From Bacteroidales bacterium (lineage in GTDB: Bacteria; Bacteroidota; Bacteroidia; Bacteroidales; F082), in assembly GCA_016282015.1 (NCBI GenBank), contig JAEEJS010000053.1, positions 1 through 64,000 of the forward strand: a DNA stretch of 64,000 bases, written 5' to 3'. Of this stretch, positions 1 through 64,000 are shown in pieces. Position numbers and translations under genes: made by a program. How positions within the stretch are numbered: the first letter of the stretch is position 1; every line of letters starts with the position of its first letter. Under the pieces are notes generated by a model. It searched no databases. It had not been told where the DNA came from and worked only from the letters and a program-made list of their open reading frames with translations.

Positions 1-783
1 AAGGAAGACGGTTTCGGTCATCGTTTCTGGGTCATCGACGACAAGGCTACTATCGCCAAGTTAGTTGAACTCTTCGACAAGAAAGTCCCTGCAATGTACA
101 TCGCCGACGGTCACCACCGCAGCGCTGCAGCAGCATTGGTCGGACAGGAAAAGAAAGAGCACAACCCACACCACACCGGCAAAGAGGAATACAACTTCTT
201 CATGACAGTTATTTTCCCTGACAACCAGCTGAACGTCATCGACTACAACCGCGTTGTTAAGGATTTGAACGGCTTGAGCACAAAAGACTTCTTCAAAGCC
301 CTGCAGGAGAGCTTCGATATCGAGTGCAAGTGCGACTGCACCAAGGACGGCGGCAAGTGCAACTGCGAGTTCCCATGCCACTGCGAGTGCTCAACAGAAT
401 ACAAGCCTAACAAGCTTCACAACTTCTCAATGTACATTGAGGGTGTGTGGTATTCGTTGACAGCAAAGCCTGGTACATTCAATGACAACGATCCTATCGG
501 CGTTTTGGACGTCACAATCCTCAGCAACCTTGTCTTGGATAAGATTCTGGGCATCAAAGACTTACGCACAGACAAGCGTATCGACTTCGTTGGCGGTATC
601 CGCGGCCTCGGTGAGTTGAAACGTCGTGTTGACAGCGGCGAGATGAAAGTAGCTTTCGCTCTCTATCCAGTGAGCATGAAGCAGATCATCGACATTGCTG
701 ACACCGGCAACATCATGCCTCCTAAGACAACTTGGTTCGAGCCTAAACTCCGTTCAGGACTCGTAATCCATACATTAGAATAA
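1..783 (+). CDS. DUF1015 family protein (5' truncated by window)
   Basis: The frame is open from the first base, so this is the C-terminal ~260 residues of a longer protein (the family is usually about 400 residues). An ADGHHR motif (about 20 residues after the residue-12 region of the fragment) and the GGIRGLGEL-type segment are what I recognise as DUF1015. The biochemical role is not established; in Bacteroidota it often lies near serine-biosynthesis genes, which would be upstream and outside the window. An odd feature is a cysteine-rich insert at nt 325-390: eight Cys in 22 residues, mostly as C-x-C pairs, metallothionein-like. The stop is followed at once by a heptad array and a clear terminator. 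Family call fairly sure, function unknown. Confidence 0.8.
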   Translation, partial: KEDGFGHRFWVIDDKATIAKLVELFDKKVPAMYIADGHHRSAAAALVGQEKKEHNPHHTGKEEYNFFMTVIFPDNQLNVIDYNRVVKDLNGLSTKDFFKALQESFDIECKCDCTKDGGKCNCEFPCHCECSTEYKPNKLHNFSMYIEGVWYSLTAKPGTFNDNDPIGVLDVTILSNLVLDKILGIKDLRTDKRIDFVGGIRGLGELKRRVDSGEMKVAFALYPVSMKQIIDIADTGNIMPPKTTWFEPKLRSGLVIHTLE

Positions 784-813
784 GCTACTAGCCATTAGCT
801 ATTTAGCCATTAG
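783..813. repeat. Heptad array 1 (AGCCATT type)
   Basis: Units AGCTACT, AGCCATT, AGCTATTT and AGCCATT follow one another with near-7-bp period directly after the DUF1015 stop. It belongs to the scattered heptad family of this window. Confidence 0.6.
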
Positions 814-844
814 AAAAAAGAGCCTTTCGAGGCTCTTTTTTTTC
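814..844 (+). terminator. Rho-independent terminator after DUF1015 gene
   Basis: A GAGCC stem with flanking A and T tracts closes a six-base loop (TTTCGA), followed by an uninterrupted T run. It lies 31 bp after the stop codon. Confidence 0.85.
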
Positions 845-849
845 TTTCT

Positions 850-898
850 ACTCCAAACTTTTCACTACTCTACACTCTAAACTCTCAACTCTAAACTA
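850..898. repeat. Heptad array 2 (ACTCTAA type)
   Basis: Seven consecutive 7-bp units can be read here (ACTCCAA, ACTTTTC, ACTACTC, TACACTC, TAAACTC, TCAACTC, TAAACTA). It sits between a terminator and the promoter of the ureohydrolase gene. Confidence 0.6.
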
Positions 899-905
899 TT
901 TTTTG

Positions 906-913
906 TATTTTTG
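906..913 (+). promoter_or_regulatory. Promoter -7 element for ureohydrolase gene
   Basis: TATTTTTG fits the Bacteroidota -7 consensus TAnnTTTG and lies 17 bp before the start codon. No convincing -33 TTTG was seen. Confidence 0.6.
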
Positions 914-930
914 CGAAAAATTTCAACATT

Positions 931-1959
931 ATGTCGGAGAAATCTTTTGATCCTAACGCAGCGGCGGCGCTCGGTTCAGGTATCTACGGGCTGCCTTGCA
1001 CAGCGGAAGACGCTGAAATAATCATCATTCCAGTAGAATGGGAACTCACTACTAGTTACAATCGCGGCACAGTAGACGGCCCCAGTGCGGTGTTCGACGG
1101 TTCCATGCAAGTGGACCTCTGCCATCACGACTACCCTGATCTGTGGAAACGCGGCATATGGATGGATGAGTTTCCAAAAGAGTTGCGCAAGCTGCACGAC
1201 AGCCTGATTCCGGCCAGCGAGGAGATTATAGAAGCCATAGAAAACGGCGACGCCGACGAGTTTCCATGGAAATACGAGGCAAAATACAAAGCTATTGAAG
1301 ACGGATTTGAGAAAATGTTTGACTGGCTGCGCGAACGCATAGCCTATTGGAAGAGCCAAGGCAAGAAAGTCGGCTTGCTCGGAGGCGATCACAGCACACC
1401 TCTACCCTATCACCAATACCTTATTAATAATGGTGAGAAGTATGGCGTACTTCACATCGACGCCCATAGCGACCTTAGAGAGTGCTTTGAAGGGTTCAAA
1501 TATTCTCACGCCTCGATTTTCTACAACGTCATGCAGCTGGAGAATGTTGAAAAGCTGGTGCAGGTTGCTATACGTGACTACTGCCATCAGGAGAAGCAAC
1601 TTGTGCAGGATTCAAACGGTCGCATAAAGGTGTTTTACGACCGCGACAACCGTCGCCGCATGTATGAAGGCGCCAACTGGAAGCAGATATGCGACGAAAT
1701 AGTCAACGCATTGCCTGCAAAAGTTTATATTTCGGTAGACATAGACGGACTCGACCCCAAACTTTGTCCAAACACCGGCACCCCAGTACCGGGAGGCATG
1801 GAATATGAAGAACTGATGTATCTGCTCAACCGTGTCAAAGAGTCCGGGAAAGAGATTTTAGGTTTCGACCTTTGCGAGGTATCGCCCGACGCTGACGGAG
1901 GCGAATGGGACGGCAATGTAGGTGCCCGAGTGCTCTATCATCTCTGCGGAATAGCCTAA
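931..1959 (+). CDS. Ureohydrolase (agmatinase/arginase/formiminoglutamase family)
   Basis: A 342-residue enzyme of the arginase superfamily, which hydrolyses a guanidino or formimino group using two Mn(II) ions in the cytosol. All six canonical metal ligands are visible: His154 in GGDHS, Asp177, His179 and Asp181 in DAHSD, and Asp270 and Asp272 in SVDIDGLDP. The sequence alone does not fix the substrate. Agmatine or arginine would feed polyamine metabolism; formiminoglutamate is less likely because a formiminotransferase is encoded elsewhere in the window. It has its own promoter and stands alone between a terminator and the AraC regulator, which could control it, though the regulator lies downstream. 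Confidence 0.85.
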   Translation: MSEKSFDPNAAAALGSGIYGLPCTAEDAEIIIIPVEWELTTSYNRGTVDGPSAVFDGSMQVDLCHHDYPDLWKRGIWMDEFPKELRKLHDSLIPASEEIIEAIENGDADEFPWKYEAKYKAIEDGFEKMFDWLRERIAYWKSQGKKVGLLGGDHSTPLPYHQYLINNGEKYGVLHIDAHSDLRECFEGFKYSHASIFYNVMQLENVEKLVQVAIRDYCHQEKQLVQDSNGRIKVFYDRDNRRRMYEGANWKQICDEIVNALPAKVYISVDIDGLDPKLCPNTGTPVPGGMEYEELMYLLNRVKESGKEILGFDLCEVSPDADGGEWDGNVGARVLYHLCGIA

Positions 1960-1993
1960 AAAAGGCCCTTTTTCTTACATTTTTCGTGAATTA

Positions 1994-2045
1994 TTTGGCA
2001 AAAAGAGTGTTTTTTGTCAAGAGGAGTGTTTTGATTTGACAAAAA
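1994..2045. promoter_or_regulatory. Candidate operator: dyad upstream of AraC gene
   Basis: TTTTTGTCAA (2011-2020) and TTGACAAAAA (2036-2045) form a perfect 10-bp inverted repeat with a 15-bp spacer. A third near-copy, TTTGGCAAAAAG, starts at 1994, and GAGTGTTTT occurs twice, at 2005-2013 and 2024-2032. The right arm ends 4 bp before the predicted -7 element, so a bound protein would touch the promoter. Autoregulation by the AraC protein downstream is an inference. Confidence 0.5.
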
Positions 2046-2049
2046 GTTT

Positions 2050-2057
2050 TATATTTG
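2050..2057 (+). promoter_or_regulatory. Promoter -7 element for AraC regulator
   Basis: TATATTTG matches TAnnTTTG. TTTG at 2030-2033 could act as -33 with a short 16-bp spacer. It overlaps the edge of the dyad described above. Confidence 0.55.
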
Positions 2058-2086
2058 TTTCGATTTAACGAAACACTATACCTAAC

Positions 2087-2926
2087 ATGAAAGATGACAA
2101 CAGCTTATTGAAGGGCTATACTAGCAATTTGATTAGAGACGGCATCGAAGTTATTGAGGAATTAAAATGGCCTTTTAACGATGAGCCGTTTATCTCCACC
2201 AATTTTGTGATAAACATTTTAAAAACCGGCTATTTGGACATGGAGTACGACTCAAAGCCATACAAATGCGGTCCGAAACTAGCCTCAATTATTTTTCCGG
2301 GACATATTTTCATAAACCACAAGTTTTCTGACGATTATTGCGCCACAGCAATTGTGGTTAACAAAGCCGTATTTGAAAAAATGCGTCTGCACGACGTCTA
2401 CCTGAACCGTTTCAAATATGACGAAGTCCCTCATTTCCAGCTGACAGACAGTCAATATGAAGACATTTTGAAAGTATTTGCAACCGCTGGAATTATCAAT
2501 AAACTTAATATTGAAGCGAAAAACGACATGTTGATAGCTGCGCTTGAGATCATCATCCACATGATAGACCACTACCGTACCCTTAACGAACCTAAGCCCA
2601 CAAGCGGCAACAAGCGCATCAGCTCGGAGCTTTACGAAATAATCTGCAAGAACTGCCGAAAACATCACGATGTGGAATTTTATGCAGAACAATTCCATCT
2701 CAGCCCGAAGCATTTCAGCACTGTGATCAAGAAAGAAACAGGCTACAGCGTTGGGCACTGGATTCACCTGTATGTCACGGCCGACGCCAAAATGCTTCTA
2801 AAGACCGAGTCGACTACAAGCCTGCAAGCCATAAGCGAAAAGCTGGGCTTCCCCGACCTGCCTACATTCAGCCGTTATTTCAAGAGGGAGACTGGAATGT
2901 CACCTTCGGAATATCGCAGAAGATAA
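2087..2926 (+). CDS. AraC-family transcriptional regulator
   Basis: 279 residues. The last ~100 residues carry the double helix-turn-helix of the AraC/XylS family, with the typical FHLSPKHFS first helix pair and the ending SRYFKRETGMSPSEYRR. The first ~170 residues resemble a ligand-binding or dimerisation domain but I do not recognise the ligand. It should act in the cytosol as a DNA-binding activator or repressor. It is monocistronic, with its own promoter upstream and a strong terminator downstream. A dyad with direct repeats just ahead of the promoter suggests autoregulation. Targets are unknown; the ureohydrolase gene next door is one candidate. Confidence 0.88.
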   Translation: MKDDNSLLKGYTSNLIRDGIEVIEELKWPFNDEPFISTNFVINILKTGYLDMEYDSKPYKCGPKLASIIFPGHIFINHKFSDDYCATAIVVNKAVFEKMRLHDVYLNRFKYDEVPHFQLTDSQYEDILKVFATAGIINKLNIEAKNDMLIAALEIIIHMIDHYRTLNEPKPTSGNKRISSELYEIICKNCRKHHDVEFYAEQFHLSPKHFSTVIKKETGYSVGHWIHLYVTADAKMLLKTESTTSLQAISEKLGFPDLPTFSRYFKRETGMSPSEYRRR

Positions 2927-2928
2927 CA

Positions 2929-2962
2929 AAAAAAAGAGCAACAGATTGTTGCTCTTTTTTTC
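2929..2962. terminator. Bidirectional terminator between AraC gene and yebC
   Basis: A stem of about 13 bp around GAGCAAC/GTTGCTC with a small loop, A-rich on the left and T-rich on the right. It lies between two convergent genes and can serve both strands. Confidence 0.85.
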
Positions 2963-2982
2963 ATTAATCCGTTTATATCTAT

Positions 2983-3693
2983 TTACTCCATATTGGTGTA
3001 AACCGCTTGCACATCTTCATCGTCCTCAACTTTATCAAGGAAGTTCATGATGCTTTCAATCTGCTCGTCGGTGAAGGCCACTGGGTTGTTGGCGAAACGC
3101 TGCAGGTTGGCTTTGATGATGTTGACTTTCATGCCTTCCAAAGCCTCGTGCATGGTGCCGTATGAAGTCCAGTCACTGTATGCGAAGGTGCCGTCTTCGG
3201 TCTCTTCGATTTCTTCCAAACCGGCGTCGATGAGTTCGAGTTCGAGGTCGTCCTTGCTCATTCCGGCAGGGATTTCAATCTGGAACACAGCCTTGCGTGT
3301 GAACATATATTCAAGCTGACCTGTCTTGAGAAGCTCGCCGCCAGCCTTGTTAAAGTAAGAACGGACGTTGGCAACTGTACGGGTTGTGTTGTCGGTGGCG
3401 CATTCTACCACGCAGAGCACACCGTGAGGACCCTTGCCTTCGTACACTATTTCAACCATGTCGGCCGTACTCTTATCGGTGGCGCGCTTGATAGCGGCAT
3501 CGATGTTGTCCTTTGGCATGTTTTCCGCCTTGGCGTTGAGGATAGCCTGACGCAGTTTAGGGTTCATATCTGGATCCGGACCGCCTTCTTTTGCTGCAAT
3601 TGTGATAATCTTTCCTAATTTCGGGAACACTCTTGACATGTGGCCCCATCTTTTCATCTTAGCCGCCTTGCGGTATTCAAATGCTCTTCCCAT
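2983..3693 (-). CDS. yebC: YebC/PmpR family protein (TACO1-like)
   Basis: A 236-residue protein of the YebC family. It begins MGRAFEYRKAAKMKRWG, the start typical of Bacteroidota members, followed by the conserved GGPDPDMNP and NMPKDNIDAAIKRA segments. Family members have been described as DNA-binding regulators (PmpR) and more recently as ribosome-associated factors that help translation through difficult stretches; which applies here cannot be seen from sequence. Length matches the family. It is monocistronic with a TAnnTTTG promoter (3721-3728) and shares a bidirectional terminator with the AraC gene. Confidence 0.93.
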   Translation of the reverse strand: MGRAFEYRKAAKMKRWGHMSRVFPKLGKIITIAAKEGGPDPDMNPKLRQAILNAKAENMPKDNIDAAIKRATDKSTADMVEIVYEGKGPHGVLCVVECATDNTTRTVANVRSYFNKAGGELLKTGQLEYMFTRKAVFQIEIPAGMSKDDLELELIDAGLEEIEETEDGTFAYSDWTSYGTMHEALEGMKVNIIKANLQRFANNPVAFTDEQIESIMNFLDKVEDDEDVQAVYTNME

Positions 3694-3720
3694 TTTATTA
3701 CAATTTTATTTTTCAAGCCG

Positions 3721-3728
3721 CAAAATTA
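3721..3728 (-). promoter_or_regulatory. Promoter -7 element for yebC
   Basis: On the minus strand TAATTTTG, 27 bp before the yebC start codon. Confidence 0.6.
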
Positions 3729-3765
3729 AAAAAAAAATTTAAATCCTTAATAAAATTTTAAATTT

Positions 3766-3832
3766 TTAGTCGTTAGTCTTTAGTCTTTAGACTTTAGTCA
3801 CTAACGACTAACAACTAAAGACTAAAGACTAT
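3766..3832. repeat. Heptad array 3, inverted arms
   Basis: The left arm reads TTAGTCG, TTAGTCT, TTAGTCT, TTAGACT, TTAGTCA; the right arm reads the complement pattern CTAACGA, CTAACAA, CTAAAGA, CTAAAGA. The arms are inverted and could fold into a long imperfect hairpin. The right edge contains the TAG stop of the minus-strand gene ending at 3829. Confidence 0.75.
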
Positions 3833-5103
3833 GTTTTCTGCTTTTTCTTCTTGGCTGCCGGAAACAGTACGTTATTCAGAATGAGACGGTATCCCGGCGA
3901 ATTGGGATGCATGTCTAACTCGGTAGGCGGATCGCCCACCAGGTGCTGGTAATCCTCGGGATCGTGGCCGCCAAGGAAGGTCCAGAAACCATTGCCATAG
4001 TCTCCGTGAATATAACGGTCTTCTTCCAAAGCCGCATTGTCGCCCAAGACAACAACAGTTGGTTTCACATATTTCTTGTCGAAAGCCGTAGTCTGTCCCA
4101 TAAAGCCCTTTATCAGCTTTTCGTGACATTGGGTAAGCATGGTCGGCACCGGATCCCACTTTGCCGAAAAGTCGAACAGCAGGAAAAAGTCGTTGCCTTC
4201 CTTCACCGACTTGGGTCTGCGCAGAGTCACGTCTATGTTGGACACTTCGTATTCCTGTGGGTTGGTCGACACCGTAAAATCGGTGAAAGCGAAGCAGTTG
4301 TCGTAGTTGAGTCGTTCAGGGTCGCCGTGGCGAATGGCATCGCCATCGAACATCACGTCACAGATGTCGAGTCCGTCGGCTGCCAAAGCGATATCGTAAC
4401 TGTCGGGGGCCGAACACATGGCGAAGAGGTAGCCGCCTCCGGCTACAAAATCACGGATTTTCTTCGCCACGGCGAGCTTCAGTTGCGACACTTTGGCATA
4501 GCCGTGTCTGCGAGCTGTCTCCTCCTGTTTTTTCACGTCTTCCTGATACCAGGGATAGTTGCGGTAACGGGCCCAGAATTTACCATATTGTCCGGTGAAA
4601 TCCTCGTGGTGCATGTGCAGCCAGTCGTAAGTGGGCAGGATTCCGTCCAAGACTTCGTCGTCATAGATTATGTCGTAAGGTATCTCGGCGTATGTCAGAA
4701 CCAGAGTCACCGCGTCATCCCAAGGAAGTATGTTTTTCGGGGCATAAACGGCCAAGCGCGGCACTTTCTGAAGTTTCATCTCGTCCATATTGGAGCCTGG
4801 GTCGGCTATCTCAGCCAGTATGCCTTGAGCCTGCACGTCGGCTATCACCTGATACGACACGTTGCGCAATTTGCACTCACGCTCGAAAATATCGTGATAT
4901 GGCATCATATAGCTTCCTCCCCTGTAATTGAGAAGCCAGCTTATCTCCACCTCACGCTGCAGTATCCAATAAGCCACTCCGTAGGCCTTAAGGTGGTTGG
5001 TCTGGGTCTCATCCATGGGAATCAAGATGTAGGCGGCATGCATTCTCGGCACAGCCAACATCATGATAATCAAGACGATTATGTATTTTTTAAACTTTTT
5101 CAT
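3829..5103 (-). CDS. Secreted protein with amidotransferase-like fold (often named asparagine synthetase B in Bacteroidota)
   Basis: About 424 residues with an N-terminal hydrophobic signal peptide (about 25 residues), so probably periplasmic or exported. After the signal the text AYILIPMDETQTNHLKAYG is familiar from Bacteroidota proteins often labelled asparagine synthetase B; I see none of the ATP-pyrophosphatase motifs of real AsnB, so that name is doubtful. A central segment (FVAGGGYLFAMCSAPD) resembles a class I glutamine amidotransferase-like or ThuA-like fold. I start it at 5103 because the -7 element at 5122-5129 lies inside a longer reading frame beginning at 5133. Its stop is supplied by a heptad array. 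Function unknown. Confidence 0.65.
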   Translation of the reverse strand: MKKFKKYIIVLIIMMLAVPRMHAAYILIPMDETQTNHLKAYGVAYWILQREVEISWLLNYRGGSYMMPYHDIFERECKLRNVSYQVIADVQAQGILAEIADPGSNMDEMKLQKVPRLAVYAPKNILPWDDAVTLVLTYAEIPYDIIYDDEVLDGILPTYDWLHMHHEDFTGQYGKFWARYRNYPWYQEDVKKQEETARRHGYAKVSQLKLAVAKKIRDFVAGGGYLFAMCSAPDSYDIALAADGLDICDVMFDGDAIRHGDPERLNYDNCFAFTDFTVSTNPQEYEVSNIDVTLRRPKSVKEGNDFFLLFDFSAKWDPVPTMLTQCHEKLIKGFMGQTTAFDKKYVKPTVVVLGDNAALEEDRYIHGDYGNGFWTFLGGHDPEDYQHLVGDPPTELDMHPNSPGYRLILNNVLFPAAKKKKQKT

Positions 5104-5121
5104 CAACATTGGAATAAAGTG

Positions 5122-5129
5122 CAAAAATA
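5122..5129 (-). promoter_or_regulatory. Promoter -7 element for secreted protein gene
   Basis: Minus strand TATTTTTG, 18 bp before the start at 5103; it rules out the alternative upstream start at 5133. Confidence 0.6.
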
Positions 5130-5135
5130 GCAAAA

Positions 5136-5170
5136 AGTCTTTAGTCGTAAGTCTTTAGACTTTAGTTTTT
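5136..5170. repeat. Heptad array 4 (AGTCTTT type)
   Basis: Five exact-period units: AGTCTTT, AGTCGTA, AGTCTTT, AGACTTT, AGTTTTT. It lies between the divergent promoters of the secreted protein gene and gcvT. Confidence 0.7.
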
Positions 5171-5174
5171 ATTT

Positions 5175-5206
5175 TTTGTTGCAGATTGAGATTTTTTGTA
5201 TTTTTG
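5175..5206 (+). promoter_or_regulatory. Promoter of gcvT (-33 and -7)
   Basis: TTTG at 5175-5178 and TATTTTTG at 5199-5206, separated by 20 bp, match the Bacteroidota housekeeping consensus closely. The start codon at 5246 lies about 33 nt after the expected transcription start. Confidence 0.75.
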
Positions 5207-5245
5207 CAGTTTGAAATATTGAAATTTAATTTTATACGTAATACT

Positions 5246-6364
5246 ATGGAAAACACAACATTGAAAAAGACTGCATTGAATGCAATGCACTATGAGATGG
5301 GTGCCAAAATGGTGCCATTCGCAGGTTTCGACATGCCGGTTCAGTTTGAAGGCGTGAACGTTGAACACGAGACAGTCCGCAAGGGCGTTGGTGTTTTCGA
5401 CGTGTCACACATGGGTGAGTTCCGCGCAAAAGGTCCTAAGGCTTTCGCTTTGGTACAGCGCTGCACCTCAAACGACGTGGCTGCTTTGGTTGACGGCAAG
5501 GTTCAGTACACCTGCCTCCCGAACGGCAAAGGCGGCATAGTGGACGATATGCTCGTCTACCGCGTGTCAGCTGACGAATATTTCATGGTGCCTAATGCAG
5601 CCAATATCGATAAAGACTGGGCTTGGATGTCGAAAGTCGCCGAAGAGATGGGCATGAAGCTCGGCGTTGACTTCATCAACGAGAGCAACCAGTGGTCACA
5701 GCTCGCAGTGCAGGGCCCTCTCGCACTCAAGGCGATGCAGAAGCTCACAAAGGCATCTGTCGAAGATATGGAATACTACACCTTCAAAATCATTGAATTT
5801 GCTGGCGTAAAAGACATCATCTTCTCAACAACAGGTTACACCGGCGCTGGCGGATGCGAAATCTACATCCCTAACGCAGAAGCAGTGAACGTTTACAAGA
5901 AGGTTCTCGAAGCAGGTAAAGAGTTCGGTATCAAACCTATAGGCCTCGGCGCCCGCGACACTCTGCGTCTTGAAATGGGATTCTGCCTCTATGGCAACGA
6001 CATCTGCGACACCACCTCTCCTATCGAGGCTGGTCTCGGCTGGATCACCAAGTTCGTCGACGGCAACGACTTCATCGACCGCGCCTACAACGAGAAACAG
6101 AAAGCTGAAGGCGTCACACGCAAGCTCGTCGCTTTCGAGGTGACAGGCAAAGGTATCGCTCGTCACGAGTATGAAATCTGCGACGCTGAAGGCAACCACA
6201 TCGGCGAAGTGACTTCAGGTACAATGGCACCGTCAGTGAAGAAAGCTATCGGTATGGGTTATGTGAAGAAAGACTTCTCAAAGGTCGGCAGCGAGATCTT
6301 CATCAAGGTGAGAGACAAACTCATCAGCGCAGTCGTGGTGAAACTCCCATTCTACAAAGGATAA
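5246..6364 (+). CDS. gcvT: Aminomethyltransferase, glycine cleavage system T protein
   Basis: A 372-residue GcvT that moves the methylene group from lipoyl-bound aminomethyl onto tetrahydrofolate in the glycine cleavage system, in the cytosol. Conserved segments include MVPFAGFDMPVQF near the start, VFDVSHMGEF, the GYTGAGGCEIY folate-site region, LGARDTLRLEMGFCLYG and the SGTMAPSVKKAIGMGYV C-terminal part. An in-frame start at 5186 exists but lies before the promoter -7 element, so ATG 5246 is chosen. It is monocistronic here; gcvH and gcvP are not in the window. A strong terminator follows. Confidence 0.95.
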   Translation: MENTTLKKTALNAMHYEMGAKMVPFAGFDMPVQFEGVNVEHETVRKGVGVFDVSHMGEFRAKGPKAFALVQRCTSNDVAALVDGKVQYTCLPNGKGGIVDDMLVYRVSADEYFMVPNAANIDKDWAWMSKVAEEMGMKLGVDFINESNQWSQLAVQGPLALKAMQKLTKASVEDMEYYTFKIIEFAGVKDIIFSTTGYTGAGGCEIYIPNAEAVNVYKKVLEAGKEFGIKPIGLGARDTLRLEMGFCLYGNDICDTTSPIEAGLGWITKFVDGNDFIDRAYNEKQKAEGVTRKLVAFEVTGKGIARHEYEICDAEGNHIGEVTSGTMAPSVKKAIGMGYVKKDFSKVGSEIFIKVRDKLISAVVVKLPFYKG

Positions 6365-6384
6365 TTCACAATCAGACTAATAAT

Positions 6385-6420
6385 AAATCAGGCGGCCTTG
6401 CGGCCGCCTGATTTTTTTAT
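6385..6420 (+). terminator. Terminator of gcvT
   Basis: A GC-rich perfect stem (ATCAGGCGGCC with its complement) around a TTGC loop, then a T run. The T run overlaps the stop codon of the convergent gene at 6417. Confidence 0.9.
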
Positions 6421-7835
6421 TCCATATCTTTTTGGTATTTGCCTATCGTCCAGACTATGCCTATTCGGAAGTTGGACGTAGTATAGGCCGTCGCCATCTC
6501 AATGGTTGGCGAGGCAATCTTTGTCAAAGCGAAAATGTTGTCGGTCACAGCGTAGAAGTTGAACGGTCCGCCGTGCACGCCTATGCCAAGACCGAGTGTT
6601 GTGCCTGCATATTTTGAAGCCGTGAAGCTGGCTGTAAGGTCGAGACATTTCCAGAACTCACCGCTGTAAGCCAAAGTCAAAGCCGGACGCATCTGTTTCT
6701 TTACGTAGTACAACTGGGCAATGGCTGTGAAGCGCACCATAGGATTCAGCTCGTAGTAACCTTGAGCCATAATGCGAGTCTTGAGATATGTCTTGTAGTC
6801 GGCACCTGCCTGCAGTGAGTCGTTACCCCAGACTGTATTGATAACATCCTTCAACATGGTGTTGTAATCCAGGTTCAGGCTGGTTATGTCGCCAAGCTCA
6901 TCAAAAATGGCATCGCAAACCACCGCACCCTCAGTGTGCATGTTTTTCACCTTTGTGTCTTTCCATTTGATATAGCCAAGGTCATAAACGCCCAAAGCCA
7001 CTCCAAAACGCTCGTTGAAGGTGTAAGAAGCACCGAAGTCAACGCCAAAGCCTATGTTCTCGGTATAATTGAACATATTGCCAATACCAATCGAGTCGAC
7101 GTCCAGCAGTTTGGAAACATCTTCTATGCGGCTGATCTTTGAGTCGAGTATCGAGGCAGCCTTGATATCCAAATGAACATCGGCCGAAATGTCGTAAGTG
7201 TCAGCATCGGTGTAAATCTTTGTCTGATCGTTGTTGACAGTCATATTAACTATACCGCCCAACAGTTTCGGACGAATACCCACGGTGAGCTTTTCGTTAA
7301 CGTCATACTGCACTCCGATGCCAAACTCCGAAAATGCCGTCGCATCTGTTCTCAAATTGAAATTACAAGGGTTGTTGTTGCCCAGATAACCTCCGTTACC
7401 CAACACAAACAAGCCTATAAAATCTCTGGTATATTCCACTTCGGCATTCGTTCTCAATCTCCAGTCGATATTGAAGAACAGCTTATTGACACGGAAACCG
7501 GCGTTCAGAAGGTCGACCGACATGTTTGAATTGATGAAATTGCCAGTCTCTTTGAGGCTGTTCATAATCTTAATGCCGTCAATGACTTCCTTACCGTTCG
7601 ATTTTGTAGTGTAAATGTCACCGAACTTCAAGCTTGAATTGTAAATGCTGAAATTGATATTTGAAATTGCAACGCCGACCATTCCATTGTATGGGACTCT
7701 GATACCCGGATTGAGGAAGTTGGCGTACGGATTGTGAGGCAACAAAGTGATTGTTACTCCGTCGTTCTGAGCATTAGCCGCACATGTTGTGATTGCAAAT
7801 GCTATAACCAATAAAAATCTATATAACTTTTTCAT
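6417..7835 (-). CDS. DUF5723-like outer-membrane beta-barrel protein
   Basis: 472 residues with a clear signal peptide (cleavage near ANA-Q, residues 20-23). The body shows alternating aromatic and polar strands, an LNPGIRVPYNG segment near the N-terminus, and repeated short beta-hairpins (for example GIGVQYDVNEKLTVGIRPKLLGG), the pattern of outer-membrane barrels in Bacteroidota; I place it in or near DUF5723. The C-terminus lacks a T9SS sorting domain. It is the second gene of a two-gene operon, 12 bp after a lipoprotein gene, suggesting the two work together at the outer membrane. Function not known. Confidence 0.65.
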   Translation of the reverse strand: MKKLYRFLLVIAFAITTCAANAQNDGVTITLLPHNPYANFLNPGIRVPYNGMVGVAISNINFSIYNSSLKFGDIYTTKSNGKEVIDGIKIMNSLKETGNFINSNMSVDLLNAGFRVNKLFFNIDWRLRTNAEVEYTRDFIGLFVLGNGGYLGNNNPCNFNLRTDATAFSEFGIGVQYDVNEKLTVGIRPKLLGGIVNMTVNNDQTKIYTDADTYDISADVHLDIKAASILDSKISRIEDVSKLLDVDSIGIGNMFNYTENIGFGVDFGASYTFNERFGVALGVYDLGYIKWKDTKVKNMHTEGAVVCDAIFDELGDITSLNLDYNTMLKDVINTVWGNDSLQAGADYKTYLKTRIMAQGYYELNPMVRFTAIAQLYYVKKQMRPALTLAYSGEFWKCLDLTASFTASKYAGTTLGLGIGVHGGPFNFYAVTDNIFALTKIASPTIEMATAYTTSNFRIGIVWTIGKYQKDME

Positions 7836-7847
7836 AACGCCCTCCTA

Positions 7848-9416
7848 TTATAATATGTCATCCAAATCAATTTCCGACGTCTTGGTGTGAAGCTTCATTC
7901 TCAACAGCAGTTGGTCGGTATCCATCATCATTATAGGATCTGAACTGATTTCGTCGGTTTGCCATCCCATGTCGATAACCATCTTGTTGGCTCTCATGAT
8001 ATGCTTAAGGCGCTCTCCGGTGAAAGGCTCAACGTCAATTTCCTTGATCTCGTCATCGATAGAGTATTCAAGGAGCTGAGTGTTGTTAAACAGTGAGTCA
8101 AGAAGCAAGTTGTTTCTCATGAAGTACACCTGCATATCCATATCAATTTTGATCTTGCTGTTATATTGTACAATGAAATCCAGTTCATCGAAGTAGTTGT
8201 CAATTTTGTCAATTTCATTGTTACTGCCCGAGAAATTGACATCCAGAGTGTCGCGATAGCGCACATCCGACAGTTTGAACTCAAACGGCATCTCAACCGA
8301 GCCTATAACATCGATTGAAGAGGTGTCGGAAATGGTGAAAGGCTGGTCGGCCTCAGCAATGGTTATTTCGCCACGGAAGTCGAGGCGTGTGAAATTGGAC
8401 AAGGCGTCTATCTGCTCAACAAAACCGGTGATAGGTGTGCTGTAGTATTCCCCTTCGGTAGGCTCCACAGTTATCTCGACATAGTCGTCAGCAAGCAGGT
8501 CGACAGTCTGTCCGTCGGCTGTTCTGAACTCAAACGTGTTAATGTCTCCATGGGCACTCAAGCCGAAGGTATTTTTATACTTCATTTCTATGGTCGGTAT
8601 AGGCAGCAGGAAACTTCCCGAGACATGATTAATACCGAAATCAATATTGTTATGCATTTCGAATATGGAATCTATAGGCTTGGTTACTATGCCGTACACC
8701 GTATTGAACCTCACGTCTGTGAGACCGCCTGTGAGACGGCAGCTGTAATCACCACCCTGGAAGCCGATGCTCGGATCGTAATGGAAAACGATTTTGGCCG
8801 AGAAAGCCACCGTGTCGTCCTCCGGCACGAAACTGCAACCCGCAAGGTCAACTTCGCATTCGCTGTTGCCAGGATAATTGAAGGTTACCTCGAAGCGGTT
8901 CCCGTCGGTCATTTGAAGCTGATCTGAAAAGACCACTATCTGCTTCAGCATCGGGATTGACGGAGTGACGTTGAATCCGAAAGCCAGGACTCCGCTGCGC
9001 AGAAGCACCTCGTCGATAATGAATCCGTCGTAGTGGAACGGGAATGTGGCGAAACGGTCAACGCTCAAAGTGGTGTCTTTCTCAGACTGCGCACTGACAG
9101 AAGGCAGAGTGAAATCAGTGACGGTGTTGAAATCGACATCATCGATGTTACTTAGGAAATCGCTGGCTTTGATGACATCTTTGATAGTGTCGGCGTAGTA
9201 AGCGAAAATAGAGTCGTTTCTCACACGCAGCCAACTTTGAGTGGAAGCGTCCATCTGATGGATGACATCTTTCAGTGAGAGAGTGTTGTTGTAGAGAGCC
9301 AGCGCAAACTGGGTGTCCACAGCGACAGTCTTGACGCCCTTTTTCTTACAGGATGCCATGGCAAGCACCATACAAGCGGTAAGAATAATCGTGGTTAATG
9401 TAAATTTGTTTTTCAT
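7848..9416 (-). CDS. Lipoprotein of unknown function
   Basis: 522 residues beginning with a lipoprotein signal: hydrophobic core, then LAMASC as lipobox with Cys23 as lipidation site, followed by a KKK run. The mature part is acidic and rich in beta-strand patterns, without a motif I recognise. First gene of an operon with the barrel protein at 6417-7835 (12-bp gap), from a promoter at 9472-9479. An outer-membrane or periplasmic partner of the barrel is a reasonable inference, nothing more. Confidence 0.7.
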   Translation of the reverse strand: MKNKFTLTTIILTACMVLAMASCKKKGVKTVAVDTQFALALYNNTLSLKDVIHQMDASTQSWLRVRNDSIFAYYADTIKDVIKASDFLSNIDDVDFNTVTDFTLPSVSAQSEKDTTLSVDRFATFPFHYDGFIIDEVLLRSGVLAFGFNVTPSIPMLKQIVVFSDQLQMTDGNRFEVTFNYPGNSECEVDLAGCSFVPEDDTVAFSAKIVFHYDPSIGFQGGDYSCRLTGGLTDVRFNTVYGIVTKPIDSIFEMHNNIDFGINHVSGSFLLPIPTIEMKYKNTFGLSAHGDINTFEFRTADGQTVDLLADDYVEITVEPTEGEYYSTPITGFVEQIDALSNFTRLDFRGEITIAEADQPFTISDTSSIDVIGSVEMPFEFKLSDVRYRDTLDVNFSGSNNEIDKIDNYFDELDFIVQYNSKIKIDMDMQVYFMRNNLLLDSLFNNTQLLEYSIDDEIKEIDVEPFTGERLKHIMRANKMVIDMGWQTDEISSDPIMMMDTDQLLLRMKLHTKTSEIDLDDIL

Positions 9417-9471
9417 TTTAGTTTATTTTTGATTGAATTATAATACTGACTTACCAATGATTATTTGGGCT

Positions 9472-9479
9472 CAAAGATA
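9472..9479 (-). promoter_or_regulatory. Promoter -7 element for lipoprotein/barrel operon
   Basis: Minus strand TATCTTTG, 55 bp before the start codon, so a leader of about 48 nt is expected. Confidence 0.55.
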
Positions 9480-9543
9480 GTGATTATTTCAATATGATTG
9501 AGTTTTGAGCGCCTTTTTTATTTTTAAAAAAATTTTGAAAATT

Positions 9544-9577
9544 TTTGTGGGGAGTAATAAAAAAAGTTGTAATTTTG
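9544..9577 (+). promoter_or_regulatory. Promoter of rpsO
   Basis: TTTG at 9544-9547 and TAATTTTG at 9570-9577, spacer 22 bp; start codon 29 bp further on. Confidence 0.65.
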
Positions 9578-9606
9578 CGGCTCGAAAAAGTTAGAAGAAA
9601 AAAGAT

Positions 9607-9876
9607 ATGTATTTAACTGCAGAAAAGAAACAAGAGATTTTCACACAGTACGGTAAAAACGCACAGGATACCGGCTCAGCGGAAGGACAGATTGCACTGT
9701 TCACATTCAGAATCAAGAATTTGACAGAACACATGAAAGGCGCAAGGAAAGATTTAGCCACCAAGCGTTCATTGGTTGCTCTCGTTGGTAAGAGAAGAAA
9801 GCTCCTCGCCTACCTCAAGAAAACTGATATCGAAAGATATCGTAACATCGTCAAGGAATTAGGTTTAAGAAAATAA
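9607..9876 (+). CDS. rpsO: 30S ribosomal protein S15
   Basis: 89 residues, the normal size of S15, which binds 16S rRNA in the platform of the small subunit. Signature segments are YGKNAQDTGSAEGQIALFT, the central helix region and the ending YRNIVKELGLRK. It precedes pnp, the classical rpsO-pnp order, but a strong terminator and 116 bp separate them here. Confidence 0.97.
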   Translation: MYLTAEKKQEIFTQYGKNAQDTGSAEGQIALFTFRIKNLTEHMKGARKDLATKRSLVALVGKRRKLLAYLKKTDIERYRNIVKELGLRK

Positions 9877-9890
9877 AAGCGTTGTTTTTG

Positions 9891-9940
9891 CAATGCGCAT
9901 AGCGAAAAAAGGCATCGTCAGATTGCCTTTTTTCGCATTG
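9891..9940 (+). terminator. Terminator between rpsO and pnp
   Basis: GCGAAAAAAGGCA at 9902-9914 pairs with TGCCTTTTTTCGC at 9924-9936; CAATGCG (9891-9897) and CGCATTG (9934-9940) give an alternative outer pairing. It may only attenuate read-through into pnp, for which I saw no TAnnTTTG promoter. Confidence 0.75.
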
Positions 9941-9992
9941 TTGTACTCTAATTCCAAATCACTTTATTTATTTTTATATAAAAAGATTTATT

Positions 9993-12215
9993 ATGGGTCC
10001 AGAAGGAATCAAACAGACAATACAGACTGGTAGAGATACCATCACCATAGAGACAGGTCGTCTGGCCAAGCAGGCCGACGGTGCAGCCGTTGTAAGATGC
10101 GGCAACACAGTGCTCCTGGCCACCGTAGTGGCAGCCAAGGAAGCCAAAGACGACGTCGATTTTCTGCCTCTTTCAGTAGATTACAAAGAAAAATACGCCG
10201 CTACAGGCAAATTCCCGGGCGGTTTCTTCAAACGCGAAGGCAAGCCTTCAGACTACGAAATTCTGATTTCACGTCTGGTAGACCGCGCCATCCGTCCTTT
10301 GTTCCCTGATGATTTCCACGCAGAAATCCAGGTGCAGATCACACTGCTTTCAGGCGAAAAGAACATGCTTCCTGACGCTTACGCAGCTTTGGCAGCCTCA
10401 TCGGCTATCGCAGTTTCAGACATCCCGTTTAACGGTCCTATCTCAGAGGTCCGCGTGGCTATGATCAACGGCGAATACGTCATCAACCCACGTCAGGATG
10501 AACTCGATAATGCCGACCTCGAACTTATGGTAGGTGCCACAATGAAGGACATCTGCATGGTGGAAGGCGAATCGAAAGAGATTTCAGAAGCACAGATGAT
10601 TGGCGCTTTGAAGGCTGCTCACGAGGCCATCAAAGGTCAGGTGCAGGCTCAGTTGGACCTCGCCTCACACGTTGAGAAGGCCAACCCTAAACGCGAGTAC
10701 TGCCATGAAGTCAACGACGAGGATCTCCGCGCCGACATGATGGCATGCTGCTACAAGCCATGCTACGATTTCGCTCTCACAGGCAACGCCAACAAGCACG
10801 AGCGCGAGGACGCTTTCGCAGCAATTCTTGAGAATTATCTCACAAAATATACCGAAGAGGAACTCGAAGAGAAGACTCCGATGGCAAAGCGTTACTTCCA
10901 TGACATCGAGCGCAAGGCTGTGCGCGACGCCATCCTTATCGAGCGCAAGCGTCTCGACGGACGTAAGCTCGACCAGATCCGTCCTATTTGGACAGAGGTC
11001 GACGTATTGCCATCATGCCACGGTTCAGCCATTTTCACACGTGGTGAAACTCAGGCTCTGGTTACAGTAACATTGGGCACCAAGCTCGACGAGCAGACCA
11101 TTGACGGCGCTGTCGTTGAAGGCACAAGCAACTTCATGCTGCACTACAACTTCCCAAGCTTCGCCACAGGCGAATGCAAGGCAAGCCGCGGTGTGAGCCG
11201 TCGTGAAGTGGGTCACGGCAACCTGGCCGAGAGAGCTCTCAAGAACATGATCCCAGGTCCGGATGAGAACCCATACACCATCCGCGTGGTATCTGATATC
11301 CTCGAGTCGAACGGCTCATCATCAATGGCTTCAGTGTGCGGCGGCACATTGGCTTTGATGGATGCCGGCGTTAAGATGAGAAAGCCTGTGGCAGGTATCG
11401 CTATGGGTCTTATCACAGACAATGAGAAATACGCTGTCTTGTCAGATATCCTTGGCGATGAGGACCACCTCGGCGACATGGACTTCAAGGTGACAGGAAC
11501 AGTTGACGGCATCACAGCATGCCAGATGGATATAAAGGTTGACGGTCTCTCATACGAAGTGCTGTCAGAAGCTCTCGAGCAGGCTAAGGCCGGCAGAATG
11601 CACATACTCGGTGAGATGGCCAAGACCATCACAGAGCCTCGTGCCGACTACAGAGAGTTCGTTCCTCGCATCGAGAAGATCATCATTCCTAAGGACTTCA
11701 TCGGCGCAGTTATCGGACCTGGCGGAAAAGTGGTTCAAGAGATTCAGAAGTCGACCAATACCGTCATCGTCATCACTGAAGACGAAAAATGCGGCATGGT
11801 GGAGATCGCTTCAACCAACAAGGATGACCTCGAGGCAGCCAAGGCACGCGTCCGCGCTATCGTTGCAGTTCCTGAGGTTGGCGAAGTTTACGACGGCACA
11901 GTGAAGTCAATCATGCCGTTCGGCGCTTTCGTCGAGATTCTCCCTGGCAAAGACGGTCTGCTCCACATCTCTGAGATTGATTACAAACGTCTTGAGTCAA
12001 TGGACGGCGTCCTCAATGAGGGTGACAAGATTCAGGTGAAGCTCATCGACATCGACCAGAAGACCGGCAAGCTCCGTCTGTCACGCAAGGCTTTGCTTCC
12101 TAAACCGGAAGGTTATGTAGAGAAGCCTGAGAGACCTCGCGGCGAGCATAAGGGCGGCGAACATAAAGACCACAAAGGGGGCGAGCATAAAGGTCCAAGA
12201 CACGAGAAGAAGTAA
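9993..12215 (+). CDS. pnp: Polynucleotide phosphorylase
   Basis: 740 residues: a 3'-5' exoribonuclease/polymerase of the RNA degradation machinery. Two RNase PH cores are visible: the first with [18 protein letters not shown] and [11 protein letters not shown], the second with the [20 protein letters not shown] and [14 protein letters not shown] segments. A KH domain ([17 protein letters not shown], near residue 565) and an S1 domain (from about residue 627, ending [10 protein letters not shown]) follow. The C-terminal ~35 residues form a His/Lys-rich tail with three GEHK units. The start ATG 9993 gives a short N-terminus before the GRLAKQADG motif. Followed 17 bp later by the sigma factor gene, likely cotranscribed. 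Confidence 0.97.
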
Positions 12216-12232
12216 ATCTTAATAAATAAAAT

Positions 12233-13096
12233 ATGAGGCAGTTAAAGATTACCAAACAAGTTACCAACAGGGAAACAGCTTCTTTGGATAAGTATCTCCA
12301 AGAGATTGGTAAGGTTGAATTGATAACGGCTGACGAAGAAGTCGAGCTGGCGCAGCGCATCCGTCAAGGCGATATGGCCGCATTGGAGAAGCTCACCAAG
12401 GCCAATTTGAGATTCGTCGTCTCCGTGTCAAAGCAATACCAAAATCAAGGATTAAGCCTCCCCGACCTCATCAATGAGGGCAACCTTGGACTTATCAAGG
12501 CGGCACGCCGCTTTGACGAGACCAGAGGTTTTAAGTTCATCTCTTACGCTGTATGGTGGATACGCCAATCCATTCTTCAGGCTCTTGCAGAACAATCACG
12601 TATCGTCCGACTTCCATTGAACAAGATCGGCTCGATCAACAAAATTAACAAGACATACGCAAAGCTGGAGCAGGAATTTGAGCGCGAACCTAATGCCGAA
12701 GAGATAGCTGAAGTCCTCGACCTCACCGAAGCCGAAGTCAAGGAATCGATGAAGAACGCAGGCCGTCATGTGTCAATGGACGCACCGCTCGTGCAGGATG
12801 AAGACAACAATATGTACGACGTCTTAAAGAGTGACGAAGTGGTGACACCTGAGACCGAGCTCCTTTACGAATCACTCCGTAAGGAAATCGACCGCGCAAT
12901 CTCAACTTTGACTCAACGCGAAGCCGACGTCGTCCGTCTCTATTTCGGACTCAACGGCGGTCATCCTATGACTTTGGAAGAGATTGGTGAGAAGTTTGAC
13001 CTCACACGCGAACGCGTGCGTCAGATCAAGGAGAAGGCAATCCGCCGCTTGAAACACACAAGCAGAAGCAAGATTCTCAAGAGTTATCTTGGTTGA
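12233..13096 (+). CDS. rpoD: Primary RNA polymerase sigma factor, Bacteroidota type
   Basis: 287 residues, the short group 1 sigma factor of Bacteroidota that lacks region 1.1. It begins [14 protein letters not shown], as in Bacteroides primary sigma factors. Region 2 includes [16 protein letters not shown] and [15 protein letters not shown]; region 3 has VSMDAPL; region 4.2 ends [18 protein letters not shown] then the final helix. It should recognise the TAnnTTTG promoters found throughout this window. It follows pnp by 17 bp and is closed by a terminator. Confidence 0.95.
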
Positions 13097-13124
13097 TCTT
13101 ACATTATTGAATTATTAAGGACTT

Positions 13125-13156
13125 AACAGGGCCGGGAACGGTCCTGTTATTTTTTT
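13125..13156 (+). terminator. Terminator of pnp-rpoD
   Basis: AACAGGGCC pairs with GGTCCTGTT (one G-U pair) around GGGAAC, then a T run that overlaps the last codons of the convergent lipoprotein gene. Confidence 0.8.
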
Positions 13157-13965
13157 AATACCAGCAGATCTTTTCTGATATGCTGCATTATGTTGATGCT
13201 TTCCTCAAGTGTATCGTAGAAAAAGACCCAAATAGTCTGGTTTACATAGTCGACAGCCGCTATGTACCCGTCTTCACCATACTGTCCGGCTTCAGGCATT
13301 ATTGAAGATGGCTGTTTCATTTGTCCGAACATAGTCTGAGCATCGAGCACAGTGTCGTTGTATGCCAGGCCGTAATTGTTCAATCTGTCAGCAACAGTCT
13401 GCAGTATGCGCTTGACAGCTGTTGTGTCTTTAAACTCCATACCGAAGCACATATCACCCATAAAGTCGATGTCATCGTTGATGATAATCGATGCGTTATG
13501 AACACCGCTGTCCGATTCGAGCAGCGAATTGAGTGCCATACTGAATTCATTTATTATGGCTTGGGCAAAAACTTCAATCTCCTCGTCGCTTAAATGCTCT
13601 TTGGTATAAACATTGTCACCGACAGGCATTTGCGCATCCCAATTCATTCCGATTTCAACTGAATAATCCGGAGCTGGAATAGTATCGCCCATGATACCGG
13701 ATATCAGTTGTTTTGCCCCTGTAAAATCTTCTAATAGCCATTGCCAAATAGTTTCGTCTTCTGCATGAATCATCACTGTATTGATTTCATTGCCATGGAC
13801 TTCGAAATCACTGAGATAGGCTACTGTAAGATTTGTGCTGTCGGCGTATTTGAAGTAAAGCTCCATGGCCGGATTGCTTTGCTTATCAGAACCGCTCCTA
13901 TGGCAGGAACAGGTAGCAAACAACGCGAGCAGCAATAGAATCAATATATTTAGGTAATATCTCAT
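13147..13965 (-). CDS. Lipoprotein, last gene of ECF sigma operon
   Basis: 272 residues. The N-terminus is a lipoprotein signal, with FATCSC as lipobox near residue 21 and then a polar linker. The mature domain is acidic, with DETIWQWLLEDFTGA and a C-terminal IWVFFYDTLEESINIMQHI segment; I do not recognise a family. It is separated from the preceding membrane protein by 4 bp and so is probably expressed with the ECF sigma factor. It might be a target or a sensor of that system, but nothing in the sequence shows which. Confidence 0.65.
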   Translation of the reverse strand: MRYYLNILILLLLALFATCSCHRSGSDKQSNPAMELYFKYADSTNLTVAYLSDFEVHGNEINTVMIHAEDETIWQWLLEDFTGAKQLISGIMGDTIPAPDYSVEIGMNWDAQMPVGDNVYTKEHLSDEEIEVFAQAIINEFSMALNSLLESDSGVHNASIIINDDIDFMGDMCFGMEFKDTTAVKRILQTVADRLNNYGLAYNDTVLDAQTMFGQMKQPSSIMPEAGQYGEDGYIAAVDYVNQTIWVFFYDTLEESINIMQHIRKDLLVLKK

Positions 13966-13969
13966 ATTA

Positions 13970-14272
13970 TTATTCTTGATTGACTATTTTGTTGGCCGAG
14001 ATTATGACGTCCTGTGCCGAGCATCCCGAATTACAGAGGAATTTCACTTCGTTGTTTGGCAAAGTCAAGCCATATACAATCACCCCTGACAGCAGGCATG
14101 CGGCAGCTGCGTATGGAACCCAGAGTCTCTTTGTCTTTCCCTGACGTTGTGCTTTTTTCGCCATACTCAGTATGACATCATCACACGGGACGCTATTTTG
14201 CGCCTCATTAAGCGCATTCTCCCGTTTCTGCCATTGTATATCAAAACCGTTAGTATTCATATTTCCCTCCAT
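13970..14272 (-). CDS. Putative anti-sigma factor-like single-pass membrane protein
   Basis: 100 residues, with one hydrophobic segment (about residues 52-69, starting VPYAAAACLL) splitting a short charged cytosolic part from a short outer part that holds two Cys in an FLCNSGCSAQD context. Position two bases after an ECF sigma gene is typical of anti-sigma factors, but I see no ZAS or FecR motif, so this is inference from context. A start at the second Met (residue 5) is equally possible. Confidence 0.5.
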   Translation of the reverse strand: MEGNMNTNGFDIQWQKRENALNEAQNSVPCDDVILSMAKKAQRQGKTKRLWVPYAAAACLLSGVIVYGLTLPNNEVKFLCNSGCSAQDVIISANKIVNQE

Positions 14273-14274
14273 AA

Positions 14275-14817
14275 TTATTTTTGAATTTCTTTTTCAAACA
14301 ATTCTTTCAGTTGCTGTTTTGTGCGTGCTATACGCATTGCTACGGCCCCCTCCGTAAGGTCGGTCATCTCAGCTATTTCTTTATATGAAAAGCCGTCAAG
14401 GTGAGCTCTGATTATCATGCCGTTTTCTTCAGGGAGCCCACTGATCAACTGACGCAGCAATTGGCAGTTGTCATCGATCGCCTCGCCAGACATATTGTTT
14501 AATTCCCCATGAGCTTCAATTTGCTCTGTAGTTGGATATCTACTGTCTTTTCGACGAAGCATCAGCATGGTATTGGTAGCGACACGATATATCCAGGTGC
14601 GCTCTGAACTTCTTCCTTCGAAGGTGTCGAAATAGCGCCACAGACTGACTATAACCTCCTGCATACAGTCTTCAACTTTCCATGCTTTGCCAAGGCTGTA
14701 ATCAGAACAGATATGCCATATCAAAGCCTTGTTGCGCAACAGCATTGCGTTAAAGGCCTGTTCTTTGTTTGATTTATCTCTAATGGGAAACAACAAAGCG
14801 TTTTGTCTGATTATCAT
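14275..14817 (-). CDS. ECF-type RNA polymerase sigma factor
   Basis: 180 residues with sigma70 region 2 (VEDCMQEVIVSLWRYFDTFEG and WIYRVATNTMLMLRR, roughly residues 48-90) and region 4 (GFSYKEIAEMTDLTEGAVA then an Arg/Lys-rich helix near the C-terminus). It directs RNA polymerase to a small regulon. The chosen start overlaps the end of the upstream T9SS cargo gene by 38 bp; starting at Met25 would lose part of region 2.1, so the overlap is preferred. Second gene of a four-gene operon from the promoter at 15836-15843. Its signal is unknown. Confidence 0.88.
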   Translation of the reverse strand: MIIRQNALLFPIRDKSNKEQAFNAMLLRNKALIWHICSDYSLGKAWKVEDCMQEVIVSLWRYFDTFEGRSSERTWIYRVATNTMLMLRRKDSRYPTTEQIEAHGELNNMSGEAIDDNCQLLRQLISGLPEENGMIIRAHLDGFSYKEIAEMTDLTEGAVAMRIARTKQQLKELFEKEIQK

Positions 14818-15799
14818 TAATCTTTACGAAATACACGCCGTCATTGTAACCAGCTGTTGAGACAGTTATTGTATTTTCGAGGGTTTTGATCTCATCAACT
14901 TTTTGGCCCAGAGCATTGTAAACTGCTATGGTTTCAATGTTGTCACCTCTGATGGTCAGCACATCTTTGACCGGATTCGGATATAGTTTAAAACCATCGG
15001 TGCCGTTCTCTGAAACTCCTTCAAAGGTAATGCACTCAATGTTTGAAGGGTCGCTTTCTGCATAGCCCTCACAGTTGGCTGTAACTTTATAGCAGTATTC
15101 CTCCATGTCCTCCAAATCGCTATCAACGAATGAAGTCTCATTTACAGTTGCTATTTTTACGCCATCTCTATATACATTATAGGATATTGCCGTCTCTGAA
15201 GCAATCCAGTCCAATGCGACTTCGTCATTTGCCATTGTTAGAGAAAGATTTGACGGTGCGTCGCATTCTATTGTCTCGCAGTTGTATTGTTGTATGCCAT
15301 ACTGAGCCAAAGCGTTAATCACATCATTAGCCGAGAATGGATAAAGCTGTGTAAGTCCCTGAATCACAATACTTCTATCCGGCATAATAAGAATCAATGT
15401 CGGGCATGCCATAATACCGTACAGGTCGAAAATCTCATTTCCGCCACCTTCACTTCCTATAGTCGGATACTCTACGCCATATTGGTTGATCCATTGCTGA
15501 CAGTTGTTATTGTTGTCTATATATGATATCTCCATGAAGAAAACATCGTGTTGATTACAGCCGGTGGCTGTGTAGGCACCATTAATATAAGGTGCTATAA
15601 CCTGGCATTGTCCGCAAGTCAAAAAGAAGAAATCTATAAAAACTGCCTGTCCGCGGTCCAATATCTCAAATAGATGAATCTCATTGCCGTGACAATCGGT
15701 AGCCGTAAAGTCGACTGCTTCTGTAAGATTGGTGTTCTGTGCGTGAAGTCCTGCTGTTATTGCAAATAAAACAGCGATAATTGTTAAAAGTCTTTTCAT
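14780..15799 (-). CDS. Secreted thioredoxin-like protein with FN3-like region and T9SS sorting domain
   Basis: About 339 residues. A signal peptide (cleaved near residue 20, LHA-Q) leads into a redoxin/AhpC-TSA-like domain with a CxxC (Cys62-Gly-Gln-Cys65), then a fibronectin-III-like segment (LDWIASETAISYNVYRDG), then a type A T9SS C-terminal domain starting at LYPNPVKDVL and ending in KRFVVSH. It should pass the inner membrane by Sec and the outer membrane by T9SS. An in-frame start at 15847 lies before the -7 element, so ATG 15799 is used. It heads the ECF sigma operon and overlaps the sigma gene by 38 bp. Confidence 0.82.
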   Translation of the reverse strand: MKRLLTIIAVLFAITAGLHAQNTNLTEAVDFTATDCHGNEIHLFEILDRGQAVFIDFFFLTCGQCQVIAPYINGAYTATGCNQHDVFFMEISYIDNNNNCQQWINQYGVEYPTIGSEGGGNEIFDLYGIMACPTLILIMPDRSIVIQGLTQLYPFSANDVINALAQYGIQQYNCETIECDAPSNLSLTMANDEVALDWIASETAISYNVYRDGVKIATVNETSFVDSDLEDMEEYCYKVTANCEGYAESDPSNIECITFEGVSENGTDGFKLYPNPVKDVLTIRGDNIETIAVYNALGQKVDEIKTLENTITVSTAGYNDGVYFVKINDNQTKRFVVSH

Positions 15800-15835
15800 G
15801 TGATTATAATTTTCATTCAGTTTTATTATTAGGTG

Positions 15836-15843
15836 CAAATATA
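15836..15843 (-). promoter_or_regulatory. Promoter -7 element of the redoxin/ECF sigma operon
   Basis: Minus strand TATATTTG, 36 bp before the chosen start. It fits the primary sigma consensus, so at least basal expression need not depend on the ECF sigma factor. Confidence 0.6.
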
Positions 15844-15897
15844 TCAAAAAACTAACATGGATTTTTTTTATTTTTCACTTCTTCCAAAAACTTTTAT

Positions 15898-15905
15898 TAT
15901 CTTTG
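15898..15905 (+). promoter_or_regulatory. Promoter -7 element of rpe-pepD
   Basis: TATCTTTG, 25 bp before the rpe start codon. Confidence 0.6.
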
Positions 15906-15930
15906 CAGGATATATTAAAACATTTTAACA

Positions 15931-16578
15931 ATGCAGAAACTTATTGCTCCATCGTTGCTTTCAGCTGATTTCTTGAATCTTTCGAAAGATATCGATATGG
16001 TTAACCGCAGTCAGGCAGATTGGTTTCATTGCGACATTATGGACGGAGTGTTCGTGCCGAATATCTCCTACGGCATTCCATTGGTGCAGGCCATCAAGAA
16101 AGAGGCTAAAAAGCCTCTCGACGTGCATCTCATGATTGTCGAACCTGACCGTTATTTCGAGAAGTTCCGCGACGCGGGAGCCGATATCATCACCTTCCAC
16201 TACGAGGCAAGCACCCACATACATCGTAGCGTGCAGATGCTGAAATCACTCGGCGTGAAAGCCGGCGTGGTGCTTAACCCGCATACCTCAGTGACACTGT
16301 TGGAAGACATCCTCGGCGACTTAGACCTTGTATTATTAATGTCAGTGAATCCGGGATTCGGCGGACAGAAATTCATCGAACGCACTTACGCCAAGATTGA
16401 AAAACTGCGTCAGATGATTGAAAATCAAGGATTGAAGACCTTGATTGAAGTCGACGGCGGAGTGAATGTCGAGAACGCACCGAAACTGTTCAATGCAGGA
16501 GCTGATGTATTGGTTGCAGGAAACGCTGTGTTCAAATCGGAAGATCCAATAAAGACAATAGAATTATTAAAACATTAA
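15931..16578 (+). CDS. rpe: Ribulose-phosphate 3-epimerase
   Basis: 215 residues, a TIM-barrel enzyme interconverting ribulose 5-phosphate and xylulose 5-phosphate in the pentose phosphate pathway. Typical motifs: SLLSADF at the N-terminus, FHCDIMDGVFVPN, PLDVHLMI, LVLLMSVNPGFGGQKF and the phosphate-binding EVDGGVN and LVAGNAVF segments. Length is normal. It lies 4 bp before the dipeptidase gene and is probably cotranscribed with it. Confidence 0.97.
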   Translation: MQKLIAPSLLSADFLNLSKDIDMVNRSQADWFHCDIMDGVFVPNISYGIPLVQAIKKEAKKPLDVHLMIVEPDRYFEKFRDAGADIITFHYEASTHIHRSVQMLKSLGVKAGVVLNPHTSVTLLEDILGDLDLVLLMSVNPGFGGQKFIERTYAKIEKLRQMIENQGLKTLIEVDGGVNVENAPKLFNAGADVLVAGNAVFKSEDPIKTIELLKH

Positions 16579-16582
16579 TATC

Positions 16583-18046
16583 ATGAACGAAGTAGTATTA
16601 AAACTTAAACCGGAAAACGTTTGGAAAGAGTTCCAAGGCATCATGGGCGTGCCACGTCCTTCAAAGAGAGAAGAAAAAATGGTCGCTTACCTCGAGAAAT
16701 GGGCAAAAGACCATAAAGTGGAATACAAGAAAGAACCTTGCGGCAACATCATCATGAGCGTGCCGGCGACTAAGGGCATGGAAAACCGCCAGACCGTCAT
16801 TCTGCAGGCTCATATGGACATGGTATGCGAGAAGAACGGCGACAAGGTCCACGACTTCGACAAAGACCCTATTGAGGCTGTGTTGAAAGGCGAATGGCTG
16901 CATGCTAACGGCACCACCCTCGGCGCTGACGACGGCATAGGAGTAGCTGCTGCATTGGCAGTGATTACTGACAAAAACGTGAAACATGGTCCACTCGAGT
17001 GCATCTTCACAGTGGACGAAGAGACAGGTCTCACCGGCGCCGAGAAACTCGACCCGAAAGACTTCACAGGCCGTATCCTTCTCAACCTCGACTCTGAGGA
17101 CGAAGGCGAGATCTTCATCGGATGCGCAGGCGGCATGGACACCATCGTCAAGATTTTCTACAAACTCGAAAACGCCCCAGAAGGCTATATCCCTTACGAC
17201 GTAAAGGTCAGCGGTCTGAAAGGCGGTCACTCAGGCGACGACATCAACAAGAACCTCGCCAACGCCAACAAGCTGTTAACCAGAATCTTATGGCAGGCAA
17301 CCAACGATTACGACCTCCGTATCTACGACATCCAAGGCGGTAATCTGAGAAACGCCATCGCCCGCGAGGCAACAGCTGTCGTCTTCATCCCGAAAGACTG
17401 CGCAAAGAAATTCGAAGCAATGGTGAAGAAGTTCGAAAAGAGCTTCAAGAACGAATATCAGGTGACAGAACCTGGCATCACAGTGAAGACAAAGAAATCT
17501 GAGACCACAGCCGACGTCGTCATCGACGAGATGACACAGTTCGACCTCCTGAACGGCCTCCTCACCTGCCCTCACGGCGTCATCGAGTGGTCACAGACCG
17601 TCCCGAACTTCGTGGAGACATCGACAAACCTCGCTTCAGTGAAGAAAAAAGAAGGTTATTTCTTCATCCAGACTTCACAGCGCAGCTCAATCGAGTCGGC
17701 TAAGGAATACGCAGCGGCAATGGTAGAGGCTTGCTTCAACCTCGCCAACGCAGAGGTGAAACACACCGACGGCTACCCAGGCTGGACACCTAATCCGAAC
17801 TCGGCAATCTGCGCCATCGCTGAGAAAGTCTATAAGAAACGTTTCGGCAAAGACCCGAAAGTGAAGGCTATCCACGCAGGTCTCGAATGCGGCCTCATCG
17901 GCGACAAGATCGCTGGCATGGATATGATTTCATTCGGACCTACACTGCGCGGCGTGCACTCACCAGACGAGAGAATCGAGATCAAGACAGTCCAGATGTT
18001 CTGGGATCTGCTGTGCGATATTCTGCTCGAAACTCCGAAGAAATAG
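16583..18046 (+). CDS. pepD: Aminoacyl-histidine dipeptidase (M20 family, PepD-like)
   Basis: 487 residues, a cytosolic zinc dipeptidase of the M20C group with broad specificity including Xaa-His. Metal-site segments are visible: LQAHMDMVCEKN, LGADDGIGVAAALA, and the Glu pair in TVDEETGLTGA; the C-terminal His is in GVHSPDERIEI. GLKGGHSGDDI marks the lid domain. It would finish digestion of peptides produced by the exported C25 peptidases encoded elsewhere in the window. A terminator follows 27 bp after the stop. Confidence 0.95.
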   Translation: MNEVVLKLKPENVWKEFQGIMGVPRPSKREEKMVAYLEKWAKDHKVEYKKEPCGNIIMSVPATKGMENRQTVILQAHMDMVCEKNGDKVHDFDKDPIEAVLKGEWLHANGTTLGADDGIGVAAALAVITDKNVKHGPLECIFTVDEETGLTGAEKLDPKDFTGRILLNLDSEDEGEIFIGCAGGMDTIVKIFYKLENAPEGYIPYDVKVSGLKGGHSGDDINKNLANANKLLTRILWQATNDYDLRIYDIQGGNLRNAIAREATAVVFIPKDCAKKFEAMVKKFEKSFKNEYQVTEPGITVKTKKSETTADVVIDEMTQFDLLNGLLTCPHGVIEWSQTVPNFVETSTNLASVKKKEGYFFIQTSQRSSIESAKEYAAAMVEACFNLANAEVKHTDGYPGWTPNPNSAICAIAEKVYKKRFGKDPKVKAIHAGLECGLIGDKIAGMDMISFGPTLRGVHSPDERIEIKTVQMFWDLLCDILLETPKK

Positions 18047-18073
18047 TTTGAAGTTTCGTAGAATTTATAGTAT

Positions 18074-18112
18074 AAAAAGTGGCAATTGTTTGTCACTTTT
18101 TCTTTTTTTTAT
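18074..18112 (+). terminator. Terminator of rpe-pepD
   Basis: AAAAAGTGGCAA pairs with TTGTCACTTTTT (one G-U) around a short loop, then T-rich sequence. Confidence 0.8.
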
Positions 18113-18134
18113 ACGTTTATCCATGATTTTGTGT

Positions 18135-18142
18135 TATATTTG
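18135..18142 (+). promoter_or_regulatory. Promoter -7 element of the T9SS cargo/beta-helix pair
   Basis: TATATTTG, 29 bp before the start at 18172; it excludes an in-frame start at 18151. Confidence 0.6.
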
Positions 18143-18171
18143 TAGTTTATTTGACACTAAAACTACTTAGA

Positions 18172-18639
18172 ATGAAGAAGTTGTTATTAACAGCGTTGAT
18201 TTTGTCCGGTTTGGCATTTGGCGTTAAAGCTCAGAGCGGAGTTGTCTTTTCATTGGAGACCAACAGCGGCCTAACGTATGAATACAGCATGGATGAAACA
18301 GCAAAGATTTACTTTTCAGACACAGAACTGCTGTTCAAGAATGAGGATGTTTCCATAAACTTGCCTTTGTCGGAAATCAGCAAAGCCTATTTCACGACAT
18401 ACGAAGAGGTTGACGAAACTGGCAATCAGCAGTTGTCCATTTATCCCAATCCGGTTAAGGATGTAATGAAAATAAACAATCCGGGCGACAATCAGCTTGT
18501 AACTATCTATAGCCTCAAAGGCCAGACAGTGATGCAATTCACCGCTTCGGGTGAGGCTTCGGTCAATGTAAGCGACCTGCATGCCGGCATATATATCATC
18601 AGTGCAGGCAACTCGGTGTCTAAATTCATAAAAATGTAA
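18172..18639 (+). CDS. Small secreted protein with T9SS sorting domain
   Basis: 155 residues: a signal peptide (about 20 residues, cleavage at VKA-Q), a short domain of about 55 residues with the pattern AKIYFSDTELLF then LPLSEISKAYF, and a type A T9SS C-terminal domain starting LSIYPNPVKDVM and ending SKFIKM. It is unusually small for a T9SS cargo: almost only an N-terminal module plus the sorting domain. The same N-terminal pattern recurs in the next gene, 3 bp downstream. It may be a surface partner of that beta-helix protein; function unknown. Confidence 0.75.
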   Translation: MKKLLLTALILSGLAFGVKAQSGVVFSLETNSGLTYEYSMDETAKIYFSDTELLFKNEDVSINLPLSEISKAYFTTYEEVDETGNQQLSIYPNPVKDVMKINNPGDNQLVTIYSLKGQTVMQFTASGEASVNVSDLHAGIYIISAGNSVSKFIKM

Positions 18640-18642
18640 GCC

Positions 18643-20724
18643 ATGAAGAGATATTTGACAGTTATAGCATTGATATTCATCGGATTGTCGGTAAAAGCAC
18701 AAGAAGGCGAATATCATGTGCGCATTCACGGCCAAGAAAACAAAGGCATAGTATTGGACGCCCCGGTCTCTACAGTAGATAGCATATATTACAGCAATGG
18801 AAAGCTTAAGGCTCGCACGACCAACAACTTGTATTCATTCGACTTTACTGAGGTTGACAACCTGACCTTCCCTTTTATTCCGACAGGTTCAGGAGACATA
18901 GTTTATATCACTTACAACGGTTCTTCGGTAGACGTGGTTAATCCATATCCTTCAACTCAGGTCATAATAACCGCCAGCGAAGGTAAAGTTAGTATAACCT
19001 CATTGAGTTTGGCCAATATAACTTACAGTTTGTCAGGCAATTCCAGCGCCGGACGTTTCGCAATAGAGAGCACCACCACCCCAACAGTTGTGCTGAATGG
19101 CGTCAGCCTGACCAACCCTACCGGCAAAGCCATGGATTTGACCTGCGATGCAGGTATCATACTTGAAATAGCCGACGGCACAGTCAACTCGCTCAGTGAC
19201 GGCTCGGAAAGCGACAAGAAGGCCGCTTTGATGTGTAACAGCGATCTGTTGGTGCTAGGCAACGGCACTTTGAACGTAACCAGCTATGTCAAACATCCTA
19301 TCAAGGTAAAAGGCATTTGCACAATCAACTCAGGCAACTTTATAATTACCAGCGATGTGGAAGACGTCAACGGGCTTTCTGCCGACAGCACTTTAGTCAT
19401 CAATGGGGGCTCGTTCGACATTACAATGAACGGCGACATCTCAAAAGGTATTAAATGCGACGACGAGCTCACCATAAACGGAGGTGACATCACCATAATC
19501 GCAGCAGGCAGCACAATACTTGAATCCGTTAACAATCAAAATGTTCCATCATATTGCTCAGCCATCAAATGTGACAATGGAATCAACATCAGTGGAGGAA
19601 CATTCAACATAACTTTGCCTACTACCAATCATGGCGGCAAGGGCATCAGCTGTGACGGCACCATGAACATCAGTGGTGGCGACTTCACCATCACCACCAA
19701 CGGAGCGGGAGCTGCTTACACCGTGAGCGGCAACACAAAGGATTCATATACATCCGCCTGCCTGCGCAGCGATGGCGACATGTCAATAACCGGAGGCACC
19801 TTCACCCTCAGCAGCACAGGTGCTGGCGGCAAGGGCATAAACGTGGGCACCTCATCTTTGTATTCCAATTTGACCATAGGCACAGCTAACGGCAACAATG
19901 AGGATATAAATCTGAATGTATCTACCAGTGGCGAGCGTATCACCGTGACTGGTGGCGGCTGGGGCGGTGGCGACTATGCCAACCCGAAAGCCATCAGAGT
20001 AATAGGCACACTGACTGTTAACAGTGGCAACGTAACCGTCAACTGCACCCAGAGCCAGGAAGGAGGCGAATGCCTGGAGAGCAAGACCATTGTCATCATT
20101 AACGGAGGCAATATCAACGCCTATTCAAAGAACGACGACGTCATCAACGCCGCCAACAACATCACCATCAACGGAGGCACCATTTATGCATACAGCGAAG
20201 GCAACGACGGAATAGACTCCAACGGCAACATGTTCCTCAACGGAGGTTTCGTGGTTTCCAACGGCTCACGCTCACCTGAAGAAGGCTTCGACTGTGACTT
20301 TAACCAATTCAAGATTACCGGAGGCACACACATAGGCACAGGAGGCGGCACCAGCACCCCCACTTCGAGCGTCTGCACGCAACCAAGCATAAGAATCAAC
20401 ACCATGCCCGAATATGCCATACAGATTTTGGATGCCTCTGGCAATGTGATTTGCACATATCTATGCCCCGCATTCAGCGGCAGTGGTGGCGGATGGCCTG
20501 GACCGGGAGGCGGCAGCAGCTCCATGGTAATGCTCTTCACCGACCCTCAGGTGCAAACAGGACAGACATATACAGTCAAGTATCACGGTACCATAAGCGG
20601 AGGTACCGAATGGAACGGATATTACACTGGAAATGTGACATATTCAGGAGGCGACACTGCCACAGTGACGCTCAACTCCATGTATTCGCAAGTGAATGCG
20701 GGAAGCAGTGGTGGCGGCTGGTAG
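18643..20724 (+). CDS. Secreted Cthe_2159-like carbohydrate-binding beta-helix protein
   Basis: 693 residues with a signal peptide (about 19 residues). Residues ~20-70 repeat the N-terminal module of the preceding gene (DSIYYSNGKLKA then FDFTEVDNLTF). The rest is a right-handed beta-helix of the Cthe_2159 family: VVLNGVSLTNPTGKAM, ADGTVNSLSDGSESDKKAAL, LLVLGNGTLNV, and many INGGxxxI or ISGGTFNI turns. The founding member binds polygalacturonate, so cell-surface glycan binding is likely. The C-terminus is Gly/Ser-rich (ending in SSGGGW) and lacks a T9SS sorting domain, unlike its operon partner. The stop is followed by a heptad array shared with rimO. Confidence 0.8.
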   Translation: MKRYLTVIALIFIGLSVKAQEGEYHVRIHGQENKGIVLDAPVSTVDSIYYSNGKLKARTTNNLYSFDFTEVDNLTFPFIPTGSGDIVYITYNGSSVDVVNPYPSTQVIITASEGKVSITSLSLANITYSLSGNSSAGRFAIESTTTPTVVLNGVSLTNPTGKAMDLTCDAGIILEIADGTVNSLSDGSESDKKAALMCNSDLLVLGNGTLNVTSYVKHPIKVKGICTINSGNFIITSDVEDVNGLSADSTLVINGGSFDITMNGDISKGIKCDDELTINGGDITIIAAGSTILESVNNQNVPSYCSAIKCDNGINISGGTFNITLPTTNHGGKGISCDGTMNISGGDFTITTNGAGAAYTVSGNTKDSYTSACLRSDGDMSITGGTFTLSSTGAGGKGINVGTSSLYSNLTIGTANGNNEDINLNVSTSGERITVTGGGWGGGDYANPKAIRVIGTLTVNSGNVTVNCTQSQEGGECLESKTIVIINGGNINAYSKNDDVINAANNITINGGTIYAYSEGNDGIDSNGNMFLNGGFVVSNGSRSPEEGFDCDFNQFKITGGTHIGTGGGTSTPTSSVCTQPSIRINTMPEYAIQILDASGNVICTYLCPAFSGSGGGWPGPGGGSSSMVMLFTDPQVQTGQTYTVKYHGTISGGTEWNGYYTGNVTYSGGDTATVTLNSMYSQVNAGSSGGGW

Positions 20725-20734
20725 TATTGAAGTT

Positions 20735-20800
20735 ATTAGCCATTAGTAAAAACTCTTCTAATGGCTAATAGCTAATAGCTAATGGCTAATGGCTAATAAC
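20735..20800. repeat. Heptad array 5 (CTAATGG type), inverted arms
   Basis: ATTAGCC, ATTAG on the left, a short spacer, then CTAATGG, CTAATAG, CTAATAG, CTAATGG, CTAATGG, CTAATAA. It lies between convergent genes and encodes the last residues and TAG stop of rimO. Confidence 0.75.
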
Positions 20801-22084
20801 TTCTCCGTAGCAATCGAAATAATCGGCTTGAGTAATCTTCACATAGACGAAAGAGCCGATTTCTATTTTATAGTCTTTCATTGAGATAAGCACCTCGTCA
20901 TCGACTTCCGGGGAGTCGTATTGGGTACGGCCCACGTAATAGCCCCCTTCGGTGCGGTCAATGAGAACTTTTTCTATTCTACCAAGACGTTTCGAGTTGA
21001 TTTCCAAGGAGATATCCTGCTGAACATCCATGAATTTATCAACGCGCGCCTTCTTCACCTCTTCAGGCACATCGTCTTCAAGTTCGTAGGCCGGAGTCCC
21101 ATCCTCAGCTGAGTAAGCAAAAACGCCGGCGCGCTCGAATCGCATCTCCTTTATGAAATCTATAAGTTCATTGAACTGCTCCTCCGTCTCGCCAGGGAAG
21201 CCTACAATAAAAGTGCTTCTAAAAGCTATATCCGGAACGTATGAACGTACTTTCTTTACAAACTCAACTGTCTGCTCATGGTCAACACCACGACGCATAG
21301 CTTTCAGTATCGGCGTACTTACATGCTGCAAAGGCAGGTCGATGTAGTGACAAATCTTCGGATTATCGCGCATCAGCTCCAAAAGTTCGACAGGGAATCC
21401 CAGCGGATATCCGTAATGCAGACGTATCCACTCTATGCCTTCGATTTCAGTCAACTTCTGAACTAATTCAACGATATGCGACTTACCATCCAGGTCGTAG
21501 CCGTAATATGTAAGGTCTTGAGCTATGAGTATCAGCTCTTTAACACCTTTCTTAGCCAGATTTTCCGCCTCTTTGATGAGGTTAGCCATAGGAACCGACT
21601 TGTGGTCGCCGCGGATCAGCGGAATGGCACAGAAGGCGCAGTGACGGTTGCAACCTTCCGATATTTTCAGATAGGCGTAATGCGAGGGTGTCGAAAGCAC
21701 ACGCTCGCAGCAATACTCAGCATGATAGTCAGATTTGAGAATATCGGCAGCCACACTCTGCACGGGTTCAACTCCGAAGAAAGCATCCACCTCGTGAATT
21801 TCGGCATTCAGCTCCTTTCTGTAACGTTGCGAGAGGCAGCCCATCACATACAACTTCTTGATTTTACCAGCCTTACGCAACTCAGCATACTCCAAAATGG
21901 TATCTATAGACTCTTCTTTGGCGTCACCGATAAAACCGCAGGTATTGACAATGACCACGTCAGATTTCTCATCTGAATCATGGACGATTTTATATGTGTT
22001 GTTCAGCAAAGCCGCCAGATGCTCCGAATCGACTTTGTTTTTCGAGCAACCTAAAGTTACAATATTTAAAACCGGTTTTTTCAT
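20786..22084 (-). CDS. rimO: Ribosomal protein S12 methylthiotransferase RimO
   Basis: 432 residues, a radical SAM enzyme that methylthiolates an Asp of ribosomal protein S12. The N-terminal UPF0004 domain starts VLNIVTLGCSKNKVDSE; the radical SAM triad is in EGCNRHCAFCAIP; a TRAM domain ends the protein. SKNKVDSE and GYPLG fit RimO rather than MiaB. Its ATG overlaps the stop of ftsY by one base (TAATG), so translation is coupled. The last residues (VISH) and the stop are encoded inside a heptad array. Confidence 0.95.
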   Translation of the reverse strand: MKKPVLNIVTLGCSKNKVDSEHLAALLNNTYKIVHDSDEKSDVVIVNTCGFIGDAKEESIDTILEYAELRKAGKIKKLYVMGCLSQRYRKELNAEIHEVDAFFGVEPVQSVAADILKSDYHAEYCCERVLSTPSHYAYLKISEGCNRHCAFCAIPLIRGDHKSVPMANLIKEAENLAKKGVKELILIAQDLTYYGYDLDGKSHIVELVQKLTEIEGIEWIRLHYGYPLGFPVELLELMRDNPKICHYIDLPLQHVSTPILKAMRRGVDHEQTVEFVKKVRSYVPDIAFRSTFIVGFPGETEEQFNELIDFIKEMRFERAGVFAYSAEDGTPAYELEDDVPEEVKKARVDKFMDVQQDISLEINSKRLGRIEKVLIDRTEGGYYVGRTQYDSPEVDDEVLISMKDYKIEIGSFVYVKITQADYFDCYGEVISH

Positions 22085-23040
22085 TATTGGAACAGCGAAT
22101 CAACGAATTCTTTTCTGTCGAAAATCTGCAGGTTCTCCATCTTCTCTCCCACTCCGATATATTTCACCGGAATCTTGAACTGGTCGGAGATGCCAATGAC
22201 CACGCCGCCTTTTGCTGTGCCGTCAAGTTTGGTAAGTGCCAATGCATTGACCTCTGTGGCGGCTATAAACTGACGAGCCTGTTCTATGGCATTCTGTCCT
22301 GTTGATGCATCGAGCACCAGCAAAACCTCATGCGGTGCATCAGGAATCACCTTCTGGCACACTTTCTTAATTTTAGAAAGCTCGTTCATCAAACCGACTT
22401 TATTGTGCAGACGGCCAGCGGTGTCAATCAAAACGACGTCAATATCTTGGGCAACTGCCGATTTTACAGTGTCAAATGCCACCGATGCCGGGTCTGCGCC
22501 CATGCCCTGGGAAACTATCGGCACGCCTACACGGTCTGCCCAAATCTTAAGTTGATCGACAGCTGCGGCACGGAAGGTGTCAGATGCTCCGAGCATCACC
22601 TTCTTGCCAGCCATCTTGAAATTGTAAGCCAACTTGCCTATTGTGGTAGTCTTACCCACGCCGTTGACTCCAACCACCATAATTACATATGGTTTCTTAC
22701 CTTCAGGAATATCGAAAGTGCTGCCGTCGCCAGAATTGTTCTCCTGCAACAGAGCCGCGATCTCTTCCTTCAGTATGCTGTTCAACTCGTTGGTTCCCAG
22801 ATATTTGTCGCGGGCCACGCGCTTCTGGATACGGTCTATGATCTTTAAGGTAGTGTCAACACCGACGTCTGAAGTAACCAATATTTCCTCGAGGTTGTCC
22901 AAGACCTCGTCATCGACGGTCGATTTTCCAATGATAGCCTTTGAAATACGGTCAAAGACACTGGTACGCGTCTTTTCCAGACCTTTGTTCAGATCTTCCT
23001 TGGCTTCCTTATCTCTTTTGAAAAATGAAAAAATACCCAT
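22084..23040 (-). CDS. ftsY: Signal recognition particle receptor FtsY
   Basis: 318 residues, the SRP receptor GTPase that docks ribosome-SRP complexes at the inner membrane. A short basic N-terminus (MGIFSFFKRDKEAK) replaces the long acidic A domain of enterobacteria, as usual in Bacteroidota. The NG domain has GVNGVGKTTTIGKLA, DTFRAAAVDQL, DTAGRLHN and TKLDGTAKGG. It has its own promoter and is followed by rimO with a one-base overlap. Confidence 0.96.
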   Translation of the reverse strand: MGIFSFFKRDKEAKEDLNKGLEKTRTSVFDRISKAIIGKSTVDDEVLDNLEEILVTSDVGVDTTLKIIDRIQKRVARDKYLGTNELNSILKEEIAALLQENNSGDGSTFDIPEGKKPYVIMVVGVNGVGKTTTIGKLAYNFKMAGKKVMLGASDTFRAAAVDQLKIWADRVGVPIVSQGMGADPASVAFDTVKSAVAQDIDVVLIDTAGRLHNKVGLMNELSKIKKVCQKVIPDAPHEVLLVLDASTGQNAIEQARQFIAATEVNALALTKLDGTAKGGVVIGISDQFKIPVKYIGVGEKMENLQIFDRKEFVDSLFQ

Positions 23041-23056
23041 TACTCAATATTTTTTG

Positions 23057-23064
23057 CAAAGATA
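23057..23064 (-). promoter_or_regulatory. Promoter -7 element of ftsY-rimO
   Basis: Minus strand TATCTTTG, 16 bp before the ftsY start codon; it separates ftsY-rimO from the upstream ribosomal genes. Confidence 0.6.
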
Positions 23065-23113
23065 ATAAATATTTTCTTTATATATCGCATAGTCTGCGAT
23101 AGACAATAACCAC

Positions 23114-23143
23114 AAAAAGCTTTCTCGCCGAAACGGGAAAGCT
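23114..23143 (-). terminator. Terminator after DUF4295 gene
   Basis: AGCTTTC and GAAAGCT arms with an inner CCG/CGG pair around AAA; the minus-strand product ends in a T run. It closes the rpmG-DUF4295 unit. Confidence 0.75.
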
Positions 23144-23169
23144 ATTTCAAACCACTTCAAAAAACTCAA

Positions 23170-23322
23170 TTAGTTCTTTGCGATGAATTCCTGTGCGGAA
23201 TCAATAGGAACGATGGTCTCTTCAAAATAGTAAGCGCCAGTCTTCTCCGACTTTTTCATCTTGATGACCTTCGTGAATTCCTTACCCGCTGTGTGCAGTG
23301 ATGCAACTACCTTCTTTGCCAT
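23170..23322 (-). CDS. DUF4295 family small protein
   Basis: 50 residues (MAKKVVASLHTAGKEF start, then KVIKMKKSEKTGAYYF, ending QEFIAKN), too short for many gene finders. This is the small basic protein found beside rpmB/rpmG in Bacteroidota, DUF4295. Its role is not established; the constant ribosomal neighbourhood suggests a ribosome-associated protein. The start lies 8 bp after the rpmG stop, so the two are cotranscribed. Confidence 0.9.
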   Translation of the reverse strand: MAKKVVASLHTAGKEFTKVIKMKKSEKTGAYYFEETIVPIDSAQEFIAKN

Positions 23323-23330
23323 ATCCTATG

Positions 23331-23519
23331 TTATTTAATTTCTTTGTGAAGAGTCATTTTCTTGAGGATTGGGTTGTATTTCATAAGTTCCAATCTCTCT
23401 GGGGTGTTCTTCTTGTTCTTTGTGGTAACGTAACGAGAAGTTCCCGGGATGCCTGTCGCCTTTTGCTCTGTGCACTCCAAAATCACTTGTACGCGTGCGT
23501 CTTTAACTTTCTTTGACAT
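23331..23519 (-). CDS. rpmG: 50S ribosomal protein L33
   Basis: 62 residues with the L33 pattern: [21 protein letters not shown] then [19 protein letters not shown]. It is a Cys-poor (zinc-free) form, with a single Cys. It is the first gene of its unit, with a -7 element 28 bp upstream; rpmB, its usual partner just upstream in Bacteroidota, is absent here. Confidence 0.96.
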
Positions 23520-23546
23520 ATCTATTTCCTTTCAATTTTCGGACTG

Positions 23547-23554
23547 CAAAAATA
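23547..23554 (-). promoter_or_regulatory. Promoter -7 element of rpmG
   Basis: Minus strand TATTTTTG, 27 bp before the rpmG start codon. Confidence 0.6.
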
Positions 23555-23631
23555 CATTTTTTTTTGATATCTTACAATATTTTCAGTCAAAAAATTTTAA
23601 AACTTTAATAATCTGATTATCAATATGTTAA

Positions 23632-25332
23632 TTATTCTTTATTGATTATCTTATTGACAATCTCAAGAATTTCAGCCTCTTTCTTAATGGCAGCAGCCTC
23701 AATCTTTGCGCCGTCGGCAACAATTTTATCGGCAAATTCTCTGTCTTTCAATCCAGCGGCGTTGATCTTAACATTGAGATATGCACCCATAACGGCGCTT
23801 CTGCAGCACAATGCGCCTACTCCAGCGTCTGAAACTGATGCAGGATTGCCTGTTTTGGCCATAGCCTCCACTATTTCGAATGCCTCAAATGCCACGTTCA
23901 TTGTCTTGAACGGAACTTTTGTCGCATACTGTGATGCCAACTCGAGAGCCTCCATACGGGCAGCCTTGTCGGCGTCGGTTTTCTTAGGCATCTGCAAAGC
24001 TGCCATAATCTTATTGAAAGCGTTGGTGTCTTCATCAACCAAGTCAAGCAACTGATCTTTAAGAACCTGACCTCGTTCAGCCACCTTTGAGAACTCTTCC
24101 CAACGCTCATCCCAACCCGGCTTGTGTGATGAGAGGTTAGCCACCATTGTTGCCAATGCGGCACCGAGAGCGCCCATGTAAGCTGAGATTGAGCCGCCAC
24201 CTGGAGCCGGACTCTCGCTGGCTGTCTCGTTGGCGAAGCCTGTGCAGGTCATGTCGACGAGCTTCTTCTGTGTCATGTCTTCAATAAGGAATTCTATGAC
24301 TTTTTCCTTAGGGTTGAATGGTTTCAAATCGTCAAGACCCATCGACTTGATGGCGATCTTCATGATTTCATCCTCGCTAACGCCCAATGAACGCTGCTGT
24401 TTTGCAAGATAATACTTACCAGCGTCGATGAGCACCTTCTTAGGAATCAAACCGACGATTTCGCAACCTGTCACACGTACGCCACGAGCTGCAGCCTTAG
24501 CGCAGACCTCGTCGAAGCAGACGTGAACCGGTGAGACGTTGATATTTGTGATGTTCATTGAAACCTGAGCGATGCCGTATTCCTCGATGAACCAGCCGAT
24601 AGCTTTGGTGCTCTTCAGAGTGCCAGGAATCATGATGGTGTTGCCGTTTTCATCTTTCATCGGCTTGTCGGTGACCTTCGGTCCCACTCTCTTCGGACGG
24701 CCTTTCTCGCGAACGTCGAAAGCGATGGCGTTGGCGCGGCGTGTCGAAGTGGTGTTAAGGTTATAGTTGATAGCGATGAGGAAGTCGCGGGCTCCGACCT
24801 GTGTTGCACCGGTCTGTGCCACATGCTCGTTCCACTCGTTCGGACCGAAATCAGGTTTCCATTCTTCTGTTCCCAGACGGCTTGACAATGACTCGTATTC
24901 ACCAGTGCGGCAGTAAGCCAAGTTCTTACGTTTTGGCTGGAAAGCAGCCTCTTCGTAGCAGTAAATCGGGATATTGAGCTCTTCGCCGAAACGTTTTGCG
25001 AGGTTACGTGCATAAACCACGACCTCATCCATTGTGATGTTAGAAATCGGGATGAGAGGGCAAACGTCGGTTGCGCCCTGACGCGGGTGATCGCCGTGAT
25101 GGTTGCGCATGTCGATAAGCTCTGCAGCCTTCTTCACCACGCGGAATGCGGCTTCGCACACGTTTTCCGGTTCACCCACAAAAGTGATGACGGTACGGTT
25201 AGTTGTCGCACCCGGATCAACGTCCAACAATTTCACGCCTTCGACCTTTTCGATCTCGGCTGTCACCTGATTGATGATGTTCATATCGCGACCTTCGCTG
25301 ATATTCGGAACACATTCGATAAGTTGTTTCAT
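23632..25332 (-). CDS. ftcD: Bifunctional glutamate formimidoyltransferase / formimidoyltetrahydrofolate cyclodeaminase
   Basis: 566 residues with both halves fused. The formiminotransferase (about residues 1-300) starts LIECVPNISEGRD and has DVDPGATTNRTVITF and HHGDHPRQGATDVCPLIP. The cyclodeaminase (about 345-560) has ASESPAPGGGSISAYMGALG. Together they move the formimino group of histidine-derived formiminoglutamate to tetrahydrofolate and release ammonia, giving glutamate and a one-carbon unit. It has its own promoter (25365-25372). HutI, the enzyme of the preceding pathway step, lies about 2.9 kb upstream on the same strand, across the repeat-flanked accessory block. Confidence 0.95.
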   Translation of the reverse strand: MKQLIECVPNISEGRDMNIINQVTAEIEKVEGVKLLDVDPGATTNRTVITFVGEPENVCEAAFRVVKKAAELIDMRNHHGDHPRQGATDVCPLIPISNITMDEVVVYARNLAKRFGEELNIPIYCYEEAAFQPKRKNLAYCRTGEYESLSSRLGTEEWKPDFGPNEWNEHVAQTGATQVGARDFLIAINYNLNTTSTRRANAIAFDVREKGRPKRVGPKVTDKPMKDENGNTIMIPGTLKSTKAIGWFIEEYGIAQVSMNITNINVSPVHVCFDEVCAKAAARGVRVTGCEIVGLIPKKVLIDAGKYYLAKQQRSLGVSEDEIMKIAIKSMGLDDLKPFNPKEKVIEFLIEDMTQKKLVDMTCTGFANETASESPAPGGGSISAYMGALGAALATMVANLSSHKPGWDERWEEFSKVAERGQVLKDQLLDLVDEDTNAFNKIMAALQMPKKTDADKAARMEALELASQYATKVPFKTMNVAFEAFEIVEAMAKTGNPASVSDAGVGALCCRSAVMGAYLNVKINAAGLKDREFADKIVADGAKIEAAAIKKEAEILEIVNKIINKE

Positions 25333-25364
25333 ATTGTATATTTTTTGCTATTATTTTCCAGCCG

Positions 25365-25372
25365 CAAAGATA
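25365..25372 (-). promoter_or_regulatory. Promoter -7 element of ftcD
   Basis: Minus strand TATCTTTG, 32 bp before the ftcD start codon. Confidence 0.6.
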
Positions 25373-25378
25373 GTAAAA

Positions 25379-25413
25379 AGTTTGGAGTCTGAAGTTTGGT
25401 GTTTGAAGATTTT
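25379..25413. repeat. Heptad array 6 (AGTTTGG type)
   Basis: Five units: AGTTTGG, AGTCTGA, AGTTTGG, TGTTTGA, AGATTTT. A diverged member of the family, upstream of the ftcD promoter. Confidence 0.6.
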
Positions 25414-25455
25414 TAAATCTTTGATTTAATACGCCATTAAAATGGCGATGTTAAT

Positions 25456-25693
25456 GTTCCTTTTTTCTTGATAAAAAAGGAACCGAAAAAATCAAGGCCC
25501 GAATTATCGGCCTCCGCTACAGTCGTCCTAAGACAGTGATACTCAAGGCAGGGTAACACTTCCTTCGGAAGCAAACAACAAGCGCCCTGCTGTGAGTATC
25601 ATCTGCTTAGTCCGCCTCTTGGGCCTACTCTGCCCCGCATTCGCGCCAGGCCCACCCACCGCGAAGCGACCTGGGGGCGAAGCCATGACGTCA
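25456..25693 (+). repeat. Left copy of 237-bp palindromic inverted repeat
   Basis: It begins with a GTTCCTTTTTT/AAAAAAGGAAC hairpin (25456-25483) and holds a 63-nt nested hairpin at 25538-25600: outer stem GATACTCA/TGAGTATC, inner stem GGCAGGG/CCCTGCT, apical stem CTTCC/GGAAG. A near-identical copy lies inverted at 27896-28131. Where the copies differ inside stems, both partners change together. No reading frame of note; candidate MITE-like or extragenic palindromic element. Confidence 0.85.
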
Positions 25694-25755
25694 TCTCAAC
25701 AGTATCCCATATATTACCGATACATAAAGCCAAAGACAAAACATTGAAACTGCTA

Positions 25756-26064
25756 CTAAAATGGACAATCTGTATCCGAGTTACTTTTATGCCACGAAGA
25801 ATGATGTGTATATCTTAAATTAAAATACTCCAGACTTTGTTTTAAATCATCAAGATCTTTTTGCGCTTCTGTATCTCCTTGGTTTGCTGCTTTTTTGAAC
25901 CATTTAATGGCCTGCTTAAAATCTTTTTCCACACCTTCACCATCCCAATAGCATAGTGCCAAATTATATTGGGTAAAATCATGTCCTTGTTCGGCTAAAG
26001 CCGTCAATTCGTCTATGGTCATTTTTGCATTCGGTTTTTCCTGTTCTTGATTATCTTTTTTCAT
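25756..26064 (-). CDS. Small Sel1-like repeat protein
   Basis: 102 residues. About two Sel1/TPR-like helical pairs are visible: LTALAEQGHDFTQYNLALCYWDGEG and DFKQAIKWFKKAANQGDTEAQKDL overlap the usual SLR consensus. There is no signal peptide; the C-terminus is short, His/Ser-rich and unrelated to the repeats. Such repeats mediate protein binding. Third gene of the accessory operon, 21 bp after the deiminase-like gene. More AT-rich than its neighbours outside the repeats. Confidence 0.7.
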   Translation of the reverse strand: MKKDNQEQEKPNAKMTIDELTALAEQGHDFTQYNLALCYWDGEGVEKDFKQAIKWFKKAANQGDTEAQKDLDDLKQSLEYFNLRYTHHSSWHKSNSDTDCPF

Positions 26065-26085
26065 AGTGATAGTGTTTTGCGAATA

Positions 26086-27081
26086 TTAAATCAATCCTGA
26101 TGTCATTGCTTGAACCATTGCTTCCGGTTCCCATTCGTCTTTCCAGTAATCTGCAGCTTCTTCTATTCTTGTTAGGCATGGACCTTCGTAACTGAAATCA
26201 AAACCCTTAAGATAATTAACGGCTTTCTTTTTATATCCTTCAAACGTTGATATGTTCCAAGATATGCAATTTAGGGCTCCTCCTCTACGGACCGCTTCTA
26301 AAGCAGGGATGCCAACTATGTCACAATTGGGGAAAGCTTTGCTGATTTGCTCCAGTGCTTGCTTGTCTTCTTCAAGTCCTAATTGTGGCACAAGCAGCAT
26401 ATTCCCTATTTGAAGGAAGTTGATGTAAGCCCAACTGCGGGCGTGAAACCGTTTGACATTGTATTTCAGAGGTATGACTTCAAATTTCTTTTCCAAAATT
26501 TTCAGATAACGATAGTAATAGTACCTTGAAAAATCTTTGTAGTTTGTAATTAAAACTCTATTGTTGCCGGCATAATGAATGATTCCGTCGCTATGCCCAC
26601 ACATGTCGCCGTCCCAAGGAATGAACAGAATATCACACTGAAAAGCATCTTTTAGCATACGCTCAACCTCCGCCGGAGTCTTGTTTTTATTTTCAACGAA
26701 GACTTTATCGGTCATCACAACAACATCGTCGCATTTAACCACGTTGCCACCATCAAGAACAAGATCAATTGTGCTGCTTTGTGGAAGCAGTTTTTTCAGA
26801 TTGTTTTCTTCAACTTGAAACACATCATCAGGATTGGTTTGAATGCGGAGACCAGCTTTGTCTTGAAGATAATCCGGGGTATATTTGAAGAAAACAAAAC
26901 GCTCAGCGTTAACCTGAATCGGCATATAATCGCGGCACCAGATGTCTTTTGTTCCAGACAGGTATCCATACGGAATGCCACGTTTCTGCAACGCATCAAT
27001 TAGATGTACATTGAGAATTGGGCATTTCTCGGGCAAAAGGCTGGAGAAATAGACGGTGTTGGTGAGGCTGTCAGTGAGCAT
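26086..27081 (-). CDS. Agmatine deiminase / peptidylarginine deiminase-like protein
   Basis: 331 residues of the guanidine-modifying (GME) pentein superfamily, PAD_porph branch. Active-site segments are present: DIWCRDYMP near residue 46, LDGGNVVKCDD near 109, His163 in GHSDG, and the nucleophile Cys272 in GGALNCISW. There is no signal peptide, so a cytosolic agmatine-deiminase-like enzyme is likelier than an exported protein deiminase; substrate not fixed. It is 2 bp after the preceding gene, in the middle of the three-gene accessory operon. Confidence 0.8.
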   Translation of the reverse strand: MLTDSLTNTVYFSSLLPEKCPILNVHLIDALQKRGIPYGYLSGTKDIWCRDYMPIQVNAERFVFFKYTPDYLQDKAGLRIQTNPDDVFQVEENNLKKLLPQSSTIDLVLDGGNVVKCDDVVVMTDKVFVENKNKTPAEVERMLKDAFQCDILFIPWDGDMCGHSDGIIHYAGNNRVLITNYKDFSRYYYYRYLKILEKKFEVIPLKYNVKRFHARSWAYINFLQIGNMLLVPQLGLEEDKQALEQISKAFPNCDIVGIPALEAVRRGGALNCISWNISTFEGYKKKAVNYLKGFDFSYEGPCLTRIEEAADYWKDEWEPEAMVQAMTSGLI

Positions 27082-27083
27082 AA

Positions 27084-27731
27084 TTATTTTTTTATTGATG
27101 ATGGTATATAACCTAATTTATCTTTTGCATATTCCATGGCTAGATCTTGTGGCATATTATTTTGCGTAATAAAATCAACAACCATCTTTTCTTTCAAAGG
27201 ATACCTGCTGCTTTTAAAGTTATCATCACATAATACCGCTCTTAAATCATAATCAATAAAACCTTTAGTTAGGTTTATTCTTTTTGAAAACAAAACATCA
27301 CAATCATACTTATTTGGAACCAATTTAATAGGCATGCTTTCTAATCCTTTTTCGTCTAGATGACAGACTTCTTTTATTTTCCTAAAAACCTTGTTTGGTC
27401 CAACAACCGGCGGCTCACCATTAATAATTGCGCTTCTTATCAAAAAAGAATAATAAGTATCTGCATCATCACTAACAACGAAATCTAGACTGACACGATT
27501 ACCACCTTTATATGAATCTGATTGTTTGGTTCCCCATCTGTGGATATAAAAGTGGTTTTTATGTTTATTAGTTTGTAATTCATTTTGATGTACCGATTCA
27601 TCTTCAAACACACCTTTTTGGTAATAGTATGGTTCAATCTCAGTAGGTTGAATTAATACTTCGTTGCACACTAATGTTTTAGTAAGAAAACACCTTCCGT
27701 CATCTTGAATTTTTACTATGATATTTTCCAT
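27084..27731 (-). CDS. Hypothetical protein, possibly 3-methyladenine DNA glycosylase-like
   Basis: 215 residues from ATG 27731; an in-frame ATG at 27749 would leave only about 8 nt of leader after the expected transcription start. I do not recognise it with certainty. The order of segments TEIEPYYY, DESVH, YYSFLIRSAII, VGPNKVF and SKRINLT parallels the alkyladenine DNA glycosylase fold (ETEAY with the catalytic Glu, LIRA, GP-K, RIG), but similarity is remote. Very AT-rich, unlike flanking hut genes, which suggests transfer. It is the promoter-proximal gene of the accessory operon. Confidence 0.5.
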   Translation of the reverse strand: MENIIVKIQDDGRCFLTKTLVCNEVLIQPTEIEPYYYQKGVFEDESVHQNELQTNKHKNHFYIHRWGTKQSDSYKGGNRVSLDFVVSDDADTYYSFLIRSAIINGEPPVVGPNKVFRKIKEVCHLDEKGLESMPIKLVPNKYDCDVLFSKRINLTKGFIDYDLRAVLCDDNFKSSRYPLKEKMVVDFITQNNMPQDLAMEYAKDKLGYIPSSIKK

Positions 27732-27763
27732 GGTAATAATATTGAACATTTAACTTTCATTGG

Positions 27764-27771
27764 CAAAGATA
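27764..27771 (-). promoter_or_regulatory. Promoter -7 element of accessory operon
   Basis: Minus strand TATCTTTG, 32 bp before the chosen start at 27731. Confidence 0.6.
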
Positions 27772-27895
27772 AAAGGAAAAATCTGAGCCACCAAATATCT
27801 TTTGTGAAAAATTGTTAAAATTTTCGAAAAAGTTATTTAATAATTTTTATAGTTATTTTATTGATTATTAAATAATTATAAAAAATTTTATAAAG

Positions 27896-28131
27896 ACATC
27901 AGGACTTCGCTCCCACTTCGTTCTTCAGTGCGTCGGCCTGGCCCGAATGCGGGGCAGCGAAGGATAAATAGGCGGACTAAGCAGATGATACTCACGGCGG
28001 GGCGCTTGCGTTTGCTTTCGTCAGAAAGCACTACCCCGCCCTGAGTATCACTGTCTTAGGACGACTGCAGCGGGGGCCGATGATTCGGGCCTTGATTTTT
28101 TCGGTTCCTTTTTTATCAAGAAAAAAGGAAC
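27896..28131 (-). repeat. Right copy of 237-bp palindromic inverted repeat
   Basis: Inverted relative to the left copy. The nested hairpin is at 27987-28049 with stems GATACTCA/TGAGTATC, GGCGGGG/CCCCGCC and GCTTTC/GAAAGC when read on the minus strand; the terminal GTTCC hairpin is at 28104-28131. Homology fades toward its inner end. Confidence 0.85.
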
Positions 28132-28160
28132 ATAATCCCCCAGCCCTATTCAGGGCATAT

Positions 28161-28187
28161 AAAAAAGGACGCCCATTGGCGTCCTTT
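28161..28187 (-). terminator. Terminator of hutI
   Basis: AAAGGACGCC and GGCGTCCTTT arms around a 4-base loop, with a T run on the minus strand, 67 bp after the hutI stop. Confidence 0.8.
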
Positions 28188-28253
28188 ATATTAAACAGGA
28201 AATTTATTCGCATTTGGCGAATGCTTTCGCTTCGCTCCAGTCGAAATGACTGA

Positions 28254-29498
28254 CTAACGGATAACTTTTCCTTTTAAAATCATTGTCTGAACTTTGTTCG
28301 CTCCATAATAATATGGCATAAACTCAAGCTGTGTCATCGGCTTGGTGATGATGACATTGGCAATCTTGCCTTTGGTGATTGAGCCCAGCTCATGAGCCAC
28401 ATCCATGGCGTAAGCCGTGTTCAATGTAGTGGCATTCAACGCCTCCTCAGGAGTCATACGGTAACGGATGCAGGCACACGAAAGTACAAACTGCATATTG
28501 CCCGACGGAGATGTTCCAGGATTAAAGTCTGATGCCATTGCTACAGGTAATCCTGCGTTAATCATATCGCGCACCGGTGACAGCGGCAGGTTGAGGAAGA
28601 ACGCACAGCCAGGCAATACCGTCGGCATGGTGTCGGAGCCTTTCAGAGCCTCAATCTCAGCCTTTCCCATCTGTTCGAGATGGTCGACACTGATGGCGCC
28701 GTATTTCACTCCCACCTGCACACCGCCCGAGACTGCCATCTCGTTGGCATGAATCTTCGGACGCATGCCGTATTTGATGCCTGCCATCAAGATTCGCTCG
28801 GTGTCTTCAACGGTGAAGAAGCCTTTGTCGCAGAAAACGTCAATGAAATCTGCCAAATCTTCGGCCGCCACCAGAGGAATCATCTCGTTGATGACAAGAT
28901 CGACATAGTCTTCCTGATGTCCGCGGTATTCCATCGGAATGCCGTGAGCGCCAAGGAAATTAGACTTTATCGTCATCGGAGAATTCTCCTTCATGCGACG
29001 GATAACGCGCAGAAGCTTCAGCTCGCTCTCAGTGGTGAGGCCATAACCGCTCTTTATCTCTACGGCACCGGTTCCCATGCGCATAATTTCGTCCAGACGC
29101 TGCATGGCCGACTCATAGAGTTCATCTTCGCTAGCTGCTGCTGTGGCTTTTGCAGAATTAAGGATTCCGCCTCCTCTCTTTGCGATTTCCTCATAGCTCA
29201 GGCCACGAATCTTATCGCAAAACTCCATTTCGCGTGAGTTGGCATAAACCAAATGGGTATGCGAGTCGCAGAACGCAGGTATGACCAATCCGCCTTTGGC
29301 GTCGACTACTTTTCTCTCTTTAGCTAAATATTCTTTGTATTTCGGAGAGCTCATCGCACCATAGTCGGCAATCTTGCTACCTTTTATATATAGGTATGCA
29401 TTCTTGATGCGCTTAACGTCCGACATCGCGGAGCCGGCTTTCCATAATGAGCCATCCTCCACGATGCCGCAAAGTTCTTTAATGTTTATGATTAACAT
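28254..29498 (-). CDS. hutI: Imidazolonepropionase
   Basis: 414 residues, a metal-dependent amidohydrolase that opens imidazolone propionate to formiminoglutamate, the step just before FtcD in histidine degradation. Motifs: FCDSHTHLVYANSRE (metal HxH), GAVEIKSGYGL, PKIHANEMAVSGGVQVG, DHLEQMG and MASDFNPGTSPSGNMQ. Typical length. No TAnnTTTG promoter is visible directly upstream, only a heptad array, so it may be transcribed with the deoxyhypusine-synthase-like gene before it. Confidence 0.95.
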   Translation of the reverse strand: MLIINIKELCGIVEDGSLWKAGSAMSDVKRIKNAYLYIKGSKIADYGAMSSPKYKEYLAKERKVVDAKGGLVIPAFCDSHTHLVYANSREMEFCDKIRGLSYEEIAKRGGGILNSAKATAAASEDELYESAMQRLDEIMRMGTGAVEIKSGYGLTTESELKLLRVIRRMKENSPMTIKSNFLGAHGIPMEYRGHQEDYVDLVINEMIPLVAAEDLADFIDVFCDKGFFTVEDTERILMAGIKYGMRPKIHANEMAVSGGVQVGVKYGAISVDHLEQMGKAEIEALKGSDTMPTVLPGCAFFLNLPLSPVRDMINAGLPVAMASDFNPGTSPSGNMQFVLSCACIRYRMTPEEALNATTLNTAYAMDVAHELGSITKGKIANVIITKPMTQLEFMPYYYGANKVQTMILKGKVIR

Positions 29499-29505
29499 AT
29501 ATCTT

Positions 29506-29581
29506 AGTCTTTAGTCTTTAGTTGTTAGTCTTTAGTTTACTCGATTATGACTAAAGTCTAAAGACTAACGACTAAAAACTA
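29506..29581. repeat. Heptad array 7, inverted arms
   Basis: Left arm AGTCTTT, AGTCTTT, AGTTGTT, AGTCTTT, AGTTTAC; right arm with the complementary GACTAAA-type units. The last three bases (CTA) are the TAG stop of the gene at 29579-30628. Confidence 0.75.
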
Positions 29582-30628
29582 TTTCTGATAGATTGATTGC
29601 CAATTCTTGTACTCTCTCTTCTTCCAAGGTCCGTTGTGGTACACGTATGATGCAATCATCGGTATGACGGTTGTACCTTCGGCGTAAACCATCTGCTGGA
29701 GCTTCTCGCTGACCTTACCCCATGAACCTGCTTCGAGCAAGGTTGATGATGAGCAAGCGCCGTCGCGGACGTCAGCAACTGTAATCTGGATAGCGTATTT
29801 GTGCATTGGCACCTCGTGACCGAGAATTTCAGCGCAGACCACTGTGTCCTGAGCGAAGTTCTTAGGAGTACCGCCACCGACCATGAACAAACCAGTCTGT
29901 GGAGCAGCCATCTTGATTTCTGTCAGCTCAAGGAAGTCAGCCACAGAGTCGATGCTCACGTATGATTTGCCGGCGTGCTTGCGCTCCCACTGGTGCAGAC
30001 CGATACCGAAACCTGCTGATGAGTCTGAGAATGCTGGGCAGAACATCGGGACGCCACACTCGTAGCATGTCTGGATGAGGCTGTCTTTCTTCACACCGTG
30101 ACCTTCATGCAGCCATTTGCCGAGGTTCCACAGGAACTCACGTGATGAATATGGACGTGGCTCAAGTATGTTGGCCAACTCGTAAGTGGCGTGGTCACAA
30201 ACCTGAAGCTGTTCCTCGTCGATATATGTGTCGTAGATACGGTCGATGTAAAGCTCGCGAAGCTTGGTATCCGGCACCACGTTCTCTTTTTCACCTATAT
30301 AATGTTTGAAACCGAGAGCCTCGAAGAGGTCCATGTCGATGACTGAAGCGCCTGTAGAAACAACAACGTCGATCATTTTGTTGCGAACCATGTCGACGTA
30401 AACCTGCATACAGCCTGCTGCTGATGTTGAACCTGCCAGTGTGAGGATGTTGGTGCACTGTTTCTCTTTCACCATCATCATCAAAATGTCGGCAGCGCGG
30501 GCTGTGTCGCGTGATGTGAATGACATTTCACGCATTGCGTCAATGATTTCTGTTGAATCGTACTTCTTGATGTCGATGTGTTTTACGACATTCTTCAGTA
30601 AGTCTTTCTTTTCAAGTTTTCTTGCCAT
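29579..30628 (-). CDS. Deoxyhypusine synthase-like protein
   Basis: 349 residues of the deoxyhypusine synthase family, NAD- and spermidine-dependent aminobutyl transferases. Visible features: LAGSTSAAGC near residue 64, VVSTGASVIDMDLFEALG, the FCPAFSDSSAGFG motif, TGLFMVGGGTPKNF, and a catalytic Lys305 in GSWGK. Bacteria lack eIF5A, so the natural role is probably polyamine (homospermidine-type) chemistry or modification of another acceptor; not decided by sequence. Agmatine-type enzymes elsewhere in the window fit polyamine metabolism. The stop is provided by a heptad array. Confidence 0.85.
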   Translation of the reverse strand: MARKLEKKDLLKNVVKHIDIKKYDSTEIIDAMREMSFTSRDTARAADILMMMVKEKQCTNILTLAGSTSAAGCMQVYVDMVRNKMIDVVVSTGASVIDMDLFEALGFKHYIGEKENVVPDTKLRELYIDRIYDTYIDEEQLQVCDHATYELANILEPRPYSSREFLWNLGKWLHEGHGVKKDSLIQTCYECGVPMFCPAFSDSSAGFGIGLHQWERKHAGKSYVSIDSVADFLELTEIKMAAPQTGLFMVGGGTPKNFAQDTVVCAEILGHEVPMHKYAIQITVADVRDGACSSSTLLEAGSWGKVSEKLQQMVYAEGTTVIPMIASYVYHNGPWKKREYKNWQSIYQK

Positions 30629-30670
30629 TTTTCAGATATTTTAATTGTTATTTGTTGTCTATTTAATCTG

Positions 30671-30678
30671 CAAAAATA
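30671..30678 (-). promoter_or_regulatory. Promoter -7 element of deoxyhypusine synthase-like gene
   Basis: Minus strand TATTTTTG, 42 bp before the start; divergent from the promoter at 30699. Confidence 0.6.
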
Positions 30679-30698
30679 CAAAATATTGAAAAATAACG

Positions 30699-30706
30699 TA
30701 TATTTG
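30699..30706 (+). promoter_or_regulatory. Promoter -7 element of thioredoxin lipoprotein operon
   Basis: TATATTTG, 17 bp before the start codon. Confidence 0.6.
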
Positions 30707-30723
30707 CACAAAATTTATTTGTA

Positions 30724-31206
30724 ATGAAAAAGATATTTCTTCTTTCAATAGTAATTTCGGCTTTGTTGGTCTCATGCGGCAGCTCTGACAACAAAAGCAA
30801 AAGTGAAGCCAAGGCAGAGGCAACAGCTTCAGAATCAGCAGAAAAGACATACGTAAAAGTGATGAGCTACAAAGATTTCATCAAAAATGTCTGGGATTTG
30901 GAGACCAACACCAACGAATTCATATTTAAAGGCGACAAGCCCTGTGTGATAGATTTTTATGCCACCTGGTGCGGCCCATGCAAGGCTGTGGCCCCTATTC
31001 TCGAAAAATTGGCCAAAGAATACGACGGAAAAGTCGATTTCTATAAAGTCGACACCGACAAGGAGCCAAAACTGGCCACAATCATGAAGATCCAGTATCT
31101 GCCGACGGTTATGTTTGCCAAAGAAGGAGCCCAGCCCGAGAAATCTGTAGGCGCCAAAGACGAGGCATATTTCCGTTCACAAATCAACAAGATGTTAAGT
31201 GAATAA
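30724..31206 (+). CDS. Thioredoxin-domain lipoprotein
   Basis: 160 residues. Lipoprotein signal with LLVSC (lipid Cys18), a Ser/Lys/Ala linker, then a thioredoxin fold with the active site Trp82-Cys83-Gly-Pro-Cys86 and the cis-Pro in YLPTVMF. It is anchored in the inner or outer membrane and faces the periplasm, where it should reduce or oxidise disulfides. The next gene overlaps its last eight bases with a GTG start, so the two are translationally coupled. Confidence 0.88.
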   Translation: MKKIFLLSIVISALLVSCGSSDNKSKSEAKAEATASESAEKTYVKVMSYKDFIKNVWDLETNTNEFIFKGDKPCVIDFYATWCGPCKAVAPILEKLAKEYDGKVDFYKVDTDKEPKLATIMKIQYLPTVMFAKEGAQPEKSVGAKDEAYFRSQINKMLSE

Positions 31207-31807
31207 CATTTTCCCCACAGCATATCTGCCTGATATAAAATACGTTGCGCTGTTTTTGAAAGAGACCGCTCCTCAAATCGAGCTGTTCGAAACCTATCAG
31301 AAACAGTCGTGCCGCACGCGCTGTAACGTTATGACAGCCAATGGTTTGCAGACAATGACCGTGCCAATTGTAAAAACCAATGGCAATCACACCATGACCA
31401 AGGATATAGCAATTAGTTACAAAGAGCCTTGGCAGCAGATTCATCAGCGCTGTATGGAAGCGGCTTATCGCAAAACCCCTTATTTCGAATACTATTTCCC
31501 CTACCTTGAGAAGGCTTTCACGACACGTTTCGACACTCTCGTGGAATTGAATGAGTTTTGCTTGAAATTCATTCTTAAAGTCTTGAAAATCAACAAAGAA
31601 ATTGTTTACACCGAGGATTTCGAACCAATAGCAAGCCCTGACGATTACCGCGTAGCATTGTCAAAATGGTCGCCAGAAGGCACCAGTTTTCCGAAATACT
31701 ATCAGGTATTCGCCGACCGCCAGCCGTTTGTCTCAAACCTTTCAGTTATTGACTTGATTTTCAACGAAGGACCTGAATCTATAAACTATCTCAACAGTTT
31801 GGTTTAA
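31199..31807 (+). CDS. WbqC-like family protein
   Basis: 202 residues of the WbqC family, recognised by YLPDIKYVALFLK, the CRTRCNVMTANGLQTMTVPI segment and WQQIHQRCMEAAYRKTPYFEYY. The family occurs in polysaccharide clusters, but the reaction is not established. The best start is GTG at 31199, which overlaps the thioredoxin gene by 8 bp; there is no ATG nearby at the right place. Its stop overlaps the convergent pgpH stop by four bases (TTAA). Confidence 0.85.
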   Translation: MNNIFPTAYLPDIKYVALFLKETAPQIELFETYQKQSCRTRCNVMTANGLQTMTVPIVKTNGNHTMTKDIAISYKEPWQQIHQRCMEAAYRKTPYFEYYFPYLEKAFTTRFDTLVELNEFCLKFILKVLKINKEIVYTEDFEPIASPDDYRVALSKWSPEGTSFPKYYQVFADRQPFVSNLSVIDLIFNEGPESINYLNSLV

Positions 31808-33867
31808 TCAGGATAGGCTATCCTGACGTGATAGATGCTCATCAGCTTCTTTTTAAGCACCTTCTTCACCACGGTGATATCGTGGAAAGTGATGTTGGTG
31901 TTGTCAAACTGATTTGCTTTCATCTGTCCGTCTATAATATTTTCCACAAGACGGTTGATGCTGTCTTCAGTTTTCTCACTCATGCTTCTTGAAGCCGCTT
32001 CGACAGCGTCGCACATCATCAGCACTGCGGTCTCCTTCGAGAACGGCACCGGACCATGATAGCAGAAGTCGCGTTCATCCACACCGTCGGGGTTCTCACG
32101 AAGCTCCATCTGATAAAAATACTCGGTGCGACGAGTGCCGTGGTGGGTTCTCACGAAATCGATGATTTGCTCAGGAATATGATGCTGACGGCAAATCTCT
32201 ATGCCATCGAGCACATGACCTATGATAATCTGAGCGCTTTCAACATACGACACATCGTCATGAGGATTATATTTACCATTCTGATTCTCAATGAAATAGA
32301 ATGGATTTTTGGTTTTACCTATATCATGATACATGGCTCCGGTACGCACCAGCAACGGATTGCCGCCGATGTTGTACACAGCCTCCTCGCAGAGGTCGGC
32401 CACCTGCATGGCATGCTGGAAGGTTCCCGGCGCCTCGGATGCGAGTTTGCGCAACAGCGGACTGTTGGTGTTGCTCAACTCCAGCAAGGTGATATCGGTG
32501 ACAAAGCCGAATATGCGCTCGAAAAGAGATGCTATCGGCAGAACCAGCACAGTCATAAAGGCATTGCCGGCGTAAATGGCTATCATATACCAGCTAAACG
32601 ATTCAAAATCACCGTCAAACAAAAGCATCAATCCGATATACACTATCACGTATGTGACAAAAACCGCCAACGAGGTGCCGAAATAGCTGGCTCGACTGGT
32701 ACGCTTGGTCATGGCAAAGACCGCCACAAAGGACACCAGCATCTGAACGAAGAAATACTGGAAAGAGTTTGGCACTGCCAACGATATGATTACCAGCGTC
32801 ATAACCTGCACCACAACCGACACCCTCGAGTCGAAGAAAGTCATCAGCAGCATTGGCATAATAGCCACTGGCATCAGGTATATCAGGTTGGGCGCAAATC
32901 TCACCAACAGGAAGGACGGTACTATCATAAACAGCATCAGCAGCAATATCAGATTTATATTGGACAGACGCTCGAATACATCGGGACGCAACATCTTTAG
33001 GACCAGATACAACGCCACGAACACTATGCCCACAAGCAAAATCTGTCCGTAAAGCAGGAAATTGCGGCTAAAGAATGTGTTACTGGTAATATCGGCATAT
33101 TCGCGTTCCAAAGAACTGAGAATCTGATACTTTTCGTCAGTCACAATCTCACCTTCCATGATTATGAGTTCGTCTTTCTGCACCATTCCGAAGGTTAGCA
33201 TAATGCCGTCCAAAGCCATTTTCTCAGCCTGTCTGGTCAAACTCTCAGAATACATCACATTCTGACGCAACGAGCTGTGCATCAAATTGTTAAGCATCAT
33301 TCTTGTGGCATAATCATCCACATTGACAAGCATTGAATGTATGATTTGGCTAGCCGTAGCCATAGTGTATAAGTCGCCGTAAAGGCTCTTGGTCATAACT
33401 TTGTTGCGCACCACCACCACTTTGTCTTCAGGTTTAAAATTCTGAGAATTATTGTTTATGGTGACTATTCCGTTCTCCTCTATCCTATCGTAAATGGCCA
33501 AAACCAGATTTTCATAATAATTACGGTTGCCAATGGTGTCATTCCACAATGAATAAAAGTCTTTCAGGAGGTTTTCGCGGCCCTTCTCAGTGCCCAGGTC
33601 ATCGTATGTAAAGATGGGCTGCACAGTGCGGCGAGCCTCTTCCCTCTCCTTTATAACCTGGTCATCCGACTTGTAAATCGGGAAGTTAAATGGTGCATAG
33701 AGGGTTTTATGCTGCCATGGACGCATTTTCTGATATTCATATTTGAACTTGGCGTTGCGAGGCATCACCATCACAACAATGAACAATGCCAAAAGAAACA
33801 TCACAACTTTCATAATGCCATAATATGAATGGCGTATTCTTTCGACAATTTTCTTTACAGTACTCAT
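31804..33867 (-). CDS. 7TM-HD membrane phosphohydrolase (PgpH-like)
   Basis: About 687 residues. One N-terminal transmembrane segment, a large extracytoplasmic 7TMR-HDED region, seven membrane segments (roughly residues 300-480), then a cytosolic HD domain: APGTFQHAMQVADL, GAMYHDIGKTKNP, and HHGTRR. The PgpH group hydrolyses cyclic di-AMP in Firmicutes; the same activity is likely here but not proven. A frame extends upstream to 33954, but ATG 33867 (MSTVKK) gives the normal family start. Convergent overlap with the WbqC gene. Confidence 0.87.
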   Translation of the reverse strand: MSTVKKIVERIRHSYYGIMKVVMFLLALFIVVMVMPRNAKFKYEYQKMRPWQHKTLYAPFNFPIYKSDDQVIKEREEARRTVQPIFTYDDLGTEKGRENLLKDFYSLWNDTIGNRNYYENLVLAIYDRIEENGIVTINNNSQNFKPEDKVVVVRNKVMTKSLYGDLYTMATASQIIHSMLVNVDDYATRMMLNNLMHSSLRQNVMYSESLTRQAEKMALDGIMLTFGMVQKDELIIMEGEIVTDEKYQILSSLEREYADITSNTFFSRNFLLYGQILLVGIVFVALYLVLKMLRPDVFERLSNINLILLLMLFMIVPSFLLVRFAPNLIYLMPVAIMPMLLMTFFDSRVSVVVQVMTLVIISLAVPNSFQYFFVQMLVSFVAVFAMTKRTSRASYFGTSLAVFVTYVIVYIGLMLLFDGDFESFSWYMIAIYAGNAFMTVLVLPIASLFERIFGFVTDITLLELSNTNSPLLRKLASEAPGTFQHAMQVADLCEEAVYNIGGNPLLVRTGAMYHDIGKTKNPFYFIENQNGKYNPHDDVSYVESAQIIIGHVLDGIEICRQHHIPEQIIDFVRTHHGTRRTEYFYQMELRENPDGVDERDFCYHGPVPFSKETAVLMMCDAVEAASRSMSEKTEDSINRLVENIIDGQMKANQFDNTNITFHDITVVKKVLKKKLMSIYHVRIAYPD

Positions 33868-33943
33868 AATCAATATGTTATGATTTATAAAAAATCTTAG
33901 TGCAATATTTTGAAATAAAACGTAAAAATACAAATAATTCTCG

Positions 33944-33951
33944 TAATTTTG
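33944..33951 (+). promoter_or_regulatory. Promoter -7 element of NlpC/P60 gene
   Basis: TAATTTTG, 17 bp before the start at 33969; it excludes an in-frame start at 33900. Confidence 0.6.
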
Positions 33952-33968
33952 CAAAAAAAGTGATAATT

Positions 33969-34670
33969 ATGTTTGGAATCTGCACTTTATCGGCTGTTAG
34001 CGTAAGGAGAGAACCGCATCATGAGAGCGAACTGGTAACCGAGCTGCTGTTCAACGATCTCTATGAAGTTATTGATAATCAAGGTGATTGGTTGTACATC
34101 AGAATGGAATACGACGGCTACGAGGGATGGATCAGGAGCTTGCAACACTTTGAAATTCAGGCAGATGCGTATAAGGCATTGGCCTCGGTGGACAGCTATG
34201 TGGTTAACAAACCGGTGGAATTGTACGATTCAAAATTGTTGACTTTTGGAACCAGTATATATGCGATGGACAAATGCTGCATCGAAGCCAACAGTTTCAT
34301 TAACAACGCATTATCCCTATTAGACACCCCCTACCGCTGGGGTGGCCGCACGGTTTTCGGCATAGACTGCTCAGCCTTTGTCCAGTTGTGCGCCAAGACC
34401 ATAGGAATAAAGCTGCCTCGCGACGCCTCGCAGCAGGTTGAATGTGGCGAAGACGTGTATTTCCTAACGGAAGCACAGCCAGGCGATTTGGCTTTCTTTG
34501 AAAACGCGGAGCATCACATCATCCACGTCGGAATCATACTGGATGGCGATAAGATTATCCACGCTTCAGGTAAGGTACGCATAGACTCGCTCGATCAAAC
34601 GGGTATATTTAATAAGGAGTTAGGAAAGCATACTCATTTTTTGAGTACCATCAAACGAATTGGCAATTGA
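33969..34670 (+). CDS. NlpC/P60 family peptidase with SH3-like domain
   Basis: 233 residues. N-terminal SH3b-like part (about 1-110), then NlpC/P60 papain-like peptidase with Cys134 in DCSAF, His186 in HVGI and a third polar residue in HASG. Such proteins cut gamma-D-glutamyl-diamino acid bonds of peptidoglycan peptides. There is no signal peptide, which suggests cytosolic recycling of cell-wall peptides (YkfC-like) rather than wall remodelling. The LRR gene follows after 18 bp and is probably cotranscribed. Confidence 0.87.
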   Translation: MFGICTLSAVSVRREPHHESELVTELLFNDLYEVIDNQGDWLYIRMEYDGYEGWIRSLQHFEIQADAYKALASVDSYVVNKPVELYDSKLLTFGTSIYAMDKCCIEANSFINNALSLLDTPYRWGGRTVFGIDCSAFVQLCAKTIGIKLPRDASQQVECGEDVYFLTEAQPGDLAFFENAEHHIIHVGIILDGDKIIHASGKVRIDSLDQTGIFNKELGKHTHFLSTIKRIGN

Positions 34671-34688
34671 CAGTTAATATTAATAATT

Positions 34689-36389
34689 ATGAAAAATAAT
34701 AAGAGATTATTGGTTTTGGCAGCAATTTGGGCATTGGCAACAGCCGGGGTTTGTGCCCAAGATTTCACCTATGGTGACTTAGAATATTCTATAAACGACG
34801 ATTTTATTTCAGTTACTGTGACAGGCCATGTGGACGGTTACGAGGCAACGGGGCAGTTAAATATTCCTCCGACAGCATATTATAATGGCTACGGATTTAC
34901 TGTAACTGTCATAGACGATTACGCTTTTTACTACTGCGAAGGACTGACAGGAGCGCTGACAATACCAAACACTGTTGAAGAAATCGGCAATCTGGCGTTT
35001 TACCATTGCGATGGACTGACAAGCCTCACATTGTCAAACGCACTGACTGACATAGGTGACGACGCCTTCGATTACTGCGGTTTTACCGGAACCATCACCA
35101 TTCCAGCCTCGGTGGAATACATAGGCTACACCCCATTTTATTGTTGCAACGGCATTGAAGGCTTTGTTGTTGCCGCAGGAAACTCATATTACGACTCGCG
35201 CGACAACTGCAATGCCATCATAAGAAGCTACAGCAACAAACTCGAAATCGGCTGCAAGAACTCTACCATTCCAAACAGCGTTATAGCCATAGAAGAAGAT
35301 GCTTTCAATCACGTTAGCGGGTTGACAGAGATCACAATCCCCAGTTCTGTAACTACGATTGGCGGCTGGTCATTCTGGTTTACCGGCCTGACAAGCCTGA
35401 ATATACCCGGTTCTGTGATAAATATAGGCGTGAATCCGTTTGGAGGATGCTCGGCATTGACTGAAATTACAGTGGAAAGCGGCAATACTATATTTGATTC
35501 CAGAAACGGCTGCAATGCCATTATCAGAACCGGCATTAACGAGCTGATTAGCGGCTGTCAAAACACCGTCATTCCAGACGATGTCACCAGCATTGGCAAC
35601 AATGCCTTTTATTTTTGCAGCACCTTGTCGGGCGAGCTGATTATTCCCGCAAGTGTCTCAGTGATAGGCGGATATGCATTTGAAGGTTGCACAGGACTCA
35701 CAGGTTCATTGACCATACCCAACACCATAACGGAAATTGGAGAATCTGCTTTTGCTCATTGCAGCGGATTCAACGGCAACCTGAGATTAAGCGAATCCCT
35801 GACCATTATTCGCGACTGGGCCTTCGAAGAGTGTCCCGGATTTATTGGCAATCTGGTGATACCCAACTCCGTCACATCAATAGGCTCGAGTGCATTTGAG
35901 GGATGTCACGGCTTTAATGGCAGTCTTACATTGCCGAAAGCCCTCGAATCTATTGGCAATTTCGCTTTTGCGAGCTGCGAGGGGTTTAAAGACGCCATAG
36001 CATTGGGCGAAACACCGGCAACACTGGGTGAATATCCGTTCGGGGGCTTCGGCAGCAGCATTCTTTATGTGCCCAACGGCTGTGTGTCTGCATACGAAAA
36101 CTCTGCATGGAGCGAACAATTTACAATGATAGAGGAATATGACGGAACTGCAGAGATTGAAAGCATTTCGGTGTCAATATACCCCAACCCGACTCACGGT
36201 TCAATAAGAGCAGAAGCCTGCGATATCAGTAACATCAGCATTTTCAATGTTTTAGGAGAGAAAGTGTTTGAAAGAGAAGTCAGTGGTCATGCTTTTGATT
36301 ATGACTTCAGCGGCATGGAGACAGGAATCTATTTGATCAAGGTCGTTGGTAAAAATTATATTCAGACACAGAGAGTTACGCTATATTAG
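34689..36389 (+). CDS. BspA-like leucine-rich repeat surface protein with T9SS sorting domain
   Basis: 566 residues: signal peptide (cleavage near VCA-Q), then about a dozen LRR_5/BspA-type repeats with the pattern LTIPNTVxEIGxxAFxxCxGL, then a type A T9SS C-terminal domain starting VSIYPNPTHGSI. BspA-type proteins in this phylum act as surface adhesins. Two repeats are spaced by a segment containing YDSRDNCNAIIR or FDSRNGCNAIIR, a variant insert found in some members. It ends exactly where the convergent methyltransferase gene ends (no intergenic base). Confidence 0.85.
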   Translation: MKNNKRLLVLAAIWALATAGVCAQDFTYGDLEYSINDDFISVTVTGHVDGYEATGQLNIPPTAYYNGYGFTVTVIDDYAFYYCEGLTGALTIPNTVEEIGNLAFYHCDGLTSLTLSNALTDIGDDAFDYCGFTGTITIPASVEYIGYTPFYCCNGIEGFVVAAGNSYYDSRDNCNAIIRSYSNKLEIGCKNSTIPNSVIAIEEDAFNHVSGLTEITIPSSVTTIGGWSFWFTGLTSLNIPGSVINIGVNPFGGCSALTEITVESGNTIFDSRNGCNAIIRTGINELISGCQNTVIPDDVTSIGNNAFYFCSTLSGELIIPASVSVIGGYAFEGCTGLTGSLTIPNTITEIGESAFAHCSGFNGNLRLSESLTIIRDWAFEECPGFIGNLVIPNSVTSIGSSAFEGCHGFNGSLTLPKALESIGNFAFASCEGFKDAIALGETPATLGEYPFGGFGSSILYVPNGCVSAYENSAWSEQFTMIEEYDGTAEIESISVSIYPNPTHGSIRAEACDISNISIFNVLGEKVFEREVSGHAFDYDFSGMETGIYLIKVVGKNYIQTQRVTLY

Positions 36390-38111
36390 TTAGCAGTTGC
36401 CAAAGACTGTATTGACAACATCGTCAATAGCTTTCACGGCGTTTTTATCACCTTTTAAAATCTTATCGACAAGTTCGGTAAGGTTTTCATTTATCTCTGG
36501 AGATATCTCAGGAAACGGCAGCTCCATCAGGTTTCCTTTCAGTATTTTTATCTCGCCGAAAAGCGATTTGTAAAGGTATTTGAAGAGTTGGCTGTTCAGA
36601 AAGGCCAAAACCGCCTTGATTGACATCCCAGGTATGCTTGGAATGAGTATGTTGGCGCTGTTTAGGAACAGACTTTGCGAATCGTCGTAAGCGAAAACCA
36701 GGTTTTTAGAGATAAATTTATATACCAGTTTCTCGTCAGCACGATAAATCTCATCTTTTGCAACCTGTTGAAATTCAGTACGTTCGTATCTTATAAATCT
36801 GGATGGCTTTTTCAGGGTGTAAGCTTCAATCTCCTTGCCGGTGTAAATCGGTTCCATGCCTCTGCCCCGCTTTGTTTTCACCTTGTTTTTGTTGTCTCCC
36901 GTAATAACTCCCAACGCCCATATACTTTCCTTTAAACTATACTTTCCTTTTTTGAGGATATTCCTTACTCTATGATAATCCTCATCCGATAACAAATTGA
37001 AATTCAAGTTGTTAGTTAGGTAAAAGCATTGTTTTGAAACTGAAAGGGCTGTAGTCGGACAATCCTGATCAAATGTAAAAAGTTGAATATTACCGTCAGA
37101 CGAGGATTTTTCCACTCTGCCACACTGAATGTCAATGTATTTGGTCTGCACTCCTGAAAAGCTTCCTGGATATTTGGTAATCGACTGAATATCAGTATTT
37201 TCAAGTAGAAACTTTCGGAAATTTCTATGATTTTTTACGTTTAATACCGACTCCGGCAACAAAAAACGGATAGTTCCCCCTGCTTCAAGCCGGCCAAAGG
37301 CCCTTTCGAAGAAATATGAAAAACTTTCCCTGGTTGTTATGGGGTTACCCGATTTATCAAATATAACAGCGCCCCAAGGCGGATTGCTCACAATATAATC
37401 GAAGGTTTGAGGCCAGTCGCCACTAAGCTGACCATTCAGGAAATCGCAGCAAACCACTTGAGGTTCAAAGACTTCGTCCGGAAACTTCAGCAACAGATTG
37501 ATCTTTGCCATCATCACGGCCATGGGATCGTTGTCGCATGCGAACACCTGTTCTGCAGAGGCACCTTCAAGCGACAACATGAAGGCCCCGCTTCCACAGC
37601 AGGGGTCGAAAAACTTCTGACCTTCAGAGAAATCAATATTCGCAGTCATGTTGGCAGCCACCTCCCGGGGAGTGTAATACGAACCTTTTCGGTTTTTTTC
37701 ACCCTCGAGCATGAAACACTGGTAGATAAGACCGAGAAGGTCGAATTCGTCTTCGGGCAGCGGATAGTTCTCAACTTCAGGAATAGGCGAAATATTGGAG
37801 GCCAACAACTCCTTAACCAGCTTCTGTACATGTGGCTTTTTTATCAGACCGACTCTCTTCAAAAGCGAGATTCCGATCGAAAAAAGCACATTTTCTACAC
37901 TTAAAGTATTTTCTAAACAAAATGATATAAATTGTTGAATTACAAGTATATTATCTTTGTTTGAAAAATACTCCACCGGCAAAATAACCTTGGTTGAAAG
38001 CAGCTTGTTGGCACGGGAGGTCAACTTGCCGGCGGCGGCTGTGTGCAGCCGCCGCCAGTTGTTCCTGGTGGCGTCGGAGATGATAGGATATTGTATTTCG
38101 CTGTGTGCCAT
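36390..38111 (-). CDS. Solitary N6-adenine-type DNA methyltransferase (TaqI/type IIG-like)
   Basis: 573 residues. The SAM-binding motif is DPCCGSGAF (Asp169) and the catalytic motif NPPW (Asn243), order and NPPW pointing to an N6-adenine (gamma-class) enzyme. GSYYTPREVAANM ahead of motif I and a TaqI-C-like target recognition region (KTKRGRGMEPIYTGKEI and later LNSQLFKYLYKSLFGEIKILKG) follow. No nuclease motif (PD-ExK) was seen in the first 130 residues, and no restriction gene is adjacent, so it may be an orphan regulator or half of a split system. It has its own promoter. Confidence 0.82.
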   Translation of the reverse strand: MAHSEIQYPIISDATRNNWRRLHTAAAGKLTSRANKLLSTKVILPVEYFSNKDNILVIQQFISFCLENTLSVENVLFSIGISLLKRVGLIKKPHVQKLVKELLASNISPIPEVENYPLPEDEFDLLGLIYQCFMLEGEKNRKGSYYTPREVAANMTANIDFSEGQKFFDPCCGSGAFMLSLEGASAEQVFACDNDPMAVMMAKINLLLKFPDEVFEPQVVCCDFLNGQLSGDWPQTFDYIVSNPPWGAVIFDKSGNPITTRESFSYFFERAFGRLEAGGTIRFLLPESVLNVKNHRNFRKFLLENTDIQSITKYPGSFSGVQTKYIDIQCGRVEKSSSDGNIQLFTFDQDCPTTALSVSKQCFYLTNNLNFNLLSDEDYHRVRNILKKGKYSLKESIWALGVITGDNKNKVKTKRGRGMEPIYTGKEIEAYTLKKPSRFIRYERTEFQQVAKDEIYRADEKLVYKFISKNLVFAYDDSQSLFLNSANILIPSIPGMSIKAVLAFLNSQLFKYLYKSLFGEIKILKGNLMELPFPEISPEINENLTELVDKILKGDKNAVKAIDDVVNTVFGNC

Positions 38112-38119
38112 AATTTTTG

Positions 38120-38127
38120 CAAAAATA
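38120..38127 (-). promoter_or_regulatory. Promoter -7 element of methyltransferase gene
   Basis: Minus strand TATTTTTG, only 8 bp before the start codon, so the leader would be very short or absent. Confidence 0.5.
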
Positions 38128-38148
38128 GTAAAAGTTTTTAAAAATTCT

Positions 38149-38179
38149 TTTGAATGTTCCGATTTAATTCATAACTTTG
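38149..38179 (+). promoter_or_regulatory. Promoter of P5C dehydrogenase gene (-33 and -7)
   Basis: TTTG at 38149-38152 and TAACTTTG at 38172-38179, spacer 19 bp; start codon 44 bp downstream. Confidence 0.7.
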
Positions 38180-38223
38180 CAAGTCATTTTTGAAAAAATT
38201 CTAACCGTAAAAAATACTAAGAC

Positions 38224-39852
38224 ATGAACAACGCATTATTTCAATTTGCACATCCTGCCAATGAGCCTGTAAAGGAATACCGTCCGGGCAGCCCCGAGCG
38301 CGTAGCTTTGGAAAAAGAACTTCAGAAACAGTCGAACGAAGTGGTCGAAATTCCGATCATTATCGGCGGCAAAGAAGTACGTACCGGCGATATGGGCGAA
38401 GTGGTTATGCCACACAACCACAAGCATGTGATTGCAAAATACCATAAAGTTGGCGAAAAAGAGGTCAAAATGGCTATCGACGCCGCTTTGAAGGCCAAGA
38501 AAGACTGGGAGAACACCCCATGGATTGAGAGAGCCTCTATCATGGCCAGAATCGGTCAGATGCTGGCAACCAAATATCGTGCACGCATCAACGCAGCATG
38601 TATGCTTGGCCAATCAAAGAACTGCTTCCAGGCTGAAATCGACTCAGCTTGCGAAACCATCGACTTCTATCGTTTCAACAACTATTATGCAGGCAACCTC
38701 TATTCAGAGCAGCCTTCATCAACACCAGACCAGCTCAACCGCGTGGAATATCGTCCACTCGAGGGCTTCATCATGGCTGTGACTCCGTTCAACTTCACCT
38801 CTATCGCTTCGAACTTGAACATGACACCTGCTTTGATGGGTAACACCACAATCTGGAAACCATCAACAACAGCATTGCTTTCAAACTATCACATCATGCA
38901 GATCGCAATGGAAGCAGGTCTTCCGGCTGGCGTAGTGAACTTCCTGCCAGGCAAGGGTTCTTTGATTGGCGGTGTCGCTTTGAACGATCCTAACCTCGCC
39001 GGCATCCACTTCACAGGTTCAACAGCCACATTCCAGGGCCTCTGGAAGGGCGTAGGCATGAATATAGCCAATTACAAGTCATATCCACGTTTGGTCGGTG
39101 AGACGGGCGGTAAAGACTTTATCTTCGCTCACAGCTCAGCAAATCCACGCGAGGTGGCATGCGCCATCGTCCGCGGCGCTTTCGAATATCAAGGCCAGAA
39201 GTGCTCAGCAGCATCACGCGCATACATCCCGGCATCGATGTGGAACGAGGTGAAACAGATCGTCGGCGACATGCTCAGCACCATCAAGATGGGTGACGTC
39301 ACAGACTTCACCAACTACGTCAACGCCGTCATCGATGAGGCTTCATTCGATAACTGCAAGGGCTACATCGACAGAGCCAAAGCCAGCAAGGACGCTGAAA
39401 TCGTATTCGGCGGCAAGTGCGACAAGAGCGTCGGTTACTTCGTCGAGCCTACAGTCATACTCGCCAAGGTTCCGAACTACGAGTCAATGGCTCAGGAGAT
39501 CTTCGGACCTATCATCACCATCTACGTCTACGACGACAAGAAATATGAGGAAACACTGGAACTCTGCGACACAACATCACCTTACGCATTGACAGGAGCT
39601 ATCTTCGTCAACGACCTCAAGGCACGTCAGCTCGCCGACCAGAAACTCAAATATTCAGCAGGTAACTTCTACATCAACGACAAGCCAACGGGCGCCGTCG
39701 TGGGATGCCAGCCATTCGGCGGCTCACGCGCATCGGGCACCAACGACAAGGCTGGCGGTTTGTGGAACCTCATCCGCTGGACCAACCCACGCGCTATCAA
39801 GGAAACATTCGTACCGGCAACGGAATACGGATATCCTTTCCTCGCGAAATAA
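38224..39852 (+). CDS. L-glutamate gamma-semialdehyde (1-pyrroline-5-carboxylate) dehydrogenase
   Basis: 542 residues of the aldehyde dehydrogenase superfamily, P5CDH branch: oxidises glutamate semialdehyde from proline, arginine or ornithine to glutamate with NAD. The catalytic Glu293 (GETGGKDF) and Cys327 (YQGQKCSAASR) are visible, plus VTPFNFTSIASNLN and FGGSRASGTNDKAGG, typical of the stand-alone P5CDH. No proline dehydrogenase is fused or adjacent. It is monocistronic, with a good promoter, and a heptad array begins directly after the stop codon. Confidence 0.93.
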   Translation: MNNALFQFAHPANEPVKEYRPGSPERVALEKELQKQSNEVVEIPIIIGGKEVRTGDMGEVVMPHNHKHVIAKYHKVGEKEVKMAIDAALKAKKDWENTPWIERASIMARIGQMLATKYRARINAACMLGQSKNCFQAEIDSACETIDFYRFNNYYAGNLYSEQPSSTPDQLNRVEYRPLEGFIMAVTPFNFTSIASNLNMTPALMGNTTIWKPSTTALLSNYHIMQIAMEAGLPAGVVNFLPGKGSLIGGVALNDPNLAGIHFTGSTATFQGLWKGVGMNIANYKSYPRLVGETGGKDFIFAHSSANPREVACAIVRGAFEYQGQKCSAASRAYIPASMWNEVKQIVGDMLSTIKMGDVTDFTNYVNAVIDEASFDNCKGYIDRAKASKDAEIVFGGKCDKSVGYFVEPTVILAKVPNYESMAQEIFGPIITIYVYDDKKYEETLELCDTTSPYALTGAIFVNDLKARQLADQKLKYSAGNFYINDKPTGAVVGCQPFGGSRASGTNDKAGGLWNLIRWTNPRAIKETFVPATEYGYPFLAK

Positions 39853-39952
39853 TAGCCATTAGCTATTAGTCGTTAGACTTTAGACCTTAGACTTTAGTCG
39901 TTAGTTGTTAGTTTTTAGATTTCTAAAGACTAAAGACTAGCGACTAAAGACT
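39853..39952. repeat. Heptad array 8, longest, inverted arms
   Basis: Starts AGCCATT, AGCTATT, AGTCGTT, AGACTTT, AGACCTT, AGACTTT, AGTCGTT, AGTTGTT, AGTTTTT, then turns into complementary CTAAAGA units. It fills the gap between convergent genes and encodes the final residues and TAG stop of the methyltransferase at 39944. Confidence 0.8.
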
Positions 39953-40717
39953 TTTTATGACGCGGTAAATCAACTCCTCCCCCGGTCGCGCGAGCCGCAG
40001 GCGAGCGCGTTCTTCCTCGGTGAATTCATAGTAGAGACGGTCTGCATCAACCGTAAAGCCGGCTTTTTCGAGCACTTGCGCATAGTCGCGACCGAATTGG
40101 CGCACATGGTCGTACTGACCGAAGCAACGCTTTCTCTCCTCAGGATCAGTAATAGTAGGATCCTCCCAAGTGTCTACATTAGGATTTATAGGCACCATCA
40201 AAATCGCCCAACCTCCGGGTTTCAAGATTCGTTTTATCTCTGAAAAAGCTTTGTTTACATCATCAACATGTTCCAAAACATGATTGCATATCACCACATC
40301 ATATTGATTATCAGGAAGTTCTATTTTTGTAACATCAAGATGAAGGTCTGCAATTGGAGAATCCAAATCGGCTGTGGTGTAATCGAGGTTTTTCAAGGCA
40401 CGGAAACGTTTCAGAAATGGCTGTTCGGGAGCGAAATGCAACACTTTCAGATTGTCAGTGAAAAATCCCGTTTTCTTTTTTAAATACAGCCATATCAGAC
40501 GATGGCGCTCAAGTGACAGGCACTTCGGACACATGCGGTTGTCCATGGCCTCACCATATCCATATGGCAAAAATTTGCGGAAATGCTTACCGCAAACAGG
40601 ACATTCAACCTTGTCGCCAATATAAAACGGACGTATCAAAGCGCTGAACAGATAACTGAAGCGAATCAGCATCTGACGTGGGAAAATCCTTGTAAATAAA
40701 GCTATTAACTTTTTCAT
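39944..40717 (-). CDS. Class I SAM methyltransferase with N-terminal zinc-ribbon motif
   Basis: 257 residues. An N-terminal CPVC...CPKC pair (about residues 39-64) looks like a zinc ribbon; then a Rossmann methyltransferase domain with VLHFAPEQ, DYTTADLD and VICNHVLEHVDD. The target is unknown; genes of this type often sit in glycan or O-antigen clusters. Last gene of the six-gene envelope operon, with a 4-bp ATGA overlap to the glycosyltransferase. Its last three residues (KSL) and stop are encoded inside a heptad array. Confidence 0.83.
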   Translation of the reverse strand: MKKLIALFTRIFPRQMLIRFSYLFSALIRPFYIGDKVECPVCGKHFRKFLPYGYGEAMDNRMCPKCLSLERHRLIWLYLKKKTGFFTDNLKVLHFAPEQPFLKRFRALKNLDYTTADLDSPIADLHLDVTKIELPDNQYDVVICNHVLEHVDDVNKAFSEIKRILKPGGWAILMVPINPNVDTWEDPTITDPEERKRCFGQYDHVRQFGRDYAQVLEKAGFTVDADRLYYEFTEEERARLRLARPGEELIYRVIKSL

Positions 40718-41838
40718 AACAAATTCTTTACGGCATCGGTAAGCTTAGACCATCTGTATTTTTGTTTCTCTTCCCTGACGCCTTCAACAAAAAATTCGTA
40801 ACGGTCATTATCATAAAAATCCACTAGGGCGTCTGCTATGGCCTTAGGGTCAGGCTCCACCACATAGCCCACTTTTCCGTCAGGAATTATCTCCTTCAGA
40901 CCACCAACACCCGTCACCAGAACAGGCTTCTCAAAATGATAAGCTATCTGCGTAACACCGCTCTGAGTGGCCGATTTATAGGGCTGAACCACCATATCAG
41001 CAGCATTAAAGTAATACTTTACTTCATTATCTTTAATAAACTGATTATTAACTACAACAAAATCTTTTAAGCCCCTATTTTCTATCTGTTCAAGATATGG
41101 CTTCGGATCATCATAAAACTCACCGGCAATCACCAGCTTCAAGGGATATTTTCTGAGCCTTTGATCCGCAAAAGCATCTATCAAAAGATCCAGTCCTTTG
41201 TATGCCCTCACCAGTCCGAAGAAAAGCAAATAGCGAAAATCTCCATCAAGGCCCAATTCATTGATAGACTTTTGTCTATCCTGAATCTCACCGTAATGGT
41301 CGTATAGAGGATGCGGTACGCAACATTTCGGTTTTCCGGCCTTATCAAGAGAAGCCACATCAGCCAGTACCGACTGCGACAGCGTCACGAAACCATCCAT
41401 TGCCTCCACAAAACCGGGTGTAAACAGCTTGTCAAGCGCAGACTTCTCATGAGGTATCATATTGTGAATCAAGCCAATACACTTAGTATGACCGTTTCTT
41501 TTCACAATACGGGCTATTTTACTGTAACCTGGTGCAAAAAACGACATCCAATAGGCAAAAATCACCAGATCGGGGGCTTTTTCCATCAACTCCCTACCCA
41601 CTTTACGCCAGTTCAACGGATTGATAGAGTTGACTTTACGTGCTATCTTAAAGGCATCAGGAGCATCCGACTCGGAATATTGAGTCTTACCGGGAAAAAG
41701 CAGCGATGGATATTGAAGCTCAAATGTAAAGACTTCAATATCAGCACCTTCATCGACAAACTCCTTTGCTAGCCTGTCAGTGAACGCAGCTATGCCACCG
41801 CGATAAGGATAAGCCGGGCCGACGATTACCACCTTCAT
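40714..41838 (-). CDS. Family 4-type glycosyltransferase
   Basis: 374 residues with a GT-B fold: VGPAYPYRGGIAAFTDRLA at the N-terminus, LLFFGLVRAYKGLDLLIDAF in the centre and the donor-binding VVQPYKSATQSGVTQIAYHFEKPVLVT with conserved acidic/Gly residues after it. It transfers a nucleotide-activated sugar in envelope glycan synthesis at the cytosolic face of the membrane; donor and acceptor unknown. Fifth gene of the operon, overlapping the methyltransferase by 4 bp. Confidence 0.88.
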   Translation of the reverse strand: MKVVIVGPAYPYRGGIAAFTDRLAKEFVDEGADIEVFTFELQYPSLLFPGKTQYSESDAPDAFKIARKVNSINPLNWRKVGRELMEKAPDLVIFAYWMSFFAPGYSKIARIVKRNGHTKCIGLIHNMIPHEKSALDKLFTPGFVEAMDGFVTLSQSVLADVASLDKAGKPKCCVPHPLYDHYGEIQDRQKSINELGLDGDFRYLLFFGLVRAYKGLDLLIDAFADQRLRKYPLKLVIAGEFYDDPKPYLEQIENRGLKDFVVVNNQFIKDNEVKYYFNAADMVVQPYKSATQSGVTQIAYHFEKPVLVTGVGGLKEIIPDGKVGYVVEPDPKAIADALVDFYDNDRYEFFVEGVREEKQKYRWSKLTDAVKNLL

Positions 41839-41839
41839 T

Positions 41840-42175
41840 TTAGTTGGATTTTGGGGTTGATTTCTCCTCCGGTTTGCCCTCTTGCTTATTCTCAGGCTCT
41901 ACGACAGTTACTTTGTAACCGATTTTGGCAAATGCCTTGATGAGATTTTCGGGATTGGTCTTCTCGCTATCATATTGAATGGTAACGCGTTGAGTCTCCA
42001 AATCAGGATTGATGGCTTTCACACCTTTTTCAAAACGAAGGTTATCCTTTATGCGTTTAACGCAGTTCTGACACTCCATCTCAGGTTCAGTTGTGAAAAC
42101 AACCTCTGTCTTTGTCTGTGCCTGCACCATCAGTGTCATAAACACAGCGAATGTCAGTATAATAAGCTTTTTCAT
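41840..42175 (-). CDS. Periplasmic heavy-metal-associated (HMA) domain protein
   Basis: 111 residues: signal peptide (cleavage at VQA-Q), then a ferredoxin-like HMA domain with the metal site Met34... Cys35-Gln-Asn-Cys38 (MECQNC), ending in a Lys/Glu/Pro-rich tail. It would bind a soft metal such as copper in the periplasm. It lies 7 bp after a TonB-dependent receptor gene and probably hands metal to or from that receptor. Confidence 0.85.
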   Translation of the reverse strand: MKKLIILTFAVFMTLMVQAQTKTEVVFTTEPEMECQNCVKRIKDNLRFEKGVKAINPDLETQRVTIQYDSEKTNPENLIKAFAKIGYKVTVVEPENKQEGKPEEKSTPKSN

Positions 42176-42182
42176 AATATTG

Positions 42183-44366
42183 TTATTTTGTTAATTTCCA
42201 TTTTATTCCGGCATAAAGCATTATTCCGTCTATAGGTCCCCAAACCATGGTGGCGTCAAAATCAGGACCCCAAGGATCGTGACAGCCAACTATTGGATTC
42301 TTTTGGGCAAAATCCGTCAGATTCTCCCCTCCGATGTAAACATTTCCCCATCGGAACCATTTGAGTATCTGAGCATTAAGTATCGGATAAGCGTCAAAAG
42401 TCCCAAATCCGTCCGGCAGACGGCCGTCTCCGTTGATTTGCAAAGTAACGTCAAACTGCCATATCTCAAGCGGTGTCTTGTATGTAGCCGTCACCAAGCC
42501 TTTGTAACGGCTTGTCAATGGTTTATCGCGAAGTGCACCGTTTATCGTGGCTTTTACGTCATTATACCTAAATGCACCAAGCAGTGAGAACCCATCGAAA
42601 AACGGGTAAGTGGCATCAATTTGGAAGGTGTGCGAATAGGATATTCCGTCAAGGTTATAGAAATGCACCTGATGTTTATCGCTATCCAGGTCTGTAACCA
42701 ATTGATTTGTAAAGTTTGTATAATAATATTCCAAATTGACAATCATGCACTTACCCAAAATATCAACGTCAAACGAGGCCGTAGTTCCGTAGTTCCACGC
42801 CTCCTCCTGTTTCAGGTCATTGTCGACAATAATGTCGCGGCTACTCGCCATAAGCGTATGATTATCAAGCATTGGGCGCGGAGTACGATAGCCTTTTCCC
42901 GCCGAGAACCGCAATTTCAAAAAGTCACTGACTACCCATTTTACATGGGCGCGAGGAGTGAAAAAGGCACCGTATAAATCGCTGTAATCACCTCTAATTC
43001 CAGCCATTACTACAAATTTCTCACCATAATTGAAGGTATACTGTGCGTAGGCACCGGCAACATTCTCATCCGGAGATTTTAAAAGGTTTGGAAGGGAAAG
43101 CCAACGTTCATCAACACAGTCGTGATTGAATGACAAACCCGTTGATATACTGTGAATTGGCGTAAACTCAGTCTCAAACATCAACTGTGCGTACGCATTA
43201 TTGTTGTCAACATCATACTTCTTAAATCCATATAACGAATTCATTTTATGGATAGAGCCAGCCAAGATCAAGGCGACGTTGGTATTGTGAACTACATCGA
43301 AAATATAGGCATTTTTCAGCACACCCTCATAGCGTTCCGAGCCAATATTTATCTTATATCGTTGATTAACATCAAATAAAGCCTTGGAATGTTCGTGTGC
43401 ATTCTCAACTTGTCCGCCGTTTCTATCCTCCTTCAGAGCTTTAACGATGGCTTGCATAATGTAACGGTCTTTCTTATACATCCAACGGTTCATCACATCA
43501 AACTGTTGTACCTTGGGCATATCCAAAAAACCGTCACCATTGCCGTCGTGTTCCATCCACATATTCTCATAATGCAGTAATAATCCGCTACTTAGCGCAT
43601 CGTTAAAATGATAATTACCTTCGACATTGGCTTCTATTTTCAGATCACTGTCCAAGTACAGATTGACGTCCAGGGCTTCTTCCTCCTGCGGTTTGAGATA
43701 TTCCACATTGATTTGTCCGGTCATTGACTCATAACCGTTTTTCACTGTAGCTGCACCTTTTGACACCTGAATCGACTGCATCCATGGCCCGGGAATATAA
43801 CCGAGCGAAAATGGCGCTGCAGCCCCACGGAAAGCCGGCACATTTTCGGTCAGCATCTGAACGTAACTACCTGATAATCCGAGAAGTTTGATTTGCTCAG
43901 CTCCAGTAGCGGCATCGGTATAGTTGACGTCGACTGAAGGATTGGCAACAAAACTCTCACCGAGGTTACAGCACGCGGCGCGGCACAGGTCCACACTGGT
44001 GATAACGTCGATGTTGGCCGCGCCGCGGTCCTTCAGCACTCCAGGACGCGTGGCTTTGACCACCACATCGTTCAAATTAACTCCGTCTTTCAGCACTATC
44101 TCAAGGTACTGCTTTCCGGCGCAATTTGTGGTATCATTGATATAGCCGACAAAAGATGTAACTATAATATTATCAATTATATCATCCTCTTTATTTAAAG
44201 TAAAACTTCCGGTCTCGTCTGTCGACACTCCATATGTAGTCCCCAGCCAAATCACATTGGCTCCGACCAAAGGACTTCCACTCTCATCCTTCACAACTCC
44301 CCTCACCTGCGAAAACGACGTCATCGCAAGCAACAGGAGAAGCACCGATGTAAAAACTTTTTTCAC
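42183..44366 (-). CDS. TonB-dependent outer-membrane receptor, probably for metal
   Basis: 727 residues: signal peptide, an N-terminal carboxypeptidase-regulatory-like domain (GVVKDESGSPLVGANVIWLG), a plug domain (about residues 110-220, with DLCRAACCNLGESF and QIKLLGLSGSYVQMLTENVP), then a 22-strand-type barrel ending in an aromatic/polar strand (MLYAGIKWKLTK). The cluster of three Cys in the plug and the HMA gene just downstream point to a metal or metal-chelate ligand, copper being the usual guess. Start overlaps the flippase gene stop by 4 bp. Confidence 0.87.
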   Translation of the reverse strand: MKKVFTSVLLLLLAMTSFSQVRGVVKDESGSPLVGANVIWLGTTYGVSTDETGSFTLNKEDDIIDNIIVTSFVGYINDTTNCAGKQYLEIVLKDGVNLNDVVVKATRPGVLKDRGAANIDVITSVDLCRAACCNLGESFVANPSVDVNYTDAATGAEQIKLLGLSGSYVQMLTENVPAFRGAAAPFSLGYIPGPWMQSIQVSKGAATVKNGYESMTGQINVEYLKPQEEEALDVNLYLDSDLKIEANVEGNYHFNDALSSGLLLHYENMWMEHDGNGDGFLDMPKVQQFDVMNRWMYKKDRYIMQAIVKALKEDRNGGQVENAHEHSKALFDVNQRYKINIGSERYEGVLKNAYIFDVVHNTNVALILAGSIHKMNSLYGFKKYDVDNNNAYAQLMFETEFTPIHSISTGLSFNHDCVDERWLSLPNLLKSPDENVAGAYAQYTFNYGEKFVVMAGIRGDYSDLYGAFFTPRAHVKWVVSDFLKLRFSAGKGYRTPRPMLDNHTLMASSRDIIVDNDLKQEEAWNYGTTASFDVDILGKCMIVNLEYYYTNFTNQLVTDLDSDKHQVHFYNLDGISYSHTFQIDATYPFFDGFSLLGAFRYNDVKATINGALRDKPLTSRYKGLVTATYKTPLEIWQFDVTLQINGDGRLPDGFGTFDAYPILNAQILKWFRWGNVYIGGENLTDFAQKNPIVGCHDPWGPDFDATMVWGPIDGIMLYAGIKWKLTK

Positions 44367-45877
44367 CGTTTTACGATTTTATCGATTATTTCGTTAATTT
44401 CCTTTGATATCTTCGCGAAATATATTCCTGTCATACCCACGCCCACCAAGATTCCGGTTCTCAGCACAGCTTCCACCGACTTGGCAATCACACCTCCGCC
44501 CAACATTTCGATGAAGTCACCGGAAATATAAGTCATTGACAACCAATTCAATACAAAAATAGCCACCATTATAACAACCACCACCAGTTCTTGCCATGAA
44601 AATGGAGAAATCTTGGTTTTCCAAATTATCATTGAAAGCAGAAGCAGGTAATAAATGGCATACGATATAATGGACGACCAAGCCGCTCCAGTCATTCCGA
44701 GCAGAGGTATCAGCTTGTTATTCAATATGATAGCACTGACAGTCAGTATGGCGGTGTAGATCAACTGATAGTAATACCATCGCGAGTAACTGAGCACCGA
44801 CACTCCTATGTTCAGTGACGAATTGACCAGTTTTGCAAGGCCCAAAAGGAAGAAAACCCATTTGCCTGCCGCGTATTTCTCACCATTTGGCAGCAGCTCG
44901 AAAAACAGGTCTATATTCACCCAAATTATGAAAAACACCATGGCGCCAGCTATCAGCTGATGCAAGGAAACACTCTTACATAGAGAGGATGCGCGTTGAG
45001 TGTCATTATCTTTCATGGCTTGAGAGATAATAGGACGCGAAATGGCCGAAACCGAACGGTAAGGCATCTCAACCAGATTTGCCATATAGGAGGCTATGCT
45101 GTAAATACCCGTAAACACAAGGCCCATCTGAGCCGTGATGAAGAAGGTGTTGAGGCTGGGGATAATGTTTCCGACCACTGCAGCCACCGTCAAAAAGAGG
45201 GTGTAGAACAGAAAATCCCTACGCAACCATTTGCTTATATGCCCCGGCTCTATCTTGAACGAAATCTTTGACATAGCCAATAAGTAAATGATATTCAACA
45301 ACATGGCTGCCACATAAGTCAGACACAGACCTATCACCATCCAATCCAGGCTGATAACCCCGGTGATGTAGAGAATGTAGTCGCAAAGGGTGAACAGCCT
45401 CACTCCCACCTCTCGCACCATTTTGGGCACCACTATTCGCATCAGGATGTTGGCATTGGTCTCGAAAACCGTCATGTACATCATAAAGAATGCCATCGGA
45501 ATGACCAGATAGATGTAGTTGACGAACAATGACGACTCCTTGGAAAACTTTTCGATTATGAAGTCCTTGAAAACGAAAAACAGTATGGTGAATATGGTGA
45601 ATCCTATGGCCGGCACTATGATGGTCCAGCCGAAAAAGCCGTGGTCGCGGCTCTTAGGATCACGAAAATACGGATAATAGCGCAGAGCCGAAGTATTGGT
45701 ACCCAAAGCACCCAGCCCCGAGAGCAGAATGGCGGCATCCGCCATGACACGAGTCAAGCCCACCTCCTCCTGAGTGAGATATTTGGTCATCACAAAGAAA
45801 GTGGTAATGAACCCAATGGCAACGCCTATGTAGTTCATTATCGTGCCTTTAATGCTCTGTCTGACTACTATTCCCAT
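44363..45877 (-). CDS. Oligosaccharide flippase family (Wzx/MurJ-like) membrane protein
   Basis: 504 residues, with about 12-14 hydrophobic segments spread over the full length and the MOP-superfamily start IKGTIMNYIGVAIGFITTFFVMTKYLTQEEVGL. It should flip lipid-linked oligosaccharides across the inner membrane. It fits with the glycosyltransferase and methyltransferase genes downstream. The start overlaps the gpsA stop by one base and its stop overlaps the TonB receptor start, so the operon is tightly coupled. Confidence 0.85.
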   Translation of the reverse strand: MGIVVRQSIKGTIMNYIGVAIGFITTFFVMTKYLTQEEVGLTRVMADAAILLSGLGALGTNTSALRYYPYFRDPKSRDHGFFGWTIIVPAIGFTIFTILFFVFKDFIIEKFSKESSLFVNYIYLVIPMAFFMMYMTVFETNANILMRIVVPKMVREVGVRLFTLCDYILYITGVISLDWMVIGLCLTYVAAMLLNIIYLLAMSKISFKIEPGHISKWLRRDFLFYTLFLTVAAVVGNIIPSLNTFFITAQMGLVFTGIYSIASYMANLVEMPYRSVSAISRPIISQAMKDNDTQRASSLCKSVSLHQLIAGAMVFFIIWVNIDLFFELLPNGEKYAAGKWVFFLLGLAKLVNSSLNIGVSVLSYSRWYYYQLIYTAILTVSAIILNNKLIPLLGMTGAAWSSIISYAIYYLLLLSMIIWKTKISPFSWQELVVVVIMVAIFVLNWLSMTYISGDFIEMLGGGVIAKSVEAVLRTGILVGVGMTGIYFAKISKEINEIIDKIVKR

Positions 45878-46851
45878 CAGCTTTTCAGTATGTTTTTGAT
45901 GAAGTTACGTGTAGGATAGCGCTTGTCGTTAAACACATGATAAAGTTCATTCATCAGGGGGAACTCATTGACATTCATACCGTTGTCAACCAATTTCTTG
46001 TAGAATATATCCACAGCTATACGGCCTTCGAGCACCACATCGTCACCCATATTGCGATTGTAGAAGCCTTTTCCTATGAGAAGTCCGAGGGTGCGGTTAC
46101 GGCTCATATCGTTGAGTGCCGTAAGCGAGAAATCGCCAAATCCACAATAATTGTACATGGTCTTCTCCTCTCCTCCAAAGGTTGTGATCAGACTGCGCAT
46201 CTCATTGAGTGCCATGGTGATAAAGATAGAACGCAGGTTGGCCGAATCAAAGTGAGCGTCCACTATGCCAATCACGATGGCATAGATGTTCTTCAATATG
46301 GAGGCATACTCCACACCGGTAACGTCAGTGGAGTAATCCGTGCGGATTTTGGTACCTTCCACCACATCGGCAATTACATCAAACAGAGCTGTATCGTCAG
46401 CCGCTGCAGTGAGACCCGTGTCCATACGGCTGATTATCTCGCGCGCGAACGAAGGGCCCTTTAGAGTCATTATCTTATTGGGTATCAGTGGCTTAATACT
46501 ATCAGGAATAATATTTCCATCATTACCGAAACCTTTTGCCAAATTGACCACTATAGCCTTGGGGTTGATATAAGCCTTGTTTTCCTTTACATAATCGACT
46601 ACAGCCGTCGAAGGTATGGCAAGGAATACTATATCCGCCTGACTGAGTATCTGTTTGTCGGCAGTGGCACGCAAGGTGTCTTTAAGTCTGACTTTAGGGA
46701 AATATATAGAGTTGACATGAGTTTCGTTAATCATCTCAATCACCTCATTCTCAATGGAAAGCAGATACACTTCGTCCTGGTTCTTCTCCGCGAGGACATT
46801 ACCTATAGCTGTTGCGATCGCCCCACTTCCAATAAATACAATCTTCCGCAT
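45877..46851 (-). CDS. gpsA: Glycerol-3-phosphate dehydrogenase (NAD(P)+)
   Basis: 324 residues: reduces dihydroxyacetone phosphate to sn-glycerol 3-phosphate for phospholipid synthesis. Rossmann motif IGSGAIATAIGNVL (GxGxxxTA variant), LKGPSFAREI, and the substrate-binding region GVEYASILKNIYAIVIGI followed by FGGEEKTMYNYCGFGDFSLT. First gene of the envelope operon, with a promoter at 46869-46876. Confidence 0.92.
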   Translation of the reverse strand: MRKIVFIGSGAIATAIGNVLAEKNQDEVYLLSIENEVIEMINETHVNSIYFPKVRLKDTLRATADKQILSQADIVFLAIPSTAVVDYVKENKAYINPKAIVVNLAKGFGNDGNIIPDSIKPLIPNKIMTLKGPSFAREIISRMDTGLTAAADDTALFDVIADVVEGTKIRTDYSTDVTGVEYASILKNIYAIVIGIVDAHFDSANLRSIFITMALNEMRSLITTFGGEEKTMYNYCGFGDFSLTALNDMSRNRTLGLLIGKGFYNRNMGDDVVLEGRIAVDIFYKKLVDNGMNVNEFPLMNELYHVFNDKRYPTRNFIKNILKS

Positions 46852-46868
46852 TTTAACAAAAATTTTTG

Positions 46869-46876
46869 CAAAAATA
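46869..46876 (-). promoter_or_regulatory. Promoter -7 element of gpsA/envelope operon
   Basis: Minus strand TATTTTTG, 17 bp before the gpsA start. Confidence 0.6.
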
Positions 46877-46883
46877 CGAAAAA

Positions 46884-46917
46884 AGTCGTTAGGATTCAGC
46901 CTTTAGTCCTTAGTTTT
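46884..46917. repeat. Heptad array 9
   Basis: AGTCGTT, AGGATTC, AGCCTTT, AGTCCTT, AGTTTTT in exact 7-bp steps. It overlaps the end of the YihY gene, whose last codons and TAA stop lie inside it. Confidence 0.65.
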
Positions 46918-47862
46918 TTTATCGACAATCATAGGAAGCTGTTTTTCAGCAAGGAAAATGCTCGCATCCAGTTCATAACCGACCAGCACTATGATGCAGT
47001 TGACATATATCCACAACATGAAAATGATAAGACCTCCTATCGAACCATAGAGGGCATTGTATTTCGAGAAATTGACCATGTAGTAATTGAAACCTACTGT
47101 TCCGAAGATAAAGAGCAGGGTGAACATTATGGTACCAGGTGTAAAAAGCCTGAATTTCCTGTTTTTGTTCGGGTTTCCGAAATAGTAAAGCACCGCTATA
47201 GCCACCAGCAGCACAAACACGGTCAGAAGCCATCGGCCTATTTCTATCAGAGTTATAACGAATTTGTTATAGAAATTGATCTCATTGAAAAACCACGGCA
47301 ACACGTCATTTCCGACTATAATCAAAGCTACCGAAAGAATCAGCAGAGATCCCAGAATCAAAGTGGTAAACAAACTGCCGCCATGCATTCTCACAAACGA
47401 CATCTTCCCTATATGGTTCACTCCCATGTCAAAGCCTCGGAAGAAGGCCCTGACTGCTCCCGAACTGAAATAAAAGGCCATGATGATACCTACCGACATC
47501 AAGGTGTTATGCTGATGGGACATTATTTCGTTTATTGTGTCCACCACCTTGCCTGAAATATTGCTTGGAAGGAATTGGCGAATGGTGTCTTCTATCATGG
47601 TCTGCACTCCTTCCAGCGGCATATAGGGAATAAACGTAAACAGCACCATGATAGCAGGAAATATTGCCAAAAACACATTGAAAGCCACGGCTGCAGCCCT
47701 GTCGGTGAGATATCCCTTCGAGAAACCGGCTATGAAATATTTCAGCACATCATAGATGGGCATACCGTGAAATCCCGGTAAGGTTACGTTTTTCAGCCAG
47801 CGTACAGTCCTTATTTTCAGATACTTGGCCTTTCTTTTATATTTTTCAAAATCCATTCCCAT
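46903..47862 (-). CDS. YihY/virulence factor BrkB family membrane protein
   Basis: About 319 residues with six predicted membrane segments, typical of the YihY/BrkB (formerly RNase BN) family; DRAAAVAFNVFLAIFPAIM and FRGFDMGVNHI are recognisable. Transport function is suspected for the family but not established. The open frame reaches to 48252, but that extension is antisense to rseC and precedes the promoter at 47882-47889, so the start is set at ATG 47862 (47856 also possible). The final KTKD and stop derive from a heptad array. Confidence 0.87.
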   Translation of the reverse strand: MGMDFEKYKRKAKYLKIRTVRWLKNVTLPGFHGMPIYDVLKYFIAGFSKGYLTDRAAAVAFNVFLAIFPAIMVLFTFIPYMPLEGVQTMIEDTIRQFLPSNISGKVVDTINEIMSHQHNTLMSVGIIMAFYFSSGAVRAFFRGFDMGVNHIGKMSFVRMHGGSLFTTLILGSLLILSVALIIVGNDVLPWFFNEINFYNKFVITLIEIGRWLLTVFVLLVAIAVLYYFGNPNKNRKFRLFTPGTIMFTLLFIFGTVGFNYYMVNFSKYNALYGSIGGLIIFMLWIYVNCIIVLVGYELDASIFLAEKQLPMIVDKKTKD

Positions 47863-47881
47863 TTTTATTGGAATTTTGCCA

Positions 47882-47889
47882 CAAAAATA
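47882..47889 (-). promoter_or_regulatory. Promoter -7 element of YihY gene
   Basis: Minus strand TATTTTTG, 19 bp before ATG 47862; decides against the long upstream extension. Confidence 0.6.
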
Positions 47890-47903
47890 TGAAAAATTTT
47901 GCG

Positions 47904-47911
47904 TATCTTTG
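47904..47911 (+). promoter_or_regulatory. Promoter -7 element of rseC
   Basis: TATCTTTG, 15 bp before the rseC start codon; divergent from the YihY promoter. Confidence 0.6.
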
Positions 47912-47926
47912 TAAAAATTTTGAAAT

Positions 47927-48334
47927 ATGGAAGAACACGTATCACATCCCGGTGTTATAAAAAACATCACCAACGAAACACTTGAAATAGAAATACTTAG
48001 CTCCAGTTCATGCGGATCTTGCGGAATCAAGTCAGCCTGTGGAATGTCAGATATGCAGGAGAAACTTGTAACAGTGCCCAAACCTGTTGGCAGAGAGTTT
48101 TCTGTAGGCCAGCCTGTAAGCATAGTCATGAGCGTCCGCATGGGCAACATGGCGGCTTTCATAGCATATTTCGTCCCTACTTTCATCATACTCACACTGA
48201 CGGGCGTTCTCGGCAGCATGGTGAAAGACTGGGTGGCCGGTCTGATCGGCATAGGTTCTCTGGCGATTTACTACGCCGTATTGTATTCTGTTAGAGACAG
48301 ATTGAAAAACAAGTTCGTTTACGAGATCAGATAA
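47927..48334 (+). CDS. RseC/SoxR-reducing-system family membrane protein
   Basis: 135 residues. N-terminal Cys-rich region (SSSCGSCGIKSACGMS) followed by two membrane segments (about 75-95 and 100-120), the RseC layout. In other bacteria RseC acts with Rnf-type complexes in SoxR reduction and sigma-E control. Here it directly precedes the rnf genes, 81 bp before rnfB, which supports a helper role for Rnf assembly or redox maintenance. Own promoter; rnfB has another. Confidence 0.87.
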   Translation: MEEHVSHPGVIKNITNETLEIEILSSSSCGSCGIKSACGMSDMQEKLVTVPKPVGREFSVGQPVSIVMSVRMGNMAAFIAYFVPTFIILTLTGVLGSMVKDWVAGLIGIGSLAIYYAVLYSVRDRLKNKFVYEIR

Positions 48335-48381
48335 CCATCAAAAAAGTGCATTTTTTACTTGTTTATTTTATATAAATTTAG

Positions 48382-48389
48382 TAATTTTG
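48382..48389 (+). promoter_or_regulatory. Promoter -7 element of the rnf operon
   Basis: TAATTTTG, 26 bp before the rnfB start at 48416; it excludes a longer frame starting at 48359. It may drive everything up to nqrA. Confidence 0.65.
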
Positions 48390-48415
48390 CGCCGCTAAAA
48401 ATATGTTTTGTTATT

Positions 48416-49318
48416 ATGAATGACATTTTACTATGGTCCCTTATCATTTTGGGAATTTTAGGTGGGGTCGCGGCATTGATTCTCTTCTTCGTCGCGAAGA
48501 AGTTCAAGGTTGAGGAAAACCCTCTGATCGATGAGGTGGAATCGGTACTGGCAGGCGCCAACTGCGGCGGCTGCGGTTTTGCCGGTTGCCGCAACTTTGC
48601 AGAAGCTTGTGTCAAAGCAGCCGCCGAAAAGAAGAGCCTCTCGGGATTGAACTGCCCCAGCTCCGACATGACTAAAGTTGCCGGATTGCTTGGCCTCACC
48701 GCTACCGTTGCCGAACCGATGATCGCGGTGGTACGCTGCAACGGTACTTGTGAGAACGCTCCGTCGAAGGTGCATTATGAAGGAGCCGACATTTGCGGCT
48801 TCGCCAACACTCTGTATGCCGGCGAGAACGGCTGCCCCAACGGCTGTCTCGGCCTGGGCGACTGCGTGAAGAAGTGCCAGTTCAACGCCATCCACATCAA
48901 CAAAAAGACGGGTCTGCCTGAGGTAGACGAGAACAAATGTGTCGGTTGCGGCGCCTGCGCCAAAGCCTGCCCTCGCGGTGTCATCGAGATCCGCGCCAAA
49001 GGCAAGAACAACCGTCGTGTCTATGTGGCTTGCAACAACGTCGAGAAAGGCGCAATAGCCATGAAGAACTGCAAGGTAAGCTGCATAGCCTGCCAGAAGT
49101 GCTTCAAGACCTGCCCGTTCGAAGCCATCGAGATGCGAGGTAACCTTGCCTACATCGACTTCACCAAGTGCAAACAGTGCCGCAAGTGCGTGGAGGTTTG
49201 CCCGCGCGGCAGCATACACGAGGTCAACTTCCCGCCAAGGAAGCCGAAAGTCGAAGCACCGGCCGAAGAGAAACCGGCAGAGAAAATCATTGAGAAACCA
49301 AGCGAAAGTAAAGAATAA
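48416..49318 (+). CDS. rnfB: Rnf complex subunit B (ferredoxin-type)
   Basis: 300 residues. N-terminal membrane anchor (LLWSLIILGILGGVAALIL), a four-Cys Fe-S site (GANCGGCGFAGC ... NCP), and several ferredoxin repeats including CVGCGACAKACPRG, CIACQKCFKTCPF and CKQCRKCVEVCPRG. It takes electrons from reduced ferredoxin into the ion-pumping Rnf complex at the inner membrane. The C-terminal tail is Pro/Glu/Lys-rich. First gene of rnfBCDGEA. Confidence 0.95.
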   Translation: MNDILLWSLIILGILGGVAALILFFVAKKFKVEENPLIDEVESVLAGANCGGCGFAGCRNFAEACVKAAAEKKSLSGLNCPSSDMTKVAGLLGLTATVAEPMIAVVRCNGTCENAPSKVHYEGADICGFANTLYAGENGCPNGCLGLGDCVKKCQFNAIHINKKTGLPEVDENKCVGCGACAKACPRGVIEIRAKGKNNRRVYVACNNVEKGAIAMKNCKVSCIACQKCFKTCPFEAIEMRGNLAYIDFTKCKQCRKCVEVCPRGSIHEVNFPPRKPKVEAPAEEKPAEKIIEKPSESKE

Positions 49319-49321
49319 CGT

Positions 49322-50671
49322 ATGAATCCAATCAAGACATTTCCGAAAGGCGGCGTTCATCCGGAAGAAAACAAACTTTCGTCGGACCAGCCTATCATCA
49401 CATTTGAAATACCCAAACAAGTGATTATTCCGCTCGGACAGTGCCTTGGCGCACCGGCCGAGCCTATTGTCGCTAAAGGTGACAAGGTGAAAGTGGGACA
49501 GCTCATAGCCACAGCCAAGGGCTTCATCAGCGCCAACGTCCACTCTTCAGTGAGCGGCACCGTCAACAAGATTGACGAAGTGATGGACCACACCGGCTAC
49601 CGTAAGCCTGCCATCTTCATAGACGTAGAAGGCGACGAATGGTTAGAAGGCATTGACACCAGCGATACTTTGGTGAAAGATATCACCCTCTCAAGCGAAG
49701 AGATTATTGAACGCATCAAGCAGCACGGCATAGTGGGCTTGGGCGGCGCCACATTCCCAACCTTTGTTAAGCTGATGATACCAAAGGACAAAAAAGCCGA
49801 GTACGTCATCATCAACGCAGCGGAATGCGAACCTTACCTCACCTGCGACAACCGCCTGCTTATCGAGAAACCACACGAGTTCCTCGTAGGCGTGAAAGTC
49901 ATAATGAAAGCAGTCAACGCACCTAAAGGTGTCATAGGTATAGAAGTAAACAAAATTGAAGTGGCCAAAAAGCTGGACGAAATCATCAAGAGCGACAGCT
50001 ACTTCAACGGCATAGAAGTACAGCCTCTGAAGACCAAATACCCTCAAGGCGGCGAGAAACAGCTCATCAAATCGGTAACTGGACGCGAGGTGCCTTCGGG
50101 CAAGCTGCCAATCGAGACAGGCTGTGTCGTGGTCAACGTGGCTTCGACCTTCGCCATCTACGAGGCAGTTCAGAAAAACAAACCTTTGGTTTACCGCGTG
50201 GTTACAGTGACTGGCAAATCGGTAAAGAAACCGTCTAACTTCCTCACAAGAATAGGCACACCTGCCAACTTGCTCATCGAAGCCGCTGGCGGACTGCCGG
50301 AAGACACTGCCAACCTCATCAACGGCGGTCCTATGATGGGTAAGTCGGTTAGCGTCACCACCTTCCCTACCATCAAGGGAACTTCAGGCATCTTGATGCT
50401 CAACGAGAAAGACGCCCAGCCGCGTAAGGTCAGCAACTGCATACGCTGCGGCAAGTGCATGCAAGCCTGCCCTATGGGTCTGGAACCTTACCTCCTGAAC
50501 CGTCTGGCACGCCAGAACAACTTCGAGGAGACAGAGAAACACAACATCATGGACTGCATAGAATGCGGCTCATGCGAGTTCACCTGCCCTGCCAACATAC
50601 CGCTGGCCGACTACATCCGCTACGGCAAGACCAAGACAGGACAATTAATACGTTCACGTAATCAGAAATAG
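49322..50671 (+). CDS. rnfC: Rnf complex subunit C (NADH-binding)
   Basis: 449 residues. Flavin/NADH-binding region with GIVGLGGATFPTFVKL and NAAECEPYLTCDNRL; two 4Fe-4S sites at the C-terminus (CIRCGKCMQACPMG and CIECGSCEFTCPANI). It passes electrons to NAD+. 3 bp after rnfB and 2 bp before rnfD. N-terminal GVHPEENK is typical. Confidence 0.96.
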   Translation: MNPIKTFPKGGVHPEENKLSSDQPIITFEIPKQVIIPLGQCLGAPAEPIVAKGDKVKVGQLIATAKGFISANVHSSVSGTVNKIDEVMDHTGYRKPAIFIDVEGDEWLEGIDTSDTLVKDITLSSEEIIERIKQHGIVGLGGATFPTFVKLMIPKDKKAEYVIINAAECEPYLTCDNRLLIEKPHEFLVGVKVIMKAVNAPKGVIGIEVNKIEVAKKLDEIIKSDSYFNGIEVQPLKTKYPQGGEKQLIKSVTGREVPSGKLPIETGCVVVNVASTFAIYEAVQKNKPLVYRVVTVTGKSVKKPSNFLTRIGTPANLLIEAAGGLPEDTANLINGGPMMGKSVSVTTFPTIKGTSGILMLNEKDAQPRKVSNCIRCGKCMQACPMGLEPYLLNRLARQNNFEETEKHNIMDCIECGSCEFTCPANIPLADYIRYGKTKTGQLIRSRNQK

Positions 50672-50673
50672 CT

Positions 50674-51657
50674 ATGAATCAGTTGACAATATCAGGTTCT
50701 CCGCACGTTCACGGAGACTTAAGCGTAAAGAAAATAATGTACTCGGTGATTATCGCCCTGTTACCTGCTCTGCTTGTAGCCGTTTATTATTTCGGCTGGT
50801 ATGCTCTGCGTCTGACCATCGTCTCGGTGGCGTCTTGCGTAATTACCGAATGGCTTATTCAGAAGTATTTGTTCAAAGGCCCTCTGACCATCAACGACGG
50901 CTCGGCCGCTCTGACAGGTCTGCTTCTGGCCTTCAACGTACCGGCTAACCTTCCGATTTGGATGGTCATAGTCGGCAGTGTAGTTGCCATCGGCATCGCC
51001 AAGATGTCGTTCGGCGGTCTTGGTAAAAACCCGTTCAACCCGGCATTGGTAGGCCGTGTGTTCATGCTCGTATCCTTCCCTACAGCCATGACTACCTGGC
51101 CAAAGGCACAGCCGATATTTGAAGCAGGATTCTTCGCCGATGCAGTGACAGGTCCTACCCCACTCAGCCTCTTGAAAGAATCAGGAGTTGGGACTCTCGC
51201 AAAGTCAGGCGACATGCAGTTCCTCGATATGGTGCTCGGCAACCGTGGAGGTGCTTTCGGTGAAGTCTGCGCCATAGCCCTTTTGATCGGTGCCATCTAC
51301 CTCATCATAAAGAAGGTCATCGACATCTGGACCCCATTGAGCATATTGCTTACGGTGTTCATCATGACAGGCATCTGCTACCTCATCGACCCTACACAGT
51401 ACATCGCCCCTTGGTATCATATCGTATACGGCGGTCTCATACTCGGCGCCTTCTTCATGGCGACCGATATGGTGACATCACCTATGACAACAGCCGGCAG
51501 AATAGTGTTCGGTATCGGTATAGGCGCCATCACAGTCATCATACGTCTGTGGGGCCAGTATCCTGAAGGTGTATCATTCGCAATCCTTATCATGAACGCA
51601 GTTGTGCCGCTCATCAACAAGGGATTCAAACCGAAACGCTTCGGCGTTGTGAAATAA
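50674..51657 (+). CDS. rnfD: Rnf complex subunit D
   Basis: 327 residues, multi-pass membrane subunit, homologous to NqrB. The FMN-attachment motif DAVTGPTPLS is present, with Thr162 as the expected flavinylation site. GGLGKNPFNPALVGRVF and ATDMVTSPMTTAGR are conserved in RnfD/NqrB. Forms part of the ion-translocating core. Confidence 0.95.
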   Translation: MNQLTISGSPHVHGDLSVKKIMYSVIIALLPALLVAVYYFGWYALRLTIVSVASCVITEWLIQKYLFKGPLTINDGSAALTGLLLAFNVPANLPIWMVIVGSVVAIGIAKMSFGGLGKNPFNPALVGRVFMLVSFPTAMTTWPKAQPIFEAGFFADAVTGPTPLSLLKESGVGTLAKSGDMQFLDMVLGNRGGAFGEVCAIALLIGAIYLIIKKVIDIWTPLSILLTVFIMTGICYLIDPTQYIAPWYHIVYGGLILGAFFMATDMVTSPMTTAGRIVFGIGIGAITVIIRLWGQYPEGVSFAILIMNAVVPLINKGFKPKRFGVVK

Positions 51658-51683
51658 TTGTTGAATCTTAAAATTTTGAAGTT

Positions 51684-52271
51684 ATGGCAAAGAAAGAATC
51701 AACATTAAAGAATATGCTCATCGCCCTGATGGTTATAGCCATAGTATCGGGCGGAGTGCTTGGATTTATATACAATCTGACAAAACCGGCCATCGACCAG
51801 GTGGAAGCCAACAAGAATCTGGCAGCTATCAACGAGGTTTTGAAAACAGATACCGATATTGTCAGAACAGAAACCTTGGTCATTGAGGATTTGACTTACA
51901 ATCTGGCCTTCGACGCCAATGACAATTTCATAGGCGCTGCCATCAAGACTTATTCAGTCAACGGATTCGGCGGCAAGATCGAACTCATGGTCGGAATACT
52001 GCAAAACGGCATTATTAATAAGGTGTCGGTTTTGTCACAGGCTGAAACCCCAGGTCTTGGAGCTAACATGGTGAACGACAAGTTCAAAGGCCAATTTGAG
52101 GGCAAAGACCCGCAGACTTTCACCCTCAAGGTGAAAAAAGACGGTGGCGATGTTGACGCCATCACAGCTGCAACCATAAGCTCGAGAGCTGTTTCAGAAG
52201 CCATTCAAAAGGCTGTAGACGGCTTCACAGCTAACAAAGACCAATTCATGAAAGGAGGAAACAATGAGTAA
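51684..52271 (+). CDS. rnfG: Rnf complex subunit G
   Basis: 195 residues, one N-terminal membrane segment and a periplasmic FMN-binding domain. The flavinylation motif is [10 protein letters not shown], with Thr164 the expected FMN-linked residue; the more common form is SGAT, so TAAT is a mild variant. ETPGLGANM is conserved. Its final codons carry a strong Shine-Dalgarno sequence for rnfE, which overlaps its end by 8 bp. Confidence 0.93.
52251..52258 (+). promoter_or_regulatory. Strong Shine-Dalgarno sequence for rnfE
   Basis: AAAGGAGG, 5 bases before the rnfE ATG, lies inside rnfG. Such strong sites are uncommon in Bacteroidota, where starts usually depend on A-rich leaders; here it may ensure translation of an overlapped start. 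It also simply encodes Lys-Gly-Gly, so the match could be coincidental. Confidence 0.55.
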
Positions 52272-52854
52272 CTGGAAAACTTTCACCAAAGGACTTATCA
52301 AGGAGAACCCTATACTTGTCCTATTGTTAGGATGCTGCCCTACACTGGCCACAACAACCAGTGCCATCAACGGCATGTCGATGGGTTTGGCGACAACCTT
52401 CGTTTTAATAATGTCCAACTTGGTAATCTCATTATTGAAGAACTTCATTCCTGACAAGGTTCGTATCCCCTGCTTCATAGTGGTTATAGCCTCGTTCGTG
52501 ACTGTGGTTCAGCTTGTCATGCAGGCCTACGTGCCGGACATCTACGCCACTTTGGGCTTGTTCATCCCGCTCATCGTTGTGAACTGCATAGTGTTGGGAC
52601 GTGCCGAAGCCTTCGCATCCAAGAACCCTGTATGGCCTTCAATACTCGACGGCGCAGGCATGGGTTTGGGCTTCACCTTCGCTCTGACAATGCTCGGCTC
52701 TATCCGTGAGATCTTGGGTAGCGGCAGCATCTTCAACTGGAGATTCCTCCCCGAAGACGCCAACACCATACTCATCTTCGTTCTCGCTCCTGGAGCATTC
52801 ATCGCCTTGGGTTACCTCATCGCAGTAGTCAACAGATTAAAGAAAACTAAATAA
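52264..52854 (+). CDS. rnfE: Rnf complex subunit E
   Basis: 196 residues, about six membrane segments, homologous to NqrD. Conserved segments: [17 protein letters not shown] with the cluster-liganding Cys, [19 protein letters not shown]. Forms with RnfA the membrane pair around a buried Fe-S centre. Starts inside rnfG, 9 bp before rnfA. Confidence 0.94.
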
Positions 52855-52863
52855 TAAAGTGCC

Positions 52864-53448
52864 ATGAAAATCATAATCATCCTTATTTCGACAATATTTG
52901 TCAACAACGTCATTCTGGCGCAGTTCCTCGGAATCTGCCCGTTCTTAGGCACTTCCAAGAAAACATCCACAGCCGTTGGCATGGGCGCAGCCGTTATCTT
53001 CGTGCTGGTGCTGGCCACTCTGGTTACTTATCTTTTGAACAAATACGTACTTGTGGCTCACGGCCTCGAGTTCCTGCAAACCATAGCCTTCATTCTGGTT
53101 ATCGCAGCCCTGGTGCAGATGGTTGAGATCATCTTGAAAAAGATCAGCCCTTCGCTCTACACAGCTCTGGGCGTGTTCCTGCCGCTTATCACCACCAACT
53201 GCTGCGTGCTCGGCGTCTCTTTGAAAGTCGTGGGCGAAGGTTTCATCTACGGCAACAACGTAGGCGAAGCAGTCATCTACGCAGCCGGCATAGCCATCGG
53301 TTTCGCCTTGGCTCTGATCATTTTCTCAGGCATACGCGAGCATATCGACCTGATGGAAGCCCCGGAAGGCACCAAAGGCACCCCTATCGCATTGATTACC
53401 GCAGGCATCTTAGCCATGGCATTCATGGGATTTGGCGGACTCGTTTAG
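52864..53448 (+). CDS. rnfA: Rnf complex subunit A
   Basis: 194 residues, six membrane segments, homologous to NqrE. FVNNVILAQFLGICPFLGTSKK and PLITTNCCVLGVSL carry the conserved Cys residues in the inverted-topology pair with RnfE. Last of the six rnf genes; the peptidase gene begins 42 bp later without a visible terminator or promoter. Confidence 0.95.
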   Translation: MKIIIILISTIFVNNVILAQFLGICPFLGTSKKTSTAVGMGAAVIFVLVLATLVTYLLNKYVLVAHGLEFLQTIAFILVIAALVQMVEIILKKISPSLYTALGVFLPLITTNCCVLGVSLKVVGEGFIYGNNVGEAVIYAAGIAIGFALALIIFSGIREHIDLMEAPEGTKGTPIALITAGILAMAFMGFGGLV

Positions 53449-53490
53449 CACATAGTTTAAATCAATTATAAATCAATTATTTAAAAACCA

Positions 53491-56400
53491 ATGAAAAAAC
53501 TTAACTTACGCAGAATGCTCATCGTCGGTGTATTGGCTATGTTTGCCAATGTGACGATAGCACAGACCTACACCTATCCCGTGCAGGAGAAGCAAGGTTT
53601 CTCAGTGAGTCAGAAGACTCGTGACGGGATGCGTATCAGCTACGAACTGGGACAGTTTACGCTGAATCAGCTCAGCTATCGCGGTGAAGAGATGTCGGAA
53701 ATCGCCATCTCAGGCATAGTACTTCCAAACACAGCCGGAAGTCCTAACCTTCCTACAGAAAGCCGCATGATGGCTATTCCACAAGGCTCAACAGCCACAT
53801 TGAACGTTGTCAGTTATGAAATGGAGACTTTGTCGAATGTCAACATAGCTCCTGCGCTCCGCATTCAGTCGGAGAACGAGGAGCCTGACATGAATTACAC
53901 CAAAGACATGAATGTTTACGCCAAGAACGCTTTCTATCCTGAGAATCCTTTCGAGGTTGGAACTTCATACATCCGCGGTGTTGACGCTGTCACAGTTTCC
54001 ATCACTCCTTTCCAGTACAACCCTGTCACAAAGGAACTGAGAGTTTACAGCAATGTTGAACTCTCTCTGAATTACGAAGGCGGCACAGGTCATTTCGGCG
54101 AGGACCGTCTCCGTTCACCTTACTGGGATCCTATCCTTGCAGCAGAGCTCATCAACTACGACCAGCTTCCTGTCATCGACTACGAAGCACGTATGCAGCA
54201 GTGGCTCCGCGACGGTGCTGATGGCGCTGAGTATCTCATCATCACTCCTAACAACGACGCTTGGGCACCATACGCCGAGCAGTTGAAGGAGTTCCGTATG
54301 AAACAGGGTATCATCACCGAAGTCTACCGTCTCGACCAGATGCCGGCCACTACAACCGGTGCCATGAAGACATGGTTCCACGAAGCCTACAACACATGGC
54401 AAATCGCTCCTGTGGCTGTCTGCTTGATGGGCGACCACGGTACAAACATGGCTCAGTACATTCCTGCTGAGACCGTCAGCCACCCGTCGTACGGCAGCTG
54501 CATCTCCGACAACCAGTACGCCGATGCAGTGGGTAACGACCTCCTCCCTGACATGGTATTCTCACGTCTGATTGCTGAGACTCCAGAACAGCTTCCTGTT
54601 TTCGTGAGCAAGCAAATCGACTATGAGACAACACCTAACATGGACGCCAGCTTCTACGAGGTTCCTGTAACAGCTTTGGGATGGCAGACTGAACGTTGGT
54701 TCCAGCTCTGCTCGGAAGTGTTCGGCGGTTACATGCGCGCACACGGATACAATCCTAACCGTATCAACTGCATCTACCAGGGCACACCAGGTTCTTCATG
54801 GTCATCCAACCAGAACACCTCAATGGTTGTCAACTACTTCGGCCCTAACGGCAGAAATTACATCCCGGCTTCACCGGCTGATCTCGGTGGCTGGACCGGT
54901 GGCACACCTGAGCAGGTGGTTCAGGCTGTCAACAACGGTACATTCTGGGTACAGCACCGTGACCACGGTCTGGAGACAGGTTGGGGTGAACCGGCTGTCC
55001 GCAACACTCACGTCTATCAGATGAACAACGTGGGCAAGCTGCCATTCGTGATGTCAATCAACTGCCTCACCGGTAAGTTCAACCTCAACTCGGAATGCTT
55101 CTGCGAGGCTTGGATGCGCCGCACCTACAATGGCGAGAACGCCGGTGCTGTTGGTTTGATTTGCCCAACTGAAGTTTCTTACTCATTCGTGAACGACGCT
55201 TTCGTTTGGGGTATTTACGACCTCTTCGATGGCGACTTCATGCCGGATTACGGTCCGTATCAGCCAGCCGGAGCGGTGACAGGCAACTGGATGCCAGCCT
55301 TCGGTAACGCAGCAGGAAAATACTTCCTCGCCCAGAGCTCATGGCCATATAACACAGACAGCAAGGACATCACTTATCAGATGTTCACAGCCCACTGCGA
55401 CGCTTTCTTGCGCGTTTTCACTCAGGTGCCTGAAACAATGACTGTTTCTCACCAGAACGTGCAGCTCGCCGGTCTTGACAGCTTCCAAATCACAGCTCCT
55501 GAAGGTACAGCTATCGCTTTGACAAAAGGCGAAGGCGAAAACCTCGAGATAGTGGCAGTGGCAACCGGTACAGGTTCAGTGCAGAATATCACAATCCCGG
55601 GTCAGATCCCTCCTACTGTTCTCCACCTTACAATCACAGGTCAGAACTACCTCCGCTATGAAGCCGACATCGAAGTGATTCCGGCCAGCGGTCCATACGT
55701 TATCATTGAATCATACGCCCTCACCAACGGTGCCACACAGCTCAACTTCGGTGACAACGCCGGTTTGGACCTCGTGTTCAAGAATGTCGGTAGCGAGACA
55801 GCATCAGCAGGTTCAGCCGTCCTCACATCAGATTCAGAATATGTGACCATCACCAACGGCACAGCCGAGTTCTCAACAATTAGCGCCAACACTTCAGTCA
55901 ACTTGACCGATGCATTCGATTTCACAGTTTCTGACGAGGTGCCTAACAGAACCAGCATCGACTTCGTTGTGACTATCACTAGCGGCAGCGACGTTTACGA
56001 AAACAATATCACAATCAAGGCCAACGCCCCTGTGTTTAAGATTGGCAATGTGACCATTGAAGAAATCCAGGGCAACGGCAACGGCCGCCTCGATCCAGGT
56101 GAGACCGTAAAACTCAGCTTCCCAGTAGAAAACAAGGGTAATGCCGACTCATGGGCTACCGAAGCCACACTCTCCATCAACAACATCTTCATGACCCTGT
56201 TGAGCGATCCTACAGTCACTGTCAACTCAATTGCAGCCAGTGGCGAGGAAAGAGTGGAGTATGAAATCTACGTTGGCGGAGCTCCTTCTGGATTCGCAGC
56301 AGAATACTCACTTGCAGTGGCCTCAGGCGCCTATACTGACACCAGAGACTTCTCTTCAAAGATAGGTCTTAATGTTGAAGACTTTGAATCAGGTTCACTT

Positions 56401-58086
56401 GACACCCAGTTGTGGGGTAACGACCTGTCAAATCCTTGGACATTCGACACCAATGAACCATATGAAGGTGTCTACTGCCTCAAGTCAGGTCCTATACCGG
56501 ACAATCAGGAGACTGTCTTGACCTTGACTTATACAGTCAGCGAGAACGACTCTATCGCATTCTACTACAAAGTGTCTTCGGAAGCATCTTACGACAAACT
56601 GCACTTCGCAATCGACAATCAGGAGAAGGGCACTTGGCATGGTACTGTGCCGTGGACAAGAGCTCAGTACGCTGTCACAGCAGGTACACACACCTTCAAG
56701 TGGAGATACACCAAAGACACCAGCATGGCCAGCGGTTCAGACTGTGCATGGATTGACTTTGTCATCCTGCCTCGCGACATGAGCCTCACAGTCAGCGCCG
56801 GTATAGACATTGAAACATGCCCTGACGAGGTTCAGCTTGCAGGTTATGCAGCCAACCAGACATCATTGGAATGGACAACAGCAGGCGACGGCACATTCAG
56901 CGACGCCACAATCGAAAATCCTATCTACACTCCAGGTTCACAGGATATTGAAAATGGTAACGTAACCCTCACCCTTACAGCTTACCAAGGCACAGAGTCT
57001 GCTTCAGACGACATGACTGTGACATTCATAACAGCTCCGACAATTGAACTGATTAGCGGCAACGACGCATGGGCTTGCATGGGTGTTATTGACATGGAGG
57101 AATTGTTCATTTTGCACGACGCAGACGGTGTTGAATATGAATCATACGGTGACGGTACATTCGAAGGTAGTGTTTACACATTCGGTGAGGAAGACATCCA
57201 AAACGAAACTATAACCATCAATGTCACAGCCATAGGTTGCGGTGAAGTCACACAAGCATTCCTAATTAGTTATCAGGGTGTTCCTACAGTTACTGGCACA
57301 GAGGAGGTCACAACTTGCTCAACCGATCCTGTACTTATCGAAATCAGTGGCGCTGTCTCAGCATGGAGCTATCTGGTCGATTGGTACACAACAGGTTCAG
57401 GTTTCGTCAGCGACCACATGTCTGAAATCATCACCTACACCCCAACGATGGAAGATTACATGCTTGGCCACGTGGTTGTCACAGCTGAATATCGCGACTG
57501 CCAGGACACACCTTATTACCACGAAGTAAACATCTACTTCGTAGGTGTCCCGACCTTGGAGATGCCGGAAGGCCCAACCGATGTGTACAATGTTGACGCA
57601 TCAACAACCTATACAGTGGAAGGCGACGAGTTGTTCACAGAATACATCTGGACTCTTGAACCAGCCGAAGCAGGTACATTGAATCCTAATGGCAACAGCG
57701 TCACAATCGACTGGACTGAAGGTTATCCGAACGTGGCAGTGTTGCTCTCAGTGATCGGTCGCACAGAAAGTTGCGGCGACAGTGAGCCTTCAGAGCCACT
57801 CATCATCGAACTCCGCGGCACAGGCATTGACGAGGTCAGCGCAGCTGCACTCAACGTACATCCTAACCCGACCAACGATGTCATCAACGTGACTATCGCC
57901 AACCTCACCGCCAACGTCCAGATCACTGTTTACAACAGCGTCGGACAGGCAGTGTACCAGAAGGAAGAGAACGCCGAAAACGGTCTCAACACCAACATCG
58001 ACCTTGGCGACATGCGTAGCGGTTCATACATCCTCCAGATCAGAAGCGATGAAAACATCTGGATGAAGAAAGTCATTAAAAAATAA
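53491..58086 (+). CDS. Gingipain-like C25 peptidase with T9SS sorting domain (1531 residues)
   Basis: Signal peptide (cleavage near TIA-Q, residue 25), a propeptide-like domain (about 30-240, with PNLPTESRMMAIPQGS and VTPFQYNP-like text), then the C25 caspase-like peptidase domain (about 245-640). The predicted catalytic pair is His492 in HRDHG and Cys525 in INCLTG, 33 residues apart as in gingipain RgpB. Several Ig/PKD-like beta domains follow (about 745-1440), then a type A T9SS C-terminal domain (VHPNPTNDVI ... MKKVIKK). Exported cysteine peptidase, cleavage specificity unknown. It lies 42 bp after rnfA, an unusual setting. Confidence 0.88.
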   Translation: MKKLNLRRMLIVGVLAMFANVTIAQTYTYPVQEKQGFSVSQKTRDGMRISYELGQFTLNQLSYRGEEMSEIAISGIVLPNTAGSPNLPTESRMMAIPQGSTATLNVVSYEMETLSNVNIAPALRIQSENEEPDMNYTKDMNVYAKNAFYPENPFEVGTSYIRGVDAVTVSITPFQYNPVTKELRVYSNVELSLNYEGGTGHFGEDRLRSPYWDPILAAELINYDQLPVIDYEARMQQWLRDGADGAEYLIITPNNDAWAPYAEQLKEFRMKQGIITEVYRLDQMPATTTGAMKTWFHEAYNTWQIAPVAVCLMGDHGTNMAQYIPAETVSHPSYGSCISDNQYADAVGNDLLPDMVFSRLIAETPEQLPVFVSKQIDYETTPNMDASFYEVPVTALGWQTERWFQLCSEVFGGYMRAHGYNPNRINCIYQGTPGSSWSSNQNTSMVVNYFGPNGRNYIPASPADLGGWTGGTPEQVVQAVNNGTFWVQHRDHGLETGWGEPAVRNTHVYQMNNVGKLPFVMSINCLTGKFNLNSECFCEAWMRRTYNGENAGAVGLICPTEVSYSFVNDAFVWGIYDLFDGDFMPDYGPYQPAGAVTGNWMPAFGNAAGKYFLAQSSWPYNTDSKDITYQMFTAHCDAFLRVFTQVPETMTVSHQNVQLAGLDSFQITAPEGTAIALTKGEGENLEIVAVATGTGSVQNITIPGQIPPTVLHLTITGQNYLRYEADIEVIPASGPYVIIESYALTNGATQLNFGDNAGLDLVFKNVGSETASAGSAVLTSDSEYVTITNGTAEFSTISANTSVNLTDAFDFTVSDEVPNRTSIDFVVTITSGSDVYENNITIKANAPVFKIGNVTIEEIQGNGNGRLDPGETVKLSFPVENKGNADSWATEATLSINNIFMTLLSDPTVTVNSIAASGEERVEYEIYVGGAPSGFAAEYSLAVASGAYTDTRDFSSKIGLNVEDFESGSLDTQLWGNDLSNPWTFDTNEPYEGVYCLKSGPIPDNQETVLTLTYTVSENDSIAFYYKVSSEASYDKLHFAIDNQEKGTWHGTVPWTRAQYAVTAGTHTFKWRYTKDTSMASGSDCAWIDFVILPRDMSLTVSAGIDIETCPDEVQLAGYAANQTSLEWTTAGDGTFSDATIENPIYTPGSQDIENGNVTLTLTAYQGTESASDDMTVTFITAPTIELISGNDAWACMGVIDMEELFILHDADGVEYESYGDGTFEGSVYTFGEEDIQNETITINVTAIGCGEVTQAFLISYQGVPTVTGTEEVTTCSTDPVLIEISGAVSAWSYLVDWYTTGSGFVSDHMSEIITYTPTMEDYMLGHVVVTAEYRDCQDTPYYHEVNIYFVGVPTLEMPEGPTDVYNVDASTTYTVEGDELFTEYIWTLEPAEAGTLNPNGNSVTIDWTEGYPNVAVLLSVIGRTESCGDSEPSEPLIIELRGTGIDEVSAAALNVHPNPTNDVINVTIANLTANVQITVYNSVGQAVYQKEENAENGLNTNIDLGDMRSGSYILQIRSDENIWMKKVIKK

Positions 58087-58092
58087 CCGGTA

Positions 58093-60330
58093 ATGGAAGG
58101 CGTACCCGCTTTGTTTTTCGACCTTGCCCTGATACTCATCACGGCAGGTATCACAACGGTAATTTTCAAATGGTTGAAACAGCCCTTGGTACTCGGCTAC
58201 ATCGTAGCCGGGTTCCTCATAGGGCCGTATTTCAGCTACTTCCCTGTGATAAACGACCCGACAAGCGTTCACACATGGAGTGAGATCGGTATGGTGTTCC
58301 TGCTATTCGCCATAGGTCTTGAGTTTTCGTTCAAGAAGCTCAAGAAGGTTGGCGGTCCGGGAGCCATCATGGTGCTCACCGAGTTAGTGATAATGTTTAC
58401 GTCGGGTTTCCTGGTCGGAAAACTCTTCGGATGGCAGAAAATGAACTGCATCTTCCTCGGCTGTATGCTCTCCATTTCATCAACAAGTATCATCGTCAAG
58501 GCTTTTGACGATTTGAAACTAAAACGCGAGAAATTCACCGCCGACGTCATTGGGGCGTTGGTGGTGGAGGACCTCGTGGCCGTCATACTCATGGTCATAC
58601 TGTCCACCATCTCGGTGGGCAACGCCTTCAACGGAGGTGAGATGCTCCTGAGTATGGTCAAACTCGTATTCTTCCTCATTATTTGGTTTGTTTTCGGAAT
58701 TTATCTGATTCCTTCATTCCTGAAGTTAATCAGAAGATTCATGACGGAAGAGACTCTGGTTATCATAGCCGTGGGACTTTGTTTCGCCATGGTCATGCTG
58801 GCCAACTACGCTGGCTTCTCATCGGCTTTGGGCGCCTTTGTGATGGGCTCCATTCTTGCCGAGACTCTTGAGGCCGACATCATTCACAAACTCGTAAAAC
58901 CAATTCAGAACCTTTTTGGAGCCATATTCTTTGTCTCCGTAGGAATGCTGGTTAACCCGCAAATCCTTGTACAATACACATGGCCTGTGGTGATCATTTC
59001 ACTCACCGTGATGATTATCAAGACTTTGAGCGCCACTTTCGGCATGCTCATCTCTGGCCGTGACATCAAAACCGCCTTGAATTCGGGCTTCTGCTTCTGC
59101 CAGATAGGTGAATTCTCATTTATCATAGCCTCTTTAGGCTTAAGCTTTAAAGTAATTGACGATTATCTCTACCCTATCATAGTCACAGTATCTATAGTGA
59201 CAACATTCTTCACACCTTATATAATGAGGTTGTCCAATCCGGTCTACAATTGGCTGAATCCGAGAATACCTAAGAAATGGAAGGATGCCATGAGCAGCTA
59301 TTCTGAAGGCTTTAAGGGAAGTGACAACAGAACGTTGACATTCAAGACCTTTGTAATCAACCAGTTTAAAGACATGTTGATTTACGGCTGCATCATAATG
59401 GCACTCAGCCTCTTGAATTTCTCTGTTATAGGTCCGTTTGTAGTGAGAAACATCAACGGAATATGGGGTGACATCACTGCTACCTTGATTACACTTGCCC
59501 TTGTATCGCCTTTCATCTGGGCTATGGCATTCAAATATAACATCTCACTGACCAACAAGAGACTCATCTCGAAAAATCTCTTTGAAAGTCATGTGATTAC
59601 CTTTATTTTCATATTAAGATACTTCGTTGCCACCGTTATCATCATCATGATAATCAGGCATTTCATAAATATAAACTTCTTCCTGGCCCTCGGATGCGCC
59701 GTGGTGGGTTCCATCATTCTTGCCTTCTCGAACGGAGCCATGAGATTCTATGACAGCCTGGAGAAACGTTTCATGGAAAACCTCAACAAACGTCAGCGTC
59801 AGGCGTCATTTGTCATTCCGGAAGTGCTTCAGCAGAACTTCCATTTGGAGAAAGTGACAGTCAGCCCCATGAGCCAAGTGGTTGGCAAGCAGCTGAAAGA
59901 CACTGTGTTCCGTAGCAAATACAAGGTGAGCGTGGTGTGCATAGAAAGAGGTCATAAAATCTACGACCTCCCTGATAAGGAAATGACGTTTTATCCATAC
60001 GATGTGGTAACATTGGTCGGAAACGACGACAACCTGAGCATGGTCAAGCCATTGATTGAAATTGAGGATACTGAACTCATACACGAGCGCCAGCATTATA
60101 CCATGAGTTTGCACAAGGTGTTGCTGTCTGGCAAAAGCCCATTGTGCTATGTATCTCTCCTAAATTCAATGTTCAAGGACAAGTATGATGCCATGGTGAT
60201 AGCCATTCAGCGTGGGAACGACTTCATTATGAGTCCTTCGGCCGCTACAGTGTTCAGAGAAAACGACATAGTCTGGTTTGTCAGTAATGACGACTCAGCT
60301 AAAAAGATAAAGCAAAAAGAAGAAATTTAA
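58093..60330 (+). CDS. CPA2-family cation:proton antiporter with two TrkA-C domains
   Basis: 745 residues. N-terminal CPA2 exchanger (about residues 1-400, 12-13 membrane segments; LGYIVAGFLIGPY, VFLLFAIGLEFSFKKLKK, SISSTSIIVKAF, ALVVEDLVAVILM), a further membrane region (about 415-570), then two cytosolic TrkA-C/RCK-C modules (about 590-660 and 675-740). It exchanges Na+ or K+ for protons across the inner membrane, gated by a ligand on the RCK-C domains. Only 6 bp after the first peptidase and 18 bp before the second. Its place between Rnf and Nqr genes fits conversion between Na+ and H+ gradients. Confidence 0.88.
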   Translation: MEGVPALFFDLALILITAGITTVIFKWLKQPLVLGYIVAGFLIGPYFSYFPVINDPTSVHTWSEIGMVFLLFAIGLEFSFKKLKKVGGPGAIMVLTELVIMFTSGFLVGKLFGWQKMNCIFLGCMLSISSTSIIVKAFDDLKLKREKFTADVIGALVVEDLVAVILMVILSTISVGNAFNGGEMLLSMVKLVFFLIIWFVFGIYLIPSFLKLIRRFMTEETLVIIAVGLCFAMVMLANYAGFSSALGAFVMGSILAETLEADIIHKLVKPIQNLFGAIFFVSVGMLVNPQILVQYTWPVVIISLTVMIIKTLSATFGMLISGRDIKTALNSGFCFCQIGEFSFIIASLGLSFKVIDDYLYPIIVTVSIVTTFFTPYIMRLSNPVYNWLNPRIPKKWKDAMSSYSEGFKGSDNRTLTFKTFVINQFKDMLIYGCIIMALSLLNFSVIGPFVVRNINGIWGDITATLITLALVSPFIWAMAFKYNISLTNKRLISKNLFESHVITFIFILRYFVATVIIIMIIRHFININFFLALGCAVVGSIILAFSNGAMRFYDSLEKRFMENLNKRQRQASFVIPEVLQQNFHLEKVTVSPMSQVVGKQLKDTVFRSKYKVSVVCIERGHKIYDLPDKEMTFYPYDVVTLVGNDDNLSMVKPLIEIEDTELIHERQHYTMSLHKVLLSGKSPLCYVSLLNSMFKDKYDAMVIAIQRGNDFIMSPSAATVFRENDIVWFVSNDDSAKKIKQKEEI

Positions 60331-60348
60331 TCATTTAACTTAAACCTG

Positions 60349-63300
60349 ATGAAAACTAGAATCCACGTAAGAATATTGATGATAGCACTGTTTGTGCTGT
60401 CATTTAATATGGTAAGCGCCCAGAATTTCGAGATTGTGAACAACACACGTTCGGGTCTGGAATTGAGCCTTACCATAGACCAATATAGACTGCAAACCGA
60501 GAGTAAAGACGGCATGGAGGGTCAGACAATTGAACTCAACGGCATCTTCCTGCCGAACGAGACAGGCAAGCCCAATCTGCCGGTGTTCTCGCGTTATATT
60601 GCCATTCCGAGAGGATCTGAGGTGAGCGTCAAGGTGAAAAGTCAGGTCACCGAGACAGTGCCTGATGTAATGATGATGCCTGCACCGGCTCTGCCTTTGG
60701 ACAACGACAACGCCCCTATGCGTTACCAGCGCGACGAGGCTGTCTATTCAACCGACGCCTTCTACCCCTCCACCCCTATCTACACCTCCGAGGCTGTAAA
60801 GATTCGTGACGTGGACGTGGTAATCTTGAGTGTGACTCCTTTCCAATACAATCCTGTCACCAAAGAGCTCGTAGTCACCAGAAAACTCAATCTGGAGATA
60901 GACTTCGAGGGCGGTAACGGAGAGTTTGGAGGCGATCCACGCTATCGCAGCGCCGCTTGGGACCAGATCATACGTGATATGGTCATCAACCAGGAGATGC
61001 TGCCAGAGGCCAACTACAAACAGTTTATCAGGGAAGCCGTGGCACGTGGAGACGAGGGCTGCGAATACCTCATCATCAGTCCGGATAACGAAGGTTTCGT
61101 ACAACTTGCCGACTCTATCAAAAAATTCCGCAACGAGCAAGGCATTCTCACCGATGTGATCACTGTGAGCGAATGCGGCGGCAACAACTACACTGCCATA
61201 CGCAACTACATTATCAACGCTTACAACAATTGGGACATTCCGCTGTCGGCCGTGCTTCTGCTGGGAGACCACAACTCGGACGGCACACAGGGCATAGTTT
61301 CATACAGCATGAACAACCACCCGAGCAGCGGATACAATCCTTACATCTCTGACCACAAATACAGCTGTGTTGACAACGACCACCTTCCCGACATAGCTGT
61401 CGGACGTATCACAGGACGCAACTACGACGAGCTCTACCACATGATCAACAAAGACCTGCAGTACGAGCGTCATCCTTCCACCAACGAACGATTCTACAAC
61501 AAACCGATAACTGCCATGGGATTCCAATTGGAGCGCTGGTTCCAGCTCTGCTCGGAGATTATCAACGGTTTCTTTGAATATGAGCTCGAGAAAGAACCAG
61601 TTCGTATCAACGCCATCTACCAAGGCACACCTGGAAGCCGCTGGTCTACAGCCGATTACACCAACTCTGTGGTCAATTATTTCGGACCTCAGGGTTCGGG
61701 ATACATACCTCAGAACATGTCGCACCTCACCGAGTGGGATGGCACCGGCAGTATGGTTAACGACAATATCAACCGCGGAGCATTCATCTTGCAGCACCGC
61801 GACCACGGAGCTGAGGAATTGTGGGGCGAGCCTTCATACAGTATCAGCTATATCAACCGCCTTGCCAATCCCGACCTGACCTTTGTGATGTCGTGCAACT
61901 GCCTGACCGGACGTTTCAATTACGGCGGTACCAGTGGATGCTTCGCAGAGGCTTTCCACCGTCATCAATACGGAGCTCTCGGCCTGATAGCAGCCACACA
62001 GGTGTCATATTCCTTCCTCAACGACGTTTACGTATGGGGTATGTACGACAACATGTGGCCTGAATTCATGCCATTGTACGGCACTTATCACCCTGAAGGC
62101 TTCATTATGCCTGGATTCGCCAACGAAGCCGGCAAATACTATCTGCAGCAGTCTAACTGGATTTCGTGGGGAGACGGACGCGAGATAACATACTACCTCT
62201 TCCATCACCATGGCGACGTGTACATGAACCTTTATAGCGAAATGCCGCAAGAACTTGATATCACCATGGTTCCTGTAGTGGTGCAAGGTTCAACCCAATA
62301 TGAAATCACAGCCACAGAGAACGCCACCATCTGTCTCACTCAGAATGGCGAGATTATAGGTCTGGACATAGCCACAGGCGAACCACAGACCATAACCATC
62401 ACCCCTCAAAATCTAGGCAGCGAAGTGCTTCTGACTGTCACAAAGCAGAATTATTACAGATATTCCCGCAAACTCAATGTGATTCCGACCACAGGTCCTT
62501 ATCTTGTTTTCAACAGCTGTGAAATCAACGATCAGAATGCTAACGGACAGCTGGACTTCAAAGAGGACGCAACTCTGGACGTATCCATTCATAACGTGGG
62601 ATTTCAAAGCATTCAGAATGTTACAGCAGTCTTGACATCCGACTCTCCTTACGTTGAGATTGGCTCAGCCATAACCACTTACACATCTTTGAGTCCGGAT
62701 GAGATTGCAAACAATACCAATGCCTTCTCTATCAGAGTGCTGGACGGAGTGCCTGATCAGGAAGTGATTCGCTTCCAACTTACAATGACCAACGGAGTTG
62801 ACGTATTTACAGACAATTTCAGTTTAAAAGTAAACGCTCCTGAATTTGAGGTCACCAAGTTGGTCATCAGAGACATGGACGACAATGTAATTGACCGTCT
62901 GTTTAAGATGGAGCAAGCCAAGCTGACATATACTGTCAAGAACAGCGGACACAGCAACAGCAACGCAGTGCGCAGCATACTCATGCTCGACGCTCCTGTC
63001 ATCGACTATGAAAACTATATCTTCGATGTAGACGGCATAGATGCCAACGACAGTGTAGATGTGTCGTTCGTAATCAGAGTGCTTGAAGAAGCCCCGGACG
63101 GAGCCATCATTGCCGACCATGTGACTGTAGAGTCTGGTGATTACAGTTCGGGATACAGCTCTGAGATTCCTCTGGGCAACTGCACCGAAACCTTTGAATT
63201 TGATATGCTCAACCCATTGTTTGAATGGCAGAATACAGGCAACTATCCTTGGGTTAAAGACAGTCTAGACCCATACGAGGGCAACTACTGCTTCACCTCC

Positions 63301-63840
63301 ACATCCACCTCTTCAGGCAAGAGATCCAAACTCGCTTTGGGAGTGGAAGCGGAGATAGACGATGTGTTCTCATTCTATTACAAAGGCTCGGTCAACAGCA
63401 ACGACGAATTGTCTTTGCAGGTCAACAGCAACAAATATATACTCGAAGGAGGCCCTGAATGGCAGCTCTACGAGCATCCGATAATGGCCGGCAAGAACCT
63501 TATCATCTGGAGTTTCTCACGCAAGAGCAATGCCGACGAGGGTTCAGCTTCATTAGACCTCATCAAGCTGCCTCCTATGCATGTGGAAATTTTGGATATT
63601 GACGAGAATTACAGCTTTAACGACAAAGTTACAGTATATCCCAATCCGGGCAATAACGAACTTAACATCATCACAACGGAAACCGGTAATTCCAAATTGC
63701 AGATATTTGATTTCCAAGGCAGAATGATTGTTGAGAAAGAGTTAAGCGGTGAAATGACAACCATCAACACCGGCAACTGGGCATCGGGATTGTATTTCTG
63801 GAAAGTAGGTGACGAATCAGGGAAATGGATAAAATTCTGA
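60349..63840 (+). CDS. Gingipain-like C25 peptidase with T9SS sorting domain (1163 residues)
   Basis: Paralogue of the peptidase at 53491, same order: signal peptide (cleavage at VSA-Q), propeptide-like domain (about 25-230), C25 peptidase domain with His486 in HRDHG and Cys518 in NCLTGRF (32 residues apart; a second Cys at 516), Ig-like domains, and a type A T9SS C-terminal domain (VTVYPNPGNNEL ... GKWIKF). It is shorter because fewer beta domains follow the peptidase. The nqrA start lies inside its last 16 bases. Exported surface or secreted protease. Confidence 0.87.
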   Translation: MKTRIHVRILMIALFVLSFNMVSAQNFEIVNNTRSGLELSLTIDQYRLQTESKDGMEGQTIELNGIFLPNETGKPNLPVFSRYIAIPRGSEVSVKVKSQVTETVPDVMMMPAPALPLDNDNAPMRYQRDEAVYSTDAFYPSTPIYTSEAVKIRDVDVVILSVTPFQYNPVTKELVVTRKLNLEIDFEGGNGEFGGDPRYRSAAWDQIIRDMVINQEMLPEANYKQFIREAVARGDEGCEYLIISPDNEGFVQLADSIKKFRNEQGILTDVITVSECGGNNYTAIRNYIINAYNNWDIPLSAVLLLGDHNSDGTQGIVSYSMNNHPSSGYNPYISDHKYSCVDNDHLPDIAVGRITGRNYDELYHMINKDLQYERHPSTNERFYNKPITAMGFQLERWFQLCSEIINGFFEYELEKEPVRINAIYQGTPGSRWSTADYTNSVVNYFGPQGSGYIPQNMSHLTEWDGTGSMVNDNINRGAFILQHRDHGAEELWGEPSYSISYINRLANPDLTFVMSCNCLTGRFNYGGTSGCFAEAFHRHQYGALGLIAATQVSYSFLNDVYVWGMYDNMWPEFMPLYGTYHPEGFIMPGFANEAGKYYLQQSNWISWGDGREITYYLFHHHGDVYMNLYSEMPQELDITMVPVVVQGSTQYEITATENATICLTQNGEIIGLDIATGEPQTITITPQNLGSEVLLTVTKQNYYRYSRKLNVIPTTGPYLVFNSCEINDQNANGQLDFKEDATLDVSIHNVGFQSIQNVTAVLTSDSPYVEIGSAITTYTSLSPDEIANNTNAFSIRVLDGVPDQEVIRFQLTMTNGVDVFTDNFSLKVNAPEFEVTKLVIRDMDDNVIDRLFKMEQAKLTYTVKNSGHSNSNAVRSILMLDAPVIDYENYIFDVDGIDANDSVDVSFVIRVLEEAPDGAIIADHVTVESGDYSSGYSSEIPLGNCTETFEFDMLNPLFEWQNTGNYPWVKDSLDPYEGNYCFTSTSTSSGKRSKLALGVEAEIDDVFSFYYKGSVNSNDELSLQVNSNKYILEGGPEWQLYEHPIMAGKNLIIWSFSRKSNADEGSASLDLIKLPPMHVEILDIDENYSFNDKVTVYPNPGNNELNIITTETGNSKLQIFDFQGRMIVEKELSGEMTTINTGNWASGLYFWKVGDESGKWIKF

Positions 63841-64000
63841 TAAAAAAAGGACTTGACATACGTATTGCTGGCGAAGCGAAGAAGGAAACCGAAGTGTTCG
63901 AGCCTTCAAGTTGCGCTATTAAACCTTTTGATTTTATTGGAGTCACACCAAAACTGCATGTTGCCGAAGGCGACACTGTAAAGGCCGGCAGCGTGCTTTT
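63825..64000 (+). CDS. nqrA: Na+-translocating NADH:quinone reductase subunit A, N-terminal fragment
   Basis: 58 codons are visible before the window ends (MDKILIKKGLDIRIAGEAKK, later DFIGVTPKLHVAEGDTVKAG). The start pattern IKKGLDIxIAG and the lipoyl-like VAEGDxVKAG segment are typical of NqrA, the subunit that carries a quinone-binding region of the sodium-pumping NQR complex. The ATG overlaps the upstream peptidase gene by 16 bp. The other nqr genes are expected downstream, outside the window. Confidence 0.85.
   Translation, partial: MDKILIKKGLDIRIAGEAKKETEVFEPSSCAIKPFDFIGVTPKLHVAEGDTVKAGSVL

Follow-up and report, generated by a model that had tools for sequence, protein, structure and literature searches.

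We lean towards the view that the palindromic elements found in the window (the whole 64,000-nucleotide stretch of Bacteroidales DNA analysed here) are folded border elements of exchangeable gene cassettes, which an enzyme acting in trans would mobilise. Direct support comes from a covarying fold, the outward-facing pairing of the elements, sites that are found both occupied and empty, cargo that recurs at separate sites, sites whose cargo differs between genomes, and breaks in homology that coincide with the inner ends of the borders at one site. Based on these observations, we propose that each border folds as single-stranded or extruded DNA into an outermost hairpin (P0), a terminal hairpin (P1) with a pseudoknot in its loop, and a long branched hairpin. 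Two such borders, with their terminal hairpins pointing outwards, would bracket a unit of accessory genes and mark its ends for a trans-acting recombinase or transposase; the borders themselves would persist as the cargo between them is replaced.

Architecture of the border elements

The two elements in the window are the arms of an inverted repeat, 239 nt each (25454-25692 and 27895-28133) and 83% complementary. An earlier reading made from the sequence only had placed inverted copies at 25456-25693 and 27896-28131; the inverted copies stand, but their limits were slightly off, as P0 hairpins lie outside them and the inner ends are probably near 25684 and 27902, judging from the cargo breaks at the fic site described below. 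A border element measures about 230-260 nt. From the outside to the inside it consists of P0, P1, a short linker, the motif ATCAAG, which pairs with the P1 loop CTTGAT, and the long branched hairpin (Table 1). The P0 hairpin is present in 19 of 26 copies of the window's subfamily (shuffled sequences: mean 1.2, maximum 5) and in 9 of 49 copies of other subfamilies (mean 2.9, maximum 8).

Within the elements, the nested hairpin reported previously, GATACTCA...TGAGTATC, is indeed 63 nt long in both copies. The inner stem (GGCAGGG/CCCTGCT in one copy, GGCGGGG/CCCCGCC in the other) contains the two-sided change from A-T to G-C that had been described and an additional one-sided change from G.T to G-C, and in the apical stem (CTTCC/GGAAG versus CTTTC/GAAAG) both partners have changed from C-G to T-A, again as described. 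The pseudoknot between the P1 loop (25467-25472) and 25491-25496 was absent from that account. A short repeat, GTCATTTCGAC(C/T)GGAGCGAAG, follows hutI at 28220-28250 of the window and was also seen at L182 and L186.

Table 1 Features of the window and cargo of other cassettes (window positions unless a locus is given)
Feature	Position or locus	Strand	Basis
P0, outermost hairpin of left border (GCCATT/AATGGC)	25433-25446	+	sequence and hairpin statistics, 26 copies
P1 terminal hairpin, left border; 11-bp arms, 6-nt loop	25456-25483	+	sequence; helix 1, 93.2% of cells paired
P1 loop CTTGAT, 5' side of pseudoknot	25467-25472	+	helix 2, 96.3% of cells paired, 3 of 6 pairs doubly changed (40 copies)
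ATCAAG, 3' side of pseudoknot	25491-25496	+	covariation analysis
Long branched hairpin (P2-P7) and inner end, left border	25497-25684	+	covariance model match 25455-25676; probable end from the end of GTGGGGGCGAAGCC at the fic site
Sel1-repeat protein, 102 aa	25756-26064	-	ORF; Sel1 E 9.6e-14
PAD_porph (peptidyl-arginine / agmatine deiminase-like) protein, 331 aa	26086-27081	-	ORF; PAD_porph E 1.6e-23
Unnamed conserved protein, 221 aa	27084-27749	-	ORF; 178 homologues
Right border, inverted: branched hairpin and inner end	27902-28103	-	covariance model match 27911-28132, minus strand
P1 terminal hairpin, right border; loop pairs with 28091-28096	28104-28131	-	sequence and covariation
P0, outermost hairpin of right border (GCCCT/AGGGC)	28143-28156	-	sequence and hairpin statistics
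Type II-C Cas9 beside cas1, cas2 and repeat array	L027
SspB/C/D and Pbe	L140
Type IIG restriction-modification	L142
Type I restriction-modification	L158, L145
EcoRI-type methylase and GmrSD-HNH nuclease	L147
Methylase	L155
Methylase and Vsr	L157
Methylase and PDC-M33A/B/C	L165
Tenth defence cassette	L150		homology to L147
UvrD/GajB-like helicase, about 940 aa, single-gene cassette at three different sites	L148:1911-4724, L141:2314-5130, L159:1882-4755		L148 scanned; L141 and L159 by homology, 68% and 32%

Conservation of the fold

Covariation was evaluated in a MAFFT alignment of 40 distinct copies (A2) against a structure of 60 pairs that we named ourselves, with 500 shuffles for comparison. 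Standard pairs filled 91.7% of cells, versus 83.0% in the shuffles and 37.2-52.5% when the partners were slid, the latter being a comparison in which the named structure has an advantage because it was partly derived from the tested sequences. Double-sided changes were found in 33 of the 60 pairs against a shuffle mean of 19.2, none of the 500 shuffles reached either of these values, and the covariation score was 0.258 versus 0.100. Further pair types did not rise above the shuffles in the same alignment (57 versus 55.5). The two copies in the window are by themselves little proof of selection on the fold, and the 40 distinct copies are better evidence; the covariance model and covariation test proposed with the sequence-only reading thus bear out its claim that the folded form is selected, since stem changes remain paired in the wider alignment. 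Neither a known transposon nor a known transposase was found tied to the copies, a tie that would have counted against that reading.

Whether the fold acts as DNA or as RNA was assessed from the ratio of G-U pairs to A-C mismatches, as G-U pairs are expected to far outnumber A-C mismatches in a functional RNA. The named structure has 41 G-U pairs (14 of them at one doubtful pair) and 22 A-C mismatches in 2,342 cells, the 82 distinct copies aligned to the covariance model have 56 and 31 under a procedure that favours G-U, and alifold on the forward strand gave 30 and 33. For RNase P sampled in 30 genomes of the genus, the same alifold procedure gave 303 and 36. Because the elements, unlike RNase P, show little excess of G-U over A-C, the fold more likely acts as DNA, either single-stranded or extruded. 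Of the two levels named in the earlier reading, RNA or single-stranded DNA, the latter is thus favoured and a structured RNA appears less likely, with one strand test opposing: alifold on the reverse-complement strand yielded a somewhat better fold energy and 141 G-U pairs against 36 A-C mismatches. By inspection, the extra pairs unique to this strand, which hold most of the G-U excess, are largely invariant or mismatched and hardly covary; we therefore give this excess less weight.

We consider it improbable that the elements are structured RNAs that flank accessory operons on both sides as leaders, insulators or antiterminators. Such RNAs would account for the strong covariation, including that of the pseudoknot, and for the better energy and G-U excess of the reverse-complement strand, but they fit poorly with the low G-U to A-C ratio of the model-aligned copies relative to RNase P, with the weak covariation of the extra reverse-strand pairs, and with the arrangement of the copies, one of which is always antisense to the other within each pair. 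No Rfam family matched the window at the gathering score (cmscan), and a search with a single copy at E values up to 10 returned chance-level matches only.

Distribution of copies

Further full copies are present in the window's genome on contigs C57, C51 and C6 (two each), along with one truncated copy on C68. DNA searches recovered related copies in 30 of 100 relatives, and a second subfamily used as query recovered copies in 49 of 99 genomes of the genus. The covariance model, built from the 40 copies, matched 63 of these 99 genomes, and in an order-wide search it gave weaker matches in 56 of 295 Bacteroidales genomes (four of the 56 from the genus itself), covering 48 of 183 genera. Scores outside the genus are low, yet the P1 hairpin and the CTTGA/TCAAG signature were detected by script in most of the 26 loci examined. 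Most of the copies sampled in other families stand alone or in tandem. Short MITE-like, tandem and solo forms also exist, as do two-ended forms of 190-500 bp. Among viral sequences the sequence pattern gave a single stretch, by chance, phage records yielded none, and plasmid records matched over no more than 42-46 nt of the P1 region, in three entries for Persicobacter. Two of 19 pattern stretches (L037, L046) were rejected as chance matches.

Several variant arrangements were observed. Head-to-tail units headed by P1, of about 104 nt and about 510-530 nt, occur in other Bacteroidales families (L293, about 1395-1603; L282, about 347-1388). In some borders the place of P1 is taken by another repeat that forms a hairpin of its own (...CCRAGCTTGCTYGAG...; L143:2265-2469, L033:5758-5960, L153 near 1335, L155 near 4899), and in the window's genome a RhuM-like reading frame is interrupted by an inserted border element (L029:393-779).

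Pairing and orientation

Orientation was counted for the 150 covariance model matches listed, with neighbours defined as lying within 20 kb. Among these matches there are 37 neighbour pairs, comprising 23 head-out, no head-in and 14 same-direction pairs; in the genus, the terminal hairpins of oppositely oriented neighbours among the matches listed therefore point outwards in 23 of 23 cases and bracket cargo. Adjacent head-out pairs take in 46 of the 150 matches listed, the remainder being tandem, single or near contig ends, and the 23 pairs are not all independent, as the same site is represented in several genomes (lysS four, cutC two, fic two). The earlier description of the copies as a MITE or an ERIC-like palindrome was therefore too narrow, as copies in the genus are often paired borders around exchangeable cargo. 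That MITE-like elements inserted independently and collected by chance on both sides of useful genes seems very improbable to us: solo, tandem and 190-500 bp two-ended forms do exist, and the ends within one cassette are not especially similar, but independent insertion should also produce head-in pairs, of which there are none against 23 head-out pairs among the matches listed, and both borders stay orthologous while the cargo differs.

Exchange of cargo between conserved borders

Cargo has been exchanged between the borders at the fic and gldD sites. At fic, the flanks and both borders of two genomes (G114 and G011) are 94-96% identical, and the cargo between them, 12 and 10 kb respectively, is unrelated. 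On either side, homology stops where the shared GTGGGGGCGAAGCC ends, 7-16 nt beyond the end of the covariance model, which corresponds to the inner border ends; the left border of G114 has lost its P1 and P0 parts. The gldD site contains a UvrD-like gene in G034 and a CN_hydrolase gene in G020, with the right break at the inner border end and the left break inside the border, which is truncated in G020. At the cutC site, G034 and G054 share flanks and a left border at 95% identity, their cargo is related but diverged (methylases 45% identical), and homology continues for about 50 nt past the left border. Different whole-gene cassettes between two conserved genes, as in minimal mobile elements, are thus clear at fic and gldD, and cutC shows the same arrangement with related, diverged cargo.

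Empty sites were also identified. The gldD site is filled in G034 and empty in G054, and the two genomes encode identical GldD proteins; the cutC site is empty in several genomes. In 8 of 30 loci ftcD directly follows hutI, and P1 remnants without cargo are found at gldD in two genomes (G050 and G109).

The main rival to borders that delimit a moving unit follows the pattern of minimal mobile elements, with homologous recombination acting at conserved borders. The borders would then be merely dispersed homology, the cargo would be swapped by ordinary recombination between the repeats or the flanking genes, and the fold would have another or an older role. We regard this as possible but doubtful. 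Same-site exchange with conserved flanks agrees with it, as do the gldD left break inside the border, the cutC break past the border, the ends of a cassette being no more alike than others of the same genome, and the lack of a shared recombinase. However, both fic breaks and the right gldD break fall at the inner border end and not randomly inside it, related cargo at unrelated sites demands non-homologous insertion at least sometimes, and the covarying fold is left unexplained. Against our preferred reading of the borders as cassette ends, inner-end breaks are limited to the two sides of fic and the right of gldD, with the left side of gldD and cutC breaking elsewhere.

Search for a mobilising enzyme

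The cassettes have no recombinase, transposase or cargo gene in common, and no transposase was recognised in the cargo clusters by a family scan that covered part of the cargo proteins. Since no shared recombinase was found, the way in which the cargo moves is something we infer. The two ends of one cassette are on average 77.1% alike (18 cassettes), compared with means of 61.3-84.0% for different cassettes of one genome (8 genomes); as ends are no more alike within a cassette than between cassettes, they do not have the look of fresh co-transposition. Visual inspection of the sequences flanking 27 pairs revealed no target-site duplication, and the spacer lengths at cutC allow a duplication of about 2 nt at most.

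Candidate enzymes of known families were rejected or yielded no match. A REP/RAYT or IS200/IS605 system was discounted, as the Y1 transposase (PF01797) is encoded in 70 of 99 genomes, yet is missing from six genomes with model matches (G000, which is the window's genome, G053, G032, G059, G050 and G136), the first four of which are rich in copies. An integron was rejected because none of the 99 genomes encodes an integron integrase over the curated cut-off of TIGR02249; weaker matches to this model in 92 genomes were read as general tyrosine recombinases. The Y2 transposase of IS91-like elements was found in none of the 99 genomes, the control genomes being likewise without a match. P1 was also considered as a dif-like crossover site (11-6-11 bp) and rejected, since compensatory changes have altered its arms and left its loop constant, which is opposite to the pattern expected of recombinase crossover sites.

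Relation to known systems

Integron attC sites are folded recombination sites conserved in structure. The elements described here resemble them in being folded and structurally conserved and in forming tandem units with one small gene each (L138, L140), but differ in the absence of an integrase over the cut-off in the 99 genomes and in their main form, an inverted pair around cargo. Restriction-modification units with inverted repeats were reportedly treated by Furuta et al. 2010, whom a review cites for them. Units of this kind that appear to be mobile by themselves, with imperfect inverted repeats, no linked mobile element, and short or long target duplications, are described in the relevant part of that review (PMC3874152). 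Our cassettes are similar in that defence genes seemingly move alone with inverted repeats at their ends; unlike the units in that part of the review, they show no target duplication by eye, their 230-260 nt repeats form covarying folds, and their cargo includes CRISPR-Cas9 and Ssp (PMC3874152). In the minimal mobile elements of Neisseria, as the portion of the source that defines them has it, one pair of conserved genes encloses whole-gene cassettes that differ from strain to strain (PMC3082526). This variety is shared by our cassettes, whereas a structured border is not part of the definition in that portion of the source, and related cargo is here found at different sites as well (PMC3082526). 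REP elements differ in size, being 20-40 bp in the part of the source concerned with them (PMC3733652) compared with 230-260 nt here, and several genomes rich in our copies lack the Y1 transposase.

In the literature searched, whose coverage leaves out most subscription journals, no recognisable description of these border elements was found. Defence units that appear to move without a transposase have already been described, as the review states in the part concerned (PMC3874152); for the structured, order-wide border and its range of cargo, the literature searched contained no description. We tentatively raise the possibility of a new class of mobile cassette in Bacteroidota, with folded-DNA borders whose structure is conserved throughout the order and multi-gene defence modules, including CRISPR-Cas9, that are exchanged at fixed sites by an enzyme not yet known. 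This bears on the wider question of how complete defence systems travel from one bacterium to another when no transposase or integrase is evident. If the borders delimit the moving unit, they would allow such units to be located by sequence with no prior knowledge of their genes, and the search for the enzyme would become concrete, namely for a protein that recognises the P1 hairpin and the pseudoknot. In addition, a fold in DNA that compensatory changes preserve throughout an order would show clearly that folded DNA can be under selection in mobile elements.

Cargo of the cassettes

We mapped 27 pairs, of which 25 are long enough to contain genes. Named defence families were detected in 10 of these 25 two-ended cassettes, nine by direct PADLOC scan and one by homology (Table 1), and in the control one of 10 genes just outside the borders matched (a RhuM-like candidate family). 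Twelve of the 25 (the window, L028, L144, L146, L149, L151, L152, L153, L154, L160, L161 and L163) gave no defence family in a scan that covered part of their proteins, the five with the PAD_porph cargo of the window being judged by homology, L144 by four proteins and L160 by none.

The window cassette lies between hutI and ftcD and encodes three genes on the minus strand (Table 1). Its PAD_porph protein has no match in PADLOC, and the 221-aa protein has none in Pfam, PADLOC or PDB sequences. PAD_porph cargo is present at three sites, namely hutI/ftcD in the window, lysS in four genomes (L146, L149, L151, L153) and a third site in G020 (L154), and the proteins at the other sites are 66-70% identical to that of the window. 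From the company it keeps, we consider the module of Sel1, PAD_porph and 221-aa proteins a candidate for an uncharacterised defence or conflict module. Should the proposed role of the borders be correct, they would point to uncharacterised defence modules, of which the PAD_porph gene and its 221-aa partner in the window are an example.

At L138, L140, L143, L163 and L165, elements arranged in tandem or as pairs carry single small genes (PBECR1, PBECR3, or LPD3 below the Pfam cut-off) and resemble cassette arrays.
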